Positions 1 through 64,000 of a DNA stretch of 64,000 nt are shown one piece after another. Positions within the stretch are counted from its first letter, which is position 1, and every line of letters starts with the position of its first letter. The notes beneath the pieces are model-generated. The model saw only the letters and a program-made list of their open reading frames with translations. It did not search any database and was not told where the DNA came from. This DNA is from Actinobaculum sp. 313 (GTDB lineage Bacteria > Actinomycetota > Actinomycetes > Actinomycetales > Actinomycetaceae), in the NCBI RefSeq assembly GCF_003073475.1, contig NZ_CP029033.1:1364001-1428000 (forward strand), written 5' to 3'. Made by a program: the position numbers and the translations under genes.

Positions 1-793
1 GGCCGGGTCGTAACCCGATCAGAGCCCTCTATATCTGGGAGGGTGGCCTGGGCATCTGGGGTGCAATTACACTCGGCGGTGTGGGTGTGTACCTCGCCTG
101 TCGGCGGCTCGGCCTTCGCCTAGCACCGGTTGCGGACGCATTGGCGCCCGGATTGCTGGTGGCGCAGGCCGTGGGAAGAATCGGTAACTACTTCAACCAG
201 GAGCTTTACGGTAGGCCCACCGACGTACCGTGGGCTCTGGAGGTGGATAGCACGCATCGGGTAGCGGGATACGCGACGGAGGCGACTTTCCACCCGACCT
301 TCCTTTACGAACTATTGTGGTGCCTCGCCGGAGCGCTCGTTCTACTGTGGCTGGAACGGCGCTTCAACCTGGTGGCGGGTCAGCTGTTTGCCGCCTATGT
401 CATGGTGTACACGGCCGGGCGGATGTGGATCGAGACTCTACGCATCGACACCGCGCACCACATCCTTGGATTGCGGCTGAACGTGTGGACGGCAATTGTC
501 GTCTTCCTCGGTGGTTTGATTGCGCTGGTTTTGCTGCGTCGCCGCTATCGGGAGCACCCGGATGCCAACGACATTTGGCGTGCCGGTAAGGACCCCTCCC
601 GAGAAGACTCCGATCAGGACCGCGCAGAAGACGAAAATGACGTGCAGGACGACGTCGACGGTGAGGATCCCGACGGAGGTGAACATCCCGACGGGAGGAC
701 ACCTCCGCCGATGGCGAAGATGACTGCGCGCTCAGCGATGCGCAGGATTCGGCCTGCGCCGGGGCCGATCAGGCTGGGAGTAGCCCCGCCTGA
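1..793 (+). CDS. lgt: prolipoprotein diacylglyceryl transferase, 5'-truncated and frameshifted near its end
   Basis: Lgt moves diacylglycerol from phosphatidylglycerol onto the lipobox cysteine of prolipoproteins in the cytoplasmic membrane. The reading frame is open from base 3, so the N-terminal part lies outside the window. The family signature is visible as GRIGNYFNQELYG, and hydrophobic segments follow up to about base 540. The tail is cytoplasmic and rich in Asp and Glu. As read, the frame continues to 905, but after about 695 its composition switches from acidic to Arg/Pro-rich. Restoring one G in the GGG run at 693-695 continues the acidic tail to a stop at 791-793. I take that as the true end. 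This is the first of a series of identical one-base losses in this window. Clients in the window include MetQ and RibY. Confidence 0.9.
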
Positions 794-927
794 CTGTGCC
801 TTGCGCGGATATGCGCGGCATAGCGGACCAGGGGAGCGCGTTACGACATGCGCCGCGCTCTTGACCGACAGTCACTATTGTGGTCAGCGCAACCAAGGCG
901 CCTAGTCTTCTTCGCACGCCCCTCGGG

Positions 928-933
928 TAGAAT
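928..933 (+). promoter_or_regulatory. -10 element of pyk (leaderless start)
   Basis: TAGAAT ends 7 bases before the pyk ATG at 941, so transcription should begin at or next to the A of the start codon. There is no ribosome binding site in between. The -35 region (905-910) is weak. Confidence 0.5.
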
Positions 934-940
934 TTGTGCC

Positions 941-2367
941 ATGCGTAGAGCGAAGATTGTCTGCACTCTCGGCCCGGCCACCGACACTCAGGAAAGAATC
1001 CTCGAGCTGGCTGAAGCGGGGATGAATGTTGCGCGTATCAATGCGTCGCATGGTTCGCACGAAGAACACGAAGAGCGGATCGCGCGCGTACGCAAGGCGG
1101 CGGAGACTACAGGCAAGGCGATCGCGGTACTCGTTGATCTACAAGGTCCGAAGATTCGTCTGGGCACGTTCCCGGACGGTCCGGTTGACCTCGGCGTCGG
1201 CGACAGCTTTACCATTACGACCGAGGATGTTCCCGGTACAAAGGAACTCGCCTCGACAACGTTCAAGGGGCTGCCCGGAGATTGCCATCCCGGCGATAGC
1301 ATCCTGATCGACGATGGAAAGGTAGCGGCGCGTGTGACCGGCATCGATGGGCCGCGCGTACACACCACAATCGAAGTCGCGGGGCGGGTGTCGGATCACA
1401 AGGGATTAATCTTCCCGGTGTAGCGGTGTCGGTCCCGGCGCTTTCCGCGAAGGACCGGGAGGATCTCAAGTGGGCGCTGAGAATAGGCGCGGATGTCATC
1501 GCCCTGTCGTTCGTGCGTTCTCCTGCGGATATTGACGATGTTCACGAGATCATGGATCAGGTGGGTGTACGGCTGCCGGTTATCGCCAAGATTGAGAAAC
1601 CGCAGGCCGTGGCGAATCTCGATGGTATTATTCGAGCTTTTGACGGGATCATGGTGGCGCGAGGCGATCTGGGAGTGGAGGTTCCGCTCGAGCAGGTGCC
1701 GATCATGCAGAAGCGGGCCATTGATCTGGCACGCAAGCGTTCTAAGCCGGTGATCGTTGCGACACAGGTTCTGGAGTCGATGATCCAGAATCCGCGCCCG
1801 ACTCGCGCGGAGGCTTCAGACTGCGCGAATGCGATTATCGACGGCGCAGACGCGGTTATGCTCTCCGGTGAAACCTCCGTTGGTTTGTACCCGATTGAAT
1901 GCGTACAGACTATGGCGAATATCATTGAGTGGGCCGAGGAACATGGCATGGAGCAGATTCCCTTGCTAGGTAATCTGCATAAGACGCGCAACGGTGTACT
2001 CACGCGCGCCGCCGTCGAAATCGGTGAATCACTTGGCGTCGCCTATATCGTCGTGTTCACCGAGTCGGGCCAAACCGCCCGGCGAGTGGCACGTCTGCGC
2101 TCACGACTTCCGTTGCTCGTGTTCACACCAGATCCGCGCGTGCGTAACCAGCTCGCATTGACATGGGGCATCGAAACGTTTACTGTTCCGCATGTCAAGC
2201 ATACGGACGACATGGTGGCCCAGGTTGACCACTTGTTGCGCGAAATGGAATTGGCTGAGGACGGAGAACGTATCGTCGTCATCGCTGGAATGCCTGCCGG
2301 CGTTTCCGGTTCCACGAATACGATTCGTGTGCATAAGATGGGTGAGACCCTGCCGCGTCGCGGCTAG
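941..2367 (+). CDS. pyk: pyruvate kinase (one-base frameshift)
   Basis: Pyruvate kinase turns phosphoenolpyruvate and ADP into pyruvate and ATP, the last step of glycolysis. The N-terminal piece (941-1423) begins MRRAKIVCTLGPA and carries the INASHG motif. The C-terminal piece (from about 1420 in the next frame) holds VIAKIEKPQA with the catalytic Lys, MVARGDLGVE and ATQVLESMI. The two join perfectly if one C or G is restored in CCCGG at 1414-1418, giving 475 residues, the normal family length. As read, the gene stops at 1421. No ribosome binding site precedes ATG 941; a TAGAAT hexamer 7 bases upstream suggests a leaderless mRNA. The frameshift is more likely a sequencing artefact than a natural mutation. 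Confidence 0.93.
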
Positions 2368-2373
2368 GCTATT

Positions 2374-2456
2374 GCTCCCGTGGTGGAATTGGCAGACACA
2401 CCGCACTCAAAATGCGGCGCCTTCAAAGCGTGCGGGTTCGAGTCCCGCCGGGAGCA
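2374..2456 (+). tRNA. tRNA-Leu (anticodon CAA)
   Basis: The acceptor arms GCTCCCG (2374-2380) and CGGGAGC (2449-2455) pair over 7 bp, with discriminator A at 2456. The anticodon stem CCGCA/TGCGG encloses the loop CTCAAAA, so the anticodon is CAA and reads UUG. The T arm has the GTTCGAGTC loop. The long variable arm (class II) fits tRNA-Leu. CCA is not encoded. It lies 6 bases after the pyk stop. Confidence 0.95.
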
Positions 2457-2597
2457 CAGGCATGGTTAGCGGTCCTGCGACCGAGGAAAGAAAGGTAAGA
2501 AACGGGCGTGACCTGCGAAGATCTATGATTCGCCGGTTGGAGGCGTTATTATGAAACAGTCCAATAGATGGCGCCCGTCAAAGGAGACAGTGACAGC

Positions 2598-3224
2598 ATG
2601 GCAGAAGATGAGGTAACGGAATCACAGTCCGCCGAGGCACAGCGGCAGCGCGTCCGCGCGCTCGTCGTCGAGGATGAGGCGTTGATCCGGCTCGATATCG
2701 TCGAAACGCTTGAGGATGCAGGATACGAGGTGGTCGGGCAGGCCGGCGATGGCGAGACGGCCATTGAACTTGCCGACGAACTTGAGCCTGAATTAATCGT
2801 TATGGATGTCAAGATGCCCGGGATGGATGGCATTACCGCGGCTGATCGCATCCTGCAGGATCGCCGATGCGCGATTGTTATGCTCACGGCGTTCTCGCAG
2901 AGCGAGTTGGTTGAGCGGGCACGCGATGCGGGCGCTATGGCTTACGTTGTCAAGCCTTTCACTCCTGCGGAACTCATTCCGGCGGTTGAGATCGCTGTCT
3001 CGCGCAGTCAGGAGATCGAGGCGTTGGAAGGTGAAGTCGCAAGCCTGACCGAACAGTTCGAGACCCGTAAGAGGGTCGACCGTGCGAAGGGCCTGTTGCA
3101 GGCGCGTATGGGGCTCACGGAGCCGGAAGCATTTCGATGGATCCAAAAGACCTCGATGGATCGGCGTCTGACCATGCGTGAGGTGGCGGATGCCGTCATC
3201 GACCAGGTCGGTGGCAAAGACTAA
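2598..3224 (+). CDS. pdtaR: ANTAR-domain response regulator, PdtaR-like
   Basis: This is a 208-residue two-domain regulator. The N-terminal receiver domain (about residues 20-135) contains the acidic pair in VVEDEALIR, the phospho-acceptor Asp in VMDVKMPGMDG, the Thr in MLTAFSQ and the Lys in YVVKPF. A coiled linker leads to a C-terminal ANTAR RNA-binding domain, seen as RAKGLLQARMGLTEPEAFRW. In the family, phosphorylation by a PdtaS-type sensor exposes ANTAR to bind two-hexaloop RNAs and oppose termination. No partner kinase is in the window. The ATG at 2598 is chosen because AAAGGAGAC precedes it at 2579-2587. An upstream in-frame start at 2568 has no such site. It sits between tRNA-Leu and a strong convergent terminator, as in the mycobacterial order pyk-pdtaR-polA. 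Confidence 0.9.
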   Translation: MAEDEVTESQSAEAQRQRVRALVVEDEALIRLDIVETLEDAGYEVVGQAGDGETAIELADELEPELIVMDVKMPGMDGITAADRILQDRRCAIVMLTAFSQSELVERARDAGAMAYVVKPFTPAELIPAVEIAVSRSQEIEALEGEVASLTEQFETRKRVDRAKGLLQARMGLTEPEAFRWIQKTSMDRRLTMREVADAVIDQVGGKD

Positions 3225-3238
3225 CCGCATTGAGCCAA

Positions 3239-3279
3239 GGCGAGGGGCTGGGGTATACGACCCCGGCCCCTCGCCTTTT
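3239..3279 (+). terminator. intrinsic terminator after pdtaR, probably bidirectional
   Basis: Arms 3239-3254 and 3260-3275 form a 16-bp GC-rich stem with one G-T wobble and a 5-base loop (ATACG), followed by TTTT. It lies between the converging pdtaR and thioesterase genes. Confidence 0.9.
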
Positions 3280-3313
3280 GGACGTCGCGATAGATTCTTC
3301 CTGCGCCGGTTCG

Positions 3314-3715
3314 CTAAGCGGAGGGACGCCTGACGTACACTGCGGTGAGACGCCCAGCCGCCGTCAGAACTCCGGTGTCGTCGCGCACATGTACCTGAGC
3401 ACAGAAGCTCGAGCGTCCTTCCGATAACACGGTTGCAGTCGCGGTGACATGGCCTGTCAGCGCTGAGCGAAGTTGGCTGACGGAGAGTTCGGTCCCCACC
3501 GGAATACGCCCTTTGGGCGCGTGAAAGCTGGCGAGGATTGAACCGGCATGTTCGATTAACACGCCATTAGCGCCGCCGTGTAGCAGTCCGATGGGCTGGG
3601 TGTTTCCCGCCACAGGTAGGCGCATACGTACCTGGCGTGGTGTTGCCTCGATCAACTCGACACCCATCGTGTTCGCCAAGGCGCCCAGATCGTGTAAGAA
3701 CAGGTTGTCACTCAT
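3314..3715 (-). CDS. PaaI-type hotdog-fold thioesterase
   Basis: This 133-residue protein has the single hotdog fold of the 4HBT/PaaI family, which hydrolyses acyl-CoA or aryl-CoA thioesters as oligomers. The signature GLLHGGANGVLIEHAGS contains the HGG motif and the acidic residue that usually does catalysis. The length is normal. The substrate cannot be told from sequence. It is transcribed divergently from polA, and the two promoters sit back to back between 3716 and 3771. Its -10 hexamer TACTAT ends 6 bases before the ATG, so the transcript should be leaderless. It converges on pdtaR across a shared terminator. The same thioesterase-polA neighbourhood is common in actinobacteria. Confidence 0.85.
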   Translation of the reverse strand: MSDNLFLHDLGALANTMGVELIEATPRQVRMRLPVAGNTQPIGLLHGGANGVLIEHAGSILASFHAPKGRIPVGTELSVSQLRSALTGHVTATATVLSEGRSSFCAQVHVRDDTGVLTAAGRLTAVYVRRPSA

Positions 3716-3721
3716 GGGATG

Positions 3722-3727
3722 ATAGTA
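3722..3727 (-). promoter_or_regulatory. -10 element of the thioesterase gene (leaderless)
   Basis: Read on the minus strand the hexamer is TACTAT, close to consensus, followed by 6 bases and then the ATG at 3715. No ribosome binding site fits in that gap. Confidence 0.6.
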
Positions 3728-3758
3728 CGCGTTGGATACCCCAACCGGCTTCCTGCCG

Positions 3759-3764
3759 TAGGCT
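3759..3764 (+). promoter_or_regulatory. -10 element of polA (leaderless)
   Basis: TAGGCT is followed by 7 bases and then the GTG start of polA at 3772. The same hexamer at the same distance precedes rpe and hisE in this window. Confidence 0.55.
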
Positions 3765-3771
3765 TATCTGT

Positions 3772-6434
3772 GTGAACACGCTGCTGCTCGTCGATGGCCA
3801 CTCCATCGCATTCCGCGCTTTCTACGCCTTGCGTGCAGAAAGCTTCCGCACCGCAAACGGCCGCTATACCAATGCAGTTTACGGCTTCACCTCAACCCTG
3901 CTAAAGATCCTCGCGGATCATAAGCCCACCCACGTAGCGGTGGCTTTCGATTTGCCGGGAGGAACGTTCCGTACGCGTCGCTATCCCGAGTACAAGGGTG
4001 GTCGCGCGAAGACGCCAGAGGAGTTCATCGGACAGATAGAACTCATTCAGGAGACACTTGATGTTCTGGGGATCCGCTGGCTCACGGTAAACGACTTCGA
4101 GGCTGACGACATTATCGCCACGCTGGCCACCAAGGGCCGCGCCGCAGATATGCGCGTGTACATCGCTTCGGGCGATAAAGACTCCTTCCAACTCGTCGGA
4201 GAGCAATGCAGCGTGCTGTACCCGATGCCGCGCTCGGAGATGCAGGAACTCGACCCGGTGGGAATTGTGCGGAAAACGGGGGTGAGTCCGGAGCAATACT
4301 CGGACCTCGCCGCACTAGTAGGAGAGAGCGCCGACAATCTCCCCGGCGTTCCGGGGGTAGGGCCGAAGACTGCGGCCAAGTGGATCAAGGAGTACGGCGA
4401 CCTCATCGGCATTCTGGCGCATGCCGATGAGATCAAGGGAAAGGCCGGCGAATCGCTGCGCAGCCATATCGGCCAGGTTCAGACCAATCGGGAATTGAAC
4501 CACTTGGTGACTGATTTGCCGATCGGTGAGGATCTCAGCGAATTCCTACCGCGCGGTGTGGATCGGCAAGCGGTACATGAGCTTTTCGACACGCTCGACT
4601 TCACCGGACTGCGCACGCGGGTTCTGCAGGAGCTTCCCGCGCGAGATGGAGATGACTCCCACATGAGTGACTCGCTCGACTTGGCCGTTGAACTCAGCGA
4701 GCGTGGTTTTGACGCTTGGCTGACGGCACATCGGGGAGACGACTACGGCGTTTACGTCGAGTCGGGCACTGCAGGCGCGTTGATCGCCGTGGCGGGGCAC
4801 GATAGCGAGGTGTGGTGTGCGGAAAGCGAGGAGCTGGGTGAGGATGATGCGCAGGCCCTGACGTACTGGTTGCGCGACGGCGATGCAGACAAAACGTTCC
4901 ACGATTCCAAGCGCGCACGGCACATTCTGGCGACCGCGCTTAATGCCGAGATCTGTGGCGTTGTGGCCGATACTCTATTGCAGGCGTATCTGCTCTACCC
5001 GGACCAGCGAGAGTACGATCTGGAAGACCTTGTGCTCAGGCATCTCGGCTCGGATTTCGGCGAACGGGCCGATAGCGACCTCTTTAGCCTGGAGGGCGCG
5101 CGACGCGATGGAGCGGTACGGGCCGCTGCGGTGCGCCCGCTGTCCGATGCCCTGGGCAATATGTTGGCGCAACGCGGAGAAGACGGCGACCTGAAGCGCC
5201 TTGAGCTCGGCGTAGCGGAGTTGCTATTCCGGATGGAACAGACGGGGATCGCCGTCGACGAGCCGTATCTGGAGTCGCTACACATCGATTTTGATGCTCG
5301 CGTCGAAACCGCGGCGCGAGTGGCGTATGAGGCGATCGGCCACGAAGTGAACCTCTCCAGTCCCAAGCAACTGCAGACGGTGCTGTTCGATGAACTACGT
5401 CTGCCGCCCACCCGCAAGACGAAGTCCGGGTACACGACCAATGCGGATGCTCTGGCAGAACTTGCAGCGAAGATCGCATTACGAGAAGACGACCAGGCCG
5501 TGGCGGGGCAGACCTTCCTCGCCGCATTACTTGAGCATCGTGACGCGATTAAGCTGCGGCAGTCGGTAGAGGGCCTGCAACGCTCCATTGCCGATGATGG
5601 ACGGGTTCATACCACCTATCAGCAGGCGGTGGCCGCAACGGGTAGGCTTTCATCCACCGAGCCCAATCTGCAGAACATTCACGCGCGTACCGAGGAGGGT
5701 CGGCAGATACGCGAGGCTTTCATCCCAGAGGCACCCTATGTCGGTCTGCTCACTGCGGACTATTCGCAGATCGAGATGCGACTGATGGCCTCGCTTTCCG
5801 GAGACAGCGCGCTAATCGACGCGTTCCGCCAGGGAGCCGACCTTCACACGTATGTGGCCTCGCGTGTCTTCGGTGTTCCCGAATCTGAGATCGTTGCGGA
5901 GCAGCGTTCGAAGATCAAAGCCATGAGTTATGGGCTCGCCTACGGTTTGTCGGCCTTCGGGTTGTCTCGTCAGCTCCATATTGACGTCGCCGAAGCGCAG
6001 GGCCTGATGGATGACTATTTCTCGCGCTTCGGAAAGGTACGTGCATACCTGGACTCCCTTGTGGAAAGAGCTCGCCGCGATGGGTACACGGAGACAATCC
6101 TCGGCCGTCGGCGCTATCTGCCGGAGCTGAGTTCCACCAACCGGCAGGTCCGCGAGACGGCGGAGCGAATGGCGCTTAATGCCCCATCCAGGGCTCTGCC
6201 GCCGATGTCATCAAGCTGGCGATGGTTTCGGTGGCGCGCAATCTTGATCGGGAGCGACTGACGTCGCGTATTCTGCTACAGGTCCATGACGAACTCGTGC
6301 TTGAGATTGCGCCGGGGGAGCGCGAATGCGTGCAGGAGATCGTACGTGAGGCCATGGAGGGCGCCGTCGCGCTCGATGTGCCGCTTTCTGTGGGATTCGG
6401 CTACGGGGAGAACTGGCGCGCTGCCGCCCACTGA
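3772..6434 (+). CDS. polA: DNA polymerase I (one-base frameshift)
   Basis: PolA fills gaps and removes RNA primers during replication and repair. The N-terminal 5'-nuclease domain begins VNTLLLVDGHSIAFRAF and includes VAFDLPGGTFR. The central 3'-5' exonuclease-like domain looks degenerate, as is usual in actinobacteria. The polymerase domain shows motif A (LLTADYSQIEMR) and the O-helix region (RSKIKAMSYGLAYG). Motif C (QVHDELVLE) lies in a second frame. The two frames join if one C is restored in CCCC at 6182-6185, giving 887 residues, the expected size. As read, the protein loses motif C and would be inactive. The GTG start at 3772 is chosen from homology and from the -10 hexamer 7 bases upstream. 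Confidence 0.93.
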
Positions 6435-6446
6435 GTTGTTTTCTTG

Positions 6447-6533
6447 CCACATATGTGGGATAGAACCCGTAGACCGGTCGCTGACTCGGGTGCGGCGGGC
6501 TGTCCGCTCGTCGCATATGTGGCGTAAAACCCG
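6447..6533. repeat. paired palindromic elements between polA and rpsA
   Basis: A perfect 12-bp palindrome CCACATATGTGG lies at 6447-6458. From 6450 a 20-base unit, CATATGTGG then two bases then TA(G/A)AACCCG, recurs at 6514. The period is exactly 64 bp, about six helical turns. The three mismatches fall at unit positions 10, 11 and 14. Placement upstream of the rpsA promoter suggests a regulator site, but this is inference. Confidence 0.5.
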
Positions 6534-6553
6534 CGCAAATCCGCGGTTACTGT

Positions 6554-6582
6554 TTGCGGCTCCCCCCGGACTCCCGTAGAAT
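6554..6582 (+). promoter_or_regulatory. probable rpsA promoter
   Basis: TTGCGG (6554-6559), a 17-base spacer and TAGAAT (6577-6582). It would give a 5' leader of about 70 bases before the rpsA ATG. That leader could allow the S1 autoregulation known in other bacteria. Confidence 0.6.
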
Positions 6583-6662
6583 TGCATACCGGTGCGGCTC
6601 TACGCCGTGTCACTTCATTGTCCATATCGATTTCTATTGTCCGTATCGGAGTCATTAACTTC

Positions 6663-8141
6663 ATGACCGCTAACACCCCCGCAGCTTCGAGTCTCCCGCA
6701 GGTCGCAATCAACGACATCGGCACCGAGGAAGATCTTCTCGCCGCAGTTGACAAGACCATCAAGTACTTCAATGACGGAGACATCGTCGAGGGTACTGTC
6801 GTCAAGGTCGACCACGATGAGGTCCTCCTTGACATTGGCTACAAGACCGAGGGAGTCATCCCCTCCAAAGAGCTTTCCATCAAGCACGATGTTGATCCTG
6901 ACGACGTCGTCAATGTGGGCGACGAGGTTGAAGCTCTCGTCCTGCAGAAAGAAGACAAAGAAGGGCGTCTACTGCTCTCCAAGAAGCGCGCCCAGTACGA
7001 GCGCGCATGGGCCCAGATTGAAGGCGTGAAAGAAGCTGAGGGTGTTGTTACCGGCACCGTCATCGAAGTCGTCAAGGGCGGCCTCATCCTGGATATCGGC
7101 CTGCGTGGATTCCTGCCGGCCTCCTTGGTTGAAATGCGCCGCGTGCGCGATCTGCAACCGTATATCGGCCGCGAGTTGGAAGCCAAGATCATTGAGCTGG
7201 ACAAGAACCGCAACAATGTTGTGCTTTCCCGCCGCGCCTGGCTGGAGGAGACACAGTCGCAGGCTCGCGGCGAGTTCCTGACCAACCTGAAGAAGGGCCA
7301 GGTTCGCGAGGGCGTTATCTCGTCCATCGTGAACTTCGGTGCCTTCGTTGACCTCGGTGGCGTCGACGGTCTCGTCCACGTCTCCGAGCTCTCGTGGAAG
7401 CATATCGATCACCCGAGCGAGGTTGTTGAAGTCGGTCAGAAGGTTACCGTCGAGGTACTCGATGTCGATATGGATCGCGAGCGGGTCTCGCTCTCCCTTA
7501 AGGCCACGCAGGAGGATCCGTGGCAGACCTTTGCCCGCACCCATGCCATCGGGCAGATCGTCCCCGGTAAGGTCACCAAGCTTGTGCCCTTCGGAGCCTT
7601 CGTCCGTGTTGAAGATGGCATCGAGGGTCTGGTCCATATCTCTGAGCTGGCCCAGCGCCACGTTGATCTGCCGGAGCAGGTTGTCAAGGTTGGCGACGAC
7701 GCTTTCGTGAAGGTTATCGATATCGACCTGGATCGCCGTCGTATCTCGCTGTCTCTCAAGCAGGCCAACGAAGGAGTCGATCCCAATTCGGAGGATTTCG
7801 ATCCGTCACTGTACGGCATGGCCACCGAGTACGACGACGAGGGCAACTACAAGTACCCCGAGGGCTTCGATCCGGTGTCCAACGAGTGGATGCCCGGTTT
7901 CGAGGCACAGCAAGAGGCATGGGAGAAGGAATACGCTGCAGCCCACGAGAGGTGGGAGGCGCACAAGACGCAAGTCGCCAAGGCATTGGAGGAGGATTCC
8001 GCTGCTTCCGCCGCGGGCGCCGCTACTCCGTCTGCCCCCGACGCAACGCCGTCGTCGTACTCCTCCGGTAGCGATGCCTCCGGCACGCTGGCCTCTGACG
8101 AGGCACTGGCGGCTCTGCGGGAGAAGCTGACGAACAACTGA
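6663..8141 (+). CDS. rpsA: 30S ribosomal protein S1
   Basis: S1 binds mRNA at the 30S platform and helps structured messages enter translation. The 492-residue protein holds four S1 RNA-binding (OB-fold) repeats at about residues 40-350, the usual actinobacterial count. Repeats 3 and 4 are the clearest, with the related phrases FGAFVDLGGVDGLVHVSELS and FGAFVRVEDGIEGLVHISEL. The C-terminal 140 residues are acidic and then Ala/Ser-rich and low in complexity. The ATG at 6663 begins MTANTPAASSLPQVAIND; the frame is open further upstream but no recognisable S1 sequence lies there. It follows polA on the same strand but has its own promoter candidate. Confidence 0.95.
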   Translation: MTANTPAASSLPQVAINDIGTEEDLLAAVDKTIKYFNDGDIVEGTVVKVDHDEVLLDIGYKTEGVIPSKELSIKHDVDPDDVVNVGDEVEALVLQKEDKEGRLLLSKKRAQYERAWAQIEGVKEAEGVVTGTVIEVVKGGLILDIGLRGFLPASLVEMRRVRDLQPYIGRELEAKIIELDKNRNNVVLSRRAWLEETQSQARGEFLTNLKKGQVREGVISSIVNFGAFVDLGGVDGLVHVSELSWKHIDHPSEVVEVGQKVTVEVLDVDMDRERVSLSLKATQEDPWQTFARTHAIGQIVPGKVTKLVPFGAFVRVEDGIEGLVHISELAQRHVDLPEQVVKVGDDAFVKVIDIDLDRRRISLSLKQANEGVDPNSEDFDPSLYGMATEYDDEGNYKYPEGFDPVSNEWMPGFEAQQEAWEKEYAAAHERWEAHKTQVAKALEEDSAASAAGAATPSAPDATPSSYSSGSDASGTLASDEALAALREKLTNN

Positions 8142-8167
8142 CCATTAGGCGGCATTTGGCCGCACAT

Positions 8168-8201
8168 GCATGAGGCCCGGGCGTACGCTCGGGCCTCATG
8201 C
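8168..8201 (+). terminator. hairpin after rpsA
   Basis: GCATGAGGCCCG (8168-8179) and its exact complement CGGGCCTCATGC (8190-8201) make a 12-bp stem with a 10-base loop. No T tract follows. Such T-less hairpins are common behind actinobacterial genes. Confidence 0.65.
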
Positions 8202-8652
8202 GCATGTCTGGGGTGGCGCGCGTGGGTGGAATGCACGCCTGTGCTCAAGCGTCACGCGTACCGCCAGGGATCGCGCCTGTGCTCGCACCTGACGCGCATG
8301 CCCACAGGTTTGCCAGCCGGTGAGTCTGGCATCTTCGTTCCCTTCCCCTCTCTCGGTTCTCCGGGTTTTCCGCAGTTTTCGCGAATAACCCGAAGTCTTG
8401 GCGAAAACCCGAAGATTCGGGCGTCGACGCCGAAGAGGCAGGCCTGGAATCACGACAGGGAGCGCGGAGACCTGCGCGCATCCGTTGGCGCCGCAGAGAC
8501 GGCGGAATGCATGGGCGACCGGCGTCATGTCGGGTGGATGTCCGCATTGTGACCGGCTGTGCGGGTCGTCGTGGGATCTTGTATGGTCATCGGTGGCAAT
8601 TCACAGGGTTGCCGGATAGGCGGCTCCGTCTAAACCAGGGAGGAGAGAAGAC
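8202..8652. other. long 5' intergenic region before the methionine operon
   Basis: I see no convincing gene here; open frames on both strands are Arg/Pro-rich and lack ribosome binding sites. Notable repeats are an 8-bp inverted repeat GTTTTCGC (8375-8382) / GCGAAAAC (8401-8408) and a near-direct repeat GCGAATAACCCGAAG (8381-8395) / GCGAAAACCCGAAG (8401-8414). A promoter for the leader ORF must lie at about 8530-8630, but no strong hexamer pair stands out. Confidence 0.4.
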
Positions 8653-8727
8653 ATGACACCTATGCACATGAGCATGTGTATGTGTTGCCGTAGAGCTCTG
8701 CCTCCGCCAGGGTGCGCTGCAGCATAG
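8653..8727 (+). CDS. Met/Cys-rich leader peptide (24 codons), candidate attenuator sensor
   Basis: The ORF reads MTPMHMSMCMCC, then RRALPPPGCAAA and a stop. Five of the first ten codons are ATG. Two more of the first twelve-codon block are the adjacent Cys codons 11-12, and another Cys is at codon 9. A strong ribosome binding site, GGGAGGAGAG (8638-8647), stands 5 bases before the ATG. Immediately downstream is a perfect intrinsic terminator (8748-8780), then an operon for methionine uptake. A short, well-initiated ORF enriched for the end product of the genes behind it, followed by a terminator, is the architecture of classical ribosome-mediated attenuation. I do not recognise the peptide from any described family. 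The sensing role is inference; the ORF, its site and the terminator are directly visible. Confidence 0.65.
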   Translation: MTPMHMSMCMCCRRALPPPGCAAA

Positions 8728-8780
8728 CCACAGCTTGCCAGACTTGAGGAGAGCAGAGCCAATGCCTGCTCTCCTTTTTT
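8695..8780 (+). promoter_or_regulatory. transcription attenuator with competing antiterminator
   Basis: Terminator: GGAGAGCAG (8748-8756) pairs perfectly with CTGCTCTCC (8766-8774) over a 9-base loop, followed by TTTTTT (8775-8780). Antiterminator: GCTCTGC (8695-8701) can pair with GCAGAGC (8753-8759) and CTCC (8702-8705) with GGAG (8748-8751), leaving A8752 bulged. The two pairings share the 5' terminator arm, so they exclude each other. The upstream partner lies inside the leader ORF, 7-20 bases past the Met/Cys codons. A ribosome stalled early on the Met codons would leave it free and favour read-through into the M20-metNIQ operon. Confidence 0.65.
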
Positions 8781-8889
8781 GTGTCTGGGGCAGGCGTCAG
8801 GTTTTATGCCCGACGCAGACCTCAGGCGCTGCAAGTAAGGCGGATAGGCGCCGGTCAGTGTTTAGCCGAACGCGATAGGGAAGAGGAAG

Positions 8890-10068
8890 ATGAGCGAGTT
8901 ACGCAGGCAGCTATTGGGATACGCGGACCATATGACGCAGCTGCGCCGGACGTTTCATGAACACCCGGAACGGGGACTCGAAGAGTATTGGACTGCCGGG
9001 GCCATCGAGTCGGAGCTCGATGAGCTCGGTATCGAGCATCGACGCGTCGGTGCTACAGGCGTCCTTGGAACTATCAGGGGAGCGAATGAGGGACCGACGG
9101 TGGCCTTGCGTGCCGATATCGATGGTTTGCCCGTCCAAGAGCTCAACGATGTGCCCTATCGCTCCCTGAACGATGGCGTCATGCATGCCTGCGGTCATGA
9201 TAGTCACATTGCCGCGCTGCTCGGAGCGGCCTGGGCCCTAATGTCCAGACGCCAGGACTTCGCCGGAGAGATTCGCCTGATCTTCCAGCCTGCCGAGGAG
9301 ATCGGACGCGGCGCCGAAGACTTCGTCGCCGCGGGGGTTCTCTCCGATGTGGTGCGGGTACTCGGACTACATGCGGCATCCGATCTGCCCACCGGCACTA
9401 TAGGGATTTCGCGGGGCGTGAGCTTGGCGGCGGTGGATCTTTTCGATATCGACATCCAAGGCAAAGGGGCACACGTGTCACGTCCACACCTGGGCGCGGA
9501 CGCACTCTACGTGGCCAGTCAGATCGTCGTCGGCCTGCAAGCGGCCGTCTCGCGGCTCTCCGATCCGCGTGTGCCGTACGTCGTTGGCATTGGAACTCTC
9601 AGCGCAGGAACCACTTATAACGCCGTGCCTGAAACGGCACATATTAGCGGTACAACACGAACTCTATCGGCCGAGCAGCGCGCTCGAGCACGAGCCGACG
9701 TGACCCGCATCAGCAAATTGTGCGCTGAGGCGTACGGTGCGCGGGCAGAGGTGACATGGACCGATATTACGCCGGCAGTTGTCAACCCTGCCGAACTGTG
9801 CGCTGAGGTGGCCGAGTCGGCCAACAGGCTGGGCGGTATCCGCGTTGTGACCGGTGAGAGCGTTTCGCTGGGAGGCGACAATTTCGCGGAACTGCAGGAG
9901 CAGGTTCCCGGTGTTTACGTCTATCTGGGGACGGGGGATCCCAACCGGCCTGAGACGCAGAACTCACATCACAACGGAAACTTCGATATCGACGAGGCCG
10001 CACTGCCGATAGGTGCCGCCCTATACGCGCAATACGCCCTCGACGCGCTGGCAGGGGTGGCGCGTTGA
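8890..10068 (+). CDS. M20-family metallo-amidohydrolase (N-acyl amino acid hydrolase type)
   Basis: This 392-residue enzyme belongs to the M20D group (hippurate / N-acyl-L-amino-acid / IAA-amino-acid hydrolases), cytoplasmic dizinc or dimanganese enzymes. Visible metal motifs are MHACGHDSHIA, the catalytic Glu pair in FQPAEEIGRGAEDF, LGLHA and, near the end, NSHHNGNFDID. A dimerisation domain occupies the middle. ATG 8890 follows GGGAAGAGGAAG. The stop overlaps the TTG start of metN by four bases (TTGA), so the enzyme is translationally coupled to the methionine transporter. A plausible job is to free methionine, or another sulfur amino acid, from N-acylated forms brought in by MetNIQ. The true substrate is not shown by sequence. 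Expression is probably controlled by the leader attenuator upstream. Confidence 0.88.
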   Translation: MSELRRQLLGYADHMTQLRRTFHEHPERGLEEYWTAGAIESELDELGIEHRRVGATGVLGTIRGANEGPTVALRADIDGLPVQELNDVPYRSLNDGVMHACGHDSHIAALLGAAWALMSRRQDFAGEIRLIFQPAEEIGRGAEDFVAAGVLSDVVRVLGLHAASDLPTGTIGISRGVSLAAVDLFDIDIQGKGAHVSRPHLGADALYVASQIVVGLQAAVSRLSDPRVPYVVGIGTLSAGTTYNAVPETAHISGTTRTLSAEQRARARADVTRISKLCAEAYGARAEVTWTDITPAVVNPAELCAEVAESANRLGGIRVVTGESVSLGGDNFAELQEQVPGVYVYLGTGDPNRPETQNSHHNGNFDIDEAALPIGAALYAQYALDALAGVAR

Positions 10069-11090
10069 TTCGACTAGTCAATGTTTCAAAACGCTTCAAC
10101 GGAGCCAACGGGACGGTCGACGCCCTACAAGATGTATCGCTGCATGTGGAGCAAGGCGACATTTACGGCATTATCGGTTTTTCCGGAGCCGGAAAGTCCA
10201 CCCTACTTCGTATGGTGAATATGTTGGAGAGCCCCGATTCAGGATCGGTGTTCGTCGGTGGCCGCGAACTAACGGCGCTTTCCAATCGCGAGCTGCGTGA
10301 TGTCCGGCGATCAATTGGAATGGTGTTCCAACAGTTCAACTTACTGGAGACGCAGTCCGTATACCGCAATATCGCACTACCGCTTATGCTCGACCACGCC
10401 TCACGTGCGCATATTGAGCAGCGAGTTGCCGAGGTACTGCGAATCGTCGAGCTTGAGGACAAGAAGGATGCATACGTGTCTGAACTGTCGGGAGGCCAGA
10501 AGCAGCGCGTTGGCATTGCCCGAGCTTTGGCCACGAATCCCGACATTCTTTTGTGCGACGAGGCCACCAGCGCTCTCGATCCGAAAACGACGGAGTCAAT
10601 CCTCGCTCTTCTCAAACGCATCAACCACGAAATGGGGGTGACGATATTGCTCATCACCCACCAGATGCGTGTCATCCAACAGATATGCACAAAAGTCGGA
10701 GTGATGGAAGAAGGCCGAATCGTCGAATCCGGGCGTGTGCTCGATGTATTCGGAAGTCCGCAGCAGGCAATCACACAGGAGTTTGTGCGCACGGTTATCA
10801 ATGACAGCATTCCGCCGAGCATGCGAGCTCTGCTGGAGACCGACAATCGTAACTTTGTTGTTGATCGGCTACGTTTCGTCGGTGAATCTGTGCGTCGCCC
10901 GGTCCTCGCCACGGTCGGACGAGTCGAGGGTCTCGAGCTGAATATTCTCGGCGCGACGGTCGAAGAACTTGAAGACACCCCGATGTGCCTGTATCTGGTG
11001 CAGCTGATCGGAGATCAGCAGGCGATAAGCGCCGCCGAATCGGTGATAGATGCCGAAGGAGTAACAAGGGAGAGGGTTGCACTATCGTGA
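10065..11090 (+). CDS. metN: methionine ABC transporter ATP-binding protein
   Basis: MetN is the ATPase of the MetNIQ importer for methionine and derivatives. It shows Walker A (GFSGAGKST), the ABC signature LSGGQKQRVGIARAL and Walker B with the catalytic Glu (ILLCDEATSALD). The H-loop His is in LLITHQMRV. The last 90 residues form a C-terminal regulatory (C2/NIL) domain, which in the E. coli homologue binds methionine and inhibits transport. The length, 341 residues, is typical. The start is TTG at 10065, overlapping the stop of the amidohydrolase. Its own stop overlaps the GTG of metI (GTGA). Confidence 0.95.
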   Translation: MIRLVNVSKRFNGANGTVDALQDVSLHVEQGDIYGIIGFSGAGKSTLLRMVNMLESPDSGSVFVGGRELTALSNRELRDVRRSIGMVFQQFNLLETQSVYRNIALPLMLDHASRAHIEQRVAEVLRIVELEDKKDAYVSELSGGQKQRVGIARALATNPDILLCDEATSALDPKTTESILALLKRINHEMGVTILLITHQMRVIQQICTKVGVMEEGRIVESGRVLDVFGSPQQAITQEFVRTVINDSIPPSMRALLETDNRNFVVDRLRFVGESVRRPVLATVGRVEGLELNILGATVEELEDTPMCLYLVQLIGDQQAISAAESVIDAEGVTRERVALS

Positions 11091-11865
11091 GTAATGAAAT
11101 CTTCGGAATTACGACTGAGAAACTACTGCTCGCCGCCCACCAAACCGTGTACATGCTCGGTTGGGGAATACTGATCGGTGGAATCATCGGGGTCTTGCTG
11201 GCACTGACTCTGGTCTTGACGCGGCGGGGCGGACTCTTGGAGAACCGGGTCGTCTACACGGTTTTGAATGTTGTCGTCAACATCGTGCGGTCGATTCCGT
11301 TCATTATCCTGCTGGTGGCGATTATTCCCTTCACACGCTTCATCGCCGGCACATCGGTGGGTTCGCGCGCTGCTCTCGTACCGCTGATCATTTACATCAG
11401 TCCTTTTATCGCTCGTCTGGTTGAATCCAGCCTGTTGGAGGTCTCCGCCGGAGTCGTCGAAGCGGCGCAGGCGATGGGAGCCTCCACCTTTCAAATCATC
11501 CGCTACTTTCTCCTGCCGGAGACCTATGGCTCAATAGTGCTTTCCCTGACAACGGGGACTATCGGGCTGCTCGGCGCCACGGCGATGACCGGTTATGCCG
11601 GGGTGGAGGCGTCGGCGACCTGGCGCTGACTTATGGTCGAGAGCGGTTCAACACACCGCTGATGGTCTTCACCGTCATAATTCTCGTTGTCTTCGTGCAG
11701 CTGCTACAGACTGCCGGTAATACTCTGTCCCGCCGTCTACGTGAGCCACATCGTTCGCGTCGTCGGCCTCGATCGGGGTCAGGACAGCGAAACGATGCGT
11801 CGCTCGACGCGCAAAGAGAAGCCCTGGCGCAGCAAGAAGCAGTGCCGGGGGAGCGATTGTCTTGA
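11087..11865 (+). CDS. metI: methionine ABC transporter permease (one-base frameshift)
   Basis: MetI is the membrane permease of MetNIQ, with about five transmembrane helices. The reading frame from GTG 11087 runs through the EAA-type coupling segment EAAQAMGASTFQIIRYFLLPE (central residues) and breaks at 11629. Restoring one G in GGGG at 11600-11603 joins it to the next frame, which supplies the conserved GGGVGDLALTYGYQ-type end (here GDLALTYGRERFNTP) and the last membrane helix, stopping at 11865. The corrected protein has 259 residues, with a hydrophilic tail of about 40 residues beyond the last helix, longer than usual. The start overlaps the metN stop by four bases. As read, the permease would lack its last helix, so the shift is probably a sequence error. 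Confidence 0.9.
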
Positions 11866-11900
11866 CTTCCAATACGACACAAATCCGGAAGGAAACATCA

Positions 11901-12743
11901 ATGAGAAGAAGAACGATAAGCCTGGTAGCCCTCTCGGCGGTGACGCTTACAATGTCTGCCTGCGCGGAGCCTGGCGGTACTACGCAACAGGAGAGCAACA
12001 GTGGAAGCGACAAGACGACCATCATCTACGCGAAGTCACAGGGACCGTACACCGAGCTCTTTGAGGACGCGATTGTGCCGATTCTCGAGGATGAGGGCTA
12101 TACCGTCGAAGGGGTTGACTTCTCAGACCTGCTAACCGCAGATATTGCTCTGAATGACGGTGAAGTGGACGTGAACGTGGAGCAGCACACCGCGTACATC
12201 GAGGACTTCAACGCCAACTACGACGCCGACTTGGTTCCAATCAGTGCGATCCCCACGGTGCCGGCAGGCATTTACTCCTCGACACACTCCACGCTGGACG
12301 AGATGGAGGACGGAGCATCGGTCGCGGTCCCGAACGATGCATCGAATACGGCCCGAGCCTATCTGCTCCTACAGAAGATTGGGTGGATCGAAGTGAACCC
12401 TGACGCTGACGTTGCACAGCTGACTCAGGATGACATTACGGCCAATCCGCATAATCTGGAATTCACCGAGATGAAATCGCTGACGATCCCGCCGGCAATG
12501 GATGACTTCGACTATGTGGTTATCACGGGTTCGATCGTCTACAACGCGAATATCGATCCGACGACGGCGCTGGCCACCGAGGATATTCAAGATCACCTGG
12601 TCTTGCAGGTGACAGTGAAGGCAGAGAACGCAGACGCACCGTGGGCGCAGGCCATCGTTGATGCCTATCAATCGGACGAGTTCAAGGAATACATGGCCAA
12701 TGACGACTCCGGTCTTTGGTGGATACCACCCGAGCTGCAGTAA
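11901..12743 (+). CDS. metQ: methionine-binding lipoprotein
   Basis: MetQ is the NlpA-family substrate-binding lipoprotein of MetNIQ, anchored outside the membrane. The N-terminus MRRRTISLVALSAVTL then TMSAC is a lipoprotein signal peptide; Cys20 is the expected lipidation site, for Lgt. The mature part matches MetQ: TTIIYAKSQGPYTELFE, DVNVEQHTAYIEDFN and PNDASNTARAYLLLQ. ATG 11901 is chosen because GGAAGGAAAC lies just before it and because it gives a proper signal peptide. An alternative TTG at 11862, overlapping the metI stop, would add 13 hydrophilic residues in front. A perfect hairpin follows the gene, marking the end of the operon. Confidence 0.93.
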   Translation: MRRRTISLVALSAVTLTMSACAEPGGTTQQESNSGSDKTTIIYAKSQGPYTELFEDAIVPILEDEGYTVEGVDFSDLLTADIALNDGEVDVNVEQHTAYIEDFNANYDADLVPISAIPTVPAGIYSSTHSTLDEMEDGASVAVPNDASNTARAYLLLQKIGWIEVNPDADVAQLTQDDITANPHNLEFTEMKSLTIPPAMDDFDYVVITGSIVYNANIDPTTALATEDIQDHLVLQVTVKAENADAPWAQAIVDAYQSDEFKEYMANDDSGLWWIPPELQ

Positions 12744-12751
12744 GACTCAGA

Positions 12752-12794
12752 ATCGGCCGGTTCGCCCAGCCTCGGCGCGGTGGAACCGGCCGAT
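12752..12794 (+). terminator. hairpin ending the metNIQ operon
   Basis: ATCGGCCGGTTC (12752-12763) pairs exactly with GAACCGGCCGAT (12783-12794), a 12-bp stem over a 19-base loop, without a T tract. Confidence 0.65.
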
Positions 12795-12925
12795 CTTCGA
12801 CGTAGGCGTGGCTACGCCGACGACGGCGCGCCATGTCAGTACGTGGGCGGACTGGCTCTACCGCATGGCTCCGCAGTCTTCGGGCAACCCACGGCGTGAC
12901 GGATGAGCAGACTACCATGAAGGCT

Positions 12926-14266
12926 ATGGATCTCTTCGAAAGCGCGGGAACCGATTCGACGGGCTTACCCAGTGCCGAGCGCGGTCCCTTAGCAGTGCGG
13001 ATGCGCCCACGCACGATTGATGAGGTCGTGGGCCAGGAGGAACTGCTGCTTCCCGGTTCGCCACTGCGGCGCCTCATTGAACCGACGGGCAGCGCGCCCT
13101 CGTCGGTATTCCTATGGGGCCCTCCGGGAACCGGTAAGACGACTGTCGCCTACCTGGTCGCCCGTGCGGGCGGGAGGCACTTCGAGGAAGTCTCGGCAGT
13201 GTCTGCCGGCGTGAAAGAGATTCGGGCTGTTATCGACGCGGCGCGACGCCGTCTGGCAACGGGGGGCGGTGAGACCGTCCTGTTCATCGACGAGGTCCAT
13301 CGTTTCTCTCGCACACAGCAGGATGCGCTTCTCCCGGCAGTTGAAAATGGCTGGGTGATACTCATCGCGGCCACAACGGAGAATCCGGCCTTTTCCGTCG
13401 TCTCTCCCTTGCTTTCGCGGTCACTGCTCATCACTCTGAAAGGTCTGAGCGCCGAGAATATTCGACTTCTCATCGAGCGTGCCGCTGCCGATGAACGCGG
13501 CTTGGCCAGCGCCTACACGCTCGAAGAGGAGGCGATCAGCAATCTCGTCCGTTTGGCAGGGCAAGATGGCAGACGCGCGCTGACTCTGCTGGAGGCCGCC
13601 GCGGACGGAGCACGGCAGCGCGGTGCGACAGTTATAGACGTGAAGGATGTTGCGCAGGCCGCCGATGGTGCGACCGTGCGCTACGACCGGCAGGGCGACG
13701 AGCATTACAACGTCATCTCCGCCTTTATCAAGTCCTTACGAGGCTCAGATGTGGATGCGGCGATGCACTATCTGGCGCGCATGTTGGAGGCGGGAGAGGA
13801 TCCGCGATTTATTGCACGGCGCTTGATGATTTCTGCGGCGGAAGATGTAGGGATGGCGGATCCCTCAGCCTTGCAAACCGCTACCGCAGCGGCACAGGCG
13901 GTGGCGCTGGTGGGGATGCCGGAGGCGCGAATTATCCTGGCGGAGGCCACGGTGCACATTGCTACCGCGCCGAAGTCCAATCGGGCCTATGAGGCGATCA
14001 ATGCCGCGATTGCGGATGTCAGAGCGGGTAAAAGCGGTGTTGTCCCTCTCCGGCTACGCAATGACTCCTTCCGCGGAGCCAAGGAGCTCGGCTATCACGA
14101 AGGCTACCGTTATGCACACGACTATCCGGATGCGGTGGCGCCCATGGAATTCATGCCGGAAGGATTGGAAGGCACCGAATACTACAGGCCGAGCGATAGG
14201 GGATACGAGGCCAATATCACGCAGCGCCTGGCCCGTATCCGCTCGATTCTGCGGCGGAAAGACTGA
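12926..14266 (+). CDS. rarA: replication-associated recombination protein A (AAA+ ATPase)
   Basis: RarA (MgsA, relative of eukaryotic WRNIP1) is a clamp-loader-like AAA+ ATPase acting at stalled replication forks. Seen are MRPRTIDEVVGQEELL, Walker A (GPPGTGKTT), Walker B (LFIDEVHRFS), sensor 1 (IAATTENPAF) and the C-terminal tetramerisation region with EYYRPSDRGYE. The corrected start is ATG 12926 (MDLFESAG), matching family N-termini. An ATG three codons upstream (12917) is possible. The frame is open to 12833 but that extension is not homologous. It is followed by rpsD with a 143-base gap. The pairing of rarA with rpsD and alaS is usual in actinobacteria. Confidence 0.93.
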   Translation: MDLFESAGTDSTGLPSAERGPLAVRMRPRTIDEVVGQEELLLPGSPLRRLIEPTGSAPSSVFLWGPPGTGKTTVAYLVARAGGRHFEEVSAVSAGVKEIRAVIDAARRRLATGGGETVLFIDEVHRFSRTQQDALLPAVENGWVILIAATTENPAFSVVSPLLSRSLLITLKGLSAENIRLLIERAAADERGLASAYTLEEEAISNLVRLAGQDGRRALTLLEAAADGARQRGATVIDVKDVAQAADGATVRYDRQGDEHYNVISAFIKSLRGSDVDAAMHYLARMLEAGEDPRFIARRLMISAAEDVGMADPSALQTATAAAQAVALVGMPEARIILAEATVHIATAPKSNRAYEAINAAIADVRAGKSGVVPLRLRNDSFRGAKELGYHEGYRYAHDYPDAVAPMEFMPEGLEGTEYYRPSDRGYEANITQRLARIRSILRRKD

Positions 14267-14409
14267 TATGATCGACAACCGTTGCAATGCGCAGGTGCGG
14301 CCTTGTTCGTGAAGCAGGACGTCCTATTGCGCGGCAATTCAACCCTGGGGTCTTAGCCGTTCGTGTTGGCCCCGCGGCCGCTGGGCCGTGTACAACAGAC
14401 AGGAGAGAT

Positions 14410-15030
14410 ATGTCTTCGAATCGTTCCCGTAAGCAGGTGCGCCAGTCGCGCGCGCTCGGCATCGCACTCACGCCGAAGGCGGAGCGCTACATGCAGCGCC
14501 GTCCTTACCGTCCCGGTGAGCACGGCCGTGGCCGTACAAAGGACTCCGACTACTCGGTTCGTCTGAAGGAGAAGCAGCGCCTTCGCGCTCAGTACGGCAT
14601 CCGTGAAGCGCAGATGCGGCGCGTGTGGGAAGAGGCCCGTCGCATGGATGGTCTAGCCGGCGAGAACCTCGTTGAGTTGCTGGAAATGCGGCTGGATGCG
14701 CTTGTGCTTCGTGCAGGTTTTGCTCGTACGACGGCGCAGGCCCGCCAGGTTGTGACTCACCGCCACATCATGGTTGATGGGAAGATCGTTGATCGCCCAT
14801 CATTCCGCGTTAAGCCGGGGCAGATCGTGCAGATCAAGCCCCGCTCCCAGGCCTCGCCGCAGTTCCTCGTTGCGGCTCAGGGCGCGCACCGCGATGTGTT
14901 GCCACAGGTTCCGGAGTACCTTGATGTTGACCTGGAGAAGCTTCGCTTCACACTAGTTCGTCGCCCGAAGCGTGCCGAGGTCCCGGTGACCTGCGACGTC
15001 CAGATGGTCGTTGAGCACTATTCGCGCTGA
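14410..15030 (+). CDS. rpsD: 30S ribosomal protein S4
   Basis: S4 is a primary 16S rRNA-binding protein that nucleates 30S assembly. The 206-residue protein begins MSSNRSRKQVRQSRALGIAL and has the S4 RNA-binding domain in the second half (LEMRLDALVLRAGFA, then HRHIMVDGKIVDRPS). The N-terminal zinc-finger cysteines of some S4 forms are absent, so this is the Cys-minus form. ATG 14410 follows ACAGGAGAG; the longer open frame from 14287 is not homologous. This gene stands alone, away from the main ribosomal operons, as in other actinobacteria. A GC-rich hairpin follows it. Confidence 0.95.
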   Translation: MSSNRSRKQVRQSRALGIALTPKAERYMQRRPYRPGEHGRGRTKDSDYSVRLKEKQRLRAQYGIREAQMRRVWEEARRMDGLAGENLVELLEMRLDALVLRAGFARTTAQARQVVTHRHIMVDGKIVDRPSFRVKPGQIVQIKPRSQASPQFLVAAQGAHRDVLPQVPEYLDVDLEKLRFTLVRRPKRAEVPVTCDVQMVVEHYSR

Positions 15031-15044
15031 TTCGTTTTCAGGAG

Positions 15045-15066
15045 CGCGCCCTACGGGGCGCGTTCT
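15045..15066 (+). terminator. terminator after rpsD
   Basis: CGCGCCC (15045-15051) and GGGCGCG (15056-15062) form a 7-bp stem, followed by TTCTT. Confidence 0.55.
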
Positions 15067-15084
15067 TGCTACCTGGAGAATCAC

Positions 15085-15459
15085 ATGAATATCACACTTG
15101 GGCAGATCGCGGGTTTGATTGCGGCTCTAGCCTTCTTCGCCCTTGTCATCGCGCTGATTCGGCCGTTGGGCAAACTCGGCGGTGTTCTGGATAGACTGGC
15201 CGACGCCGTGACCGAGCTGACGGAGCATACCCTGCCGGCGCTCGACGAGGCCGCTAAGAGCATTCGCGAGGCAAATGGCCAGCTGGAGCGCGTCGATACC
15301 ATCACGAGTGCTGCGGCACGTACCGCCGAAGACGTATCTGCGATGACGACGCTGGTCACATCGACGATTGCTGCGCCTTTCGTTGCACTACGCAACGCTG
15401 CCAGCAAGGTAAAATCTGCCTTCAGAAGGAAGAGTTCGCACGGCGAGGAAGAACTCTAA
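15085..15459 (+). CDS. DUF948 family membrane-anchored protein
   Basis: This is a 124-residue protein with one N-terminal transmembrane helix (about residues 8-26), then a long amphipathic helical region with regularly spaced Leu/Val and polar residues, ending in a basic and then acidic tail. That is the DUF948 pattern, of unknown function. ATG 15085 follows CCTGGAG. It is 36 bases upstream of alaS, the usual place for this family in actinobacteria, so it is probably co-transcribed with alaS, ruvX and mltG. No catalytic motif is visible. Confidence 0.8.
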   Translation: MNITLGQIAGLIAALAFFALVIALIRPLGKLGGVLDRLADAVTELTEHTLPALDEAAKSIREANGQLERVDTITSAAARTAEDVSAMTTLVTSTIAAPFVALRNAASKVKSAFRRKSSHGEEEL

Positions 15460-15495
15460 GCCACTGGATGACCGGTCAACCGGAGAAGAGAGAAT

Positions 15496-18186
15496 ATGCG
15501 TACCGCTGAGATCCGCCAGCGCTGGCTCGATTACTTCGAGAAGCACGACCATCGCATTGCCGAGTCGGTGCCGTTGGTTTCACCCGACCCGTCCATCCTT
15601 TTCACCATCGCGGGAATGGTGCCATTCATTCCCTACATTATCGGCACCGAACCGGCGCCCTATCCCCGTATCGCATCGGTGCAGAAGTGCATTCGTACCA
15701 ACGATATCGACAATGTGGGTAAGACGACTCGGCACGGTACCTTCTTCCAGATGTGCGGAAACTTCTCCTTCGGGGACTACTTCAAGGAGGGCGCCATCGA
15801 GCTTGCCTGGGGCCTGCTGACCTCCTCCATCCAGGATGGCGGCTACGGTCTGGACGGTGATCGGATTTGGGTGACCATCTGGGAGAACGACGATGTCGCC
15901 TACAACGCTTGGACCAGGGACGTCGGCCTAGATCCGCGTCATGTTGTTCAACTCAAGCGTGAGGAGATTTTCTGGTCAACCGGGCAACCCGGTCCAGCCG
16001 GCCCCTGCGCGGAGATTCATTATGATCGTGGACCCGACTACGGCCCTGAGGCGGTCGGCGGAACCGTTGATCCCGGTGGGGACCGTTACCTTGAGATTTG
16101 GAATCTTGTATTCGATCAATACCTGCGCGGCGAGGGAGAAGGCAAGGACTACCCACTCCTGGGCGATCTCGACCAGACGGCTATCGATACCGGCGCCGGG
16201 CTGGAACGGCTCGCCTTCCTCTTGCAGGACAAGCCAAACATGTATGAGATCGACGAAGTCTTCCCGGTTATCGCCTCGACGGAGCAGATCACGGGCAAGA
16301 AGTACGGCAGCGGCGGTCAAGACGACGTGCGTATGCGGATCATCGCCGACCATGTCCGTTCCTCCATGATGCTCATCGGGGATGGAGTCCGCCCAGGTAA
16401 TGACGGACGCGGATATGTGCTCCGTCGTCTCTTGCGCCGGGTCGTACGTTCGGTTCGTCTGCTCGGCGTCGACGACGTCGTTATGCCCACTCTGATTCCC
16501 GTCTCGAAAGACGCGATGAAGATTTCCTACCCGGAGTTGGAGACGAATTTCGACCAGATTCTGCAGGCGGCCTGTGAAGAGGAGGATGCCTTCCGGCGTA
16601 CCTTGTCATCGGGGACGCAGATTTTTGACCTGTCGGTCGAGAAGGCTCGGGCCAATGCCAAACGTCGCGGTGATCGTACCGTAGTGCTGTCCGGTTCGGA
16701 TGCCTTCGCGCTGCATGACACCTACGGATTCCCCATTGACCTGACGCTGGAAATGGCCGAGGAGCAGGGCGTGAACGTGGACGAGAAGCAGTTCCGCTCG
16801 CTGATGCAGGAGCAGCGGGAGCGTGCGCGTGCCGACGCACAGGCGAAGAAGACGGGTCATGTCGATGCCACTGTTTACCACTCGATCCTCTCCGACCAGG
16901 GTGGGCCGACGCGTTTCCTGGGGTACACGGAGTCCACAGCGGGTGGAAAAGTGGTGGCTCTGCTTGTGGATGGGCAGTCCGTTCCTGCAGCTACCGCGCC
17001 CGCCGACGTCGACGTGATTCTCGATCAAACACCGTTCTGGGCAGAGATGGGCGGCCAGTTGGCCGATCAGGGTTCGATTAGCGTCGAAGGCGGCGGTGTC
17101 GTAGATGTGCATGATGTCCAGGCCCCCGTGAAGGGCCTGCATGTGCACCGCGGCACGCTGACTGAAGGAACGATCACGCTGGGCGATAAGGTATCCGCGC
17201 AAATTGACACGGTGCGCCGCGGCAGGATCGCTCGATCACACACTTCTACGCACATGGTGCACAAGGCGTTGCATGAGTTTCTCGGCGAACAGGCCACCCA
17301 GGCGGGATCCGAGAATGCGCCGTCGCGCCTGCGTTTCGATTTCCGGCACGGCTCTCAGGTTCCGAAAGATGTGATTTCCGGAATTGAAGCGCGTGTGAAC
17401 GAGCGCTTGCAAGACAACTTGGAAGTCACGGACGAGACCATGCCGTTGGACGAGGCGCGCAAACAGGGTGCTATGGCACTCTTCGGCGAGAAATATGGCA
17501 GCACTGTGCGGGTGGTCTCCATCGGAGGAGACTGGTCGAAGGAATTGTGCGCAGGCACCCACGTGCCTGCTACAGGTGAGATCGGGCTAGTTTCGATCCT
17601 TGGAGAATCTTCAATCGGTTCAGGCGTGCGCCGAATTGATGCGCTTGTTGGGGAGAGCGCCTACAGCTATGGCGCTAAAGAACACGCCCTGGTTTCGCAG
17701 CTTTCCGCTCTGGCAGGAGTGCGCCCCGAGGAACTTCCCGAACGTATAGACAGCGTGCTAGGTCGTTTGCGTGATGCCGAGAAGGAGATTGCCGCACTGC
17801 GACGCGAAAAGCTCGAATCGGGTATCGGCGATATCATCGGTGGCCGACGGCAGGTGGGCGAATACTGGGTCTACTGGGCTGCTGTGGGCGAGGTTCAAGC
17901 GGCAGATGATTTGCGAGCGGTCGCTACCGGCGTGCGCTCACGGATTTCCGATGACGAGCCGGGAATCGTTGCCGTCATCGGCGAGATCAATTCAAAGCCG
18001 GTTCTGGTGATCGCGACAACGAGCGGCGCACGCGCCAAGGGAGTAAAGGCCGGCAGGCTCGTCTCAATCGCGTCGAAGATTCTCGGCGGAGGAGGAGGAG
18101 GCCGTGACGATATCGCACAGGGAGGCGGCCAGGATATGAGCAAGGGACTGGACGCCTTGGCGGCAATCGAGCACGAACTGCAATGA
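15496..18186 (+). CDS. alaS: alanyl-tRNA synthetase
   Basis: AlaRS charges tRNA-Ala and clears mischarged Ser or Gly. The 896-residue protein starts MRTAEIRQRWLDYFEKHDH and includes the class II catalytic core (residues 1-240, GTFFQMCGNFSFGDYFKEGA), the tRNA-recognition part and the editing domain. The editing domain carries the zinc ligands HTSTHMVH and CAGTHV. A Gly-rich C-Ala domain ends with GGGGGGRDDIAQGGG. A good ribosome binding site (GGAGAAGAG) precedes ATG 15496. The stop overlaps the ATG of ruvX by four bases, so the alaS-ruvX-mltG order is translationally coupled. Confidence 0.97.
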   Translation: MRTAEIRQRWLDYFEKHDHRIAESVPLVSPDPSILFTIAGMVPFIPYIIGTEPAPYPRIASVQKCIRTNDIDNVGKTTRHGTFFQMCGNFSFGDYFKEGAIELAWGLLTSSIQDGGYGLDGDRIWVTIWENDDVAYNAWTRDVGLDPRHVVQLKREEIFWSTGQPGPAGPCAEIHYDRGPDYGPEAVGGTVDPGGDRYLEIWNLVFDQYLRGEGEGKDYPLLGDLDQTAIDTGAGLERLAFLLQDKPNMYEIDEVFPVIASTEQITGKKYGSGGQDDVRMRIIADHVRSSMMLIGDGVRPGNDGRGYVLRRLLRRVVRSVRLLGVDDVVMPTLIPVSKDAMKISYPELETNFDQILQAACEEEDAFRRTLSSGTQIFDLSVEKARANAKRRGDRTVVLSGSDAFALHDTYGFPIDLTLEMAEEQGVNVDEKQFRSLMQEQRERARADAQAKKTGHVDATVYHSILSDQGGPTRFLGYTESTAGGKVVALLVDGQSVPAATAPADVDVILDQTPFWAEMGGQLADQGSISVEGGGVVDVHDVQAPVKGLHVHRGTLTEGTITLGDKVSAQIDTVRRGRIARSHTSTHMVHKALHEFLGEQATQAGSENAPSRLRFDFRHGSQVPKDVISGIEARVNERLQDNLEVTDETMPLDEARKQGAMALFGEKYGSTVRVVSIGGDWSKELCAGTHVPATGEIGLVSILGESSIGSGVRRIDALVGESAYSYGAKEHALVSQLSALAGVRPEELPERIDSVLGRLRDAEKEIAALRREKLESGIGDIIGGRRQVGEYWVYWAAVGEVQAADDLRAVATGVRSRISDDEPGIVAVIGEINSKPVLVIATTSGARAKGVKAGRLVSIASKILGGGGGGRDDIAQGGGQDMSKGLDALAAIEHELQ

Positions 18187-18680
18187 TCCGGCAGGGGCGG
18201 CGGATCGCCGTCGACGTAGGAAAGGTGCGCATCGGTGTCGCACATTGCGACCGCGAGGCGATTCTTGCCACCCCGCTTGCCACCGTTCAGCGTGGCGATT
18301 CTGATTTCAAGCGCATTCGGCGATTGGTACGCGACGACGAAGCGATTGAGGTAATTGTGGGATTGCCTCTGCACATGGATGGCACCGAGGGCAGTCAGGC
18401 GTCCTTCACCCGGCGGTGGGCACAACGCTTCGCCCGCTATATTGCGCCGATTCCCGTGCGCCTGGTTGATGAGCGGTTGTCGAGCAGCACTGCGCATGCG
18501 CAGCTGAGCGCTGCGGGCCGCGACTCGCGGGCGCAGCGGGAGGTTGTCGACCAGGCGGCTGCGGTCGTTATTCTCGAAACTGCACTGGAGATCGAACGGC
18601 GAACCGGTGAGGCACCCGGAGAGCTGATCGCGGTTGATGTGGCGGAGGGCACCGCCACAACAGCGGAAGGACGAATATGA
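18183..18680 (+). CDS. ruvX: Holliday junction resolvase-like / pre-16S rRNA nuclease (YqgF)
   Basis: RuvX/YqgF is an RNase H-fold nuclease; in E. coli YqgF matures the 5' end of 16S rRNA. The 165-residue protein has the first catalytic Asp in IAVDVGKVRIGVA, the VGLPLHMDG strand and the later acidic motif LVDERLSSSTA. A final Asp sits in VVDQAAAVVILE. The length is normal, with a short acidic extension. It starts within the alaS stop (ATGA) and ends within the start of mltG (ATGA), so all three are coupled. Confidence 0.9.
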   Translation: MIRQGRRIAVDVGKVRIGVAHCDREAILATPLATVQRGDSDFKRIRRLVRDDEAIEVIVGLPLHMDGTEGSQASFTRRWAQRFARYIAPIPVRLVDERLSSSTAHAQLSAAGRDSRAQREVVDQAAAVVILETALEIERRTGEAPGELIAVDVAEGTATTAEGRI

Positions 18681-19852
18681 GCGATCTGTTTGAGGAGCTC
18701 GGCGCCAACGAGCGGAGGCTCTCGCGGCGCGAGCGACGCTTAGCAGAACGTGAGGCATACCGGCGAGAACGGAAAAAACGGCGATGGCGGCTGGCCATCA
18801 TCTCCGGTGTGCTCGTAGCAATTCTTACGGCGGCTGCCGTTATAGCCATTCCTCGATTCTTAGATCGGGCACCGGTTGTCACGGATTATCCGGGTCCGGG
18901 GGAAGGTAGTGTGACGGTCACAATTCCGGAAGGCGCGACGGGTCGCGAAATGGCGACGATTTTGGCCGACGCAGACGTTGTCGCCACGGAAAGAGCCTTT
19001 ATCGATGCCTACAATGCGGATGGACGCTCTTCTAACATTCAGCCGGGCACCTACACACTACGTAAGAAGATGTCGGGAGCGGGGGCGGTTTCTGCCCTTT
19101 TGGACTCGTCAAATCAAGCTTCCGTGCGGGTGACGATTCCGGAAGGATTCACCGAAGATCAGGTGTATGCGCGTCTTGCTGATCTGCTTGGACTGTCTGA
19201 GGAAGAGGTTCGGTCAGCAGCGGGCGATTCTACGGCCATCGGCCTGCCCGAGGAGGCCAACGGAGATCCGGAAGGATGGTTCGCGCCGGCCACCTATGTT
19301 TTCGAGCCGGGGACGACGGCGACAGAGGCACTCTCGCAAATGGTCTCCACACGGGTGGAGCAGATGGAGTCCAGTGGGATTTCGCGCGAGAATTGGGAGA
19401 GGTCCTTGATCGAGGCTTCCATTATCGAGCGAGAGGTCAGTGATCCCGGCTATTACGGGCAGGTGGCGCGGGTGATCGAGAACCGGCTGGGAGACACTGG
19501 AGAAGTCAACGGCTACCTGCAGATGGATTCCACCGTGCTGTATGGCGTTGGCAAAACTGGTGGAATTCCGACCAGTGAGGAACTGCAAGAGGACACTCCG
19601 TACAACACCTACTTGCACGCCGGACTGCCGCCCACTCCCATCGGTTCCCCGGGTATGGAGGCAGTGCGGGCAACGATTGAACCGCCTGCGGGCGACTGGC
19701 TGTACTTTGTTGCCGTGAACCTGGACACCGGTGAGACGAAGTTCGCCGCTACGCTCGAAGAGCACAATAGCAACGTCGCCGAGCTGCGGGATTGGATGGC
19801 GGCGAACAGTTCCAGCAGTGAAGCGTCGGCATCCAGCACAAGCGAAGACTGA
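18677..19852 (+). CDS. mltG: endolytic murein transglycosylase
   Basis: MltG (YceG-like) cuts nascent glycan strands at the membrane and sets chain length. The 391-residue protein has a very basic cytoplasmic N-terminus, one transmembrane helix at about residues 35-55 and a periplasmic part with a LysM-like domain. The YceG domain contains the catalytic Glu in the phrase ASIIEREVSDP and the later NTYLHAGLPPTPIGSPG. The tail is Ser-rich. The start overlaps the ruvX stop. In actinobacteria this gene is often followed by aroE; here the next gene is a prepilin-peptidase domain protein and no aroE is seen. Confidence 0.92.
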   Translation: MSDLFEELGANERRLSRRERRLAEREAYRRERKKRRWRLAIISGVLVAILTAAAVIAIPRFLDRAPVVTDYPGPGEGSVTVTIPEGATGREMATILADADVVATERAFIDAYNADGRSSNIQPGTYTLRKKMSGAGAVSALLDSSNQASVRVTIPEGFTEDQVYARLADLLGLSEEEVRSAAGDSTAIGLPEEANGDPEGWFAPATYVFEPGTTATEALSQMVSTRVEQMESSGISRENWERSLIEASIIEREVSDPGYYGQVARVIENRLGDTGEVNGYLQMDSTVLYGVGKTGGIPTSEELQEDTPYNTYLHAGLPPTPIGSPGMEAVRATIEPPAGDWLYFVAVNLDTGETKFAATLEEHNSNVAELRDWMAANSSSSEASASSTSED

Positions 19853-19988
19853 CCCGCTCGTTAGCAGGGACGTTCCATGCGCGTCGGCATACGGTAACGA
19901 GCGCCATCGCCTCGGCATCACACTGGTTGCGGTGGATACGTGCACCTGTGGATGGCGGTATCTGCACACGCTGGGCGGTGACTACCGT

Positions 19989-20651
19989 GTGGCTATGCGA
20001 AACCTACCTGTTCCAAAGCGCTCCCCGGCACCGGACGCGGCTCCGGTACTAACTGCGCCGCCTCCCTTTTGGTCAACAGCGCGGATTCTGCGCGGCGTGC
20101 TCAGTACACGCACGGCGGTGATGCTGTGCGTCGTCCTGTTTGGCATGCAGGTAGCGATTCTCGTCATGGCCAATACCCTCAGCTTTTCGGCGCTGCTGAG
20201 CGCGGCCGTGATCTGCCCGCTCGTCCTTGCGGCAATGATCGACGGCGTGGTTCATCTGCTGCCCGATCCGCTTGTTTTCTCTGCGGGCTACCTGGCGTTC
20301 GTAGCGCTGCTGTGCGGCACCGCGGAGCACTGGTTCGGTGCGATTACCACCGCGGTGATCAGTCTTGTTATTGGTGCAGTGATGAACCGCTGTACCTCGC
20401 TAGGGCGTGGGGATGTCAAACTCATCGCCGTCTTGGCGTTGTGGCTCCGATCACCGCTGCAGCTGGTGAGTGCTTTGGGCCTGGCAGTCCTTGGCGCCGG
20501 CCTCTTTGCCGTCGCGCTGCTCATCGCACAACGGGCCACACGGACCACCTCCCTCGCCCTTGGGCCGTGGCTTGTTGGCGCTGCCGCAGGGTTGTGGTTT
20601 TTCGCAGGGCCGCCCGATTTCCTGGCCCTGCTTGAGCCGTGGTCTCATTAG
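19989..20651 (+). CDS. A24-type prepilin peptidase domain membrane protein
   Basis: About 220 residues with six or so hydrophobic segments. The two aspartates of type IV prepilin (A24) peptidases are visible: one in AMIDGVVHLLPDPL and one in GRGDVKL. The N-terminal methylation domain of full-length PilD is missing, which is common in actinobacterial forms. No pilin genes are in the window, so the substrate is unknown. The frame is open far upstream, but homology begins near 20080. GTG 19989 or ATG 19995 are the best starts; neither has a clear ribosome binding site. The gene lies between mltG and aroC, in the aromatic-pathway cluster, as in relatives. Confidence 0.75.
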   Translation: MAMRNLPVPKRSPAPDAAPVLTAPPPFWSTARILRGVLSTRTAVMLCVVLFGMQVAILVMANTLSFSALLSAAVICPLVLAAMIDGVVHLLPDPLVFSAGYLAFVALLCGTAEHWFGAITTAVISLVIGAVMNRCTSLGRGDVKLIAVLALWLRSPLQLVSALGLAVLGAGLFAVALLIAQRATRTTSLALGPWLVGAAAGLWFFAGPPDFLALLEPWSH

Positions 20652-20714
20652 TCGAGGGCTGTCCATCTTATGGCTGTGTTTTGAAAGCGTGCCTGGCGAT
20701 GAAACAATCAGGTC

Positions 20715-21926
20715 ATGTTTCGGTGGAGCACAGCCGGTGAATCGCACGGTCGGTCCCTTGTAGCACTTGTTGAGGGAGTTCCGGCCGGACTCGAGTTGAC
20801 CAGTGCCGATATCGCGAATGCTTTGGAACGGCGGCGGCGCGGCTACGGTCGTGGCGCTCGGCAGAAGTTCGAGCAGGACGCACTGACTGTTCTCTCTGGT
20901 ATCCGGCATGGGCGAACCATTGGATCGCCGATCGCCCTGGAGATCGGCAACTCCGAGTGGCCGAAGTGGGAAACGGTGATGTCTCCGGACCCGGTCGATC
21001 CGGCTGCGCTGACCGTGGACGCCGGTACGGGGGATGAGCGAGAGATAGCCCGTAACAGGCCGCTGACCCGGCCCCGACCGGGCCACGCCGATCTGGTGGG
21101 TATGAACAAATACGGATTTACCGAGGCACGCCCCGTGCTGGAACGTGCCTCCGCCCGGGAGACCGCCGCACGAGTTGCCGCCGGTGCGGTTGCCGCGGCT
21201 CTCTGCGGGCAGGTTGCAGGTATCACAATCCTCTCGCATGTTCTTTCTCTGGGTTCCGCAGCCGACACCAGCGGTGTCTTACCTGGGCCTTCCGATTCTC
21301 AGCGCTTGGACGAGTCTCCAGTGCGATGTTTGGATCCTGCCGTGCAGCAGGCAATGACCGCCGAGGTCGATGCAGCCAAGAAGGCGGGCGAAACCCTGGG
21401 CGGTACCGTGCAGGTCGTGATATATGGACTTCCGCAAGGCTTGGGCAGTTACACCACGCCGTTTGCCCGGCTCGATGCGCGCTTGGCAGGAGCGATGATG
21501 TCCATCCAATCCGTCAAGGGAGTTGCCATCGGTGACGGCTTCGAGTCAGCACGTCGACTCGGCAGCCAAGCCCATGACGAGATCGTGCGCGAGGATGGGC
21601 ACGTCCGACGTCTCACCAACCGGGCGGGAGGCATAGAAGGCGGAATGTCCAACGGCGAGCCGATCCGCGTCAGTGTTGCTTTCAAACCGATCTCAACGGT
21701 TCCACGCGCGCTGCGCACAATAGATACGCTTACCGGAGAGCCGACGACCGCTATTCATCAACGTTCGGATACCACGGCCGTGGTACCCGGCGCCGTCGTC
21801 GCCGAAGCGATGGCGGCTCTTGTCATTGCCGAATCGCTGTGCGAGAAGTTCGGCGGCGATTCGGTGGAGCAAATGCGCGGCGCATTGGCCGCCTACATCG
21901 ATTCGATCCCGGAGGTTCGAAAATGA
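20715..21926 (+). CDS. aroC: chorismate synthase
   Basis: AroC makes chorismate from EPSP, using reduced FMN, in the last common step of aromatic synthesis. The N-terminus [12 protein letters not shown] and [11 protein letters not shown] are family signatures, and [12 protein letters not shown] and [14 protein letters not shown] follow. The length, 403 residues, is typical. The stop codon overlaps the aroK start (ATGA), coupling it to the next two steps. The FMN dependence is worth noting because this organism seems to import riboflavin at another locus in the window. Confidence 0.96.
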
Positions 21927-23499
21927 GTGTGAAAGCCGTGTTCATCGGTATGCCCGGCGCTGGGAAGACTACCGTGGGCGGCCTCGTGGCGCAGGCTCTC
22001 GGCTGCGAGTTCAAGGATTCGGACGATCTCATCGAGGAGACCGCGGGCCGTACCATTCCGGAGATCTTTGCCGCAGATGGCGAAAAGGGATTCCGCGCCA
22101 TCGAGGCGCGGGTTATCCAGGAGGCCCTCGTTGGATACGACGGTGTACTGTCACTGGGCGGGGGAGCCGTGCTAACCGCCTCCACCCGAGAGGCGCTGAG
22201 AGGGCATCCGGTGTTCCTACTGAATGCTGACAATGACGAGCTCGTCCGGCGGCTGACAAGTTCCAGCATCATTCGCCCACTTGTGCGCGATGATCCCGAA
22301 GGCCGGGTGGCCACGCTGCGCCGTGAACGCGAAGACCTTTACCGCGCCAGCGCTCGTTATACGGTGGAGTCCGACGGACGGCCGGCCCGCCGAGTCGCGC
22401 GCAAAGTCCTGTCGATCATCGATCAGCTTGAGCAGCTGGTTGTCGAGGTTGAGGATGAGCCCACCGGCTACGACGTCGTCGTCGGCACCGGACTGGGCCG
22501 CGATCTGCGCGTCGCCTGCCAGGGCGCGGGATCGATCTTCGTCTGTTATGCCCGGAGGTGGCGAAGCGCAAGGACGAGGTCATGGAAATTCTCGGACATG
22601 ACCACGAGGTCATCAGTTTCGCGCTGCCTTCGGGTGAGGAAGCGAAGTCTTACGAGTCCGTTATCCGTCTTTGGAACGCCTTCGGTGAAGCCAAGCTGGG
22701 CCGCGACGGCCTGATTGTCGCAATCGGAGGGGGAGCCACGACCGACTCGGTCGGCTTCGCAGCCTCCACGTGGTTGCGGGGAGTGCCGCTTGTCTTGGTT
22801 CCGACGACGCTGCTCGGCATGGTCGATACTGCCATCGGATCGAAGACGGGTGTGAATACGCCCTCGGGTACGAATCTGGTGGGATCCTTCTACACGCCGA
22901 TCGAAGTTCTGTGCGATCTCGGGCATCTCGAAGGACTGCCTGAGCGCGAGTTGCGTTCCGGCCTCGCGGAGATCATCAAATACGGCTTCATTGCCGACCG
23001 GAGGGTTCTGGATATCGTTGAATCGGCGGGCAGCGACATCCTCGACTATCGCAAGCAGCCGCTCCGTGATGCTATCGAACGTTCGATTCGCGTCAAGGCC
23101 GAGATCGTTTCCTCCGATCCGCACGAAGAGGGTCGCCGTGAGGTATTGAACTACGGGCATACGCTTGGCCACGCCATTGAGGCATGCGATCCAGAGGATA
23201 TTCGACACGGCGAGGCCGTCTCCATTGGCTGCGTGTTCGCCGCCGCGCTGGCTGAGTCTGCCGGAATGGCACCACAAGGATGGACGCAGGAACATCGGCG
23301 GGTCTTTGCTGCCAACGGGCTGCCGGTGGCATACCCGCAGGGTGATCGCGCCGCATTGGAAGAAGCCATGACCTTGGACAAGAAGGTCCGAGATCACCAG
23401 CAACGTTTTGTTGTGCTGGCCGACTACGGACGTCCGCAGGTTCTTTCTCAACCGGCTCCCGAGCATATTGACGCGGCTTTCGCGGCAATCGGTCTGTAG
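21923..23499 (+). CDS. aroKB: bifunctional shikimate kinase / 3-dehydroquinate synthase fusion (one-base frameshift)
   Basis: Residues 1-170 are shikimate kinase, with Walker A (GMPGAGKTT), the DSDDLIEE shikimate-binding acid pair and the LGGGAV loop. From about residue 185 the same frame continues into 3-dehydroquinate synthase ([10 protein letters not shown]), with no stop or new start between. After a one-base shift at CCC 22551-22553 the synthase goes on with [29 protein letters not shown] and the metal site [10 protein letters not shown], ending at 23499. Corrected length is 525 residues. Fused AroKB proteins are known from some other actinobacteria. The kinase keeps all its key residues. 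The alternative, two genes with a lost stop, is unlikely because the linker is colinear and open. Confidence 0.88.
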
Positions 23500-23517
23500 G
23501 GAGATCGGCCCGCAGCA

Positions 23518-24081
23518 ATGAGTCTTATTCTCATTGGACCTCCCGGCGCATGGGCGCCGGAAGTCGCGGAGGAACTGTCGCAGCGATGGCAAGTGCCGAG
23601 CGCGGATACGGATGCGGCGATCTGTGCACTGGCGGGTCGCGGCGTAGCAGACATAGCGGTGCGGGAGACCGGTGCAGCCTTGCGCGAGCTGGAGCGTAAC
23701 GTCGCACTTGCGTTGCTTGATGATCTGGGCGGTGCTACGGAGGAACGCATTCTTGCTCTCGGTTCGGGGTGCCTCGGCAACGCTGCCTCCGACGGCGACT
23801 TCGCGCCCGTGCGGGAAAAGCTCTCTGTTTTGCGCACGGAGGGTCATTCCGTGGTTTATTTGAGCGGCGATGCACCCACATTGCTGCGGCGGCTTCGCCT
23901 GGACGGCCCGCATCCGGCATCCGTGTTCGCGCCACGGCGTGTCTTCTTCACACAATTGGCTGCCCGGCGGGAGATCTATCGCGCCTGTGCCGACGCCGAG
24001 ATTTCGACCGACGACGTGGAGGTCAAGGACGTGGCCGACGCCGTGGAGCGCTACTACCGCCAGCACTCTGAGCGGCAGTAG
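23518..24081 (+). CDS. degenerate shikimate kinase-like protein
   Basis: This 187-residue protein follows the shikimate kinase plan: N-terminal SLILIGPPGAWAPEVAEEL, DTDAAICALAG, a GSGCLGN loop and a late FAPRRVFFTQLAARREIY region like the family's lid and R-x-x-x-Y end. The P-loop has lost its Gly-Lys-Ser/Thr: the position of GKT reads AWA. The acid pair is changed as well (DTDAA). It is therefore unlikely to be a kinase. It sits 18 bases after aroKB, in the same operon, and the frame is intact, which suggests selection for some other role. A regulatory or structural partner of AroKB is one possibility, without direct evidence. Confidence 0.7.
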   Translation: MSLILIGPPGAWAPEVAEELSQRWQVPSADTDAAICALAGRGVADIAVRETGAALRELERNVALALLDDLGGATEERILALGSGCLGNAASDGDFAPVREKLSVLRTEGHSVVYLSGDAPTLLRRLRLDGPHPASVFAPRRVFFTQLAARREIYRACADAEISTDDVEVKDVADAVERYYRQHSERQ

Positions 24082-24091
24082 TACCCAGCCA

Positions 24092-24112
24092 GGCAGTTCT
24101 GGGCGAACTGCC
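24092..24112 (+). terminator. hairpin ending the aro cluster
   Basis: GGCAGTT (24092-24098) and AACTGCC (24106-24112) form a 7-bp perfect stem over 7 bases. No T tract follows. Confidence 0.45.
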
Positions 24113-24162
24113 ACTTGTGTCGGCAACCAGGATGGGCTAGATTAATGGCTTTAGCGTATCCG

Positions 24163-24198
24163 GGCGTGTGAGTTGACACTGCTGCGCATTCACACGCC
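24163..24198. repeat. 9-bp inverted repeat upstream of the DUF1023 gene
   Basis: GGCGTGTGA (24163-24171) is the exact complement of TCACACGCC (24190-24198), with an 18-base spacer that contains TTGACA. It ends 18 bases before the GTG at 24217. It may be an operator or a hairpin. Confidence 0.4.
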
Positions 24199-24216
24199 GC
24201 CGGGAAAGAAGCGAAG

Positions 24217-25635
24217 GTGCCAACCCTGGAGGAAATGCTTGTCTGGCGGAGTGGACCGGTAGCGACGGCTTCCAGCGCCTTGCGGCATGTTGCCAAGACC
24301 TATGCGGAGTCCGCCGAAGGGCTGGATGCTTTTGTGAACGGCGAGGATTTCAACGGATATGCCGCGCAAGCCGAGGAGTGTAGTCGGCGCGCGTTAGCCG
24401 ATGATCTCATGGACATGAGCCGTGCGTTGGATAACGCGGGCTGGGATTTACATGCGATTGCTGAAGCTATTGAAGCACTACGACCCGCCGTCGCAGAAAC
24501 GATTGCCTTCGTTGAAAAGGTCAAAGAACAGGGTCTACTCAATGAATCTGAGTTTGAGGCGGCGGTGGGCCCCAGATTGAAGGTCTGACCGCACAGGGTG
24601 ATGCGCCTATTGCCACCCTCAAGCAGGTGTACGACGATATCGGTGTATTACGAGAAAGCTCAAGGCAACCGAGGCAAGAGATTCTGACGCATGGTATCTC
24701 GGTGCCGAAGGCTTCCTTGGAACGTGGAAGAGGTCAATGACTGGTGGACCTCGCTTTCACCCGCACAACAGCAAGATATTATTTCAAACCGTCCAGATTG
24801 GATCGGGAATCTGGACGGCATCCCCGTCAATGATCGGGGTGCAGCCAACCTCAATCGCTTGAACTCTGAGATTACCGCCGTGGATGAGGAGATTGCTGAG
24901 AAGCAGACTGAATTCGAAGGGCAAGGTGGACCGTTGGACGACCCGGTGTATGTGAAGCGAGCACAGCAGGAATTGCATCGTTTGGAGCGCAAGCGTGAAG
25001 AGTTGGAGCAGTTGCGCGAAACATTCAAGAATGACAGTGGTCGGCACACGCTTGTATTACTTGACGCTACATCTGGTGATCATCTACAGGCTGCGGTTGC
25101 CATTGGCGAGGAAGACTTTGCGGATCATTCCGTCGCCTTGTCGGACCAGGCGGAAGCTGGTGGCGAGCGGTTGGCAGGCTTCCTCGACTCGCTGTGGAGT
25201 ACTCACTATGGGGATCCCCATCTGGTGGCCTCGGGGCATTCCTATGGCTCAAGCGTCACCGGCTATGCCTTGCAAGAGACCGCGGCACCGGACGAGTTCA
25301 ATGCGCTCGGTTCACCGGGCGTTTCCACCAATCACCTCGGGCCGCTCCACATCATTCCCGGCAAGTTCAATGTCGCCTCCACCCCCGGCGACGGAGTTGC
25401 AGTAATAGCACGTTTTGGCGGGCAACCTCCGGTAAGCGAAGGTCACCGTATCGGTACAGGCGGATGGATCAGTCCCGAGGGCATCGACTACTCGCCGTCC
25501 TAAGGACGCTCCCAGTACTTCGATGCCGGTCGCACCTCAACTTATGACCAGGGAAGCATCCTGATTGGCAACGGCGTCGCTTCTGGGGGTGCCCTTATGT
25601 GGTTTGTCAAGCGGCAGCGTCCTCAACCTCGCTGA
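24217..25635 (+). pseudogene. decayed DUF1023-type alpha/beta hydrolase with helical N-terminal domain
   Basis: The locus reads as one gene in pieces. From GTG 24217 a helical domain of about 118 residues (WXG100-like in size and composition) ends in a false stop at 24586. One-base shifts near 24567-24573, 24655-24657 and 24713-24722 reconnect it, through LTAQGDAPIATLKQVYDDIG and EARDSDAWYLGAEGF, to a DUF1023 domain: DWWTSLSPAQQQ, RPDWIGNLDGIP, a coiled coil, and the nucleophile elbow SGHSYGSS. Between DFADHSVAL and AEAGGERL, about 60 residues usual in the family are missing. An in-frame TAA at 25501 interrupts a C-terminus that stays recognisable (SQYFDAGRTSTYDQGS) to 25635. Shifts could be sequencing errors; the deletion and nonsense codon suggest real decay. 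Confidence 0.7.
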
Positions 25636-25934
25636 CCATCTCCTGACGCGAGTGGCGGGGTGTCTCGGAAGATTGTGAGATATGGAGCAGGGCACCAGCG
25701 CGTCCCGCCGCTCGACATTCTGCCACTCAGCGGTGTCAATCAGGTGAGCGAATCAGGCGCCGATTGTGGAATGGGTGCGGTGAACGACCTGTGGATGCTC
25801 GGCTCGGCGTTCTAGCTCTCGGAGGAAACATGGTCGGACGATACACAGGTGGTGCCGGAGGAACTTCGTGCCACTGGGCGCGGACTCCACCACGGTGAGG
25901 AAGAGACCCGGGCACACTCCAACCGGACTCCGTA
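25636..25934. other. spacer without a supported gene
   Basis: I see no convincing coding region, repeat or RNA. It follows the decayed hydrolase and may hold further eroded sequence. Confidence 0.4.
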
Positions 25935-25946
25935 GGAGGAGGACGA

Positions 25947-26084
25947 GTGGAAAACACGAAGGTCGATCCAAGTAAACTGCGCTACCGCCTGGCGGAGAAC
26001 TGGCGGCAAATGAGAGAGTTACCGTTTTGCGTTGCCGCGAAGCAAGCACGGCCCTCACCTCCCTCCAGCCTGGTACGGAAGTAG
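25947..26084 (+). CDS. small hypothetical ORF (45 codons), possibly a remnant
   Basis: A strong ribosome binding site, GGAGGAGG (25935-25942), lies 4 bases before GTG 25947. The ORF reads VENTKVDPSKLRYRLAENWR and continues to a stop at 26082. The first 24 residues look like protein; the rest (Pro/Ser-rich) does not. It may be the start of a gene lost with the neighbouring DUF1023 locus. No function can be given. Confidence 0.3.
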   Translation: MENTKVDPSKLRYRLAENWRQMRELPFCVAAKQARPSPPSSLVRK

Positions 26085-26184
26085 CGCGTGTCATACGGCC
26101 ATGGCAAGGCACTGGCGGGACCTTCGGGGTATCCTGTGATGTGGCCGCGCCCGCTGGGCGCATTACAGCGAGGAGGAAAGTCGC

Positions 26185-26748
26185 GTGGCGACCACGAATG
26201 ACCTGAAGAACGGCATGGTGCTTAACATTGACGGACAGCTGTGGAGTGTCGTCGAGTTCCAGCATGTCAAGCCGGGTAAGGGCCCGGCTTTCGTACGTAC
26301 TAAGCTGAAGAACGTCTTGTCCGGGAAGACCGTTGACCGCACCCTCAACGCGGGGGTCAAGGTCGAAACGGCTACCGTGGACCGTCGCGACATGCAGTAT
26401 CTTTACAACGACGGCACGGACTTCATCTTCATGGACCTTGAAACCTACGAACAGATTCCGGTGTCCCCAGAAATCGTTGGTGATGCCGCACATTTCCTTC
26501 TGGAGAACCAGCAGGCAATTGTTGCCTCCCACGAAGGACAGACACTTTTCGTCGAACTTCCGGCATCGGTAGTGCTAGAAATTACCTACACCGAGCCTGG
26601 ATTGCAGGGAGACCGCTCGTCGGCCGGAACAAAGCCCGCCACGGTTGAGACAGGCTACGAAATCCAGGTTCCCCTCTTCCTCAATCAGGGTGACAAGGTG
26701 AAGGTTGATACCCGCACCGGCGATTACATCTCTCGCGTGACGGACTGA
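26185..26748 (+). CDS. efp: translation elongation factor P
   Basis: EF-P rescues ribosomes stalled on proline runs by binding between the P and E sites. The 187-residue protein has the three beta-barrel domains of the family. The functional loop reads [13 protein letters not shown], with Lys32 at the tip, and the C-terminal signature ends [13 protein letters not shown]. The start is GTG 26185 after GAGGAGG. A possible -10, TATCCT, lies at 26129-26134. The stop overlaps the ATG of nusB. The efp-nusB-pyr order is standard in actinobacteria. Confidence 0.96.
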
Positions 26749-27353
26749 TGGCAAAACGGCGGCGGACCGCACGCACCACTCAACGTCATCGTGCCCTCGA
26801 TGTCATATTTGAGGCTGACGAGAAGGACCTGCTGGAAGAGGAACAACTTCTTCATCTCCTGACCGAGCGTAGGAGTGTTTCCACCGCGCAGACGCCAATC
26901 GGCGATTTTGGCGCACAGATTGTGGAGGCGTACGCCAGTCATGCAGACAATATCGATACCATAATCGAAGCGGCGAGCGAGGACTGGGCAATGGCACGTA
27001 TGAACGTCGTTGATCGCACGATTCTGCGTGCCGGAAGCGCGGAGTTGATGTTCATGGGTACCCCACGCGCCCTCGTCGTCACCGAATGGTCTGCCCTGGC
27101 GCGAGAGCTCTCAACGGACCGCTCCGTCGGCTTCGTCATGGGCGTGCTCAACCGGGTCGCCGATATCCGGGCACGAGAACTCGGGCAGGACGATGCCGGA
27201 GCTGGCGAGGCGGCTACTCTTGATTCGCGCAGTGGGAAGCAGGATGACTCTGCGGAAGATGCAGTAGCGGACGCGGATGCGTCCGAAGGCATTGGCGGCT
27301 CCGCTGCCGCGTCTGCCGAGGCTACAGAGGGCCTTGGCGAGAATATGGACTAG
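26748..27353 (+). CDS. nusB: transcription antitermination factor NusB
   Basis: NusB with S10 binds boxA in rRNA leaders and supports antitermination and rRNA folding. The helical core spans residues 1-145: ARTTQRHRALDVIFEADEKD at the start and VDRTILRAGSAELMF, then SVGFVMGVLNRVAD at the end. A further 50 residues of acidic, Ala/Asp/Glu-rich low-complexity tail follow, absent in shorter family members. The ATG overlaps the efp stop, so it is coupled. The pyr operon begins 104 bases later behind its own leader. Confidence 0.93.
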   Translation: MAKRRRTARTTQRHRALDVIFEADEKDLLEEEQLLHLLTERRSVSTAQTPIGDFGAQIVEAYASHADNIDTIIEAASEDWAMARMNVVDRTILRAGSAELMFMGTPRALVVTEWSALARELSTDRSVGFVMGVLNRVADIRARELGQDDAGAGEAATLDSRSGKQDDSAEDAVADADASEGIGGSAAASAEATEGLGENMD

Positions 27354-27370
27354 CGGGCCTGATTGCCCGC
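27353..27370 (+). terminator. short hairpin after nusB
   Basis: GCGGGC (27353-27358) and GCCCGC (27365-27370), a 6-bp stem overlapping the nusB stop codon. It is weak and lacks a T tract. Confidence 0.35.
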
Positions 27371-27413
27371 CATAACTGAATACTAGAACCGGGGTCTGTC
27401 TACTGGCTGGCCC

Positions 27414-27451
27414 GCGTCCTTTAATCACCGTCCCGTGAGGCGGGGAAGGAG
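27414..27451 (+). promoter_or_regulatory. PyrR-binding leader hairpin of the pyr operon
   Basis: The stretch contains TTTAATCACC followed by GTCCCGTGAGGC (27430-27441). The latter matches the PyrR recognition loop consensus GTCCNGNGAGGC known from Bacillus and from mycobacterial leaders. It continues GGGGAAGGAG into the pyrR ribosome binding site. Because the loop overlaps the Shine-Dalgarno region and no terminator is seen, repression is probably translational: PyrR with UMP would hide the pyrR start. Confidence 0.7.
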
Positions 27452-27457
27452 AACTCA

Positions 27458-28003
27458 ATGGTTCCGGCACGCACCCACGCGGTGCTTGACGCTGATGATA
27501 TTTCGCGGTCGCTGCGGCGTATCGCCCATGAAATCCTGGAACGCAACCGCGGCGTCGATAATGTGGTCCTTTTGGGCATTTTGACTCGTGGAGTGCCCCT
27601 GGCAAGACGTCTGCACGATATTCTGGCCGATACCGCCGCGCAGGCCGATATTCCCGTCGGTGCACTGGACATCACCATGTACCGCGACGATCTTGCCGCG
27701 CAGCCAACTCGCGCACCTCATCCCACCAGCATTCCCGCCAGCGGCATTGATGATAAAACCGTGGTTCTCGTCGACGACGTGCTGTATTCGGGCCGCACAA
27801 TCCGCGCGGCACTCGAAGCACTTTCCGATCTGGGGCGACCGCGGGCCGTCCAGTTGGCGGTTCTGGTTGATCGTGGTCATCGCGAGCTGCCGATCCGCGC
27901 CGACTACGTCGGCAAGAACTTGCCAACCTCCCACGATGAGCGCGTCCGAGTTTCGTTGGTGGAGATCGACGGCAACGACGGCGTCCGGATTGAGGAGAAC
28001 TGA
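27458..28003 (+). CDS. pyrR: bifunctional pyr operon regulator / uracil phosphoribosyltransferase
   Basis: PyrR binds UMP and attaches to the pyr leader RNA, lowering expression when pyrimidines are plentiful. It also has uracil phosphoribosyltransferase activity. The 181-residue protein shows the PRPP-binding loop [21 protein letters not shown] and the family phrases [12 protein letters not shown] and [13 protein letters not shown] 27458 follows GGGGAAGGAG. It is the first gene of pyrR-pyrB-pyrC-carA-carB-pyrF and lies directly behind a leader with a PyrR recognition loop, which closes the regulatory circle. Confidence 0.95.
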
Positions 28004-28004
28004 C

Positions 28005-28979
28005 ATGCGGCATCTGCTCTCCACACGCGATCTTTCGCGCGACGACGTACTCCTGCTCCTCGACACCGCGGAGGCGATGGCGGCGACTCAGGCGCGGACT
28101 ATCAAGAAACTACCGGTGCTACGGGGACGGACGGTCGCCACACTCTTCTTCGAGGACTCAACGCGTACCCGGCTCTCCTTTGAGACAGCCGCGAAACGCC
28201 TCTCAATGGATGTCATCTCCTTCTCGGCACGCGGATCGTCGCTCTCCAAGGGCGAATCGCTGAAGGATACCGCTCAGACCATCGTGGCCATGGGTGCGGA
28301 GGCGCTTATTGTGAGGCACTCGGCCTCCGGTGCCCCGCAACGTCTTGCCGATACCGACTGGGTGGATGTACCGATTCTCAACGCGGGAGACGGAACACAC
28401 CAGCATCCCACACAGGCGCTTCTCGATGCTTTTACCTTGCGCCGCCATCTGCATCGGCACGATGATCTGCCCGCACCGGACGGCTCGGGACTCGACGGCG
28501 CGCATGTGGCAATCGTCGGGGATATTCTGCATTCTCGAGTGGCCCGCTCCAACGTCGAGCTCATGACCACCCTCGGTGCCCGGGTCACGCTCGTCGCTCC
28601 ACCCACCCTGCTACCCGTCGGCATGGACGACTGGACCTGCGATGTGGTACTGAGCCTGGATGAGGCTATCACCGCACATCCCGACGCCGTCATGATGCTG
28701 CGCGTGCAGCGTGAACGGATGAGTCACGCCGGTGGGGGATTCTTTCCCTCGCCTTTCGAATATCACCGAACTTTTGGCCTGAACTCGCAGCGGCTGGCAG
28801 CATTGGGCCCTGACGCCGTCGTCATGCACCCGGGGCCCATGAACCGAGGGCTGGAAATTACGGCAGAAGCTGCGGATTCCGCCCGGTCGGTTGTCACCGA
28901 GCAGGTGGCCAACGGAATCTCCGTGCGCATGGCCGCCCTCTACCTTCTTCTGGCGCACGGTGAGGAGATTGCAGCATGA
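28005..28979 (+). CDS. pyrB: aspartate carbamoyltransferase catalytic chain
   Basis: PyrB condenses carbamoyl phosphate and aspartate to carbamoyl-aspartate, the first committed step of UMP synthesis. The carbamoyl-phosphate site [12 protein letters not shown] and the phrases [14 protein letters not shown] and [11 protein letters not shown] are intact in 324 residues. ATG 28005 begins [11 protein letters not shown] and follows GAGGAGAAC one base after the pyrR stop. A longer open frame reaching back to 27588 overlaps pyrR and is not real. Its stop overlaps the pyrC start (ATGA). No pyrI is present, as usual in actinobacteria. Confidence 0.96.
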
Positions 28980-30301
28980 GCCGGTACTTGATCCGAGGCG
29001 CCCGCCTCCTGGGCAAGGAAGTCGTTGACATTCTCACGGGTGACGACACGATTGAAGCCGTCGGTGCCGACCTCCCGGTACCAGCAGATGCGATTATTGT
29101 CCATGCCGCTGGTCTCATCGCGCTACCCGGTCTGGTGGACCCGCATACGCATTTGCGTGAGCCCGGCCGCGAAGACTCCGAAACCGTACTCACCGGTTCA
29201 CAGGCGGCCGCCGCCGGCGGCTACACCTGCGTCAACGCAATGGCTAATACGATGCCGGTGCAGGACACCGCCGGTGTCGTCGAACAGGTTCTACGTTTAG
29301 GGCGCGAGGCGGGCTACGTTGACGTGCGACCCGTCGGTGCAGTGTCCGCCGGGCTAGCCGGTGAGCATCTCGCCGAACTCGGTGCCATGGCCGAGTCTGC
29401 GGCAGCCGTACGCTATTTCTCCGACGACGGCGCCTGTGTAGCAGATCCGGTTCTGATGCGTCGTGCCCTCGAGTACGCCAAGTCTTTCGGCGGTGTTATT
29501 GCACAGCACGCCCAAGATCCGCGCCTGACCGAAGGCGCGCAAATGCATGAGGGAGAGATCTCCGCCCAACTCGGTCTGGCCGGTTGGCCCGCCGTCGCTG
29601 AGGAATCCATCGTGGCGCGTGATTGCCTCCTCGCACAGCATGTGGGTAGCCGCGTACACATTCTCCACCTGTCTACCAAAGGATCGGTTGATCTCGTCCG
29701 CTGGGCCAAATCGGAGGGTATGCCTGTGACGGCCGAGGCCACCCCGCATCATCTGGCCCTTGACCACCGCGAAGCGTGCTCCTACGACCCTCGCTTCAAG
29801 GTGAATCCGCCGCTGCGCACGCCGGCCGATATCGAGGCACTACGACGCGGCATTGTCGATGGAACAATCGATGTGATCGGTACGGACCATGCCCCGCATC
29901 CCGCCGAGGATAAGGATTGCGAATGGAGCGCCGGCGCGCACGGCATGATCGGATTGGAGACCGCTCTGTCCGTCGTCCAGCAGACCCTCGTAGACACTGG
30001 GCTGATCACGTGGTCGGATGTCGCGCGTCTCATGAGCTACACTCCGGCGCAACTGTGCCAGAATCCGGCGCAGGGCAGGCCGATTGCCGTCGGCGAGCCA
30101 GCTAACCTCTGCCTGCACGATCCTCGCGCCACTCGCATGATTCGCGCCAATGCGCAGCATTCAAAATCGGCGAACACTCCTTGGGAAGGCCGTGAGCTGC
30201 CCGGGCGGATCATGTATACCTTCTATCGGGGCGTCCCAACCGTCTGGGACGGTCAACTACGTGGCCGCGAGGAAATCGCAGCAGAAAGGGAGGCGTGGTG
30301 A
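28976..30301 (+). CDS. pyrC: dihydroorotase
   Basis: This zinc amidohydrolase cyclises carbamoyl-aspartate to dihydroorotate. It is the class I type: 441 residues, with the metal motif [10 protein letters not shown], the Asp in IGTDHAPHP and His residues in AQHAQDP and ILHLST. It starts within the pyrB stop, and its own stop overlaps the GTG of carA, so translation is coupled along the operon. The next pathway enzyme, dihydroorotate dehydrogenase (pyrD), is not in this window. Confidence 0.95.
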
Positions 30302-31523
30302 CCACGCAACGCGAGTCGGCCGTCATCGTCCTGGAGGACGGAAGTACATACATCGGTCACGCCTACGCTGCACGCGGACGGACACTGGGAGAGATTGTGT
30401 TCTCTACCGGCATGACCGGGTACCAGGAGACATTCACCGACCCTTCCTATCACCGCCAGATCATCGTCATGACGGCGCCGCATATTGGCAACACCGGCAT
30501 TAACGCCGAGGATCCGGAATCCGCACGTTTCTGGGCCGCCGGAGTCGTATTGCGCGATCCAGCCCGGCGCGCCTCGAATTGGCGTTCCACCGGCGAGTTG
30601 GAGGATGCGCTTGCTGCTGCCGGCGTGGTAGGCATCGCCGACGTCGACACGCGCGCCATTACACGCCATCTACGTGAAAAAGGTGTGATGCGCGCCGGGA
30701 TCTTCTCCGGGGCGGCATTGCCGGATGGGGCTGTTGAAAGGAAAGAGGCAGCCCTCGAGGTGCTGACCGGTATTGTTCGGCAAAGTCCCGAAATGACCGG
30801 TGCGGACTTGGCCAGCGAAGTCACCACCCCCGACGCCTATGTTGTGGAACCGGAGGGGAGGAGCGGGCAACCGTTGTTGCCGTCGATATGGGGATAAAGG
30901 CCCGTACCCCCGCACAACTCGCCGCGCGCGGTGCGCGTGTCATCGTCGTTCCCATGACGGTGAGCCTCGCGCAGATCGAGGCGTACAGGCCCGACGGCGT
31001 GTTCTTCTCCAACGGTCCCGGGGATCCGCAGGCTGCCGACCAACAGGTCGAATTGCTCCGCGAGGTGCTCGACGCTGGTTACCCCTTCTTCGGCATCTGC
31101 TTCGGAAACCAGTTGCTAGGGCGGGCACTCGGCTACGGCACCTACAAACTCGAGTACGGGCACCGCGGAGTCAATCAGCCGGTCTTGGACCGTTCTACCG
31201 GCCGGGTGGAAATCACGGCACACAACCACGGGTTCGCCGTCGATGCACCGGTGGAAGACCCCTCGCTCTCGCCCTTCGCCGGAGGCAAGTACGGGCGGGT
31301 CGAAGTCTCGCATGTCGGCCTGAATGACCAGGTGGTTGAAGGCCTACGCTGCCTTGATATTCCCGCGTTCTCGGTGCAGTACCATCCAGAAGCCGCCGCC
31401 GGACCGCATGACGCGTCCTACCTGTTCGACGCCTTTCTCGACCTGATGGTCGCACAACGCGGCAAGACGGAAGATCCCGGAGAAGACGAAACGAAGGCAA
31501 CGCAAGACAAGGAGAACAACTGA
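30298..31523 (+). CDS. carA: carbamoyl-phosphate synthase small subunit (one-base frameshift)
   Basis: CarA releases ammonia from glutamine for CarB. The N-terminal piece (30298-30897) begins with [19 protein letters not shown] and includes [14 protein letters not shown]. The C-terminal piece, in the next frame, is the class I glutaminase with [12 protein letters not shown] (nucleophile Cys), HNHGFAV and QYHPEA (His-Glu). Restoring one G in GGGG at 30855-30858 joins them into 408 residues. GTG 30298 overlaps the pyrC stop; GTG 30295 is also possible. A short charged tail follows the glutaminase. As read, the glutaminase is cut off, which would abolish use of glutamine, so an error is likelier. 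Confidence 0.92.
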
Positions 31524-34500
31524 TGCCGCGGCGCCTTGATATCACCTCCGTTCTCGTGATCGGCTCCGGTCCGATTGTGATCGGTCAAGCCTGCGAGTTC
31601 GACTACTCCGGTACACAGGCCTGCCGGGTGTTGAAGGAGGAGGGGTTGCGCGTCATCCTCGTCAACTCCAATCCGGCCACGATTATGACCGATCCGGAGA
31701 TGGCGGATGCCACCTATATCGAGCCGATCACCCCGGAGATCGTGGAGAAGGTGATCGCCAAGGAACGGCCAGATGCGTTGCTGCCGACCCTGGGCGGCCA
31801 GACGGCTCTGAACACCGCGATGGATTTGGTGCAGCGAGGAGTACTGGACCGCTACGGAGTGGAACTCATCGGCGCGCATGCCGATGCAATCACCAAGGGT
31901 GAAGACCGCGATAAATTCAAGGCGGTTGTCGAACGTTGCGGAGCACAGTCCGCCCGCTCGGTGATCTGTCATTCGCTGGATGAATGCCATGACGCGGCAT
32001 CCGAACTGGGCTACCCGCTTGTTGTGCGTCCCTCCTTCACGATGGGCGGCTTGGGTTCCGGTCTCGCATACGATCAGCAGGACCTCGACCGAATAGCCGG
32101 CCAAGGGCTCCATTACTCCGCGACCACAGAAGTACTGCTGGAGGAGTCGATTATCGGCTGGAAGGAGTACGAGCTGGAGATCATGCGCGACCAGGCGGAC
32201 AACGTCGTCGTCGTGTGCTCCATTGAGAATGTTGATCCGGTGGGTGTGCATACGGGGGACTCGGTCACCGTAGCTCCGGCGCTGACACTTACGGATCGCG
32301 AATACCAGCGCCTGCGTGACATTGGTATCGCAATCATCCGCGAAGTCGGCGTCGACACCGGTGGGTGCAACATCCAGTTCGCCGTCGAACCGGAGACCGG
32401 CCGGGTGATTGTTATCGAAATGAACCCCCGCGTATCGCGTTCTTCCGCCCTTGCTTCAAAGGCAACAGGGTTCCCCATCGCAAAGATCGCCGCTCGGCTG
32501 GCAATCGGATACACGCTGGATGAGATTCCCAACGACATTACCGAGTCCACGCCGGCGTCCTTTGAACCGACCCTCGATTACGTCGTGGTGAAAGTGCCGC
32601 GTTTCGCCTTCGAGAAGTTCCCCGATGCCGACCCCACGCTGACAACCACCATGAAGTCGGTGGGCGAAGCGATGGCCCTTGGGCGGAACTTCACCGAAGC
32701 CCTACAAAAGGCCATGCGCTCCATCGATAAGAAGGGCACTGTCTTCCATTGGGATGGCACTCCTGCCACTGGCGAAGTTCTCGCGCGGCTTATTCGCGAC
32801 TGTGCTACACCGACCGAGGACCGGTTGATCCAGGTCCAACAGGCACTACGCGCCGGTGCGAGCATTGACGAGCTATATGCGGCAACCGGTATCGACCCCT
32901 GGTTCTTGGACCAGATCAGCCTCATTAACGAGGTGGCAGAGCTTGTAGCCGTTGAGGAGTCCCTCCGTCCTGCCACGCTGCGAGAGGCGAAGAGGCATGG
33001 TTTCTCTGATGCGCAAATCGGCAGGATTCGCGGCATTTCCGAGGAGGCGGCGCGGCAGATTCGCTGGGCGTACGGCCTCCACCCGGTGTATAAGACGGTG
33101 GACACCTGCGCGGCTGAATTCGCTGCGCGTACGCCGTACCATTACTCCAGCTACGACGAGGAGACGGAGGTCAGCCCGCGGCAGCGCCCGGCAATCATCA
33201 TTCTCGGTTCCGGGCCCAATCGTATTGGCCAGGGCATTGAGTTTGACTACTCCTGCGTCCACGCCACGCAGACGTTGGCTTCCGAGTACGAGACCATCAT
33301 GGTCAACTGCAATCCGGAGACGGTTTCAACAGATTACGATATCTCCAACCGCTTGTATTTCGAACCGCTGACGCTGGAAGATGTCCTAGAAGTCTATAAG
33401 GCCGAATGCGCGGCAGGTCCGGTGTACGGCATGATCGTTCAATTGGGCGGCCAGACGCCTCTCTCGCTCGCTGCCGCACTGGAGGCCGCCGGAGTCCCGA
33501 TTATCGGTACTTCGCCCGGTGCCATTGACGCGGCGGAGGATCGTGCGCTTTTCGGCGGTGTGCTCGCCCAGGCAGGTCTGCGCGCGCCTGACTACGGCAC
33601 GGCCACGAACGACGATCAGACGCTGGAGATTGCGAAGCGTATCGGCTATCCGGTTCTTGTGCGGCCGTCGTACGTGCTTGGCGGACGTGGCATGGAAGTC
33701 GTCTACTCGGAAGAACAGCTGCGAAACTACCTGGACCGGCACGAAACTGCGCGAACTGACGCCTCACGTGTCAACGCACCGCTGCTTGTGGACCGCTTCC
33801 TCGACGCCGCCACCGAAATCGATGTAGATGCGCTATTTGACGGTGAGGAGCTATTCCTCGGCGGGGTCATGGAGCATATCGAGGAATGTGGTATCCACTC
33901 CGGCGATTCCGCCTGTGTGCTACCTGCAGTCACACTCTCGCAACACATTATCGACCGTATCCGTAAGGCATCCGAAGCTATTGCACGCGGCGTGGGCGTG
34001 CGCGGGCTGTTGAATATTCAGTTTGGGTTGATGAATGACATCCTCTATGTCATTGAGGCCAATCCACGCGCCTCCCGCACCGTTCCCTTTGTTTCAAAGG
34101 CCACAGGTGTACCTCTGGCACGTGCGGCGGCGTGGGTGATGGCGGGGAGATCGATCACTGAGCTCCGGCGGCTCGGATTGCTGCCGGAACACGATGCCAG
34201 TGTCATGGACGTTGATTCCAGTGTGGCTGTAAAAGAGGTGGTTCTTCCCTTCAAGCGTTTTACTACCCGCGATGGCCGCGTCGTCGATACGGTTCTCGGC
34301 CCGGAAATGCGTTCTACCGGCGAGGTGATGGGGTACGCCGATACCTTCCCAACTGCCTTTGCGAAGTCGCAGGAGGGAGCCTACGGCGGCCTACCGGATT
34401 CGGGTACGGTGTTCATCTCCGTCGCTGACCATGACAAGGGCTCCATCATCTTCCCCGTACTGCAAATGGTAGACCTCGGTTTCCAGGTTGTGGCCACCAC

Positions 34501-34831
34501 CGGAACCGCCGCCGTGCTACGCCGCTACGGCGTGCCGGCCGCCGTGGTGCGAAAACAGTCAGAGGGGCGCGGCCCCGATGGTAGTCCGACAATCGTCGAT
34601 CTCATCACCTCCGGTGACATCGATATGGTGGTCAACACCCCGAACACGCCTGGGGCGCGGCGTGATGGGTATTCCATCCGCGCTGCCACGACGGCGGCGG
34701 ATAAGCCGATTATCACGACGGTGCAGGAGTTTGCCGCGGCAGTGCAGGGAATTGCCGCCCGCCGGAAGAGGAGTTTCGCCGTGAAATCCCTGCAGAACTA
34801 CGATCAGGAACGCGAGGAGCGCCTGGTATGA
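31523..34831 (+). CDS. carB: carbamoyl-phosphate synthase large subunit
   Basis: CarB makes carbamoyl phosphate from bicarbonate, ammonia and two ATP, feeding both pyrimidine and arginine synthesis. The 1102-residue protein has the two homologous ATP-grasp halves, each opening with a similar Rossmann-like phrase ([20 protein letters not shown] and [19 protein letters not shown]), an oligomerisation region between them and a C-terminal MGS-like allosteric domain ([15 protein letters not shown]). It is full length and unbroken. The ATG overlaps the carA stop, and the stop overlaps the pyrF start. Confidence 0.97.
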
Positions 34832-35688
34832 CGGCTGATCACCGTGCGGAAATGGCGGACTTCGGCGTGCGCCTCGGTCAACGTATGCGCGAACGAGGTC
34901 CGCTGTGCGTGGGCATCGATCCGCACGCCAGTCTCTTGGAACGATGGGATTTGCCTGACACTCCGGTCGGCCTGCGCGAATTCTCTTTACGCACCATCGA
35001 TGCGCTCGGTGATTACGTTGCCGCGTTTAAGCCGCAGTCGGCGTTCTACGAACGACACGGGGCACAGGGAGTTGCGGTTCTGGAGGAGGTACTACAGGCT
35101 GCGCGGGCCGTCGGCGTACCGACGATTCTCGACGTTAAACGCGGCGATATCGGTTCCACCATGGACGCCTACGCGGACGCCTACCTCGAAGGGTCATTAC
35201 GTGCCGATGCCCTCACTGTGTCTCCCTATTTGGGACCGGCTTCATTGAAGAAGACGGCGTATCGAGCCGCATCACGCGGGAGGGGACTCTTTGTACTCGC
35301 GCTGACTTCAAATCCCGAAGGAGCCATCGTTCAGCACGCCGGCGATGGTCGCGAATCGGTGGCGAGAACCGTCGTCGACATGGTGGCTCGGTGGGATCGG
35401 GAGCTGTGTCCGGCCGGAATCGGACCGGTCGGAATCGTCATTGGCGCAACCATCGCCGACGCGGCGCGTCAGCTCCGTATCGAGCTCGCCGACTTTCCCG
35501 GCTTGATTCTCGCTCCCGGTGTCGGCGCGCAGGGCGCCGGTGGGAGCGAACTACGTGCGGTCTTCGGCGCATCCAATCCACGTGTTCTGGCATCGGCATC
35601 ACGCTCGGTGCTCGCAGGAGGACCGGATGCCAACGGGCTACGAGAAGCGTTCATGGATGTGTTAACGGATATCGAGGTTGTGGACTGA
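34828..35688 (+). CDS. pyrF: orotidine 5'-phosphate decarboxylase (type 2)
   Basis: PyrF decarboxylates OMP to UMP, the end of the pathway. The 286-residue protein is the longer, type 2 subfamily found in actinobacteria: [15 protein letters not shown] at the start, [14 protein letters not shown], and the catalytic Asp-Lys tetrad motif [23 protein letters not shown] marks the phosphate-binding part. It overlaps the carB stop by four bases and closes the operon, followed by a hairpin at 35717-35738. Confidence 0.95.
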
Positions 35689-35716
35689 CCGCGAGGTACA
35701 GACACATTCTCTTCGG

Positions 35717-35742
35717 CTGGTTACGTTATCGTAACCAGTTCT
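35717..35742 (+). terminator. terminator of the pyr operon
   Basis: CTGGTTAC (35717-35724) and GTAACCAG (35731-35738) form an 8-bp stem with a 6-base loop, followed by TTCTTT. The sequence from here to mihF is unusually AT-rich for the window. Confidence 0.65.
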
Positions 35743-35903
35743 TTGCAACTATGTTCACAATTGGATGCACATTATTTCTGACGTATCTTTCAGGTTTTTT
35801 CGCGCTCACCAAGTCGCACCGCGATGACCTGCGAAGATATTCGCGACGGCGTTGGCTTTTTTCCTAACGCGCAGAAACACGCGAAAACGCGCAAAAAGTG
35901 GGT

Positions 35904-35909
35904 TATAAA
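35904..35909 (+). promoter_or_regulatory. possible -10 element of mihF
   Basis: TATAAA lies 48 bases before the mihF ATG. The -35 position, 17 bases further upstream, reads GCGAAA and is weak. Confidence 0.35.
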
Positions 35910-35957
35910 GGCCTTACCGCAGGTGCTTCTGCGGGGTAGGACATCAAGGAGACCGAG

Positions 35958-36269
35958 ATGGCACTTCCCAAGCTTACTGATGAGCAGCGCGCAGCTGCTC
36001 TCGAACAGGCGACTGCCGCACGCCAGCGCCGCGCCGAGGTTAAGCGTAATGTTAAAGCGGGTAAGATGACGATTCCGGAAGTTATAGAACTCTCCGCCTC
36101 GGAGCCTGTGTTAGGCAAGATTCGGGTTTCGGCCCTTATCGCTTCTTTGCCGGGTGTTGGTACCGCGAAGGCGAAACAGGTCATGGACGAACTGAGCATT
36201 TCTGAGTCCCGGCGCATCGCTGGACTCGGACGTCATCAACGGGAGGCTCTTATCAAGCGGTTCAGTTGA
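35958..36269 (+). CDS. mihF: integration host factor, actinobacterial type (mIHF)
   Basis: mIHF is a small nucleoid-associated protein, unrelated in fold to E. coli IHF, that bends DNA and affects many promoters. The 103-residue protein has a basic N-terminal helix (LTDEQRAAALEQATAARQRR) and a C-terminal helix-two-turn-helix with the conserved VSALIASLPGVGTAKAKQVM, then RRIAGLGRHQREAL. ATG 35958 follows AAGGAGACC. Its place between the pyr operon and gmk is the standard actinobacterial arrangement (pyrF-mihF-gmk-rpoZ-coaBC-metK-priA-fmt). Confidence 0.96.
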   Translation: MALPKLTDEQRAAALEQATAARQRRAEVKRNVKAGKMTIPEVIELSASEPVLGKIRVSALIASLPGVGTAKAKQVMDELSISESRRIAGLGRHQREALIKRFS

Positions 36270-36321
36270 CCGAACCATGCATGAATTCCGCGGCGTCCCG
36301 CGATCATGGCACTATTGAGGC

Positions 36322-36905
36322 ATGGGTGCTTCAGATGGCGGCGCTTCGACCGCGGTGATTCCGTATGTGGTGGCGGGCCCTTCCGGGGTGGGCAAGGGCA
36401 CGGTTATTCGCGATCTCCTTGCGAGGGCGCCGCAGTGTTGGCTTTCGGTCTCCGCGACAACTAGACAGCCTCGGCCCGGAGAACGGGAAGGCATTGACTA
36501 TCACTTCGTTTCCGACGCGGAGTTCGACCGTCTCATCGACTCCGGCGAAATGCTGGAATGGGCTATCGTCCACGGCCGGAATCGTTACGGCACGCCGCGG
36601 CAGCCTGTGGTTGACATGCTCGCGCGGGCCGGATCCCTATTCTAGAAGTTGACCTGGATGGAGCACGGCAGATCCGGCGTTCGTGGCCAGATGTCGAACA
36701 GATCTTTATCGACGCCCCGTCGTGGGAAGAACTGGTCCGCCGCCTCAAGGGTCGTGGTACCGAAGATGCGTCGGAGCAAGAGCGCCGCCTGGAGACCGCA
36801 CGTGTTGAACGTGCGGCTCGCGACGAATTCGATCACATCGTCATCAACGATTCCGTGTCGGGTGCCACGGACCAGCTACTTCGCATCATGGGGCTGGGGC
36901 AGTAG
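36322..36905 (+). CDS. gmk: guanylate kinase (one-base frameshift)
   Basis: Gmk phosphorylates GMP to GDP and is essential. The first frame (36322-36645) contains the P-loop [10 protein letters not shown], the GMP-binding part [13 protein letters not shown] and [10 protein letters not shown]. The second frame gives [29 protein letters not shown] and the end [12 protein letters not shown]. Restoring one C in CCC at 36635-36637 joins them into 194 residues, the normal length. As read, the protein stops at residue 107 and would be dead. ATG 36322 has CACTAT six bases upstream and no ribosome binding site, so the transcript may be leaderless. Confidence 0.93.
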
Positions 36906-36937
36906 AATCTATAGCTGCATACGAGGAGAGGAATAAC

Positions 36938-37207
36938 ATGTTCGGTACCGTTCCCGAGCCCGAGGGCATCACGAACCCGCCCATTGACGAGTTGCTTGAA
37001 AAGGTCGACTCGAAGTATGCGCTGGCTGTGTATGCCGCGCAGCGGGCGCGTCAAATCAATTCCTACCGCCAGGAGATGACACGCGGGGATGGCAACATCA
37101 GTCATTTCGGACCACTCGTTGAAGCAGGCCCGGAGGATAAACCACTGTCGGTCGCTCTGCGAGAGATTGTCGCCGAGAAGATCGAGTGGGGAACTGAGTC
37201 CGAGTGA
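36938..37207 (+). CDS. rpoZ: RNA polymerase omega subunit
   Basis: Omega helps beta-prime fold and join the core enzyme. The 89-residue protein has [20 protein letters not shown], then [13 protein letters not shown], and the conserved [15 protein letters not shown] near its end. This is the normal actinobacterial size. ATG 36938 follows GAGGAGAGG. Its stop overlaps a GTG (37204) that is the probable start of coaBC, so the two would be coupled. Confidence 0.95.
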
Positions 37208-38447
37208 GCGAATCTCGGGCCGCCCGGGGGACGGCCCGCATCATGTGGTCGTCGGCGTTACGGCGGGTATTGCTGCCTATAAGAGTTGTACGCTGGTCAG
37301 GCTGCTGAAGAAGGCGGGTCTCGACGTCACGGTAGTTCCGACCCCGGCCTCGCTCGATATGGTCGGTCGAACTACATGGGAGGCAGTCAGCGGCAGGGAC
37401 GTTCACACCTTGGTCACTGAGAACGCGGCGGGCGTGGAGCATGTCGGTCTCGCCCGGAGTGCAGATCTGGTGGTCGTGGCGCCCGCAACCGCGAATACAA
37501 TCGCCAAGGTCCGCGCCGGAGTGGCGGATAACCTCTTAACGGCGACCTTACTGACGGCGACGTGCCCGATTCTGCTCGTGCCAGCCATGCATAGCGAAAT
37601 GTGGCTGAATCCCGCTACACAAGACAATGTGGCAACATTGCGCCACCGCGGTATTGAAGTCGTCGCGCCCGCCGTCGGACAGCTGACCGGTCCCGACTCC
37701 GGACCCGGGCGTATGCCGGAGCCGGAGGAGATCGCGCAGCTCGTCCAGGCACGACTCGCCGGTGCTCCACGCGACCTCACCGGCCTGAAGATAGCAATTA
37801 GCGCCGGCGGAACGCATGAAGCCATTGATCCGGTTCGCTTCATCGGCAATCGGTCCACCGGTATCTTCGGCGCGGAGATAGCAGCTGCGGCGACCCAGCG
37901 AGGTGCCGATGTGACCCTAGTGGCCGCGAATGTCACCTCGGACGTGCTGGCCCGTGTGCCCGGCGCCCGCATCGTTCCTGTTGTATCAGCGGCGCAGCTT
38001 GGAGAGTCGATGCATGCAGCCGCACGTGACGCCGACATCCTCATAATGGCTGCTGCCGTGGCCGATTACAGGCCAGAGCATGCGGCGGAAGCAAAGATCA
38101 AGAAGACTGAAGCGGGGCTTACCCTCACTTTGGTCGAAAACTCCGATATCCTCGCCGAACTCGCCCACCACCGGCACAGGGAACGGCAGACGATTGTTGG
38201 GTTCGCCGCCGAAACAGGGGATGGCGAACACGACGTGCTGCAATACGGACGTGACAAGGCGCGCCGCAAAGGCGCGGATCTCATGGTCATCAACGAGGTC
38301 GGTACTGATCGCGGCTTCGGTCCGGTTAATACCGCGGTGACGATTGTCGACCGGGACGGCAATATCCTCGGTACCGCTTCAGGAACCAAATCGGCGATGG
38401 CTCGCCACTTGCTCGATGCCATCGTCACCTGGCGCGAACGCCCCTAA
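37204..38447 (+). CDS. coaBC: phosphopantothenoylcysteine decarboxylase / phosphopantothenate-cysteine ligase (probable one-base frameshift)
   Basis: CoaBC carries out two steps of coenzyme A synthesis. The flavin-binding CoaC half starts [14 protein letters not shown], with PAMHSEMW as the active-site loop. The CoaB half has [20 protein letters not shown] and the dimer and CTP-site region AAAVADYRP. The best start is GTG 37204, overlapping the rpoZ stop, but it is one frame off. Restoring one G in GGGGG at 37226-37230 links it to the long frame and gives 414 residues. Without correction, the first usable codon would be GTG 37245, which has no ribosome binding site and trims the N-terminus to the first beta strand. 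Confidence 0.88.
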
Positions 38448-38497
38448 GCGTCCACTTCACGGCGCACACCCACGATCACCGCTACAAGGAGAATTAC

Positions 38498-39688
38498 ATG
38501 CCCATGCCTTTCACCTCGGAATCCGTTACCGAAGGACATCCGGACAAGGTGTGCGACAGAATTTCCGACGCCATTCTTGATGCCATGCTGGCAGACGATG
38601 CACAGTCCCGTGTAGCTGTGGAAACGATGGCCACGACCGGACTAATTCACGTGGCAGGAGAAGTCACCACAGAATCCTATGTGGAGATTCCTGCTCTGGT
38701 ACGTGAAACCATCCGGAAGATTGGCTACACATCATCCGACGTGGGCTTTGATGGCAGCTCTTGCGGTGTCACTCTGTCAATCGGCCAGCAGTCACCAGAT
38801 ATCGCCGATGGCGTGGATACGTCGTTGGAGAAGCGTGAGAACGGTGTCGGACTGGATCGCTTTGACGGCCAGGGGGCCGGTGACCAGGGCCTTATGTTCG
38901 GCTACGCCTGCCGTGAAACACGCACCTTGATGCCAGCACCCATACAATTGGCGCATCGACTGGCCGAACGCCTCACCCACGTCCGCAAGGATGGTGTCGT
39001 GCCAGGGTTGCGACCGGACGGCAAGACGCAGGTAACCGTCGAGTACGACGGCGACCAGCCTGTCGCGCTGACCACGGTAGTCATCTCCACTCAGCATGCT
39101 CCGGAGATCGAACACGGATGGCTCGAAGGCACACTGCGCACCCACGTGCTGGAGCCGGTGCTGGAAGACGAGAATCTTCACCTGGACACCTCGGGCCTAC
39201 GCCTCCTGGTCAATCCATCGGGAAGGTTCGTGATCGGCGGGCCGATGGGCGACGCCGGGTTGACCGGTCGAAAGATCATCGTCGATACATACGGCGGTAT
39301 GGCGCGGCACGGCGGCGGCGCCTTCTCCGGGAAAGACCCGTCGAAAGTGGATCGCTCGGCTGCCTATGCTGCTCGGTGGGTGGCGAAGAATGTGGTGGCG
39401 GCGGGGCTCGCTTCACGTTGTGAATTGCAGGTGGCTTACGCGATTGGACGCGCTCGGCCGGTTTCGGTACGCGTCGAGACCTTCGGCACGGAAACGGAAT
39501 CTGTGGATCGGATCGAAAACGCGATCCATAAGGTATTCGATCTGCGTCCGGCCGCCATTATCGAGCAACTCGATCTGAAGCGGCCTATTTACCAAGAGAC
39601 GGCAGCGTACGGTCATTTCGGCCGCGAGCTTCCGGATTTCACCTGGGAGAGGACGGATCGGATAGAGGATCTGCTGCGCGCGTTGTAG
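38498..39688 (+). CDS. metK: S-adenosylmethionine synthetase
   Basis: MetK makes SAM from methionine and ATP. The 396-residue protein carries [16 protein letters not shown] at the start, the phrase [11 protein letters not shown], the glycine-rich [19 protein letters not shown], and ends with a normal C-terminal domain. ATG 38498 follows CAAGGAGAATT. Its substrate, methionine, is imported by the MetNIQ system at 10-12.7 kb. No SAM riboswitch is visible here. A 193-base gap to priA holds nothing obvious. Confidence 0.97.
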
Positions 39689-39881
39689 GCGCACGCCAAA
39701 GCGTCGTCGGATAGGCACACGCCACCCGAACCAACAGGCGGCGTTGCGGCAAGGCACATGCCAGTTCTTCTTCGGAGCAGAAGAACAATTCGCACCGGTC
39801 ACACCAGCGTGCTCAAGGCAGTGCGCGAGTCGGCGCCGTGTAGACCTGAAACGTGACGGAGCCCCGTGGTGAAATAGCACT

Positions 39882-42187
39882 ATGGAAAGGAATCCACAGC
39901 ACGGTGTGTCAGCCGAATCGGTCGGCGGCCAGGCGCGCCTTGATTCCTTGCAGGCATTGGCGGGGCTGACCGAACTCCCCGGGCTCGGCACCGTGCCAGC
40001 GGCGCAGGAACAGGGCACGTTGCTGCCTATCCCCGTCACGCAACGCGAGATCGCCGGGCCGGTGCCCGATCCCGTCGCCCACGTCCACCTTGAGTTGCAA
40101 CAACCCCATCTTGACCGTGTCTTCGACTACCTGATCCCGGAGCAGTTCGCCGATACGGCACGGGTAGGAGTCCGGGTCACCGTGGATATCGCCGGGCGGC
40201 AGGCCTCCGGTTTTATCGTTGCACGTGATTCAGTCACGACGACGGCGAGCCGGCTACGCCCGTTGCGGCGCGTGGTGTCAGCGGTGCCCGTATTATGCCC
40301 GGAAGTGTACGAGGTTGCCCAACAGGTTGCGATGTCGCACGCTGCACCAACCGCGGACGTCCTTCGTCTGGCCGTGCCACAGCGTCATGCGCGGTCCGAA
40401 CGCGCTTACCTCCAGGAGCACGGGCCGATAATGCGGGATGCGCTGCAGGTGATGCACGCTCGGCAATCAGAAGAGCAGGCTCCGAGCGGCGAGGCATCCG
40501 AGGAGGATGCTCTTCATGCACATGATGCGGAACGGGTCGCTCGCGGCGCGCCTACAAACTCCGCGTGGAGTTCCTATCGCGGTGGTAATGCGTTTCTCAG
40601 CCATCTGCGGCACGGTGCACCACACGCGGTGTGCTGCGCGCTTCCCGGGCGAGCAGGGGGAACGGAAGCACTGGCCACCGCAATTGGTGAAGTTCGACGC
40701 GGGGGCCGCGGGGTCCTGCTCATCGCACCAACTACGCGGCATGCCGAGCGCCTGGCCGTTACCTTGCGGCACCTTTTACAAGAAGACGTAGCTCTTGTGT
40801 CGGGGAGGACGCCTCGCAGCAGCGCTATGGCACCTTCCTGCGGATTCTTGGTGGACAGGCCCGCATTGTTATCGGCACACGCGCGGCCGTGTGGGCACCG
40901 GTCCTTAATCTCGGTATGTGCGTCGTCGTTGACGACGCGGCAGAGCCTCTGCGCGAGATCAGATCGCCGTACTACCACGTCCGGAGTGTGCTCACCGCCC
41001 GCGCGCAGGCCGCACAGGCAGCATTGCTTGTGTTCTCACCCTACGTCAGTGAGGAATCGGCCGCTCTGGTCGACTCCGGGCAGGCGGTGGCCCTGGAAGG
41101 AACCCCACAGGCCATTCGCTCCTGTCTGCCGCGTGTCAGCGCTGCGGAGCAGTGGGAACGGGAGCGAACACCATGGTCGCGCATCCCGGACGCTGTCTTC
41201 AGCCTAGTTCGAGAAGCGTTGACACGGGGCCCCGTACTCATGGTGGTCCCGCGTGCGGGCTACGTGCCCATCGTTGCGTGCACCGTCTGCCATGCGCATG
41301 CGGATTGCCCGCAGTGTTCGGGCCCCTTGTCCATCGCACAGGCACAGGAGGCGCCACGCTGCTCCCGATGCGGCTGGAAGGCGCAGGCATGGCGTTGTCC
41401 CCGCTGCGGCAGCGCCCAGCTGCGTGCGGTACGCATTGGCTCCCATCGCACCGCGGAAGAGATCGGACGGGCATTTCCCGGCACCGGAATTGTGCTTTCT
41501 GGCGCTCATGCACCAGACGGAATCATCGCTTCGGTGAATGAACGCCCACGTCTCGTTGTTGCCACGCCGGGTGCGGAGCCAGAGGCACCGGGAGGATTTG
41601 CTGCCGCCGTCGTGCTTGATTCCCGTTTCCTCCAAGGCCGGGGGCTCGACGCGCAGACGCAATTTCTGCGTCATATGGCGCGTGTCATCATCCGTGTGCG
41701 GTCGGCTCGCCAAGGAGGGCATGTGATTCTGGCCGGAGGTGCAGACCCGGCGATCACTCGCGTACTCGCCGAATGGCAACACCGGCTGCGCGCTGGCGAT
41801 GCCTTACGAGAACGCGAGACGTTGCGGCTACCCCCTGCCAGCCGCTGGTTCGGGATTTCCGGAGCGCCACGGGATGTACGGAAGTTCCTCGCCTCAGCAC
41901 AGGTGACGCTTTGGCGGGAGGAAGGCAACGCACCAGCCACGGCTGCGGTATCGGGCGAGGAGATTCCGGTTGACGCGTTGCTTGTCGGCGGCGTGCACCG
42001 CCTCGCCGGGGGCGTTGAACTGCTGGGACCGGTCCCGGCACGCCGGATGGGAGAAGTGACGGTCTACTTGCGTCAGTCCCGTACCCGCGCCGATCTACTT
42101 GCAGCGAACGTGCGACGCAGCTATCGCGAATACACGGCGTCCTCCCTGGGAGCCCCATTGCGTATTGAGGCCGATCCTCCTTTGTAG
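39882..42187 (+). CDS. priA: primosomal protein N' (PriA-like), helicase motifs degenerate (one-base frameshift)
   Basis: PriA restarts stalled replication forks. The 3' DNA-binding domain comes first (LDRVFDYLIPEQF, GVRVTVDIAGRQASGFIV). Where helicases carry Walker A, this protein reads LPGRAGGTEALATAI, with no Gly-Lys-Thr, and the DEAH box is replaced by VVVDDAAEPL. Both zinc knuckles remain, with eight cysteines (CTVCHAHADCPQC, CSRCGWKAQAWRCPRC). Such ATPase-dead PriA is usual in actinobacteria and probably acts as a loading platform. The N-terminal frame breaks at about 40802-40805 (GGGG); one more G gives SGEDASQQRYGTFLRIL and 768 residues in all. About 40 residues precede the usual start. 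Confidence 0.88.
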
Positions 42188-42316
42188 CCTGCGCTGCGCA
42201 CGTGCCGTATAGCCGGTACTTCACGCGCCCCGTCACATCCATGCGCCGGCGCGATCGATAGCCGGGCGGCACCGATGGCCCAGCACCGCGCTGAAACCCT
42301 CGCCGCGCTTAGACGG

Positions 42317-42322
42317 TACAAT
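42317..42322 (+). promoter_or_regulatory. -10 element of fmt (leaderless)
   Basis: TACAAT is followed by 6 bases and then the GTG at 42329. This is why I place the fmt start at that GTG and not at 42275. Confidence 0.5.
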
Positions 42323-42328
42323 CGGCGC

Positions 42329-43249
42329 GTGCGCATTATCTTTGCCGGGACCCCCGAGACCGCCGTTCCTTCGCTTAGTCGCCTCATAGCGGCCGAGCAC
42401 GACGTGGTGGCGGTACTCACGCGTGCTCCTGCCCCCGTGGGGCGGAAGAGAACACTGCGCCCATCCGCCGTGCACGAGGCAGCGACCGCGCTCGGCATTC
42501 CCGTGCTCACGCCGCGCAGCCTGCGCGATGCGGATATCGGCAGCACGATTCGCCAGTTGGCACCCGAGGCCGTCGCCGTCGTCGCCTATGGCCTACTGGT
42601 ACCTGCGGATTTGCTATCGGTTCCGCGTAAGGGCTGGATTAACCTTCACTTCTCTCTACTTCCGGAATGGCGTGGTGCCGCTCCGGTTCAGTACGCCGTC
42701 GCCGCCGGGCAGGAGACGACCGGCGCCTCCACCTTTCTTCTCGAGGAAGGGCTCGACACCGGACCGGTATTCAAGACTCTTACTGAGACCATCCGGCCCG
42801 ACGACACATCTGGAACGCTACTGGACCGACTCGCCGAAAGCGGCGCCAATCTGTTGGTCGAAACATTCGCAGCGCTAGAGGATGGTTCCGCCATAGCGAC
42901 ACCACAGCACGGCGAGCCATCCTATGCCCCCACACTCGGCTCCGCGGATGCTCGAGTTGATTGGAAGCAGAGCGCGCAACAGGTCGAAAATATGATCCGC
43001 GGATACACGCCCGCACCGGGACCCTGGACCATGCTCGGGGACCTGCGGATTAAACTCGGACCGGTTATTCCGGTACCGGGGACGACGGATCTCGGCCCCG
43101 GACAGTTGCGGGACGACCTGGTGGGTACCGGCAGCCACGCCGTGCGCTTGGGAACGGTCGCCCCCGCAGGTAAACGTGCGATGGCGGCAACTGACTGGCT
43201 ACGCGGCGCGCATTTGTCTCCTTCCGCAGGATTTGAGGTACTAGCATGA
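42329..43249 (+). CDS. fmt: methionyl-tRNA formyltransferase
   Basis: Fmt formylates Met-tRNA(fMet) for initiation. The protein from GTG 42329 begins MRIIFAGTPETAVPSL, the typical N-terminus, and has the catalytic Asn-His-Asp set in NLHFSLLPEWRGAAP and the later STFLLEEGLDTGP. A C-terminal OB-like domain binds tRNA. The length is 306 residues. The frame is open back to 42275, but those 18 residues are not conserved and a -10 hexamer lies within them. The stop overlaps the ATG of rsmB (ATGA). Confidence 0.94.
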   Translation: MRIIFAGTPETAVPSLSRLIAAEHDVVAVLTRAPAPVGRKRTLRPSAVHEAATALGIPVLTPRSLRDADIGSTIRQLAPEAVAVVAYGLLVPADLLSVPRKGWINLHFSLLPEWRGAAPVQYAVAAGQETTGASTFLLEEGLDTGPVFKTLTETIRPDDTSGTLLDRLAESGANLLVETFAALEDGSAIATPQHGEPSYAPTLGSADARVDWKQSAQQVENMIRGYTPAPGPWTMLGDLRIKLGPVIPVPGTTDLGPGQLRDDLVGTGSHAVRLGTVAPAGKRAMAATDWLRGAHLSPSAGFEVLA

Positions 43250-44652
43250 CGGAACGCCCAAGTGGATGGCATCCGGGACGGAAAAGGACAGACCCGGCCC
43301 GTCAGGTAGCTTATGACGTGTTACGCGCAGTGGATGAGGACGGAGCCTATGCGAACCTCGCCCTGCCGCAGGCGTTGCGCCGCGCACGGCTGGGGCGCCT
43401 TGACGCGGCATTCGCCACGAATCTGTGCTACGGCACACTGCGCATGCGCGGACGTTGGGATGCGATTATCGGCCGTTGTTCGCAAGGGCGTCGTATTTAC
43501 GACATTGATCCCGAACTGCTTGATGTGCTTCGGCTCGGATGCCAGCAGCTGCTCGGGCTGGGCACGCCGCCACACGCCGCCATCCACGAGACCGTCACTC
43601 TTGCGCGCAATGAATTCGGGCAGGGCGCGGCAGGCTTCGTAAACGCCGTGCTACGCCGAATCAGCGAACGGGCGGATCGGTGGGAGGAGGTCCTGCGCTC
43701 CAGCACTGCATCCGAAGAAGAGTTCCTCGCCGTGTGGCATTCGCATCCCCGCTGGATTGTGGAGGAGCTTGCGCAGGCATTGCCTGCTCATGGACGCGAT
43801 ACGGGCGATTTGCCGCAAGTTCTGGAAGCAGACAACGAGCCGGCAAAGGTGGCTCTGGTGGCGCGTGAGATCACCGCCGAACAGCTTGCGGAGAAGATTT
43901 CCCGGGCGAAAATGGACAGCGACCCCGGCGTATTGATGCCCACCGCGCGGCTGCTGACAGCGGGTGATCCGCATCGGCTATGGGCGGTGCAGGATGGGCA
44001 GGCCGGGGTGCAAGACGAGGGAAGCCAGCTCATTGCGGCGCTACTGGCGCACGCACCATTGGATGGCCCAGACGAGTTGTGGCTTGATATGTGTGCCGGA
44101 CCCGGTGGGAAGACGGCGACTCTTGCCTCCTATGCCGCGCAGCGGGGAGCTCGTATCCACGCCAATGAGATTCAGGAACACCGGCTCGACCTGGTCATGA
44201 ATGCCGTCGAGCCTTGGTCCGATCTGGTCGATTTGCGGCTCGGCGACGGACGCGACTTGGGAGCGCAAGAGCCAGGCGTTTATGACCGCATCCTGGTGGA
44301 CGCCCCCTGCACCGGTGTCGGCGCGTTACGACGTCGGCCCGAGTCTCGCTGGCGGGAGCGCAGCCTTGACGAGCTCACCTCGTTACAGGGTGAATTACTT
44401 GCTGCGGCCTTTGCGGCCCTGCGGCCCGGTGGATCGCTCGTCTACTCCACCTGCTCCCCGCTGCGTGCCGAAACACGCGATATCGTGGCGGCGCTCCTTC
44501 ACCAACACGCGGATGCCGAACTTATCGATGCGGCTCCCATTGCCTCGCGTTGCGCAATACGAGAAGTGGAGAGTTACGACAAGATGATCCAGCTGTGGCC
44601 GGATAGGGATCAGACCGACGCGATGTTCATGGCTCTGATCACCAAGAAGTAG
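43246..44652 (+). CDS. rsmB: 16S rRNA m5C967 methyltransferase (RsmB family)
   Basis: RsmB methylates cytosine 967 of 16S rRNA with SAM. The 468-residue protein has an N-terminal NusB-like helical domain (RQVAYDVLRAVDEDGAYANL) and a Rossmann methyltransferase domain. The SAM-binding loop is DMCAGPGGKTATLA. The two catalytic cysteines are in DAPCTGVGALRRRPESRW and STCSPL. The start overlaps fmt, so the two are coupled, the usual pair. Confidence 0.94.
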   Translation: MTERPSGWHPGRKRTDPARQVAYDVLRAVDEDGAYANLALPQALRRARLGRLDAAFATNLCYGTLRMRGRWDAIIGRCSQGRRIYDIDPELLDVLRLGCQQLLGLGTPPHAAIHETVTLARNEFGQGAAGFVNAVLRRISERADRWEEVLRSSTASEEEFLAVWHSHPRWIVEELAQALPAHGRDTGDLPQVLEADNEPAKVALVAREITAEQLAEKISRAKMDSDPGVLMPTARLLTAGDPHRLWAVQDGQAGVQDEGSQLIAALLAHAPLDGPDELWLDMCAGPGGKTATLASYAAQRGARIHANEIQEHRLDLVMNAVEPWSDLVDLRLGDGRDLGAQEPGVYDRILVDAPCTGVGALRRRPESRWRERSLDELTSLQGELLAAAFAALRPGGSLVYSTCSPLRAETRDIVAALLHQHADAELIDAAPIASRCAIREVESYDKMIQLWPDRDQTDAMFMALITKK

Positions 44653-44696
44653 AAGGCGGCACGGCATTTACACCCTGCCAGGCCACCGTGCCCGTG

Positions 44697-44702
44697 TAGG
44701 CT
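44697..44702 (+). promoter_or_regulatory. -10 element of rpe (leaderless)
   Basis: TAGGCT, 6 bases, then the ATG at 44709. Preceding TG dinucleotide gives an extended -10 look (TGTAGGCT). Confidence 0.5.
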
Positions 44703-44708
44703 TGGCGC

Positions 44709-45377
44709 ATGAGCGTTGTTATTTCCCCGTCCATTCTCAACTGCGATTTTGCCCATCTCGGCGATGAACTTGCGAAGATAGCCAATGCCGACTACGCACA
44801 TGTAGATGTGATGGACAACCACTTCGTGCCGAACTTGGCTCTCGGTCTGCCCGTGGCCGAGGCCGCCGTCGCCGCCAGTCCAATACCGGTGGATGCGCAC
44901 CTGATGATCGAAGACCCGGACCGTTGGGCACCTGCCTACGCCGAGATCGGTTGTGCCTCGGTGACGTTCCACGCTGAAGCGGCCGCCGCACCAATTCGGC
45001 TCGCCCGCGAGCTCCACGCCCAGGGAACTCGGGTGGGTCTGGCACTGCGCCCGGCCTCCGCAATCGAGCCATATATCGATATACTCCCCGAGTTCGACAT
45101 GATTCTCATCATGACCGTCGAACCCGGTTTTGGTGGACAGTCATTCCTCGAGTCGATGATGCCCAAGGTTGCCCGCACCCGCGCCGCCATCGAGAACGCA
45201 GGCCTGGAAACCTGGGTGCAGGTCGACGGCGGAATCTCCCGTGCAACTATCACTCAGGCGGCCGAAGCCGGAGCAAATAACTTCGTGGCGGGGTCCGCCG
45301 TGTACCGAGCGGACGATGCCTACACCGAAGTGGAGGAATTACGACGCCTGGCGCGCGAAGCCTCGCACTCGCACTAA
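44709..45377 (+). CDS. rpe: ribulose-phosphate 3-epimerase
   Basis: Rpe interconverts ribulose 5-phosphate and xylulose 5-phosphate in the pentose phosphate pathway, as a TIM barrel. The 222-residue protein shows [17 protein letters not shown], the catalytic and metal residues in [32 protein letters not shown] and VDGGIS. It is full length. In many actinobacteria the riboflavin synthesis genes follow rpe and precede hisE-hisG. Here that space holds an FMN riboswitch and a riboflavin transporter. Confidence 0.96.
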
Positions 45378-45489
45378 TCGCCGGATACCCGGCTTTGCGT
45401 GTGGCGGCGCTCCTACCAGCAACGAGACTGCATTTTGAATTGGTCTGTGTACCATACTGTGCAATAATCGCCCTGAACACAAACGTGCT

Positions 45490-45600
45490 CCGGGGTCAGT
45501 GAAAATCTGAACCGGCGGTGATAGTCCGCGACCCGCGCAAGCGGCTGACAGGGTGGAATCCCCTGACCGACGGTTAAAGTCCGGATGGGAGGCGCACGAA
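45490..45600 (+). promoter_or_regulatory. FMN riboswitch (RFN element)
   Basis: The conserved blocks of the FMN aptamer appear in order: GGGGTCAGTGAAAATCTGAA, then ACCGGCGGTGATAGTCCGCG, a variable stem, CTGACAGGGTGGAATCCCCT, then GACCGACGGTTAAAGTCCG and GATGGGAG. This agrees with the RFN consensus around the central multi-helix junction. The switch ends about 70 bases before the ATG of ribX. No T-tract terminator is seen in between, so control is probably by hiding the start region, or by termination of a kind not visible to me. Confidence 0.93.
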
Positions 45601-45670
45601 TCGCGGCCACGCGCCAGCGCGGCCTTCGTCCGTCCTCTCTGCCCTGCTGCAGGATGGGAAGGTACGCCGG

Positions 45671-46423
45671 ATGGGTTTCAGGCGAGGGTGGCTCCCGCCG
45701 CTGGAATTCGGGTTAGCGCTGCTCGCATTGTGGTGGGCGTCGTCCACTTTCGCGCTTGTCGATCAGCATTTTCTTCCCACCCCGCAGTCCGCCGTTTCTC
45801 GTCTGCTCTCCGGCCTGCAATCGGGATACCTGTGGCGGGCACTGTTGGTAACGCTCAAGGAGGCCGTTGCCGGTTGTGTGATCGCCGCTGCTATCGGTAT
45901 TCCACTGGGATATGCCATCGCCAAGTCGCGCGTTTTCTCGCGCATATCACAGCCCTATCTGGCCGCTTCACAGGCGATTCCCGCAGTGGCCATCGCTCCG
46001 CTGTTGACCATCTGGATCGGACACGGCCTTGCTTCCGTGGTCGTTCTGTGCACGATTATGGTCATCTTCCCAATTGCGGTGTCTACATCGGTTGGCGTGC
46101 GGCAGATCGACCCGGAGATTATCGGGGCGGCCCGACTCGACGGTGCCGCCGGCCTGACACTCATTCGACGTATCGAGGTACCGCTGGCCGCACCGACAAT
46201 TCTCTCCGGAATCAGAACCGGCTTTACACTCTCAATCACCGGTGCGATTGTCGGAGAAATGGTGATGGGAGGTGAGGGACTCGGCCTCCTGCTCGGAACG
46301 GCACAACAATCATCGGATGTAAAGGGACTCTTTGCCATCATTATCCTGTTGGCGATCAGCGCGGTATCGATCTATGGCACGTTGCTGCTGGTCGAGCGTC
46401 GGGCAAATTACCTCATCAGTTAG
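45671..46423 (+). CDS. ribX: riboflavin ABC transporter permease (RibX type)
   Basis: This 250-residue inner-membrane permease of the BPD transporter family (ThiX/SsuC relatives) has about six helices. The EAA coupling motif region is seen around EIIGAARLDGAAGLTLIRRIE. It sits directly behind an FMN riboswitch and is followed by an NMT1/THI5-like lipoprotein. That gene pair is the one described as RibXY riboflavin uptake in other bacteria. No ATPase gene is nearby, so the system must borrow one encoded elsewhere. ATG 45671 follows a GGGAAGG. A thiamine-precursor or sulfonate role is possible for the family, but the FMN switch makes riboflavin far more likely. Confidence 0.83.
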   Translation: MGFRRGWLPPLEFGLALLALWWASSTFALVDQHFLPTPQSAVSRLLSGLQSGYLWRALLVTLKEAVAGCVIAAAIGIPLGYAIAKSRVFSRISQPYLAASQAIPAVAIAPLLTIWIGHGLASVVVLCTIMVIFPIAVSTSVGVRQIDPEIIGAARLDGAAGLTLIRRIEVPLAAPTILSGIRTGFTLSITGAIVGEMVMGGEGLGLLLGTAQQSSDVKGLFAIIILLAISAVSIYGTLLLVERRANYLIS

Positions 46424-46588
46424 GCGCGGCATCCTGGATGACTCCCGCACGGGTCCTCCACTGCGCTGTACCGCCCGGAAACCCGCCACACCGAGACCCG
46501 CCGATCGGAATCGATTCGGCCCCCTCCAGCGAGGCCGCCGATCAACGTCACACAATCACATCTTCCCCACACTAGAAACGAGTCAGCA

Positions 46589-47581
46589 GTGAAGAAACAG
46601 ATCCTCGCCATTATGGCAGCCTGCCTCTTGGTACTCAGCGCCTGCTCTGGCAGCAGCGATGCAGCGTCCACCGGCCAAACACAGGCCTCGTACACCATTG
46701 GCCTGACGTATGTGCCGGACGTTCAATTCGCTCCCTTTTACGTCGCCGCCGAGCAGGGATATTTCGACGACGCCGGTGTGGACGTCACCGTGCGCAATCA
46801 CGGCGCACAGGAATCGCTCCTCGGCGCACTGCAGTCGGGCGACGAGGATATCGTCTTCGCCGGAGGAGACGAGGTGATGCAGGGACGTTCCACCGGAATC
46901 GACGTCGTCAACTGGGCGACCATGTACCAACAGTATCCGGTGACGCTTATCGTGCCCGAAGACTCCGCGATTCAATCGGTGGCGGACCTTCCCGGCCACA
47001 GCGTCGGCCTACCGGGCCAGTACGGTGAGAACTATTACGCACTTCTCGCCATGATGAACGCTGCGAATCTCAGCGACGACGACGTCGACGTGCAGTACAT
47101 CGGCTACACGCAAGCAGCGGCGTTGAAGTCGGGGGAGGTTGATGCGGTTATAGGCTTCATTAACTCGGACGTAGTCGCCATCGAGAACTCGGGAGTGAAG
47201 GTACGCACAATCGACATGGTCGACGGCGGCCTTCCGTTGGTCGGGGTTGGACTCGCCTCGCTTTCCGATACCTTGTCCGGCAGCGAGGCCGATTTCTTGA
47301 AAATCCTCTCCGCGCTGGAGCGGGCCGTTGATTTCTGTGAAGAACATCCCGAGGAGGCACTGAACATCACCGAAAAGTACGTTCCGGCTCTGGCGGAAGA
47401 AGACGTTCGTGCCACGGCTGCCATCACGCTTGACGAAACCCTGCAGCTCTACACGGGCGCAGACGTGTTTGGATCACAGAATGATGCACAGTGGACTGCG
47501 ATGGCCGACTTCATGCAGGACAATGGGCTACTCGAAGAAGCCGTGCCCGCCAACGAGGCCTATGTGGCGCTGCGAGATTAG
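46589..47581 (+). CDS. ribY: riboflavin-binding lipoprotein (RibY type, NMT1/THI5-like)
   Basis: This is a 330-residue substrate-binding lipoprotein. The N-terminus MKKQILAIMAACLLVL then SACSGSS is a signal peptide with lipobox LSAC (Cys19). The NMT1/THI5-like domain follows, with LTYVPDVQFAPFYVAAEQGY, FAGGDEVMQGRS and ADLPGHSVGLPG. The start is GTG 46589. A 165-base gap separates it from ribX, with no terminator, so one transcript is likely. It should present riboflavin to RibX. The family also contains thiamine-pyrimidine binders; the FMN riboswitch decides for riboflavin. Confidence 0.83.
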   Translation: MKKQILAIMAACLLVLSACSGSSDAASTGQTQASYTIGLTYVPDVQFAPFYVAAEQGYFDDAGVDVTVRNHGAQESLLGALQSGDEDIVFAGGDEVMQGRSTGIDVVNWATMYQQYPVTLIVPEDSAIQSVADLPGHSVGLPGQYGENYYALLAMMNAANLSDDDVDVQYIGYTQAAALKSGEVDAVIGFINSDVVAIENSGVKVRTIDMVDGGLPLVGVGLASLSDTLSGSEADFLKILSALERAVDFCEEHPEEALNITEKYVPALAEEDVRATAAITLDETLQLYTGADVFGSQNDAQWTAMADFMQDNGLLEEAVPANEAYVALRD

Positions 47582-47615
47582 CTGGACCGCTCCGAGGACG
47601 CGAGCCGCACAGCGG

Positions 47616-47621
47616 TAGGCT
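47616..47621 (+). promoter_or_regulatory. -10 element of hisE (leaderless)
   Basis: TAGGCT, 6 bases, then the GTG at 47628. Confidence 0.5.
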
Positions 47622-47627
47622 ATACCC

Positions 47628-47891
47628 GTGAAGACTTTTGATGAGCTGTTTGCCGAACTCAGTAGAAAGGCTACTGAGCGCCCCGCAGGATCGGGCACCG
47701 TGGCGGAATTAGACGCGGGTGTGCATGCCATTGGGAAGAAGATCGTTGAGGAAGCCGGTGAGGTGTGGCTGGCGGCCGAGTACCAGAGCGATGAGGAACT
47801 GGCCGAGGAGGCCTCACAGCTCATGTACCATTTGCAGGTCATGCTGATTGCACGCGGCCTGACTCTCGATGACATTTACCGCTATCTTTAG
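47628..47891 (+). CDS. hisE: phosphoribosyl-ATP pyrophosphatase
   Basis: HisE hydrolyses phosphoribosyl-ATP to phosphoribosyl-AMP, step two of histidine synthesis. The 87-residue all-helical MazG-like protein shows [20 protein letters not shown], the metal-binding Glu cluster [18 protein letters not shown] and a final [13 protein letters not shown]. The length is normal. It starts at GTG 47628 behind a TAGGCT hexamer and ends 8 bases before hisG, the usual actinobacterial pair. Confidence 0.93.
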
Positions 47892-47899
47892 GATTCTTC

Positions 47900-48745
47900 A
47901 TGCTTCGTATTGCTGTCCCCAATAAGGGCTCTTTGTCCGAACCGGCGTCCCAGATGTTGCGCGAGGCGGGATACCGGCAACGTCGTGATTCACGCGAGCT
48001 GGTGCTGACCGACGCGGAGAATGATGTCGAGTTCTTCTTCATTCGCCCGCGTGACGTTGCGGTGTACGTTGGCGCGGGAACAGTCGATGTCGGAATTACC
48101 GGACGTGATCTTCTCCTGGACTCCGGCGCCGCCGCGGTCGAACACCGTGCCCTCGGCTTCGCCCGGTCAACGTTCCGTTTCGCCGCTCCGAAGGGTACCT
48201 GCTCCACACTGGAAGATATTCGAGGCAAGCGGGTTGCCACCTCATACGACAACCTGGTGAGGTTGTTCCTCGAAGAACGCGGAATCGATGCAGCCGAAGT
48301 TCATCTGGATGGCGCGGTAGAGTCGTCTGTTCAGCTGGGTGTGGCTGACCTTATTGCCGACGTCGTCGAAACTGGAACCACGCTGCGCACCGCAGGTCTG
48401 GAGGTGTTCGGCGAGCCAATCCTGCATTCCGAGGCCGTGCTCATCCGCGGCAAGGATAGGGAGGAGCCGGAAGGTCTCGAAACGCTTGACCGCCGTCTGG
48501 AGGGCGTGTTGGTTGCCCGGCAATACGTCATCTTTGATTATGACTGCCCGGCCGCACAGTTGGAAGAAGCGGTGAAGCTGACCCCGGGACTGCAGTCGCC
48601 AACTATTTCACCTTTACACGAGGTCGGCTGGTACGCGGTTCGCGCCATGGTCCGCCGCGACGATATGAATCGCATCATGGACGCGCTTTACGCGGCGGGT
48701 GCGCGTGGTGTCATTGTGACGCCCGTGCTTGCCTGCCGGATCTAG
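47900..48745 (+). CDS. hisG: ATP phosphoribosyltransferase, long form
   Basis: HisG joins ATP and PRPP, the first and feedback-controlled step of histidine synthesis. The 281-residue protein is the long, homohexameric type: [20 protein letters not shown] at the start, a PRPP loop in [16 protein letters not shown] and a C-terminal ACT-like regulatory domain ([20 protein letters not shown]). It needs no HisZ. The remaining his genes are not in this window. Confidence 0.95.
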
Positions 48746-48921
48746 CCGACGCAGCGCTGCGAGGGGAATCAACGCGGTTCTCTTCCGAAGCCACCGGTTG
48801 CTTCGCGTTGTCGTGTCTCGCGGTTTGCATACCGGCGGGCACGCGCACGGCATCTACCCTCGTCGCGGTGACCGTGCCGACGGCTTGGAGCCCTAAGACT
48901 CACGACGACGCACGTCCCCGC

Positions 48922-50049
48922 CTATTGCCGATCCGTCAACTCGGGTAGGAGTTGCGCCGCGGCGTAGCCGGCCACGCCCGCGGCAAGGAATGCGAGCGGG
49001 TCTTCGCGTAGCCCCCGTCCCATGGTGCGGAGATTCACCGGCGAGGCTTCCAGGACTTCCGTCAAGCCGGTCGTCGCAATATCGCGGCGTTCCAGGCGTG
49101 GACAGGCAAAGAGCTCGCTGAACTGCCGAGAAATCTTTGTCCGAGTGCCGGAGTCTACCAAGGTGCTCAGTTCATCCGTCGCATCGAACTGCGGCACGGG
49201 GCACAGGACGGGGGAGAGGGCCACTCGAGTCAGAGCGGTGGTCGTGTGGTGCGACAAACCGAAGTGCCGATCGCGTGCATCGCCACTGGACATGCGGAGC
49301 AATCCAATGGCGCGCCCTTCGAGCGTATGAACGGCGTTGATGATGTCACCGACGCGTGTTCCGGAGAATCCCCAGCGGGTCCCCGTGCCCAGGTTTCCCG
49401 GTCCTTGGGTGACGATTGCCAGATCGGCCCGCCACACCAGGCGAGCCGCCAGCAAGGCGGTGTGAATGTTCACGGATTCGAGTTCGCCACCGAAAGCCTG
49501 GCCGGAGGAAATCGTTCCGAGAATGTCCCCGGAAACGGTTAAGGCGGCAGCGACCTGTGAGAACCACGCCGGAAGCGCTCCGCCGTCGTCCATGATGTAC
49601 GCGATACGAGCATGCGGCCGGTGCGCGTGCACCGCGGCAACCACGGCTGGCAGGGTCGAATGCAGATCCGCCACCACCACAGGCATACCGGCGATTGAGT
49701 CGGCCTGTGCGAGCAGGTCGTGGTATGGAGACTCCTGCTCATCGACCCCGAGAGTCATATACTGCAGCGGCGTATAGCGCGCCTTTACAATATGCCCCGG
49801 CGCGGGTGGCGGATCAGCGGGAAGTCGGTCGGGAAGGGCAACCACCATGAGATAACCACCGGTGCCCAAGCCGCGGTGTACGGCCGATGCGCTGAGCAGC
49901 GCGCGATCTCCTACCCGGGGCGTGCCGACGAGCCGGCGATAAGCCAGCGCACGGTACTCAGATCCATCATCAAGCTCAACCTGGCATTCTTGAGACTCTC
50001 CCCAGGCACGCCCAAGTGAAACTATCCGACCATTACGCCACATCATCAC
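48922..50049 (-). CDS. DUF3866 family protein
   Basis: A 375-residue actinobacterial protein of unknown function. It opens with a beta-rich barrel-like region (GRIVSLGRAWGESQECQVEL, then RALAYRRLVGTPRVGDRALL). A central alpha/beta region includes PVVVADLHSTLPAVVAAV, IAYIMDDGGALPAWFS, GQAFGGELESVNIHTALLA and VTQGPGNLGTGTRWGFSG. There is no signal peptide, though the last 30 residues are mildly hydrophobic. The start is one of three successive ATG codons (50049-50041). It converges with hisG and diverges from pafB, with only 34 bases between the divergent starts. DUF3866 genes often lie near the proteasome and pafBC cluster, which matches this place, but no role is known. Confidence 0.8.
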   Translation of the reverse strand: MMMWRNGRIVSLGRAWGESQECQVELDDGSEYRALAYRRLVGTPRVGDRALLSASAVHRGLGTGGYLMVVALPDRLPADPPPAPGHIVKARYTPLQYMTLGVDEQESPYHDLLAQADSIAGMPVVVADLHSTLPAVVAAVHAHRPHARIAYIMDDGGALPAWFSQVAAALTVSGDILGTISSGQAFGGELESVNIHTALLAARLVWRADLAIVTQGPGNLGTGTRWGFSGTRVGDIINAVHTLEGRAIGLLRMSSGDARDRHFGLSHHTTTALTRVALSPVLCPVPQFDATDELSTLVDSGTRTKISRQFSELFACPRLERRDIATTGLTEVLEASPVNLRTMGRGLREDPLAFLAAGVAGYAAAQLLPELTDRQ

Positions 50050-50071
50050 GGCATTAAGGGTACCTGTCTAT

Positions 50072-50077
50072 TACTCT
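50072..50077 (+). promoter_or_regulatory. -10 element of pafB (leaderless)
   Basis: TACTCT, 6 bases, then the GTG at 50084. Confidence 0.5.
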
Positions 50078-50083
50078 TGATGT

Positions 50084-51121
50084 GTGGCAAGTACATCACG
50101 GCAGAGCGCTGAGAGGCGGCAGCGCAACGAGAGGCAGCTTTCCCTGCTGGCCGCATTGTCAGCGCGCGGTGCACTCACGAAGGACGATATCCGTGCCCTG
50201 ACCGTCTATGCCACCGGCTCCGATGCCGCGTTCGGCCGCACCTTCGAGCGGGATCTGCAGCAGTTGCGGCAAGCCGGCTATCCAATCAGAACCGATTCCG
50301 AGTACCGCTATCACTATGATGGGCGGGCACCTCTCGCCACGCCGGTCAGTGCGCTGGACGCCGGGCTGCTCCGCTCGATTCTGAGCGGTCTCGACCACCG
50401 ATCGCCACATATGTCGCTGGCTGCCAGTGGGCTGCAGAAGCTACTGGCCGTGGCGGCAACGGGTGAGGCTAACGCTGAATACCTGCATGCGGGAATTCCT
50501 ACGGGTGAGAATATCGTGGATCTCGCCCGCGCTGTCCAACTGCGCAGGAGAGTCTCCTTCGAGTATGAGGGAACAACCGGCCCCAAGCGCGATTATCTTC
50601 TCGAACCGGCGGAGATCTCCGTGCATTTCGAGGCGTTTTACGTCAGTGGCAGCGCATCGCATTGTCCCGCAGTCAGCTCTTCCGATTCGCTTGAGGACGA
50701 GAGCCAAGCCTCCTCATCAGGCGAGACCTGGCACTGGCGCACCTTCCGTGTTTCACGTATTACCGCAGGGAGCTTGCGAGATATCGGGAAGGCGACTGAA
50801 CAACACCGGCAGGGAACGTCGCCGCAGGGCGTGTTTACCGCCGCTGAAGCCATTGTGGCCATCCGCCCCGGCTGCGCGGTTCCGCTTGCCGCACGCGGCA
50901 CACCCGTAGCCGCCGGTGGCCTGACGAACACTGGCGGTACGACCAAGCCGCCGGGGGAGGACTGGGAGTACTACCTCTATAGCGACGTTGATCGTCAACG
51001 GCTCTTCGAAGACCTCTTCCTCTATGGCCGCGATGTACGGCTTGTTGGAGACGACACGCTTGTGGCGCAGTGGAAGCGGCGAGTTGAACACCTGGCAACA
51101 CTGAGGCGGGATGCGCAATGA
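50084..51121 (+). CDS. pafB: WYL-domain transcriptional regulator PafB
   Basis: PafB with PafC forms the PafBC activator of the RecA-independent DNA damage response in mycobacteria. The 345-residue protein has an N-terminal winged helix (RQLSLLAALSARGALTKDDI, then FERDLQQLRQAGYPIRT), a WYL domain (about residues 145-225, with RRVSFEYEGTTG) and a C-terminal WCX domain. The exact W-Y-L triplet is not present; the equivalent stretch reads HFEAFYVSG. GTG 50084 has a -10 hexamer 6 bases upstream. The stop overlaps the pafC ATG (ATGA). Confidence 0.88.
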   Translation: MASTSRQSAERRQRNERQLSLLAALSARGALTKDDIRALTVYATGSDAAFGRTFERDLQQLRQAGYPIRTDSEYRYHYDGRAPLATPVSALDAGLLRSILSGLDHRSPHMSLAASGLQKLLAVAATGEANAEYLHAGIPTGENIVDLARAVQLRRRVSFEYEGTTGPKRDYLLEPAEISVHFEAFYVSGSASHCPAVSSSDSLEDESQASSSGETWHWRTFRVSRITAGSLRDIGKATEQHRQGTSPQGVFTAAEAIVAIRPGCAVPLAARGTPVAAGGLTNTGGTTKPPGEDWEYYLYSDVDRQRLFEDLFLYGRDVRLVGDDTLVAQWKRRVEHLATLRRDAQ

Positions 51122-52134
51122 CTACCGTCCAGGAGATCGTACAGACAAATGCCATTCTGGTGTACTTGGCAACCATGGAAGACACGGAGGTGACACTCGG
51201 CGAACTGGCCGTTCATTTCGCCATGGACTGGCGCGACGTGCTGCGCCTGCTCTGGGACGCCAACACCGTTGATATCCTCGGCATCGCTATTCCCTTCGAT
51301 CTTTCCCTGCCGGATCCAGTTGACCAGTGGGATGGCGAAGGGCCACAGCCCGGCCCAGATGCGCCGGTTTCTCTTGGAAGGCACGGGGCACTGGACGTTC
51401 CCGAGTTGCTGGTCACTTTCCCGGAGACGATTATTCTCACTGCTCTTCTCGACGCCGTTCTCGCGGTGACACCACCAGGAAGCGAGGCGCAGGCCTTGCA
51501 GAACACCCGGCAGCATCTCACGGAGGCTGCCTCGCAGGCGGGATATGGCGCGGCGTTCTGGGCACCACCGCAGCGGCTAATCCCGGGGGATCGCCTCGAG
51601 GCTATTACCAGCGCGATTCGACGCCGACAGCATCTTCGTATCACCTACTACCACCCGGGAAAGCCGCGTGGAGAAGTGGTCGATATTGTGCCCTGGGAGA
51701 TCACGACCGGTCACACGCCCGTCTTACGCGCCTCTCGCGCAGGTTCCGCGCGCAGCTACCGACTAGACCGGATTGGCGACGTCGAGCCCGGCGGCGCCGT
51801 CAAGCGTTCGGAGGGTGCCGCGACGCGGCGTTCTCTGATTCAGGAAGACCGGGAGGCACGGCACGACGCCCGGGTTGGGGAGGCGCGGTGGACGGATGGA
51901 GGCCAGGAGGTGCTACTGCGCTTGGACCGTCCGGGATTGTGGGCGGTGGAGACACTGCCGGGAGCACGATGGCACAGGGAAGGCGATGTGCTCGTGGTTC
52001 GATTCCGCTCCCGCTCGGATGATTGGCTTGCCTCCTACCTGATCCAACTCGGAACGGCCGTATTGAGTATTGAGCCCGACGACGTCGCCGCACGCATGTC
52101 AGCGCGGTTCGAGGAAATTCGAAATACCTTCTAG
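51118..52134 (+). CDS. pafC: WYL-domain transcriptional regulator PafC
   Basis: PafC is the second half of PafBC. The 338-residue protein repeats the PafB plan: a winged-helix-like N-terminus (TNAILVYLATMEDTEVTLGE), a WYL domain (HLRITYYHPGKPRGEVVDI, ARSYRLDRIGDVE) and a C-terminal WCX domain ending in FRSRSDDWLASYLIQLG. As in PafB, the W-Y-L triplet itself is not conserved (TGHTPVLRAS). It overlaps pafB by four bases. The window has no pup, dop, pafA or proteasome gene, with which pafBC is linked in mycobacteria. Confidence 0.88.
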   Translation: MTTVQEIVQTNAILVYLATMEDTEVTLGELAVHFAMDWRDVLRLLWDANTVDILGIAIPFDLSLPDPVDQWDGEGPQPGPDAPVSLGRHGALDVPELLVTFPETIILTALLDAVLAVTPPGSEAQALQNTRQHLTEAASQAGYGAAFWAPPQRLIPGDRLEAITSAIRRRQHLRITYYHPGKPRGEVVDIVPWEITTGHTPVLRASRAGSARSYRLDRIGDVEPGGAVKRSEGAATRRSLIQEDREARHDARVGEARWTDGGQEVLLRLDRPGLWAVETLPGARWHREGDVLVVRFRSRSDDWLASYLIQLGTAVLSIEPDDVAARMSARFEEIRNTF

Positions 52135-52162
52135 CAACAAGCTGAGGACTACGAAACACACC

Positions 52163-52531
52163 GTGAAACTGTTGATTACTCTTCTTGTCGTGGCATTGCT
52201 CGCCTCCTATGCGGCCGTAACTGTGCGGCAACTCTGGCGATCAGTAAAGAAACTCGGCCGTGCCGGGGGCTCGCTCATCGATAAGTGCAGCGGGTTGAGC
52301 GCACACCAGCAGGCCGTGGCACAGCCGGTGGCCCCGCTCAGCCGTGATTCCGCCCGTACCATTCGTGCGCGGATTCGCATGCAGCGCATGCAAGCCAAGA
52401 GGCGGCGGCTTGACCGCGCATCTGCACGTTGGAGTGACGCAGCCGGGCTCAAATGCTCCGGCATGTCACGCCACACATCCGTCCAACAACCTCCTCCCAC
52501 CGCAACGCGCAGGCAGGATGCGTCGGCATGA
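52163..52531 (+). CDS. small single-pass membrane protein of unknown function
   Basis: From GTG 52163 the product has 122 residues: a hydrophobic helix at residues 3-20 (LLITLLVVALLASYAAVTV), a basic amphipathic stretch (RQLWRSVKKLGRAGG), then a long Arg/Gln-rich helical region. In many actinobacteria tatA and tatC stand at this place, between pafC and the diacylglycerol kinase or helY. The layout (helix plus amphipathic helix) is TatA-like, but the sequence lacks the TatA phenylalanine-glycine hinge and I do not call it TatA. The stop overlaps the ATG of the next gene, so it is probably translated. Confidence 0.5.
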   Translation: MKLLITLLVVALLASYAAVTVRQLWRSVKKLGRAGGSLIDKCSGLSAHQQAVAQPVAPLSRDSARTIRARIRMQRMQAKRRRLDRASARWSDAAGLKCSGMSRHTSVQQPPPTATRRQDASA

Positions 52532-53439
52532 GGATAGGGGTTGCCAGTAATCCTTCCAGCGGCGCTGGAAGGGGAGCACGCTACGGAACACAGGTACGCT
52601 CTCTTCTTGCCGTGTACGGGGCGACTATCGTCGAGCTTTCGGGGCGCAACGCCGCGGAGTGCCTAGCGGCTGCCCGCAGCGAGGTCCTCGCCGGAAATCT
52701 GGACGCACTCTTCGTCGTCGGCGGTGATGGCATGGTCCATATAGGAGTCGAGGCGCTGGCCGGGACACACGTACCCTTGGGAATCATCTCGGTAGGATCC
52801 GGCAATGACATTGCACGCGAGTTTGGACTCCCCATCCGTAACGTGCCGAGAGCCGTACACCGGGCCGTGACGGCTCTACTAGCCGGGCGCAGCCGCGCAA
52901 CAGACACCATTGAGGTCACGCATCGCTCCGGGAACGCACACGCGCTGGCCGTTCTGTCAGCCGGTATTGACGCGGCTACAAATCTGCGCACCAACCAATT
53001 GACCTGGCCGAAGGGAAACCTGCGCTATGCCCGCGCACTTTTCCAATGTCTGACCGAATTCTCACCCTACGGACTCGAAGTCGAGGTTGATGGCAAGGTC
53101 GCCAGCGGTGCGGCCACGCTCGTTGCTGCGGCCAATACGCGTTTCGTCGGCGGAGGGATGAATATTGCTCCCTCTGCTCGCACGGACGATGGCCTCCTTG
53201 ACATTATCATTGCCCGTGCTATGTCCGTCCCTGAGATCGTGTCGCTGTTTCCGCTGCTCTACGGTGGGCGGCATATCCATGCCAAGGGTGTTCATCTTCT
53301 ACGCGGGCAACATATTCGAATCAATGCGAAACCTTCGGCAGGTGCACCGGCACCGACCGCCATGGCCGACGGTGAAATCATCGGCGAGGTGCCACTGAAC
53401 ATCTACTGTCGACCCGGATCATTGGAGTTGCTAGTCTGA
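52528..53439 (+). CDS. diacylglycerol kinase family lipid kinase
   Basis: This is a 303-residue member of the DagK/YegS family, which phosphorylates diacylglycerol or related lipids at the inner face of the membrane. It has IGVASNPSSGAGRGAR, the nucleotide loop VGGDGMVHIGVEAL (Met where GGDGT has Thr) and LGIISVGSGNDIARE. A C-terminal beta-sandwich includes GGGMNIAPSARTDDGLLD. ATG 52528 overlaps the stop of the preceding small gene, and its stop overlaps the ATG of helY. The same kinase-helY pair is found in other actinobacteria. Confidence 0.88.
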   Translation: MRIGVASNPSSGAGRGARYGTQVRSLLAVYGATIVELSGRNAAECLAAARSEVLAGNLDALFVVGGDGMVHIGVEALAGTHVPLGIISVGSGNDIAREFGLPIRNVPRAVHRAVTALLAGRSRATDTIEVTHRSGNAHALAVLSAGIDAATNLRTNQLTWPKGNLRYARALFQCLTEFSPYGLEVEVDGKVASGAATLVAAANTRFVGGGMNIAPSARTDDGLLDIIIARAMSVPEIVSLFPLLYGGRHIHAKGVHLLRGQHIRINAKPSAGAPAPTAMADGEIIGEVPLNIYCRPGSLELLV

Positions 53440-56048
53440 TGGACCACGATGCCCTTCTCACGGACTACATGGAACGCTACGCGGCCCGTGGGATACACCT
53501 CGACGACTTCCAAGTGGCGGCCTGCCGCGCACTCAGCGCCGATCACGACGTTCTTGTCTGCGCTCCCACCGGTTCCGGTAAGACTGTGGTGGCCCACTAT
53601 GCCGTTGAACTTGCCTTGGCCACCGGCCGTCGCTGCGTCTACACCGCGCCGATCAAGGCACTGTCGAACCAGAAATACACCGAGTTGACGCGGCTGCTCG
53701 GACAGGAGAACGTCGGGCTGCTGACCGGCGACACCGTGGTGAATCGAGAAGCACAAATCTTGGTTGTCACTACCGAAGTCCTGCGCAATATGTTGTTGCA
53801 GGGATCGGACACCGATCACTTCGGGTACACCATTTTAGATGAGGTCCACTACCTGGCCGACCGTGATCGCGGACCGGTATGGGAGGAGATCATCCTGTCC
53901 CTACCGGAGACGGTCAGGCTGGTATCCCTCTCCGCAACGATTGCCAACACCGATGAGCTGGTTGCCTGGATGCGTTCCGTGCGCGGCGAGACGGAGTTGA
54001 TAACCAGCGAGGTCCGCCCGGTGCCGTTGAGCCAGTTCGTCTCTGTTGGCAACAAGGTCTACCCGTTATACGCCGACGACGGCGTCACACCCTCCCGAAC
54101 ACTGACCACAGCACTGGCGAGAGCCGAGAACGACCCGCGCGGGCGAAATCGCCGCATCACTGCGGGCGAGCGGCACCGGCTCGTCAACTACCTGTCCAAG
54201 CACGACATGCTACCGGCCATTGAGTTCATCTTCTCCCGCAAGGGATGCGACGAAGCAGTCGCCGCACTCCAACGCCGCGGTGTCACGCTGACATCAACGC
54301 GCGAGCAGAAGGAAATACGGCAAGAGATCGCAACGCTACGTGAGACGCTGAGTGCCTCTGACCGCCGCGCCGTCCGCTTTGACAGCTATACACGTGCCTT
54401 GCTCAACGGCTTTGGTGCACACCACGCAGGGGTATTTCCCGCCCTCAAGGAGTTGACTGAGCGTCTGGTCGAACGAGGTCTTATCCGGCTCGTGTATGCC
54501 ACCGGAACACTGGCGCTTGGTATCGACATGCCAGTACGCACGGTAGTGGTGGAAGAACTGCGCCGCTGGGACGGCAGCGACTTCGTCGATATGACCGCTA
54601 CCGAGTACACGCAGTTGATCGGCCGGGCGGGGCGACGAGGTCGAGATACGCATGGCAACGCGGTAGTGCTTGCCGATGCGGAGCTTGATCCCGAGCATCT
54701 CGCGGACTTGGGCTCCGGACGTCTGGAACCGTTGCTCTCGGCGTTCCAGCCTTCATACAACACGGTGATCAATCTGTTGGCACAGCGCAGCTATCAAGAG
54801 GCGCGCCAGCTCATGGGGTCCAGTTTCGCTCAGTTCCAACGCGACGCGGACCTGGGCGAAGTAGAGGCACGTCGCGTGCGGCTGCGCCGGCGTATTGTCG
54901 CTGAAGAAGAGCGCCTGGAATGCGATTTCGGCGATCTCGTTGGTTATCTTCGCCTACGTGGCAGCGCGGGTCGGGCGGCAAAGTCCGCCCGGAAGGCCGC
55001 TAAGAAGGAGTATCAGCGGCGTATTGCGAAGAGCTTCGACGCCGCAACTACGGGCAGCCTGTATGCCTTTGCGCGCGACGGTGAACTGTTCTACGGTGTG
55101 GTTCTATCCGCCGAGCGTCATCGGTTACGAATCATCGACTGGTACGGGCAGATGTCTTGGCTACGCGTAGACGCATTATCATCCGAGATGCGCGCAGTCG
55201 GCCGCGTGGAGCTCCCACATGGACGGTCGTTACGCTCACCTCAAACTCGCGAACAGGTGGCCGATGCGATCCTGGCTGCAGTTCAGGAGCGTTCCGATCT
55301 TGGGGTTGACCGTGATCTGCTGGAATCCTGGTCGCGGTTCGCGGTACCCGATATTCCGGAACTCGCCTCGCACCCCTGTGCAGCCTGTCCCGATATAGCC
55401 ACACATATCCGTGAGGGAGAAACGCTGCTTTCGCTGGATGGGCGACTGCAGGAGTTGAACGCGTTGTCGGCATCGTACGTCGATTCGGTAGGTCGGGACT
55501 TCGATAACACGGTCGGCGTTCTGCGCGAACTGGGCCTGCTGCGGTCCGACGATGTCGGCACCGCCCGCCTGGGCCCTGGGGCAGCGTTGCTGCGGCAATT
55601 GCATATCGAATCGGATCTGCTCCTTTACCAGTGTCTGGCTGCGCTGCAGGAGGGAGAGGTTGACGCTGCTGGCATGGCGGGCTGGGCCTCGATGTTCCTT
55701 GTGGATGACCGAATGGGCACAAACCTGCCGCAGCGTGCTAACCTGCGAACTCTGTCACTTCGGGCCATACGAGAGGCGGAGTTCCTGCAGACGGTCGAGC
55801 AGCGGCACTCGATACAACGCACCGCTGCTCCAACGCCCGGATGTACAGACCTTTTCGCCCTGTGGGCAAGTGGGGCCGATCTGGAAACGTGCCTGCGTAT
55901 GGTGCGCTTGAGTGCCGGTGACTTTATTGCCATGGCGCGTCGTCTGGTTGATCTGCTGGGGCAGATAGCCTTGGCCGGATCTGGAACGTGGATCGAAACC
56001 ACCGCATTCGAGGCTAGGCGTCTCGTTCGTCGTAGTGAGCTTCTTTGA
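53439..56048 (+). CDS. helY: DEAD/DEAH-box helicase, HelY (Ski2/Mtr4-like)
   Basis: HelY is an actinobacterial superfamily 2 helicase related to the RNA exosome helicases Mtr4 and Ski2. The 869-residue protein has a Q-motif-like start (GIHLDDFQVAACRALS), Walker A (CAPTGSGKTVVA), the DEVH box (YTILDEVHYLADRDRG), SLSATIANTDE, HHAGVFPALKELTE, and motif VI (QLIGRAGRRGRDTHG). A C-terminal helical DSHCT domain follows. A role in RNA turnover is inferred from the family. The ATG overlaps the stop of the kinase gene, so the pafB-to-helY genes form one coupled operon. Confidence 0.93.
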   Translation: MDHDALLTDYMERYAARGIHLDDFQVAACRALSADHDVLVCAPTGSGKTVVAHYAVELALATGRRCVYTAPIKALSNQKYTELTRLLGQENVGLLTGDTVVNREAQILVVTTEVLRNMLLQGSDTDHFGYTILDEVHYLADRDRGPVWEEIILSLPETVRLVSLSATIANTDELVAWMRSVRGETELITSEVRPVPLSQFVSVGNKVYPLYADDGVTPSRTLTTALARAENDPRGRNRRITAGERHRLVNYLSKHDMLPAIEFIFSRKGCDEAVAALQRRGVTLTSTREQKEIRQEIATLRETLSASDRRAVRFDSYTRALLNGFGAHHAGVFPALKELTERLVERGLIRLVYATGTLALGIDMPVRTVVVEELRRWDGSDFVDMTATEYTQLIGRAGRRGRDTHGNAVVLADAELDPEHLADLGSGRLEPLLSAFQPSYNTVINLLAQRSYQEARQLMGSSFAQFQRDADLGEVEARRVRLRRRIVAEEERLECDFGDLVGYLRLRGSAGRAAKSARKAAKKEYQRRIAKSFDAATTGSLYAFARDGELFYGVVLSAERHRLRIIDWYGQMSWLRVDALSSEMRAVGRVELPHGRSLRSPQTREQVADAILAAVQERSDLGVDRDLLESWSRFAVPDIPELASHPCAACPDIATHIREGETLLSLDGRLQELNALSASYVDSVGRDFDNTVGVLRELGLLRSDDVGTARLGPGAALLRQLHIESDLLLYQCLAALQEGEVDAAGMAGWASMFLVDDRMGTNLPQRANLRTLSLRAIREAEFLQTVEQRHSIQRTAAPTPGCTDLFALWASGADLETCLRMVRLSAGDFIAMARRLVDLLGQIALAGSGTWIETTAFEARRLVRRSELL

Positions 56049-56128
56049 GCGCTACGGCAAGTTGCGGATGAATTAACCAACGCGGTGCGTGATCGGGGTG
56101 GCGTGGCAGCAGTTCGCGCACCGGCCGG

Positions 56129-56134
56129 TAATCT
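56129..56134 (+). promoter_or_regulatory. -10 element of lnt (leaderless)
   Basis: TAATCT, 7 bases, then the ATG at 56142. Confidence 0.4.
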
Positions 56135-56141
56135 CTAAGGG

Positions 56142-57686
56142 ATGAAGATACACCACTGGCTATGGGCCGTCTTCGCAGCACTCGGTGGTGGACTATGCGT
56201 GTACACGTCATTTGCTCCACTGGGCTGGTGGCCCGCTGCTTTTCCGGGCATTGCCCTGCTGATAATCGCCTTGGAGGGACGATCTTGGTTAGCCTCCTTC
56301 GGCCTCGGCTTCGTGTTCGGAATGGCGTACTTCCTGTTCCTGTTCCACTGGGCGTACATTGCTGCCGGCATCGTTCTGGCACAGGTCGCCCTGACAGCCG
56401 TAGAGGCGCTGTACCTCGCGGTTCTTGCGGTTATATGGCAGGGGCTGCTGCGCGGCAGGATAACCGGTCAGGTGGTGTGGGTTCGTGCGCTCGTTCTCGC
56501 CTTGAGTTGGGTTGCCATGGAGCAGCTACGCTCATCATGGCCTCTGGGTGGCATGCCGTGGGGCGCCTTGGCATACGGCCAGGTCAACGGCCCGCTGTTA
56601 CGGCTCGCGCCCTGGGGTTCCACCCAGCTGGTTGCGTTGCTCGTCATCAGTATCGGCGTACTACTCCACTGGGCGATTTTCAGAGGCACCGCAGGACGGC
56701 ACGTCACGGCTACCGCGAGCCTGCTGGCCGCGGCGGCGCTGATGATCACCCCCGCGTTTCTGCCACTGTCGGCCCGCGCAGAGTCATATATCACAGTAGG
56801 CTTTGTGCAAGGCGAGATCCCCGATGAGAGCAGGTTACCCGAAGGTGTCTCGCGGGCCTTAACGGTCACACAGAATCTCGTCACTGAATCGGCCGAGATC
56901 GCCGACGGGGGAGCGGAGATCGTGCTGTGGCCCGAATCTGCTTCGGATCGAGATATCCGTAGCGATCCCGATGCGCGCCGTCTGATGTTGCAAGCTTCCT
57001 CAAGCGTCGGTGTACCCATATTGCTTGGCACGCAGCGCTATCCCGAGGACTATCGGTACAACGACTACGTGGTGTGGATGCCCAACGGCGAAATCGCCGA
57101 TAGTTATACGAAGCAGCACCCGATTCCTTTCGGTGAGTACATCCCGGGGCGCAAGGTGTTCCGCTCGATAACCTCGGCGGTTGACCGGGTGAGCGTCGAT
57201 ATGCGCGCCGGGACCGAGCCCGCGTATGTTGATGTTGATCTTTCCGCCGGGAAGGTGCGCATTGCGGTACCCATTTGCTTCGAGGTTGCCGTCACCCCAA
57301 CGGTTTCCGAGGCGGTTGACAACGGCGCGCAGCTGATCGTAGTTCCTACGAACAACGCGTCCTTCGGTGATTCCTCGGAGTCCTTGCAGCAGTTCGATAT
57401 GACGCGATTCCGTGCGGTGGAGCAGGGGCGTACCGCTATCCAGGTCTCCACTGTAGGTATCTCTGGAATTGTGGAACCGAACGGCGTGGTACGGGAAACC
57501 ACCGAACCGTGGACCGCCGATTCTCGGGTGGCACGAGTTGGGCTGCGATCCTCCTTAACACTGGCGACACGCTTCACCGACCAGATTTGGATCACCTGCT
57601 ATGCCGTCGGTGTCGCCCTTGCTGCGCTAGCATTGCTACAGCTCGTTCATTCGTGGCACACGCGCCGCACCCATGCGCGTGGCTGA
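56142..57686 (+). CDS. lnt: apolipoprotein N-acyltransferase
   Basis: Lnt adds the third acyl chain to the N-terminal Cys of lipoproteins after Lgt and signal peptidase II. The 514-residue protein has an N-terminal block of about six helices and a periplasmic nitrilase-type domain. The catalytic triad is visible: Glu in LWPESASD, Lys in YTKQHPIPFGEY and Cys in VPICFEVA. One C-terminal helix follows. The gene ends 21 bases before the mannosyltransferase, the well-known pair that in mycobacteria forms the two-part Ppm1. Confidence 0.92.
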   Translation: MKIHHWLWAVFAALGGGLCVYTSFAPLGWWPAAFPGIALLIIALEGRSWLASFGLGFVFGMAYFLFLFHWAYIAAGIVLAQVALTAVEALYLAVLAVIWQGLLRGRITGQVVWVRALVLALSWVAMEQLRSSWPLGGMPWGALAYGQVNGPLLRLAPWGSTQLVALLVISIGVLLHWAIFRGTAGRHVTATASLLAAAALMITPAFLPLSARAESYITVGFVQGEIPDESRLPEGVSRALTVTQNLVTESAEIADGGAEIVLWPESASDRDIRSDPDARRLMLQASSSVGVPILLGTQRYPEDYRYNDYVVWMPNGEIADSYTKQHPIPFGEYIPGRKVFRSITSAVDRVSVDMRAGTEPAYVDVDLSAGKVRIAVPICFEVAVTPTVSEAVDNGAQLIVVPTNNASFGDSSESLQQFDMTRFRAVEQGRTAIQVSTVGISGIVEPNGVVRETTEPWTADSRVARVGLRSSLTLATRFTDQIWITCYAVGVALAALALLQLVHSWHTRRTHARG

Positions 57687-57707
57687 CCGATACCGAAAGG
57701 GATCTCT

Positions 57708-58466
57708 GTGCGCGTCCTTGTCATTATTCCGACTTATAACGAGGCGGAGTCGCTGCCGCCTATCATTCGCCGGGTTCGTAACGCCGTTCCCGATGCGGAT
57801 GTTCTCGTCGTCGATGACGCCTCGCCCGATGGTACCGGTGAAATAGCTGATCGCATTGCCGACGGCGATGGCCAGGTCTCCGTACTGCACAGAGCGGGTA
57901 AGGAGGGGCTCGGGCGTGCGTATATCGCTGCCTTCCGCCTCGCCATGGAGCGTGCATATACCCATGTGGTAGAGATGGATGCCGATGGTTCGCATCGCCC
58001 GGAACAGCTTCCCTTGCTACTTGAACGGGCCGCGATGTCCGACCACCCCGACCTGGTGATAGGTTCTCGTTATGTGCGTGGCGGGCAGACCGTCGGTTGG
58101 CCGAAGTCGCGCGAGGCGCTCTCACGGGCCGGAAATCTTTACGTGCGACTGTGGCTGGGCGTTCCCGTGCAGGATATCACCGCCGGTTACCGCGTCTATC
58201 GGGTCGCCATGCTGCAGCGACTCGATCTCAACTCGGTAGAATCAAAGGGTTATTTCTTCCAGACCGATATGACCGACCGCGTCAACCAACTGGGGGGACA
58301 TATCGTTGAGATGCCCATCAGCTTTGCCCAGCGTGAGGTGGGGGAGTCGAAGCTGTCCGGTGCGGTATTCACGGAGTCCCTGAGCCGGGCCACCAAAATG
58401 GGGCTGCGGCGTAGGGGAGGGCAGCTCAAGGCCTTCGGGCAGAGCATCCGTCGAAAGCGCAAATAG
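57708..58466 (+). CDS. polyprenol-phosphate mannosyltransferase (DPM1-like, GT2)
   Basis: This enzyme moves mannose from GDP-mannose to polyprenyl phosphate, supplying lipid-linked mannose for cell-envelope glycans. The 252-residue GT-A protein shows VLVIIPTYNEAESLPPII, VDDASPDGTGEIAD and the metal site EMDADGSHRPEQ, with DITAGYRVYR and SKGYFFQTDMTDRV. It has no membrane helices and probably works next to Lnt, whose mycobacterial counterpart is fused to or partners it. The start is GTG 57708 after GAAAGGG. Confidence 0.9.
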   Translation: MRVLVIIPTYNEAESLPPIIRRVRNAVPDADVLVVDDASPDGTGEIADRIADGDGQVSVLHRAGKEGLGRAYIAAFRLAMERAYTHVVEMDADGSHRPEQLPLLLERAAMSDHPDLVIGSRYVRGGQTVGWPKSREALSRAGNLYVRLWLGVPVQDITAGYRVYRVAMLQRLDLNSVESKGYFFQTDMTDRVNQLGGHIVEMPISFAQREVGESKLSGAVFTESLSRATKMGLRRRGGQLKAFGQSIRRKRK

Positions 58467-58514
58467 GTACCTATCCGGCGTCGAAGTATTTCAATCACGT
58501 AGCTGGCTTCCACG

Positions 58515-58562
58515 TTATGTCACGAGCCAGATATTATGTCTGAATGGCGTCTATATTATGTC
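58515..58562. repeat. three direct TTATGTC repeats in an AT-rich patch
   Basis: TTATGTC occurs at 58515-58521, 58534-58540 and 58556-58562, spaced by 19 and 22 bases. An inverted relative (TATGACA) follows, and another TTATGTC stands at 59171-59177 on the other side of rbpA. The patch at 58500-58620 is AT-rich compared with its surroundings. Confidence 0.4.
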
Positions 58563-58626
58563 AGTTTTTATGACAAAACGTGGCCTGAGTTCGGCTTTTA
58601 TCTACTAGTGGTGCAGTTGCTTAGGC

Positions 58627-58655
58627 GTGCTGCTGGCCGAGGCGGCCAGCAGCAC
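58627..58655. terminator. shared hairpin between the mannosyltransferase and rbpA
   Basis: GTGCTGCTGGCC (58627-58638) and GGCCAGCAGCAC (58644-58655) make a perfect 12-bp stem over 5 bases. It lies between two convergent genes and can serve both. Confidence 0.7.
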
Positions 58656-58670
58656 TCTATGGCAGCGTCG

Positions 58671-59027
58671 CTACTTACGCCGACGTCGCATCCGCAGCTT
58701 GCCGGAGCGCAGCAGTTCAAGACGTTCGTCCAGAAGCACTTGCAGCTCATCCTCGGTGCGACGTTCCATTAGCATGTCCCAATGAGTACGCGGAGGCTTG
58801 ACCGGTTTCTCTTCCTCCAGCTCAACCTGATCTCGCAACTTACCTTCTTGACCACAGCGACATTCCCACGTTGCGGGAGGCTCCGCATCCAGGGCCATGG
58901 CCACACCGAATTCGTGCCCATTCGGGCAGTCATACATCACCTGCTTGCGGTCGACAAAAGCGACACCTTCATCGGTCTCCAGAGAGTTAGCGCCAATCTT
59001 CATTCCGCGCAGTGAACGCTCGGCCAT
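58671..59027 (-). CDS. rbpA: RNA polymerase-binding protein RbpA
   Basis: RbpA is an actinobacterial factor that binds RNA polymerase and group 1/2 sigma factors and stabilises the open promoter complex. The 118-residue protein starts MAERSLRGMKIGANSLETDE, has the core fold with CPNGHEF and WECRCGQEG (Cys/His positions that in some relatives bind zinc), and ends with the sigma-interaction domain (PRTHWDMLMERRTEDELQVLL) and an Arg-rich tail. ATG 59027 is chosen because AAGGAGGAA stands just before it; the longer frame from 59051 begins inside that site. Confidence 0.95.
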   Translation of the reverse strand: MAERSLRGMKIGANSLETDEGVAFVDRKQVMYDCPNGHEFGVAMALDAEPPATWECRCGQEGKLRDQVELEEEKPVKPPRTHWDMLMERRTEDELQVLLDERLELLRSGKLRMRRRRK

Positions 59028-59051
59028 GTTGTTCCTCCTTTGTTTCAGCAC

Positions 59052-59469
59052 TCGATTTTATCGGGCGGATTGTCGCCGGAGTGCGCTCAGTTGCGATAAC
59101 GGTGTTCTAACGCGGCAAATTCCAGCTGAGCGGCTATGCGCCCCTTTTCACAGCATGCCGATAATGTACATTATGTCAAAACGGCCGAGCGGATACGTGC
59201 GCCGCCCGTCTGCAGCATCAGTCGCTTATCCCCTGCCCATTGTGTGCATGGTCCTGCTCCCGGAGGTTGCGGTCGTGCTCCTAGCGACATTCTCACCTAC
59301 GGGCGCTCTCGCGATCGTCGCGATCGGCGCGGTACGACTTCGGGAGCTTAGTGTTGCTGCGGCCGCCTGGAGCGGCTGCACGGTCCGAGGGAAACCGGCC
59401 GAGCAACCAGAACGAATGCAAGTGCCTCCCAACACCGATGCGGCTTGCCGCTGTCGCTTGTATACAGGT
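59052..59469. other. intergenic region, no supported gene
   Basis: It lies between rbpA and the ABC ATPase, both on the minus strand, so it contains the rbpA promoter. Read on the minus strand, TTGACA (59179-59174) is present, but no matching -10 at 17 bases. A plus-strand frame from ATG 59173 has two hydrophobic stretches but runs antisense into the ABC gene and has no ribosome binding site. Confidence 0.4.
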
Positions 59470-60132
59470 TCAGCGGATGTGCGTCTTTTCGAGGCGCCTG
59501 TCCTCGAGTTGGTATTGCACCTCGCACTGCGCGGCAACCGTGTGGTTATGCGTGGCGATAATGAACACCGTGCCCGTTTCCTGTAGCGAACGGAAGAGCG
59601 CTAGGATCTCAGCTTCAGTAGCTTCGTCGAGGGCACCGGTTGGTTCGTCCGCCAGGATGATCTGCGGTCTCTTCGCCAATGCACGGGCAATCGCCACCCG
59701 TTGCGCCTCTCCCCCGGAGAGTTTGTCGACGCGTTTTCGCTCGAATCCTCCCAGTCCAACGCGTTCCAGGCATCTAGTGACGACGTCCGCACGCTCCTTT
59801 CGTTCGGCAACGGCTAGGGCGACGTTCTGCGCTACGTTGCGGTCTGACAGCAAATCATAGTGCTGAGAAATGACGCCAATATGCTTGCGCCGGTACCTCG
59901 CCATCTCGGTGCCTTTCTTTTCCAGCTGGCTACCTTCGAAGGCGTAAGTGCCGCTGTACGCGATATCGAGCCCAGCCAGGATGCGCAGCAGTGTCGTCTT
60001 GCCAGAGCCGCTGCGCCCCAGGATTGCTACGGATCGTTCGGACTCTATCGCAAAGCTCAGGTCATCGAACAGTACCCGCTCGCTACCGTCCGGCTCCTTA
60101 AAGTTCTTGTAGATTCCATTGAGTTCTATCAC
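59470..60132 (-). CDS. ABC transporter ATP-binding protein (MacB/LolD type)
   Basis: This 220-residue ATPase has Walker A (LGRSGSGKTTLL), the signature LSGGEAQRVAIARAL, Walker B (IILADEPTGALDE) and the H-loop (FIIATHNHT). This subclass drives mechanotransmission-type exporters with FtsX-like permeases and does not import. It overlaps the upstream permease gene by four bases. Together with the two permease genes and the small gene at 62.4-62.6 kb, it matches the cassette seen around lactococcin-972-type bacteriocins (peptide, large membrane protein, ATPase), where it is thought to give export or immunity. Confidence 0.88.
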   Translation of the reverse strand: MIELNGIYKNFKEPDGSERVLFDDLSFAIESERSVAILGRSGSGKTTLLRILAGLDIAYSGTYAFEGSQLEKKGTEMARYRRKHIGVISQHYDLLSDRNVAQNVALAVAERKERADVVTRCLERVGLGGFERKRVDKLSGGEAQRVAIARALAKRPQIILADEPTGALDEATEAEILALFRSLQETGTVFIIATHNHTVAAQCEVQYQLEDRRLEKTHIR

Positions 60133-61400
60133 TTCGCCTCCCGGGTAGAACGTAGAACGCGTAGCACCATGCCACGCTGAATAGTCGTATCGAGAAAGGC
60201 GATACCGAGCAGCAGGAGGCTGGCCCCCATGAGGGCAAGATCGTCCCTGTTTGGCAGGTTTCGGGCGACGAGTACCAACAACACGAAGGCGCAGGCGTAT
60301 TCGAGCAGCCAGAAGCGCCGATGTTGCGCCACAACGCGAGCGTCCTCAGCCCCAAGCATTGCCCACACCCGTGTTTTTGCCTCACGTCGCCTGCTCAAGA
60401 ATCGATTGAGTACGTACAACACTACGCATGCGGCAGCGATGATGACTAGTTCCAACCCGTGGAGCAGCCCGCGGTTGTCCTCAATCAGCTGACGCATAAA
60501 ACCGAGTTGTACAAGGAATATGGGAGCATTCGTCAAGGTGAAGTCCGTAAAACCACTCCGCTCCCCTATGGCATTGAGTCGCCGGAACACTTCCTCCGAG
60601 CCAACCGACTTCGGGACGGCGATATCGCTGTTAATCATGGCAACAGCCATGATTCCACAGAAGTGAGTCTCAAGTTCAGCGCATCCGTTCAGTCGCGGCG
60701 CACGTGGGATCAGAATATGCCGGTCGAGATAGAAGTTTGGTTCCCCTTGGTACGGGATAGATGAGTTCTGCTCTAAGAATCCGACTACCTTGAACTTCAG
60801 ATTCGAGTACATCCATCCTTCAATAATGTCGCCAACGGCGTAGTACGGCTTGAAGTCGTTTCCGAGCAGCACCGGAACGGTGCCCGATGCATAATCGACA
60901 TCCTCCCAGGGAAGCTCCTTTCCGTCCTGTGCACGCAAGCCGTAAAAGTCAAAGGCCTGCCTATTCATCTGCACGGACTTCACATCCAAGACGGGCCGAC
61001 CATTCTCATCTTCGTAGAATCCAAACGATGAAAGATCGGTGCCATAAGCATGCTCGAAGGTCTCATCGCCACGGAACTGAACTTTGAGCAGAGCCTGGTT
61101 GAACACCGAGAGCATTTTCAGGGTTGTATCTGCATTCAGCTGGTCATAGAACTCGGCGATTTCGGCAACACGATGGGGCGAGTTTGTCGCCTCGGAGAAC
61201 AGCTCCGGTTCGGCGAGCATGTCGACAACCGTAAACATGTTGTAATCGAGTTGCTGCGTCAGGTTTCCCTCAATGGCCATATCCGTGTTATGCGAAAATG
61301 ACTGCAGGTTGTACACGCTCAGACAGACCAGAAGCACAATAAGCGCTTTCAATGCGGTTATTGGACCATTTCTACGCAGGTCATAGAATAATTCACCCAT
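60129..61400 (-). CDS. FtsX-like permease, second half of a split bacteriocin-associated membrane protein
   Basis: This is a 423-residue protein with one N-terminal helix (about 14-33), a large extracytoplasmic domain (35-305) and three C-terminal helices (about 310-330, 355-380 and 385-405), the MacB/FtsX plan. The first half of the same plan is in the preceding gene, so the pair together (734 residues, eight helices) resembles one bacteriocin-associated integral membrane protein. Its ATG overlaps the upstream stop by eight bases (ATGGGTGA). The shift between the two frames is not a single-base loss, unlike the frameshifts elsewhere here, so I take them as two true genes. Confidence 0.75.
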   Translation of the reverse strand: MGELFYDLRRNGPITALKALIVLLVCLSVYNLQSFSHNTDMAIEGNLTQQLDYNMFTVVDMLAEPELFSEATNSPHRVAEIAEFYDQLNADTTLKMLSVFNQALLKVQFRGDETFEHAYGTDLSSFGFYEDENGRPVLDVKSVQMNRQAFDFYGLRAQDGKELPWEDVDYASGTVPVLLGNDFKPYYAVGDIIEGWMYSNLKFKVVGFLEQNSSIPYQGEPNFYLDRHILIPRAPRLNGCAELETHFCGIMAVAMINSDIAVPKSVGSEEVFRRLNAIGERSGFTDFTLTNAPIFLVQLGFMRQLIEDNRGLLHGLELVIIAAACVVLYVLNRFLSRRREAKTRVWAMLGAEDARVVAQHRRFWLLEYACAFVLLVLVARNLPNRDDLALMGASLLLLGIAFLDTTIQRGMVLRVLRSTREAK

Positions 61401-62328
61401 CAGCGCGCAGCCCCTTTCCGCTTAGTACCAACGGTGTCATGGTCGCCAAAAGAACAAGGCAGAGGGCGGCGACTCCTATGACCGGCGTTAATATCGGCAA
61501 TGGCAAACTTGTACCCGCATGGACGACGAGACGCTGCGCGGCGGCGAAAGTCGCACCTGAAAGGCATGCTACAACAGCCAGCCTTCTGGCAATGTACAGC
61601 CTGCGTGAGAACCCCAAGAGGTGACTGACACGGCATTGCTGCACGTGTTGACTGCCGTACAACCAGCCCGCAAACAGGTAACTCAACGCAGCCAACAGGT
61701 ATCCCACCCCAAGGAGTACCGGCGTGACGGTATCGACTGTGGTGCGCCGCGCCACGCCATAGTCGAAGGCCTCCAATACAGCACCCGGTTCGATCTCGCG
61801 GTACCGCGTTGCCGCCTCTGAACCGTCAATAACAATGCTGCGCGCGGAGGTTGCACTGAAGAGCTCGTTGTCCTTCACCACAATCTCGTTCTGCAAGGCA
61901 CCTCCGCTTTTCGTTCCCAGCACACCAACCACTTTGTACTGCTCATTCTCAAGTGTCACGTACCGTTCACCATTGCGCTGCTCTGTCTCAATATCGGAGC
62001 CCACAAGCGCCTCCCGGAATGGGGAGTTTGTGAACCCGGTGCCGTCGTGCACTGGAAACGGGAGCTTTGTTATGTCGTTTGCAGCAACGACACGCACATT
62101 CTCATAGGCTTCCAACTCGCTGAAGACCCGGGCATCGTCGCCAAGTTTCTTCATCTGTTCCAGCAACTCCGAAGAATCGCTTTTGAGCAGCACCGCATCA
62201 CTCGTGTACAGATGACTGCCCTCAAGTAGCAGCGATTGCTGCCGAAACCAGTACTGCCCCAGTAGCGCAACAAGCGCCGATGCCGTAGCGATGATAAGAA
62301 GAACCGATATGGACTTAGCCCTAGCCAT
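61393..62328 (-). CDS. FtsX-like permease, first half of a split bacteriocin-associated membrane protein
   Basis: This 311-residue protein has an N-terminal helix (SISVLLIIATASALVALLG), an extracytoplasmic domain with the phrase EQYKVVGVLGTKSG and DNELFSATSARSIVIDG, and three C-terminal helices from about residue 200. The layout is that of a MacB/FtsX-type permease half. It is the first large gene after the small bacteriocin-like gene on the minus strand and is translationally coupled to the second permease gene. Codon use is a little less GC-rich than in the housekeeping genes, which suggests acquisition of the cassette. Confidence 0.75.
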   Translation of the reverse strand: MARAKSISVLLIIATASALVALLGQYWFRQQSLLLEGSHLYTSDAVLLKSDSSELLEQMKKLGDDARVFSELEAYENVRVVAANDITKLPFPVHDGTGFTNSPFREALVGSDIETEQRNGERYVTLENEQYKVVGVLGTKSGGALQNEIVVKDNELFSATSARSIVIDGSEAATRYREIEPGAVLEAFDYGVARRTTVDTVTPVLLGVGYLLAALSYLFAGWLYGSQHVQQCRVSHLLGFSRRLYIARRLAVVACLSGATFAAAQRLVVHAGTSLPLPILTPVIGVAALCLVLLATMTPLVLSGKGLRADG

Positions 62329-62411
62329 GCTTCACCGTAACCGCCTATCTCAGTACGAGCCCTTGGGTCCCCAATACGCCCAACATGCGCGATATGAGGA
62401 CCCACAGCGAC

Positions 62412-62611
62412 TCACTTGCCGTAGTAGGTACGAGCCCTGCCAATTCCGCCGCTCGGCAGATTCGGGTTGAAGGCCTTCCACTTCGTCTTGGCTTCCGTAC
62501 CATGCCATCCCCACTGCTGGCCGGAAGTGGTAATCACACCGCTGTACGGAGCCTGGTGTTCAAGCCGTGCGGTGGTGTAATGGCAGCGACACCGCTGATT
62601 CGACGCTTCAC
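62412..62611 (-). pseudogene. lactococcin-972-like bacteriocin gene, shortened and frameshifted
   Basis: A strong ribosome binding site, GAAGGAGGAA, precedes GTG 62611. The first frame gives MKRRISGVAAITPPHG and stops at residue 25. One base lost between about 62560 and 62600 would lead into the second frame, which reads HQAPYSGVITTSGQQWGWHG and ends GGIGRARTYYGK at 62412. The second part resembles the C-terminal half of lactococcin-972 family peptides: a Trp/Gly centre and a G-x-A-Y-Y type end. The usual hydrophobic signal peptide and the N-terminal Gly-Gly-Thr-Trp region are lacking, so even the corrected 66-residue product would be short. It may be a remnant, or a cytoplasmic derivative. 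Confidence 0.4.
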
Positions 62612-62683
62612 ATGTTCCTCCTTCGTTAGAGTTACCAAGATGACTCGGTCCACGGTTTGTGAACAATGTAGCTCACCTTGTTG

Positions 62684-62713
62684 AGTATAGATGTAGCGTA
62701 CCCTTACCTGCAA
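62684..62713 (-). promoter_or_regulatory. promoter of the bacteriocin / ABC cassette
   Basis: On the minus strand, TTGCAG (62713-62708), 18 bases, then TATACT (62689-62684). This is one of the best promoter matches in the window. It is about 70 bases upstream of the GTG at 62611. Confidence 0.6.
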
Positions 62714-62975
62714 GCCCTCGACGAGACTCATCTCAGCTGCCCGCGAAAGTCGTTCGGTGCCTCATCTGGAAAAGGCCTCGAAAGTCGCGGACGCCATAGG
62801 GGCAACTTGTCGCGTTTGCGTGTGAACGATCAGGGAGCTGCGCGCAAAAGTTGCTGCTCGCACAGTGGTGCAAGCAGAATCATGCCACGCGACCCGAGCA
62901 GTGGTTCCTACGCCATATGCGCAGTTCTCATTGCACGGCTCAAACGTGCCGCGTTGTGAATCTAGTCCACAAGGT

Positions 62976-63015
62976 GAGGCTATCTCGGCTCGCAACCGCA
63001 AAGCGCGATAGCCTC
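62976..63015. repeat. 9-bp inverted repeat over the Hsp70 promoter
   Basis: GAGGCTATC (62976-62984) and its exact complement GATAGCCTC (63007-63015) flank 22 bases. The right arm contains the TAGCCT -10 hexamer, so a protein bound here, or the hairpin, could control the gene. Confidence 0.5.
63009..63014 (+). promoter_or_regulatory. -10 element of the Hsp70 gene (leaderless)
   Basis: TAGCCT, 7 bases, then ATG 63022. This favours the second of two in-frame ATG codons as the start. Confidence 0.45.
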
Positions 63016-63021
63016 ATGACT

Positions 63022-64000
63022 ATGAGACTTGGCGTCGACTTTGGAACCACACGTACGACTGCCGCCGTCGTCGACCGCGGCAACTACCCGGCTCTCACCT
63101 TTCCGGATGCCGACGGCGATGCGCAGGGCTACGTCCCTTCAATCGCCGCTGAGGTGGATGGACGCTTGGTGTACGGCCACGAGGCGGCAGCCGCCGCACG
63201 GCGAGGTGCCCCACACCTACGCTCCTTTAAACGGCTCTTATCGAGCGCCGGCGTCACCGAAACCACCTCCACCCGGGTCGGTTCAATCGAATTACCCCTC
63301 ATCGACCTCGTCACCGGATTCCTTGCTCATGTTGGGGAGGCAATTCGCGCCGAACTCCAGCTCGATGAGAACGACCTACTGGACGCCGCAGTCGGCATTC
63401 CCGCTCAGGCGCATTCCGGGCAGCGCCTGCTCACTCTCGAGGCATTCCGGCGCGCCGGCTTCGACGTCGTCGCGATGCTGAACGAACCCTCCGCTGCCGG
63501 CTTCGAGTACACGCATCGCCACGCACTTACCGTCACCTCACGCCGTACCAAGGTCCTCGTGTATGACATGGGAGGCGGCACCTTCGATGCCTCCCTCGTA
63601 GCGGCCACGGGTACGAATCACGACGTCCTCGCATCCATGGGTGATAACGAACTAGGCGGCGACGACTTCGATGTAGCACTCGCAAAGTTGGCGGTCGAGC
63701 GCTCCGGGGCTCCATTGCCCAATGGCCAGTGGGACGCGTTGGTGGACGCCGCACGTGAGGCGAAGGAAGCACTACACCCCCAGTCGCGGTACATCACGCT
63801 TGAGGTGGGCGGCGCCCCGCTTGTCATTTCGGTCAAGGATTTCTACCAAGCGGTTGCCCCCTTCGTCACTACCACTATGGCCACGGTGGAGGCACTACTG
63901 TATGGCGAGGGTGAGGTTGAGGAGAGTTTACCTCGCGATCTCGCCGGACTATATGTGGTTGGTGGCGCTTCGGAGCTCCCGGTGATTACCCGTATGCTGC
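63022..64000 (+). CDS. Hsp70-family ATPase, 3'-truncated by the window end
   Basis: The frame is open from 63016/63022 to the last base, so only the first 326 or so residues are here. They form an actin-like ATPase domain: phosphate 1 motif MRLGVDFGTTRTTAA, phosphate 2 motif VYDMGGGTFDASLV, DNELGGDDFDVAL and the adenosine motif YVVGGASELPVITRML. Overall it is a divergent Hsp70 (YegD/HscC-like), not the main DnaK, with a shorter subdomain IB than DnaK. ATG 63022 is favoured by the -10 hexamer 7 bases upstream. Whether a peptide-binding domain follows cannot be seen. A 9-bp inverted repeat covers the promoter. Confidence 0.85.
   Translation, partial: MRLGVDFGTTRTTAAVVDRGNYPALTFPDADGDAQGYVPSIAAEVDGRLVYGHEAAAAARRGAPHLRSFKRLLSSAGVTETTSTRVGSIELPLIDLVTGFLAHVGEAIRAELQLDENDLLDAAVGIPAQAHSGQRLLTLEAFRRAGFDVVAMLNEPSAAGFEYTHRHALTVTSRRTKVLVYDMGGGTFDASLVAATGTNHDVLASMGDNELGGDDFDVALAKLAVERSGAPLPNGQWDALVDAAREAKEALHPQSRYITLEVGGAPLVISVKDFYQAVAPFVTTTMATVEALLYGEGEVEESLPRDLAGLYVVGGASELPVITRML

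Follow-up and report, generated by a model that had tools for sequence, protein, structure and literature searches.

A Met/Cys-codon leader with an intrinsic terminator and a competing antiterminator upstream of an M20-metNIQ-type operon: a probable attenuator responding to sulfur amino acid supply

The locus and its operon

The window (the whole stretch of DNA analysed, 64,000 nucleotides) comes from a 2.77 Mb genome of an Actinomycetaceae-like family and carries a short leader open reading frame (ORF), an intrinsic terminator and an operon encoding an M20 family amidohydrolase together with the components of a MetNIQ-type transporter. Conservation was assessed against G001, the MAG 'Actinomycetaceae bacterium isolate SIG35', which is the sole congener in the genome set and is referred to below as the sister species. 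The features are as follows.

8582-8587, + strand: candidate -10 element TATGGT of a putative promoter, proposed from the sequence and its alignment with the sister species
8638-8645, + strand: Shine-Dalgarno (SD) sequence GGGAGGAG, arm 1, identical in the sister species and also able to pair with 8697-8705
8653-8727, + strand: leader ORF MTPMHMSMCMCCRRALPPPGCAAA with its stop codon, 24 codons, conserved in the sister species
8674-8688, + strand: putative regulatory codons Met8-Cys9-Met10-Cys11-Cys12, proposed from the occlusion model below; the tandem Cys also occurs in the Georgenia leader
8695-8705, + strand: 5′ arm of the antiterminator, arm 2, inside the leader ORF and forming 11 pairs with 8748-8759
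8704-8712, + strand: Pro18-Pro19-Gly20, a candidate pause site; Pro-Pro-Gly also lies past the arm in both Georgenia-group leaders
8748-8759, + strand: 3′ arm of the antiterminator, arm 3, overlapping the 5′ arm of the terminator
8748-8780, + strand: intrinsic terminator with a 9-bp stem and a U tract; conservation collapses just beyond it
8890-10068, + strand: M20 family amidohydrolase gene, which opens the operon (TIGR01891, 351 bits)
10065-11090, + strand: metN-type ABC ATPase (TIGR02314, 372 bits, under the cut-off of 499.7)
11087-11629, + strand: metI-type permease, frameshifted, with a frame of 180 aa; intact in the sister species
11901-12743, + strand: metQ-type substrate-binding lipoprotein (MetQ/NlpA family models, under cut-off)

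Because MetN and MetQ fall under the NCBIfam cut-offs for the canonical methionine transporter, 'metNIQ-type' is the safe name for this operon. The metI frameshift lies near 11605 (within 11087-11870): the 180-aa frame ends GVEASATWR before its stop codon, and the conserved C-terminal sequence GDLALTYGRERFNTPLMVF... is found in another frame. Since the gene is intact in the sister species, the frameshift is either a sequencing error or the mark of a decaying operon, and the operon may thus be decaying in this genome.

The candidate -10 element reads TAGGGT in the sister species, and both versions fit the actinobacterial TAnnnT. Upstream of this candidate promoter, a block at 8547-8581 differs by one base in the sister species, though its flanks diverge, and is a possible operator or -35 region. 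A conserved upstream block would also suit a ligand-binding riboswitch or a protein-binding leader within which the ORF is fortuitous, a reading that we consider very improbable. Rfam covariance models run over 8400-8960 returned no family at the gathering score, the weak matches being of unrelated types, and neither the T-box nor the SAM riboswitch model matched at the leader; a riboswitch was rejected on this ground, and conservation moreover spans the SD, the ORF and the terminator. Elsewhere in the window, an FMN riboswitch (RF00050, 92.9 bits) lies at 45482-45600.

Composition and alternative pairings of the leader

The strong SD is located 8-15 nt 5′ of the leader ATG. Within the ORF, ATG occupies codons 1, 4, 6, 8 and 10, and Cys codons 9, 11, 12 and 21, Met and Cys together accounting for 8 of the 23 codons beyond the start (35%). 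This is the highest Met+Cys fraction among the 146 SD-preceded short ORFs of the window, the runner-up reaching 18%. No equivalent arose when the window was dinucleotide-shuffled 40 times, and chance composition was rejected on this basis.

The terminator stem, formed by GGAGAGCAG (8748-8756) and CTGCTCTCC (8766-8774), is a perfect 9-bp helix followed by T at 8775-8780. In the antiterminator, GCTCTGC and CTCC (8695-8705) face GGAG-A-GCAGAGC (8748-8759) in 11 pairs with one bulged A, and the two structures are mutually exclusive, the terminator 5′ arm being common to both. Only 2 of 300 leader shuffles matched the real pairing with that arm. The initial annotation had described the 24-codon ORF with its strong ribosome binding site, the perfect terminator with six T and the second pairing that excludes it, all of which were recovered here; its count of five ATG among the first ten codons and Cys at 9, 11 and 12 also stands, with Cys21 to be added. 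It had further overlooked a third exclusive pairing, revealed by folding, between the leader SD and 8697-8705, which makes the layout the classical 1:2, 2:3 and 3:4 set. One result counts against the attenuator reading: in the equilibrium fold with no ribosome, arms 2 and 3 also pair until the 3′ arm of the terminator has been made.

Short peptides rich in Met and Cys can bind copper, and it could be supposed that the ORF encodes a functional, for example metal-binding, peptide and that the hairpin is the ordinary terminator of a small gene. Little credence can be given to this idea, as the peptides of the different lineages considered below share Met/Cys codons and no alignable sequence, and as it assigns no role either to the site before sulfur amino acid transporters or to the pairing between ORF and terminator.

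Conservation in the sister species

The leader of the sister species, MTPMYMSMCMCCRRTLPPPGCAAA, is identical at 71 of 75 nt (95%) and its terminator at 32 of 33, compared with third codon positions of the M20 gene that differ in 178 of 392 cases (45%) and with bases beyond the U tract that match at 47 of 95. The probability of at most 2 changed third positions out of 25 is P=6e-5. The four changes are synonymous at Pro3 and Cys21 and replace His5 with Tyr and Ala15 with Thr, every Met and Cys codon being retained. Ten of the 11 antiterminator pairs are also kept, the sole arm change, G to A at 8695, costing the terminal pair. The Met-rich ORF and both stems sought in relatives are thus present in the sister species; the covariation that had been proposed alongside them was not seen in the antiterminator or terminator stems with this one close relative compared, and, as the leader is kept in only one close relative, the conservation of the Met codons is weakly tested.

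A peptide-similarity search for the leader across the family returned the sister species as the only significant match, the remainder being noise; a match in the same genome (G000, at 1524336) was dropped because it has no leader-like context.

Modelling of ribosome stalling

The effect of a stalled ribosome was modelled by treating it as an unpaired footprint on an equilibrium fold. With leading edges from P+11 to P+14, Cys11 in the A site outperforms every other position (P(terminator) 0.04-0.07), followed by Met10 (0.22-0.52); stalls at Met8 and Cys9 leave P(terminator) at about 0.6-0.9, those at Met4 and Met6 have little effect (0.73-1.0), and from Arg13 onward the value is about 1. The permissive A-site codons are therefore 8-11, plus 12 with the shortest footprint. 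A shorter 5′ end with the edge at P+14 gives the same order more weakly (Cys11 0.26, Met10 0.69). With edges at P+15/16, Met10 becomes the best stall, so methionine may also be a signal. In the sister species, Cys11 is best or near-best and the effect is modest (0.42-0.75).

These values bear on the earlier proposal that ribosomes stall at Met codons 4-8, that stalling at Cys 11-12 would cover the antiterminator arm and that methionine, not cysteine, is consequently the signal. In the occlusion model Cys11 does not cover the arm and is favourable, and Met4 and Met6 do little; the exclusion of cysteine is further contradicted by the Georgenia and clostridial leaders described below.

A complete attenuator would also require arm 2 to be masked under amino acid sufficiency. 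The stop codon, rightly identified at the outset as a weak point, lies 20 nt past the arm, so that a ribosome waiting there would cover arm 2 poorly. Translation is known to be slow at Pro-Pro-Gly. A ribosome holding Pro19 in its P site and Gly20 in its A site has a footprint over the whole of arm 2, and one at Pro14/Gly15 likewise covers the arm in Georgenia. On sequence grounds, Pro-Pro-Gly may be a more plausible place than the stop codon for the ribosome to park.

Orthologous M20-metNIQ operons and other cysteine leaders

The closest orthologous operons were located via M20, MetN and MetI. In Georgenia satyanarayanai (MetN 68% identical), the leader MAQTCCRCPGFVPPGPPHAA (MAQTCCRCPG...) has a tandem Cys and no internal Met, and it is accompanied by a terminator, CGAGGCACG/CGTGCCTCG with T7, and a 9-pair antiterminator, GCTTCGTTC/GAACGAGGC. 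Another species of the Georgenia group carries the leader MAQTCCLFPGFVPPGLPHAA. Relative to the window, the leaders of this group keep the tandem Cys and the Pro-Pro-Gly just past the arm and lack the internal Met. Leaders of clostridial relatives, MDRRMLCCCCGG... and VTNRKMMCCCSK..., contain CCCC or MMCCC; clostridial orthologs show the leaders MDRRMLCCCCGGVFAAPFL and VTNRKMMCCCSKRVFAAPTL, and an M20-metNIQ-patB operon is preceded by ...MEMNMMCTMCMMCDCM.... A Lachnospiraceae MAG (L228:2586-7737) has a 46-codon Met/Cys leader and then M20-metNIQ-patB, patB encoding a C-S lyase.

The orthologous operons of two genomes, G017 and G121, have no such leader, and a CymR-like Rrf2 gene lies near both (L087:3424-5009 and L088:6833-7258), with a cystathionine-lyase-type gene also near the G017 operon (L087); the regulator has possibly been swapped for the same transporter. 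Nor was a leader found at the Enteractinococcus orthologs. With the Georgenia leader devoid of internal Met and the clostridial orthologs containing Cys, the constant residue of the M20-metNIQ group is Cys.

A search of the same genome for tandem-Cys leaders with AGGAG found a second one, MMHATRRPSFCMCCLCL with its stop codon, before cysK-cysE (L222:1697-1800; G000:C1:1918196 onward). The CMCC of this leader is replaced by CACC in the sister species, and Met is thus dispensable there. In another genus of the family, a Cys leader, MTTKAMREMSCSCCTC with its stop codon, precedes a cysK-like gene (G041; L076:1811-1861).

Taken together, the Georgenia ortholog, the clostridial CCCC and MMCCC, the CACC of the cysK-cysE leader and the CymR-like, cystathionine-lyase-type and PatB genes that tie the operon group to cysteine could be accommodated by an attenuator responding to cysteine alone, with Cys11-12 (and 9) as the sensor, the Met codons incidental and the whole a terminator-bearing relative of the mycobacterial polycysteine leaders. 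We nevertheless regard this as unlikely, given that chance is not expected to place four internal Met codons at alternate positions, all of which the sister species retains, that Met10 is also a permissive stall and that other metNIQ leaders are dominated by Met, one of them (in G039) without any Cys.

Recurrence before other metNIQ operons

Met-rich or Met/Cys-rich leaders also stand before metNIQ operons in other Actinomycetaceae and in Clostridia. The Met-dominated leader MARALAMMTAMSMYMANMRMRSELAPEDL in G039 comes with a terminator and with an antiterminator of 11 pairs and a single bulge; MQHTLPLAMPLALASAMMMPGMLMCAHPASVKHSRM occupies the equivalent place in G002, and two related Met-dominated leaders precede metNIQ in genus g40. 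Clostridial metNIQ operons have the Met-dominated leaders MAKIIRKMMMAEMRMCCMCMMMCAQKCGSPSFTAI and kin, MMRMMCMCRMCEMCRMSMSRHTVGSPCTHI and MQKTVNTMMMNMQTRCCMMTRHDMVYFPAPRKR, and in one member of family f8 metQ-metNI is preceded by ...MCVCMCRKGACQRMC. G106 and G107 have Met-rich leaders before metNIQ with no convincing intrinsic terminator, and their support is weaker for that reason.

Among SD-preceded short ORFs of the same DNA, those with at least 25% Met+Cys make up 15 of 166 upstream of metNIQ operons and 17 of 2528 elsewhere (Fisher 8.5e-11), a P value that is not literal, as the enriched loci fall into about ten lineages, related loci are included and the counts were taken after the first cases had been seen. 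Of the individual residues, Met alone is enriched upstream of metNIQ operons. Complementarity between leader and terminator 5′ arm, tested over 10 lineages with one case each, gives a combined P=4e-5; taken singly, the antiterminators of Georgenia and of the Ruminococcaceae do not outperform shuffles. A survey of about 60 metNIQ operons, nearly every one from the family, showed that most canonical ones lack a Met/Cys leader and that several have a SAM riboswitch, and an order-level search found no leader at most of the nearest MetN relatives.

In this genome a SAM riboswitch (RF00162, 45.0 bits, L340:3096-3180, - strand) lies ahead of the canonical metNIQ operon, as in the sister species (46.5 bits, L341:2948-3032, - strand). 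With none at the present leader, the two paralogous transporters appear to answer different sulfur signals.

The five ATG in ten codons, the Met-dominated leaders before metNIQ in G039, G002, G106, G107 and clostridia and the enrichment of Met as a class could together favour the initial annotation's proposal of an attenuator responding to methionine alone through stalls at Met4-Met8. This seems quite improbable: the model favours Cys11, not Met4 or Met6, the orthologous Georgenia leader has no internal Met and, in this genome, canonical methionine uptake already has a control of its own, the SAM riboswitch. Both residues probably act, cysteine being the better supported by comparison. Graded separately, cysteine is a likely signal and methionine a slightly less likely one, and the strict claim that both are signals falls a little short of an even call.

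Proposed mechanism and significance

The locus combines an SD-led ORF, Met/Cys codons, a terminator and an exclusive antiterminator, and codons 8-11 are placed where a stall would free arm 2, subject to the footprint assumed. It is thus probably a ribosome-mediated transcription attenuator responsive to sulfur amino acid supply; leader translation, stalling, the Met/Cys response and the Pro-Pro-Gly pause are elements that we infer. RNA polymerase would transcribe the leader with a ribosome translating alongside. When charged tRNA-Cys, and probably tRNA-Met too, is short, the ribosome would stall at about codons 8-11 (Met-Cys-Met-Cys), leaving arm 2 free to pair with arm 3, so that no terminator would form and M20-metNIQ would be transcribed. 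With ample supplies of both, the ribosome would advance until it covers arm 2, with a possible pause at Pro-Pro-Gly, and would let the terminator form. Without translation, the leader SD could capture arm 2.

The sensing of methionine supply is usually ascribed to SAM riboswitches, T-boxes or repressors. By counting Met and Cys codons, a leader would respond directly to charged Met-tRNA and Cys-tRNA and could distinguish a shortage of sulfur amino acids from a shortage of SAM. Both kinds of sensor seem to be present in this genome, each on one of two paralogous transporters. Such leaders may also help predict the cargo of MetNIQ-type transporters, Cys-containing leaders marking the M20-metNIQ group and Met-dominated ones other metNIQ operons. 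The locus looks like part of a recurrent, little-described group of sulfur amino acid attenuators on metNIQ-type operons. More tentatively, this group may constitute a so far undescribed family in Actinomycetes and Clostridia, whose Met and/or Cys leaders replace SAM riboswitches or T-boxes, with Met-dominated leaders on canonical metNIQ, Cys-containing ones on M20-metNIQ and, in this species, a leader that senses both Met and Cys and in which Pro-Pro-Gly acts as a brake, holding the ribosome on the antiterminator arm.

Comparison with known systems

In the literature searched, whose coverage is incomplete, no description was found of a Met/Cys attenuator that switches between terminator and antiterminator, nor of any such attenuator in Clostridia. 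The leader shares with trp/his-type attenuators a leader peptide, regulatory codons and the 1:2, 2:3 and 3:4 pairings, whereas Met/Cys would be sensed here and the Pro-Pro-Gly motif, not the stop codon, may mask arm 2. The SAM riboswitch of the canonical metNIQ, absent from the window leader, controls a paralogous transporter and binds SAM directly.

Cysteine leaders offer closer parallels. The mycobacterial polycysteine short ORFs, which are cysteine-responsive (Canestrari et al. 2020, as cited in PMC9094748 and PMC9031893), likewise place sulfur genes of an actinobacterium under the control of leader Cys codons; as these citing papers describe them, they are leaderless with contiguous Cys, whereas the window ORF is SD-led, its Cys codons, Cys11-Cys12 being contiguous, lie mid-ORF mixed with Met and a terminator is present. 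Such leaders were first predicted before cys operons of Mycobacterium and others (PMC1262725; Seliverstov et al. 2005), where the Cys run is near the stop codon and no obvious terminators were seen. The uORFC-8-2 motif before cysS in Rhodobacterales (PMC8632094), for which ribosome-mediated attenuation is predicted, shares a uORF with tandem Cys and an intrinsic terminator, and differs in phylum, in gene and in using Cys only.

The nearest precedent is the leader metL, MSTTSDRTPATEATTTPGARCMCRRMCAF (...RCMCRRMCAF), predicted before metNIQ in Streptomyces lividans TK24 (PMC8079986, 2021). The initial annotation's statement that no Met-codon attenuator of this design was known therefore overstated the novelty. 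As in the window, where the M20 gene intervenes, metL is a short Met/Cys leader just before metNIQ and a predicted attenuator; it is, however, reported as leaderless, with no clear intrinsic terminator and no antiterminator described, and was read as Met (and Thr) dependent, in a prediction made without a regulation experiment. The window leader, by comparison, is SD-led, has a perfect terminator with U6 and an explicit antiterminator, and has the M20 gene first in its operon, and it thus varies a theme already known from S. lividans.
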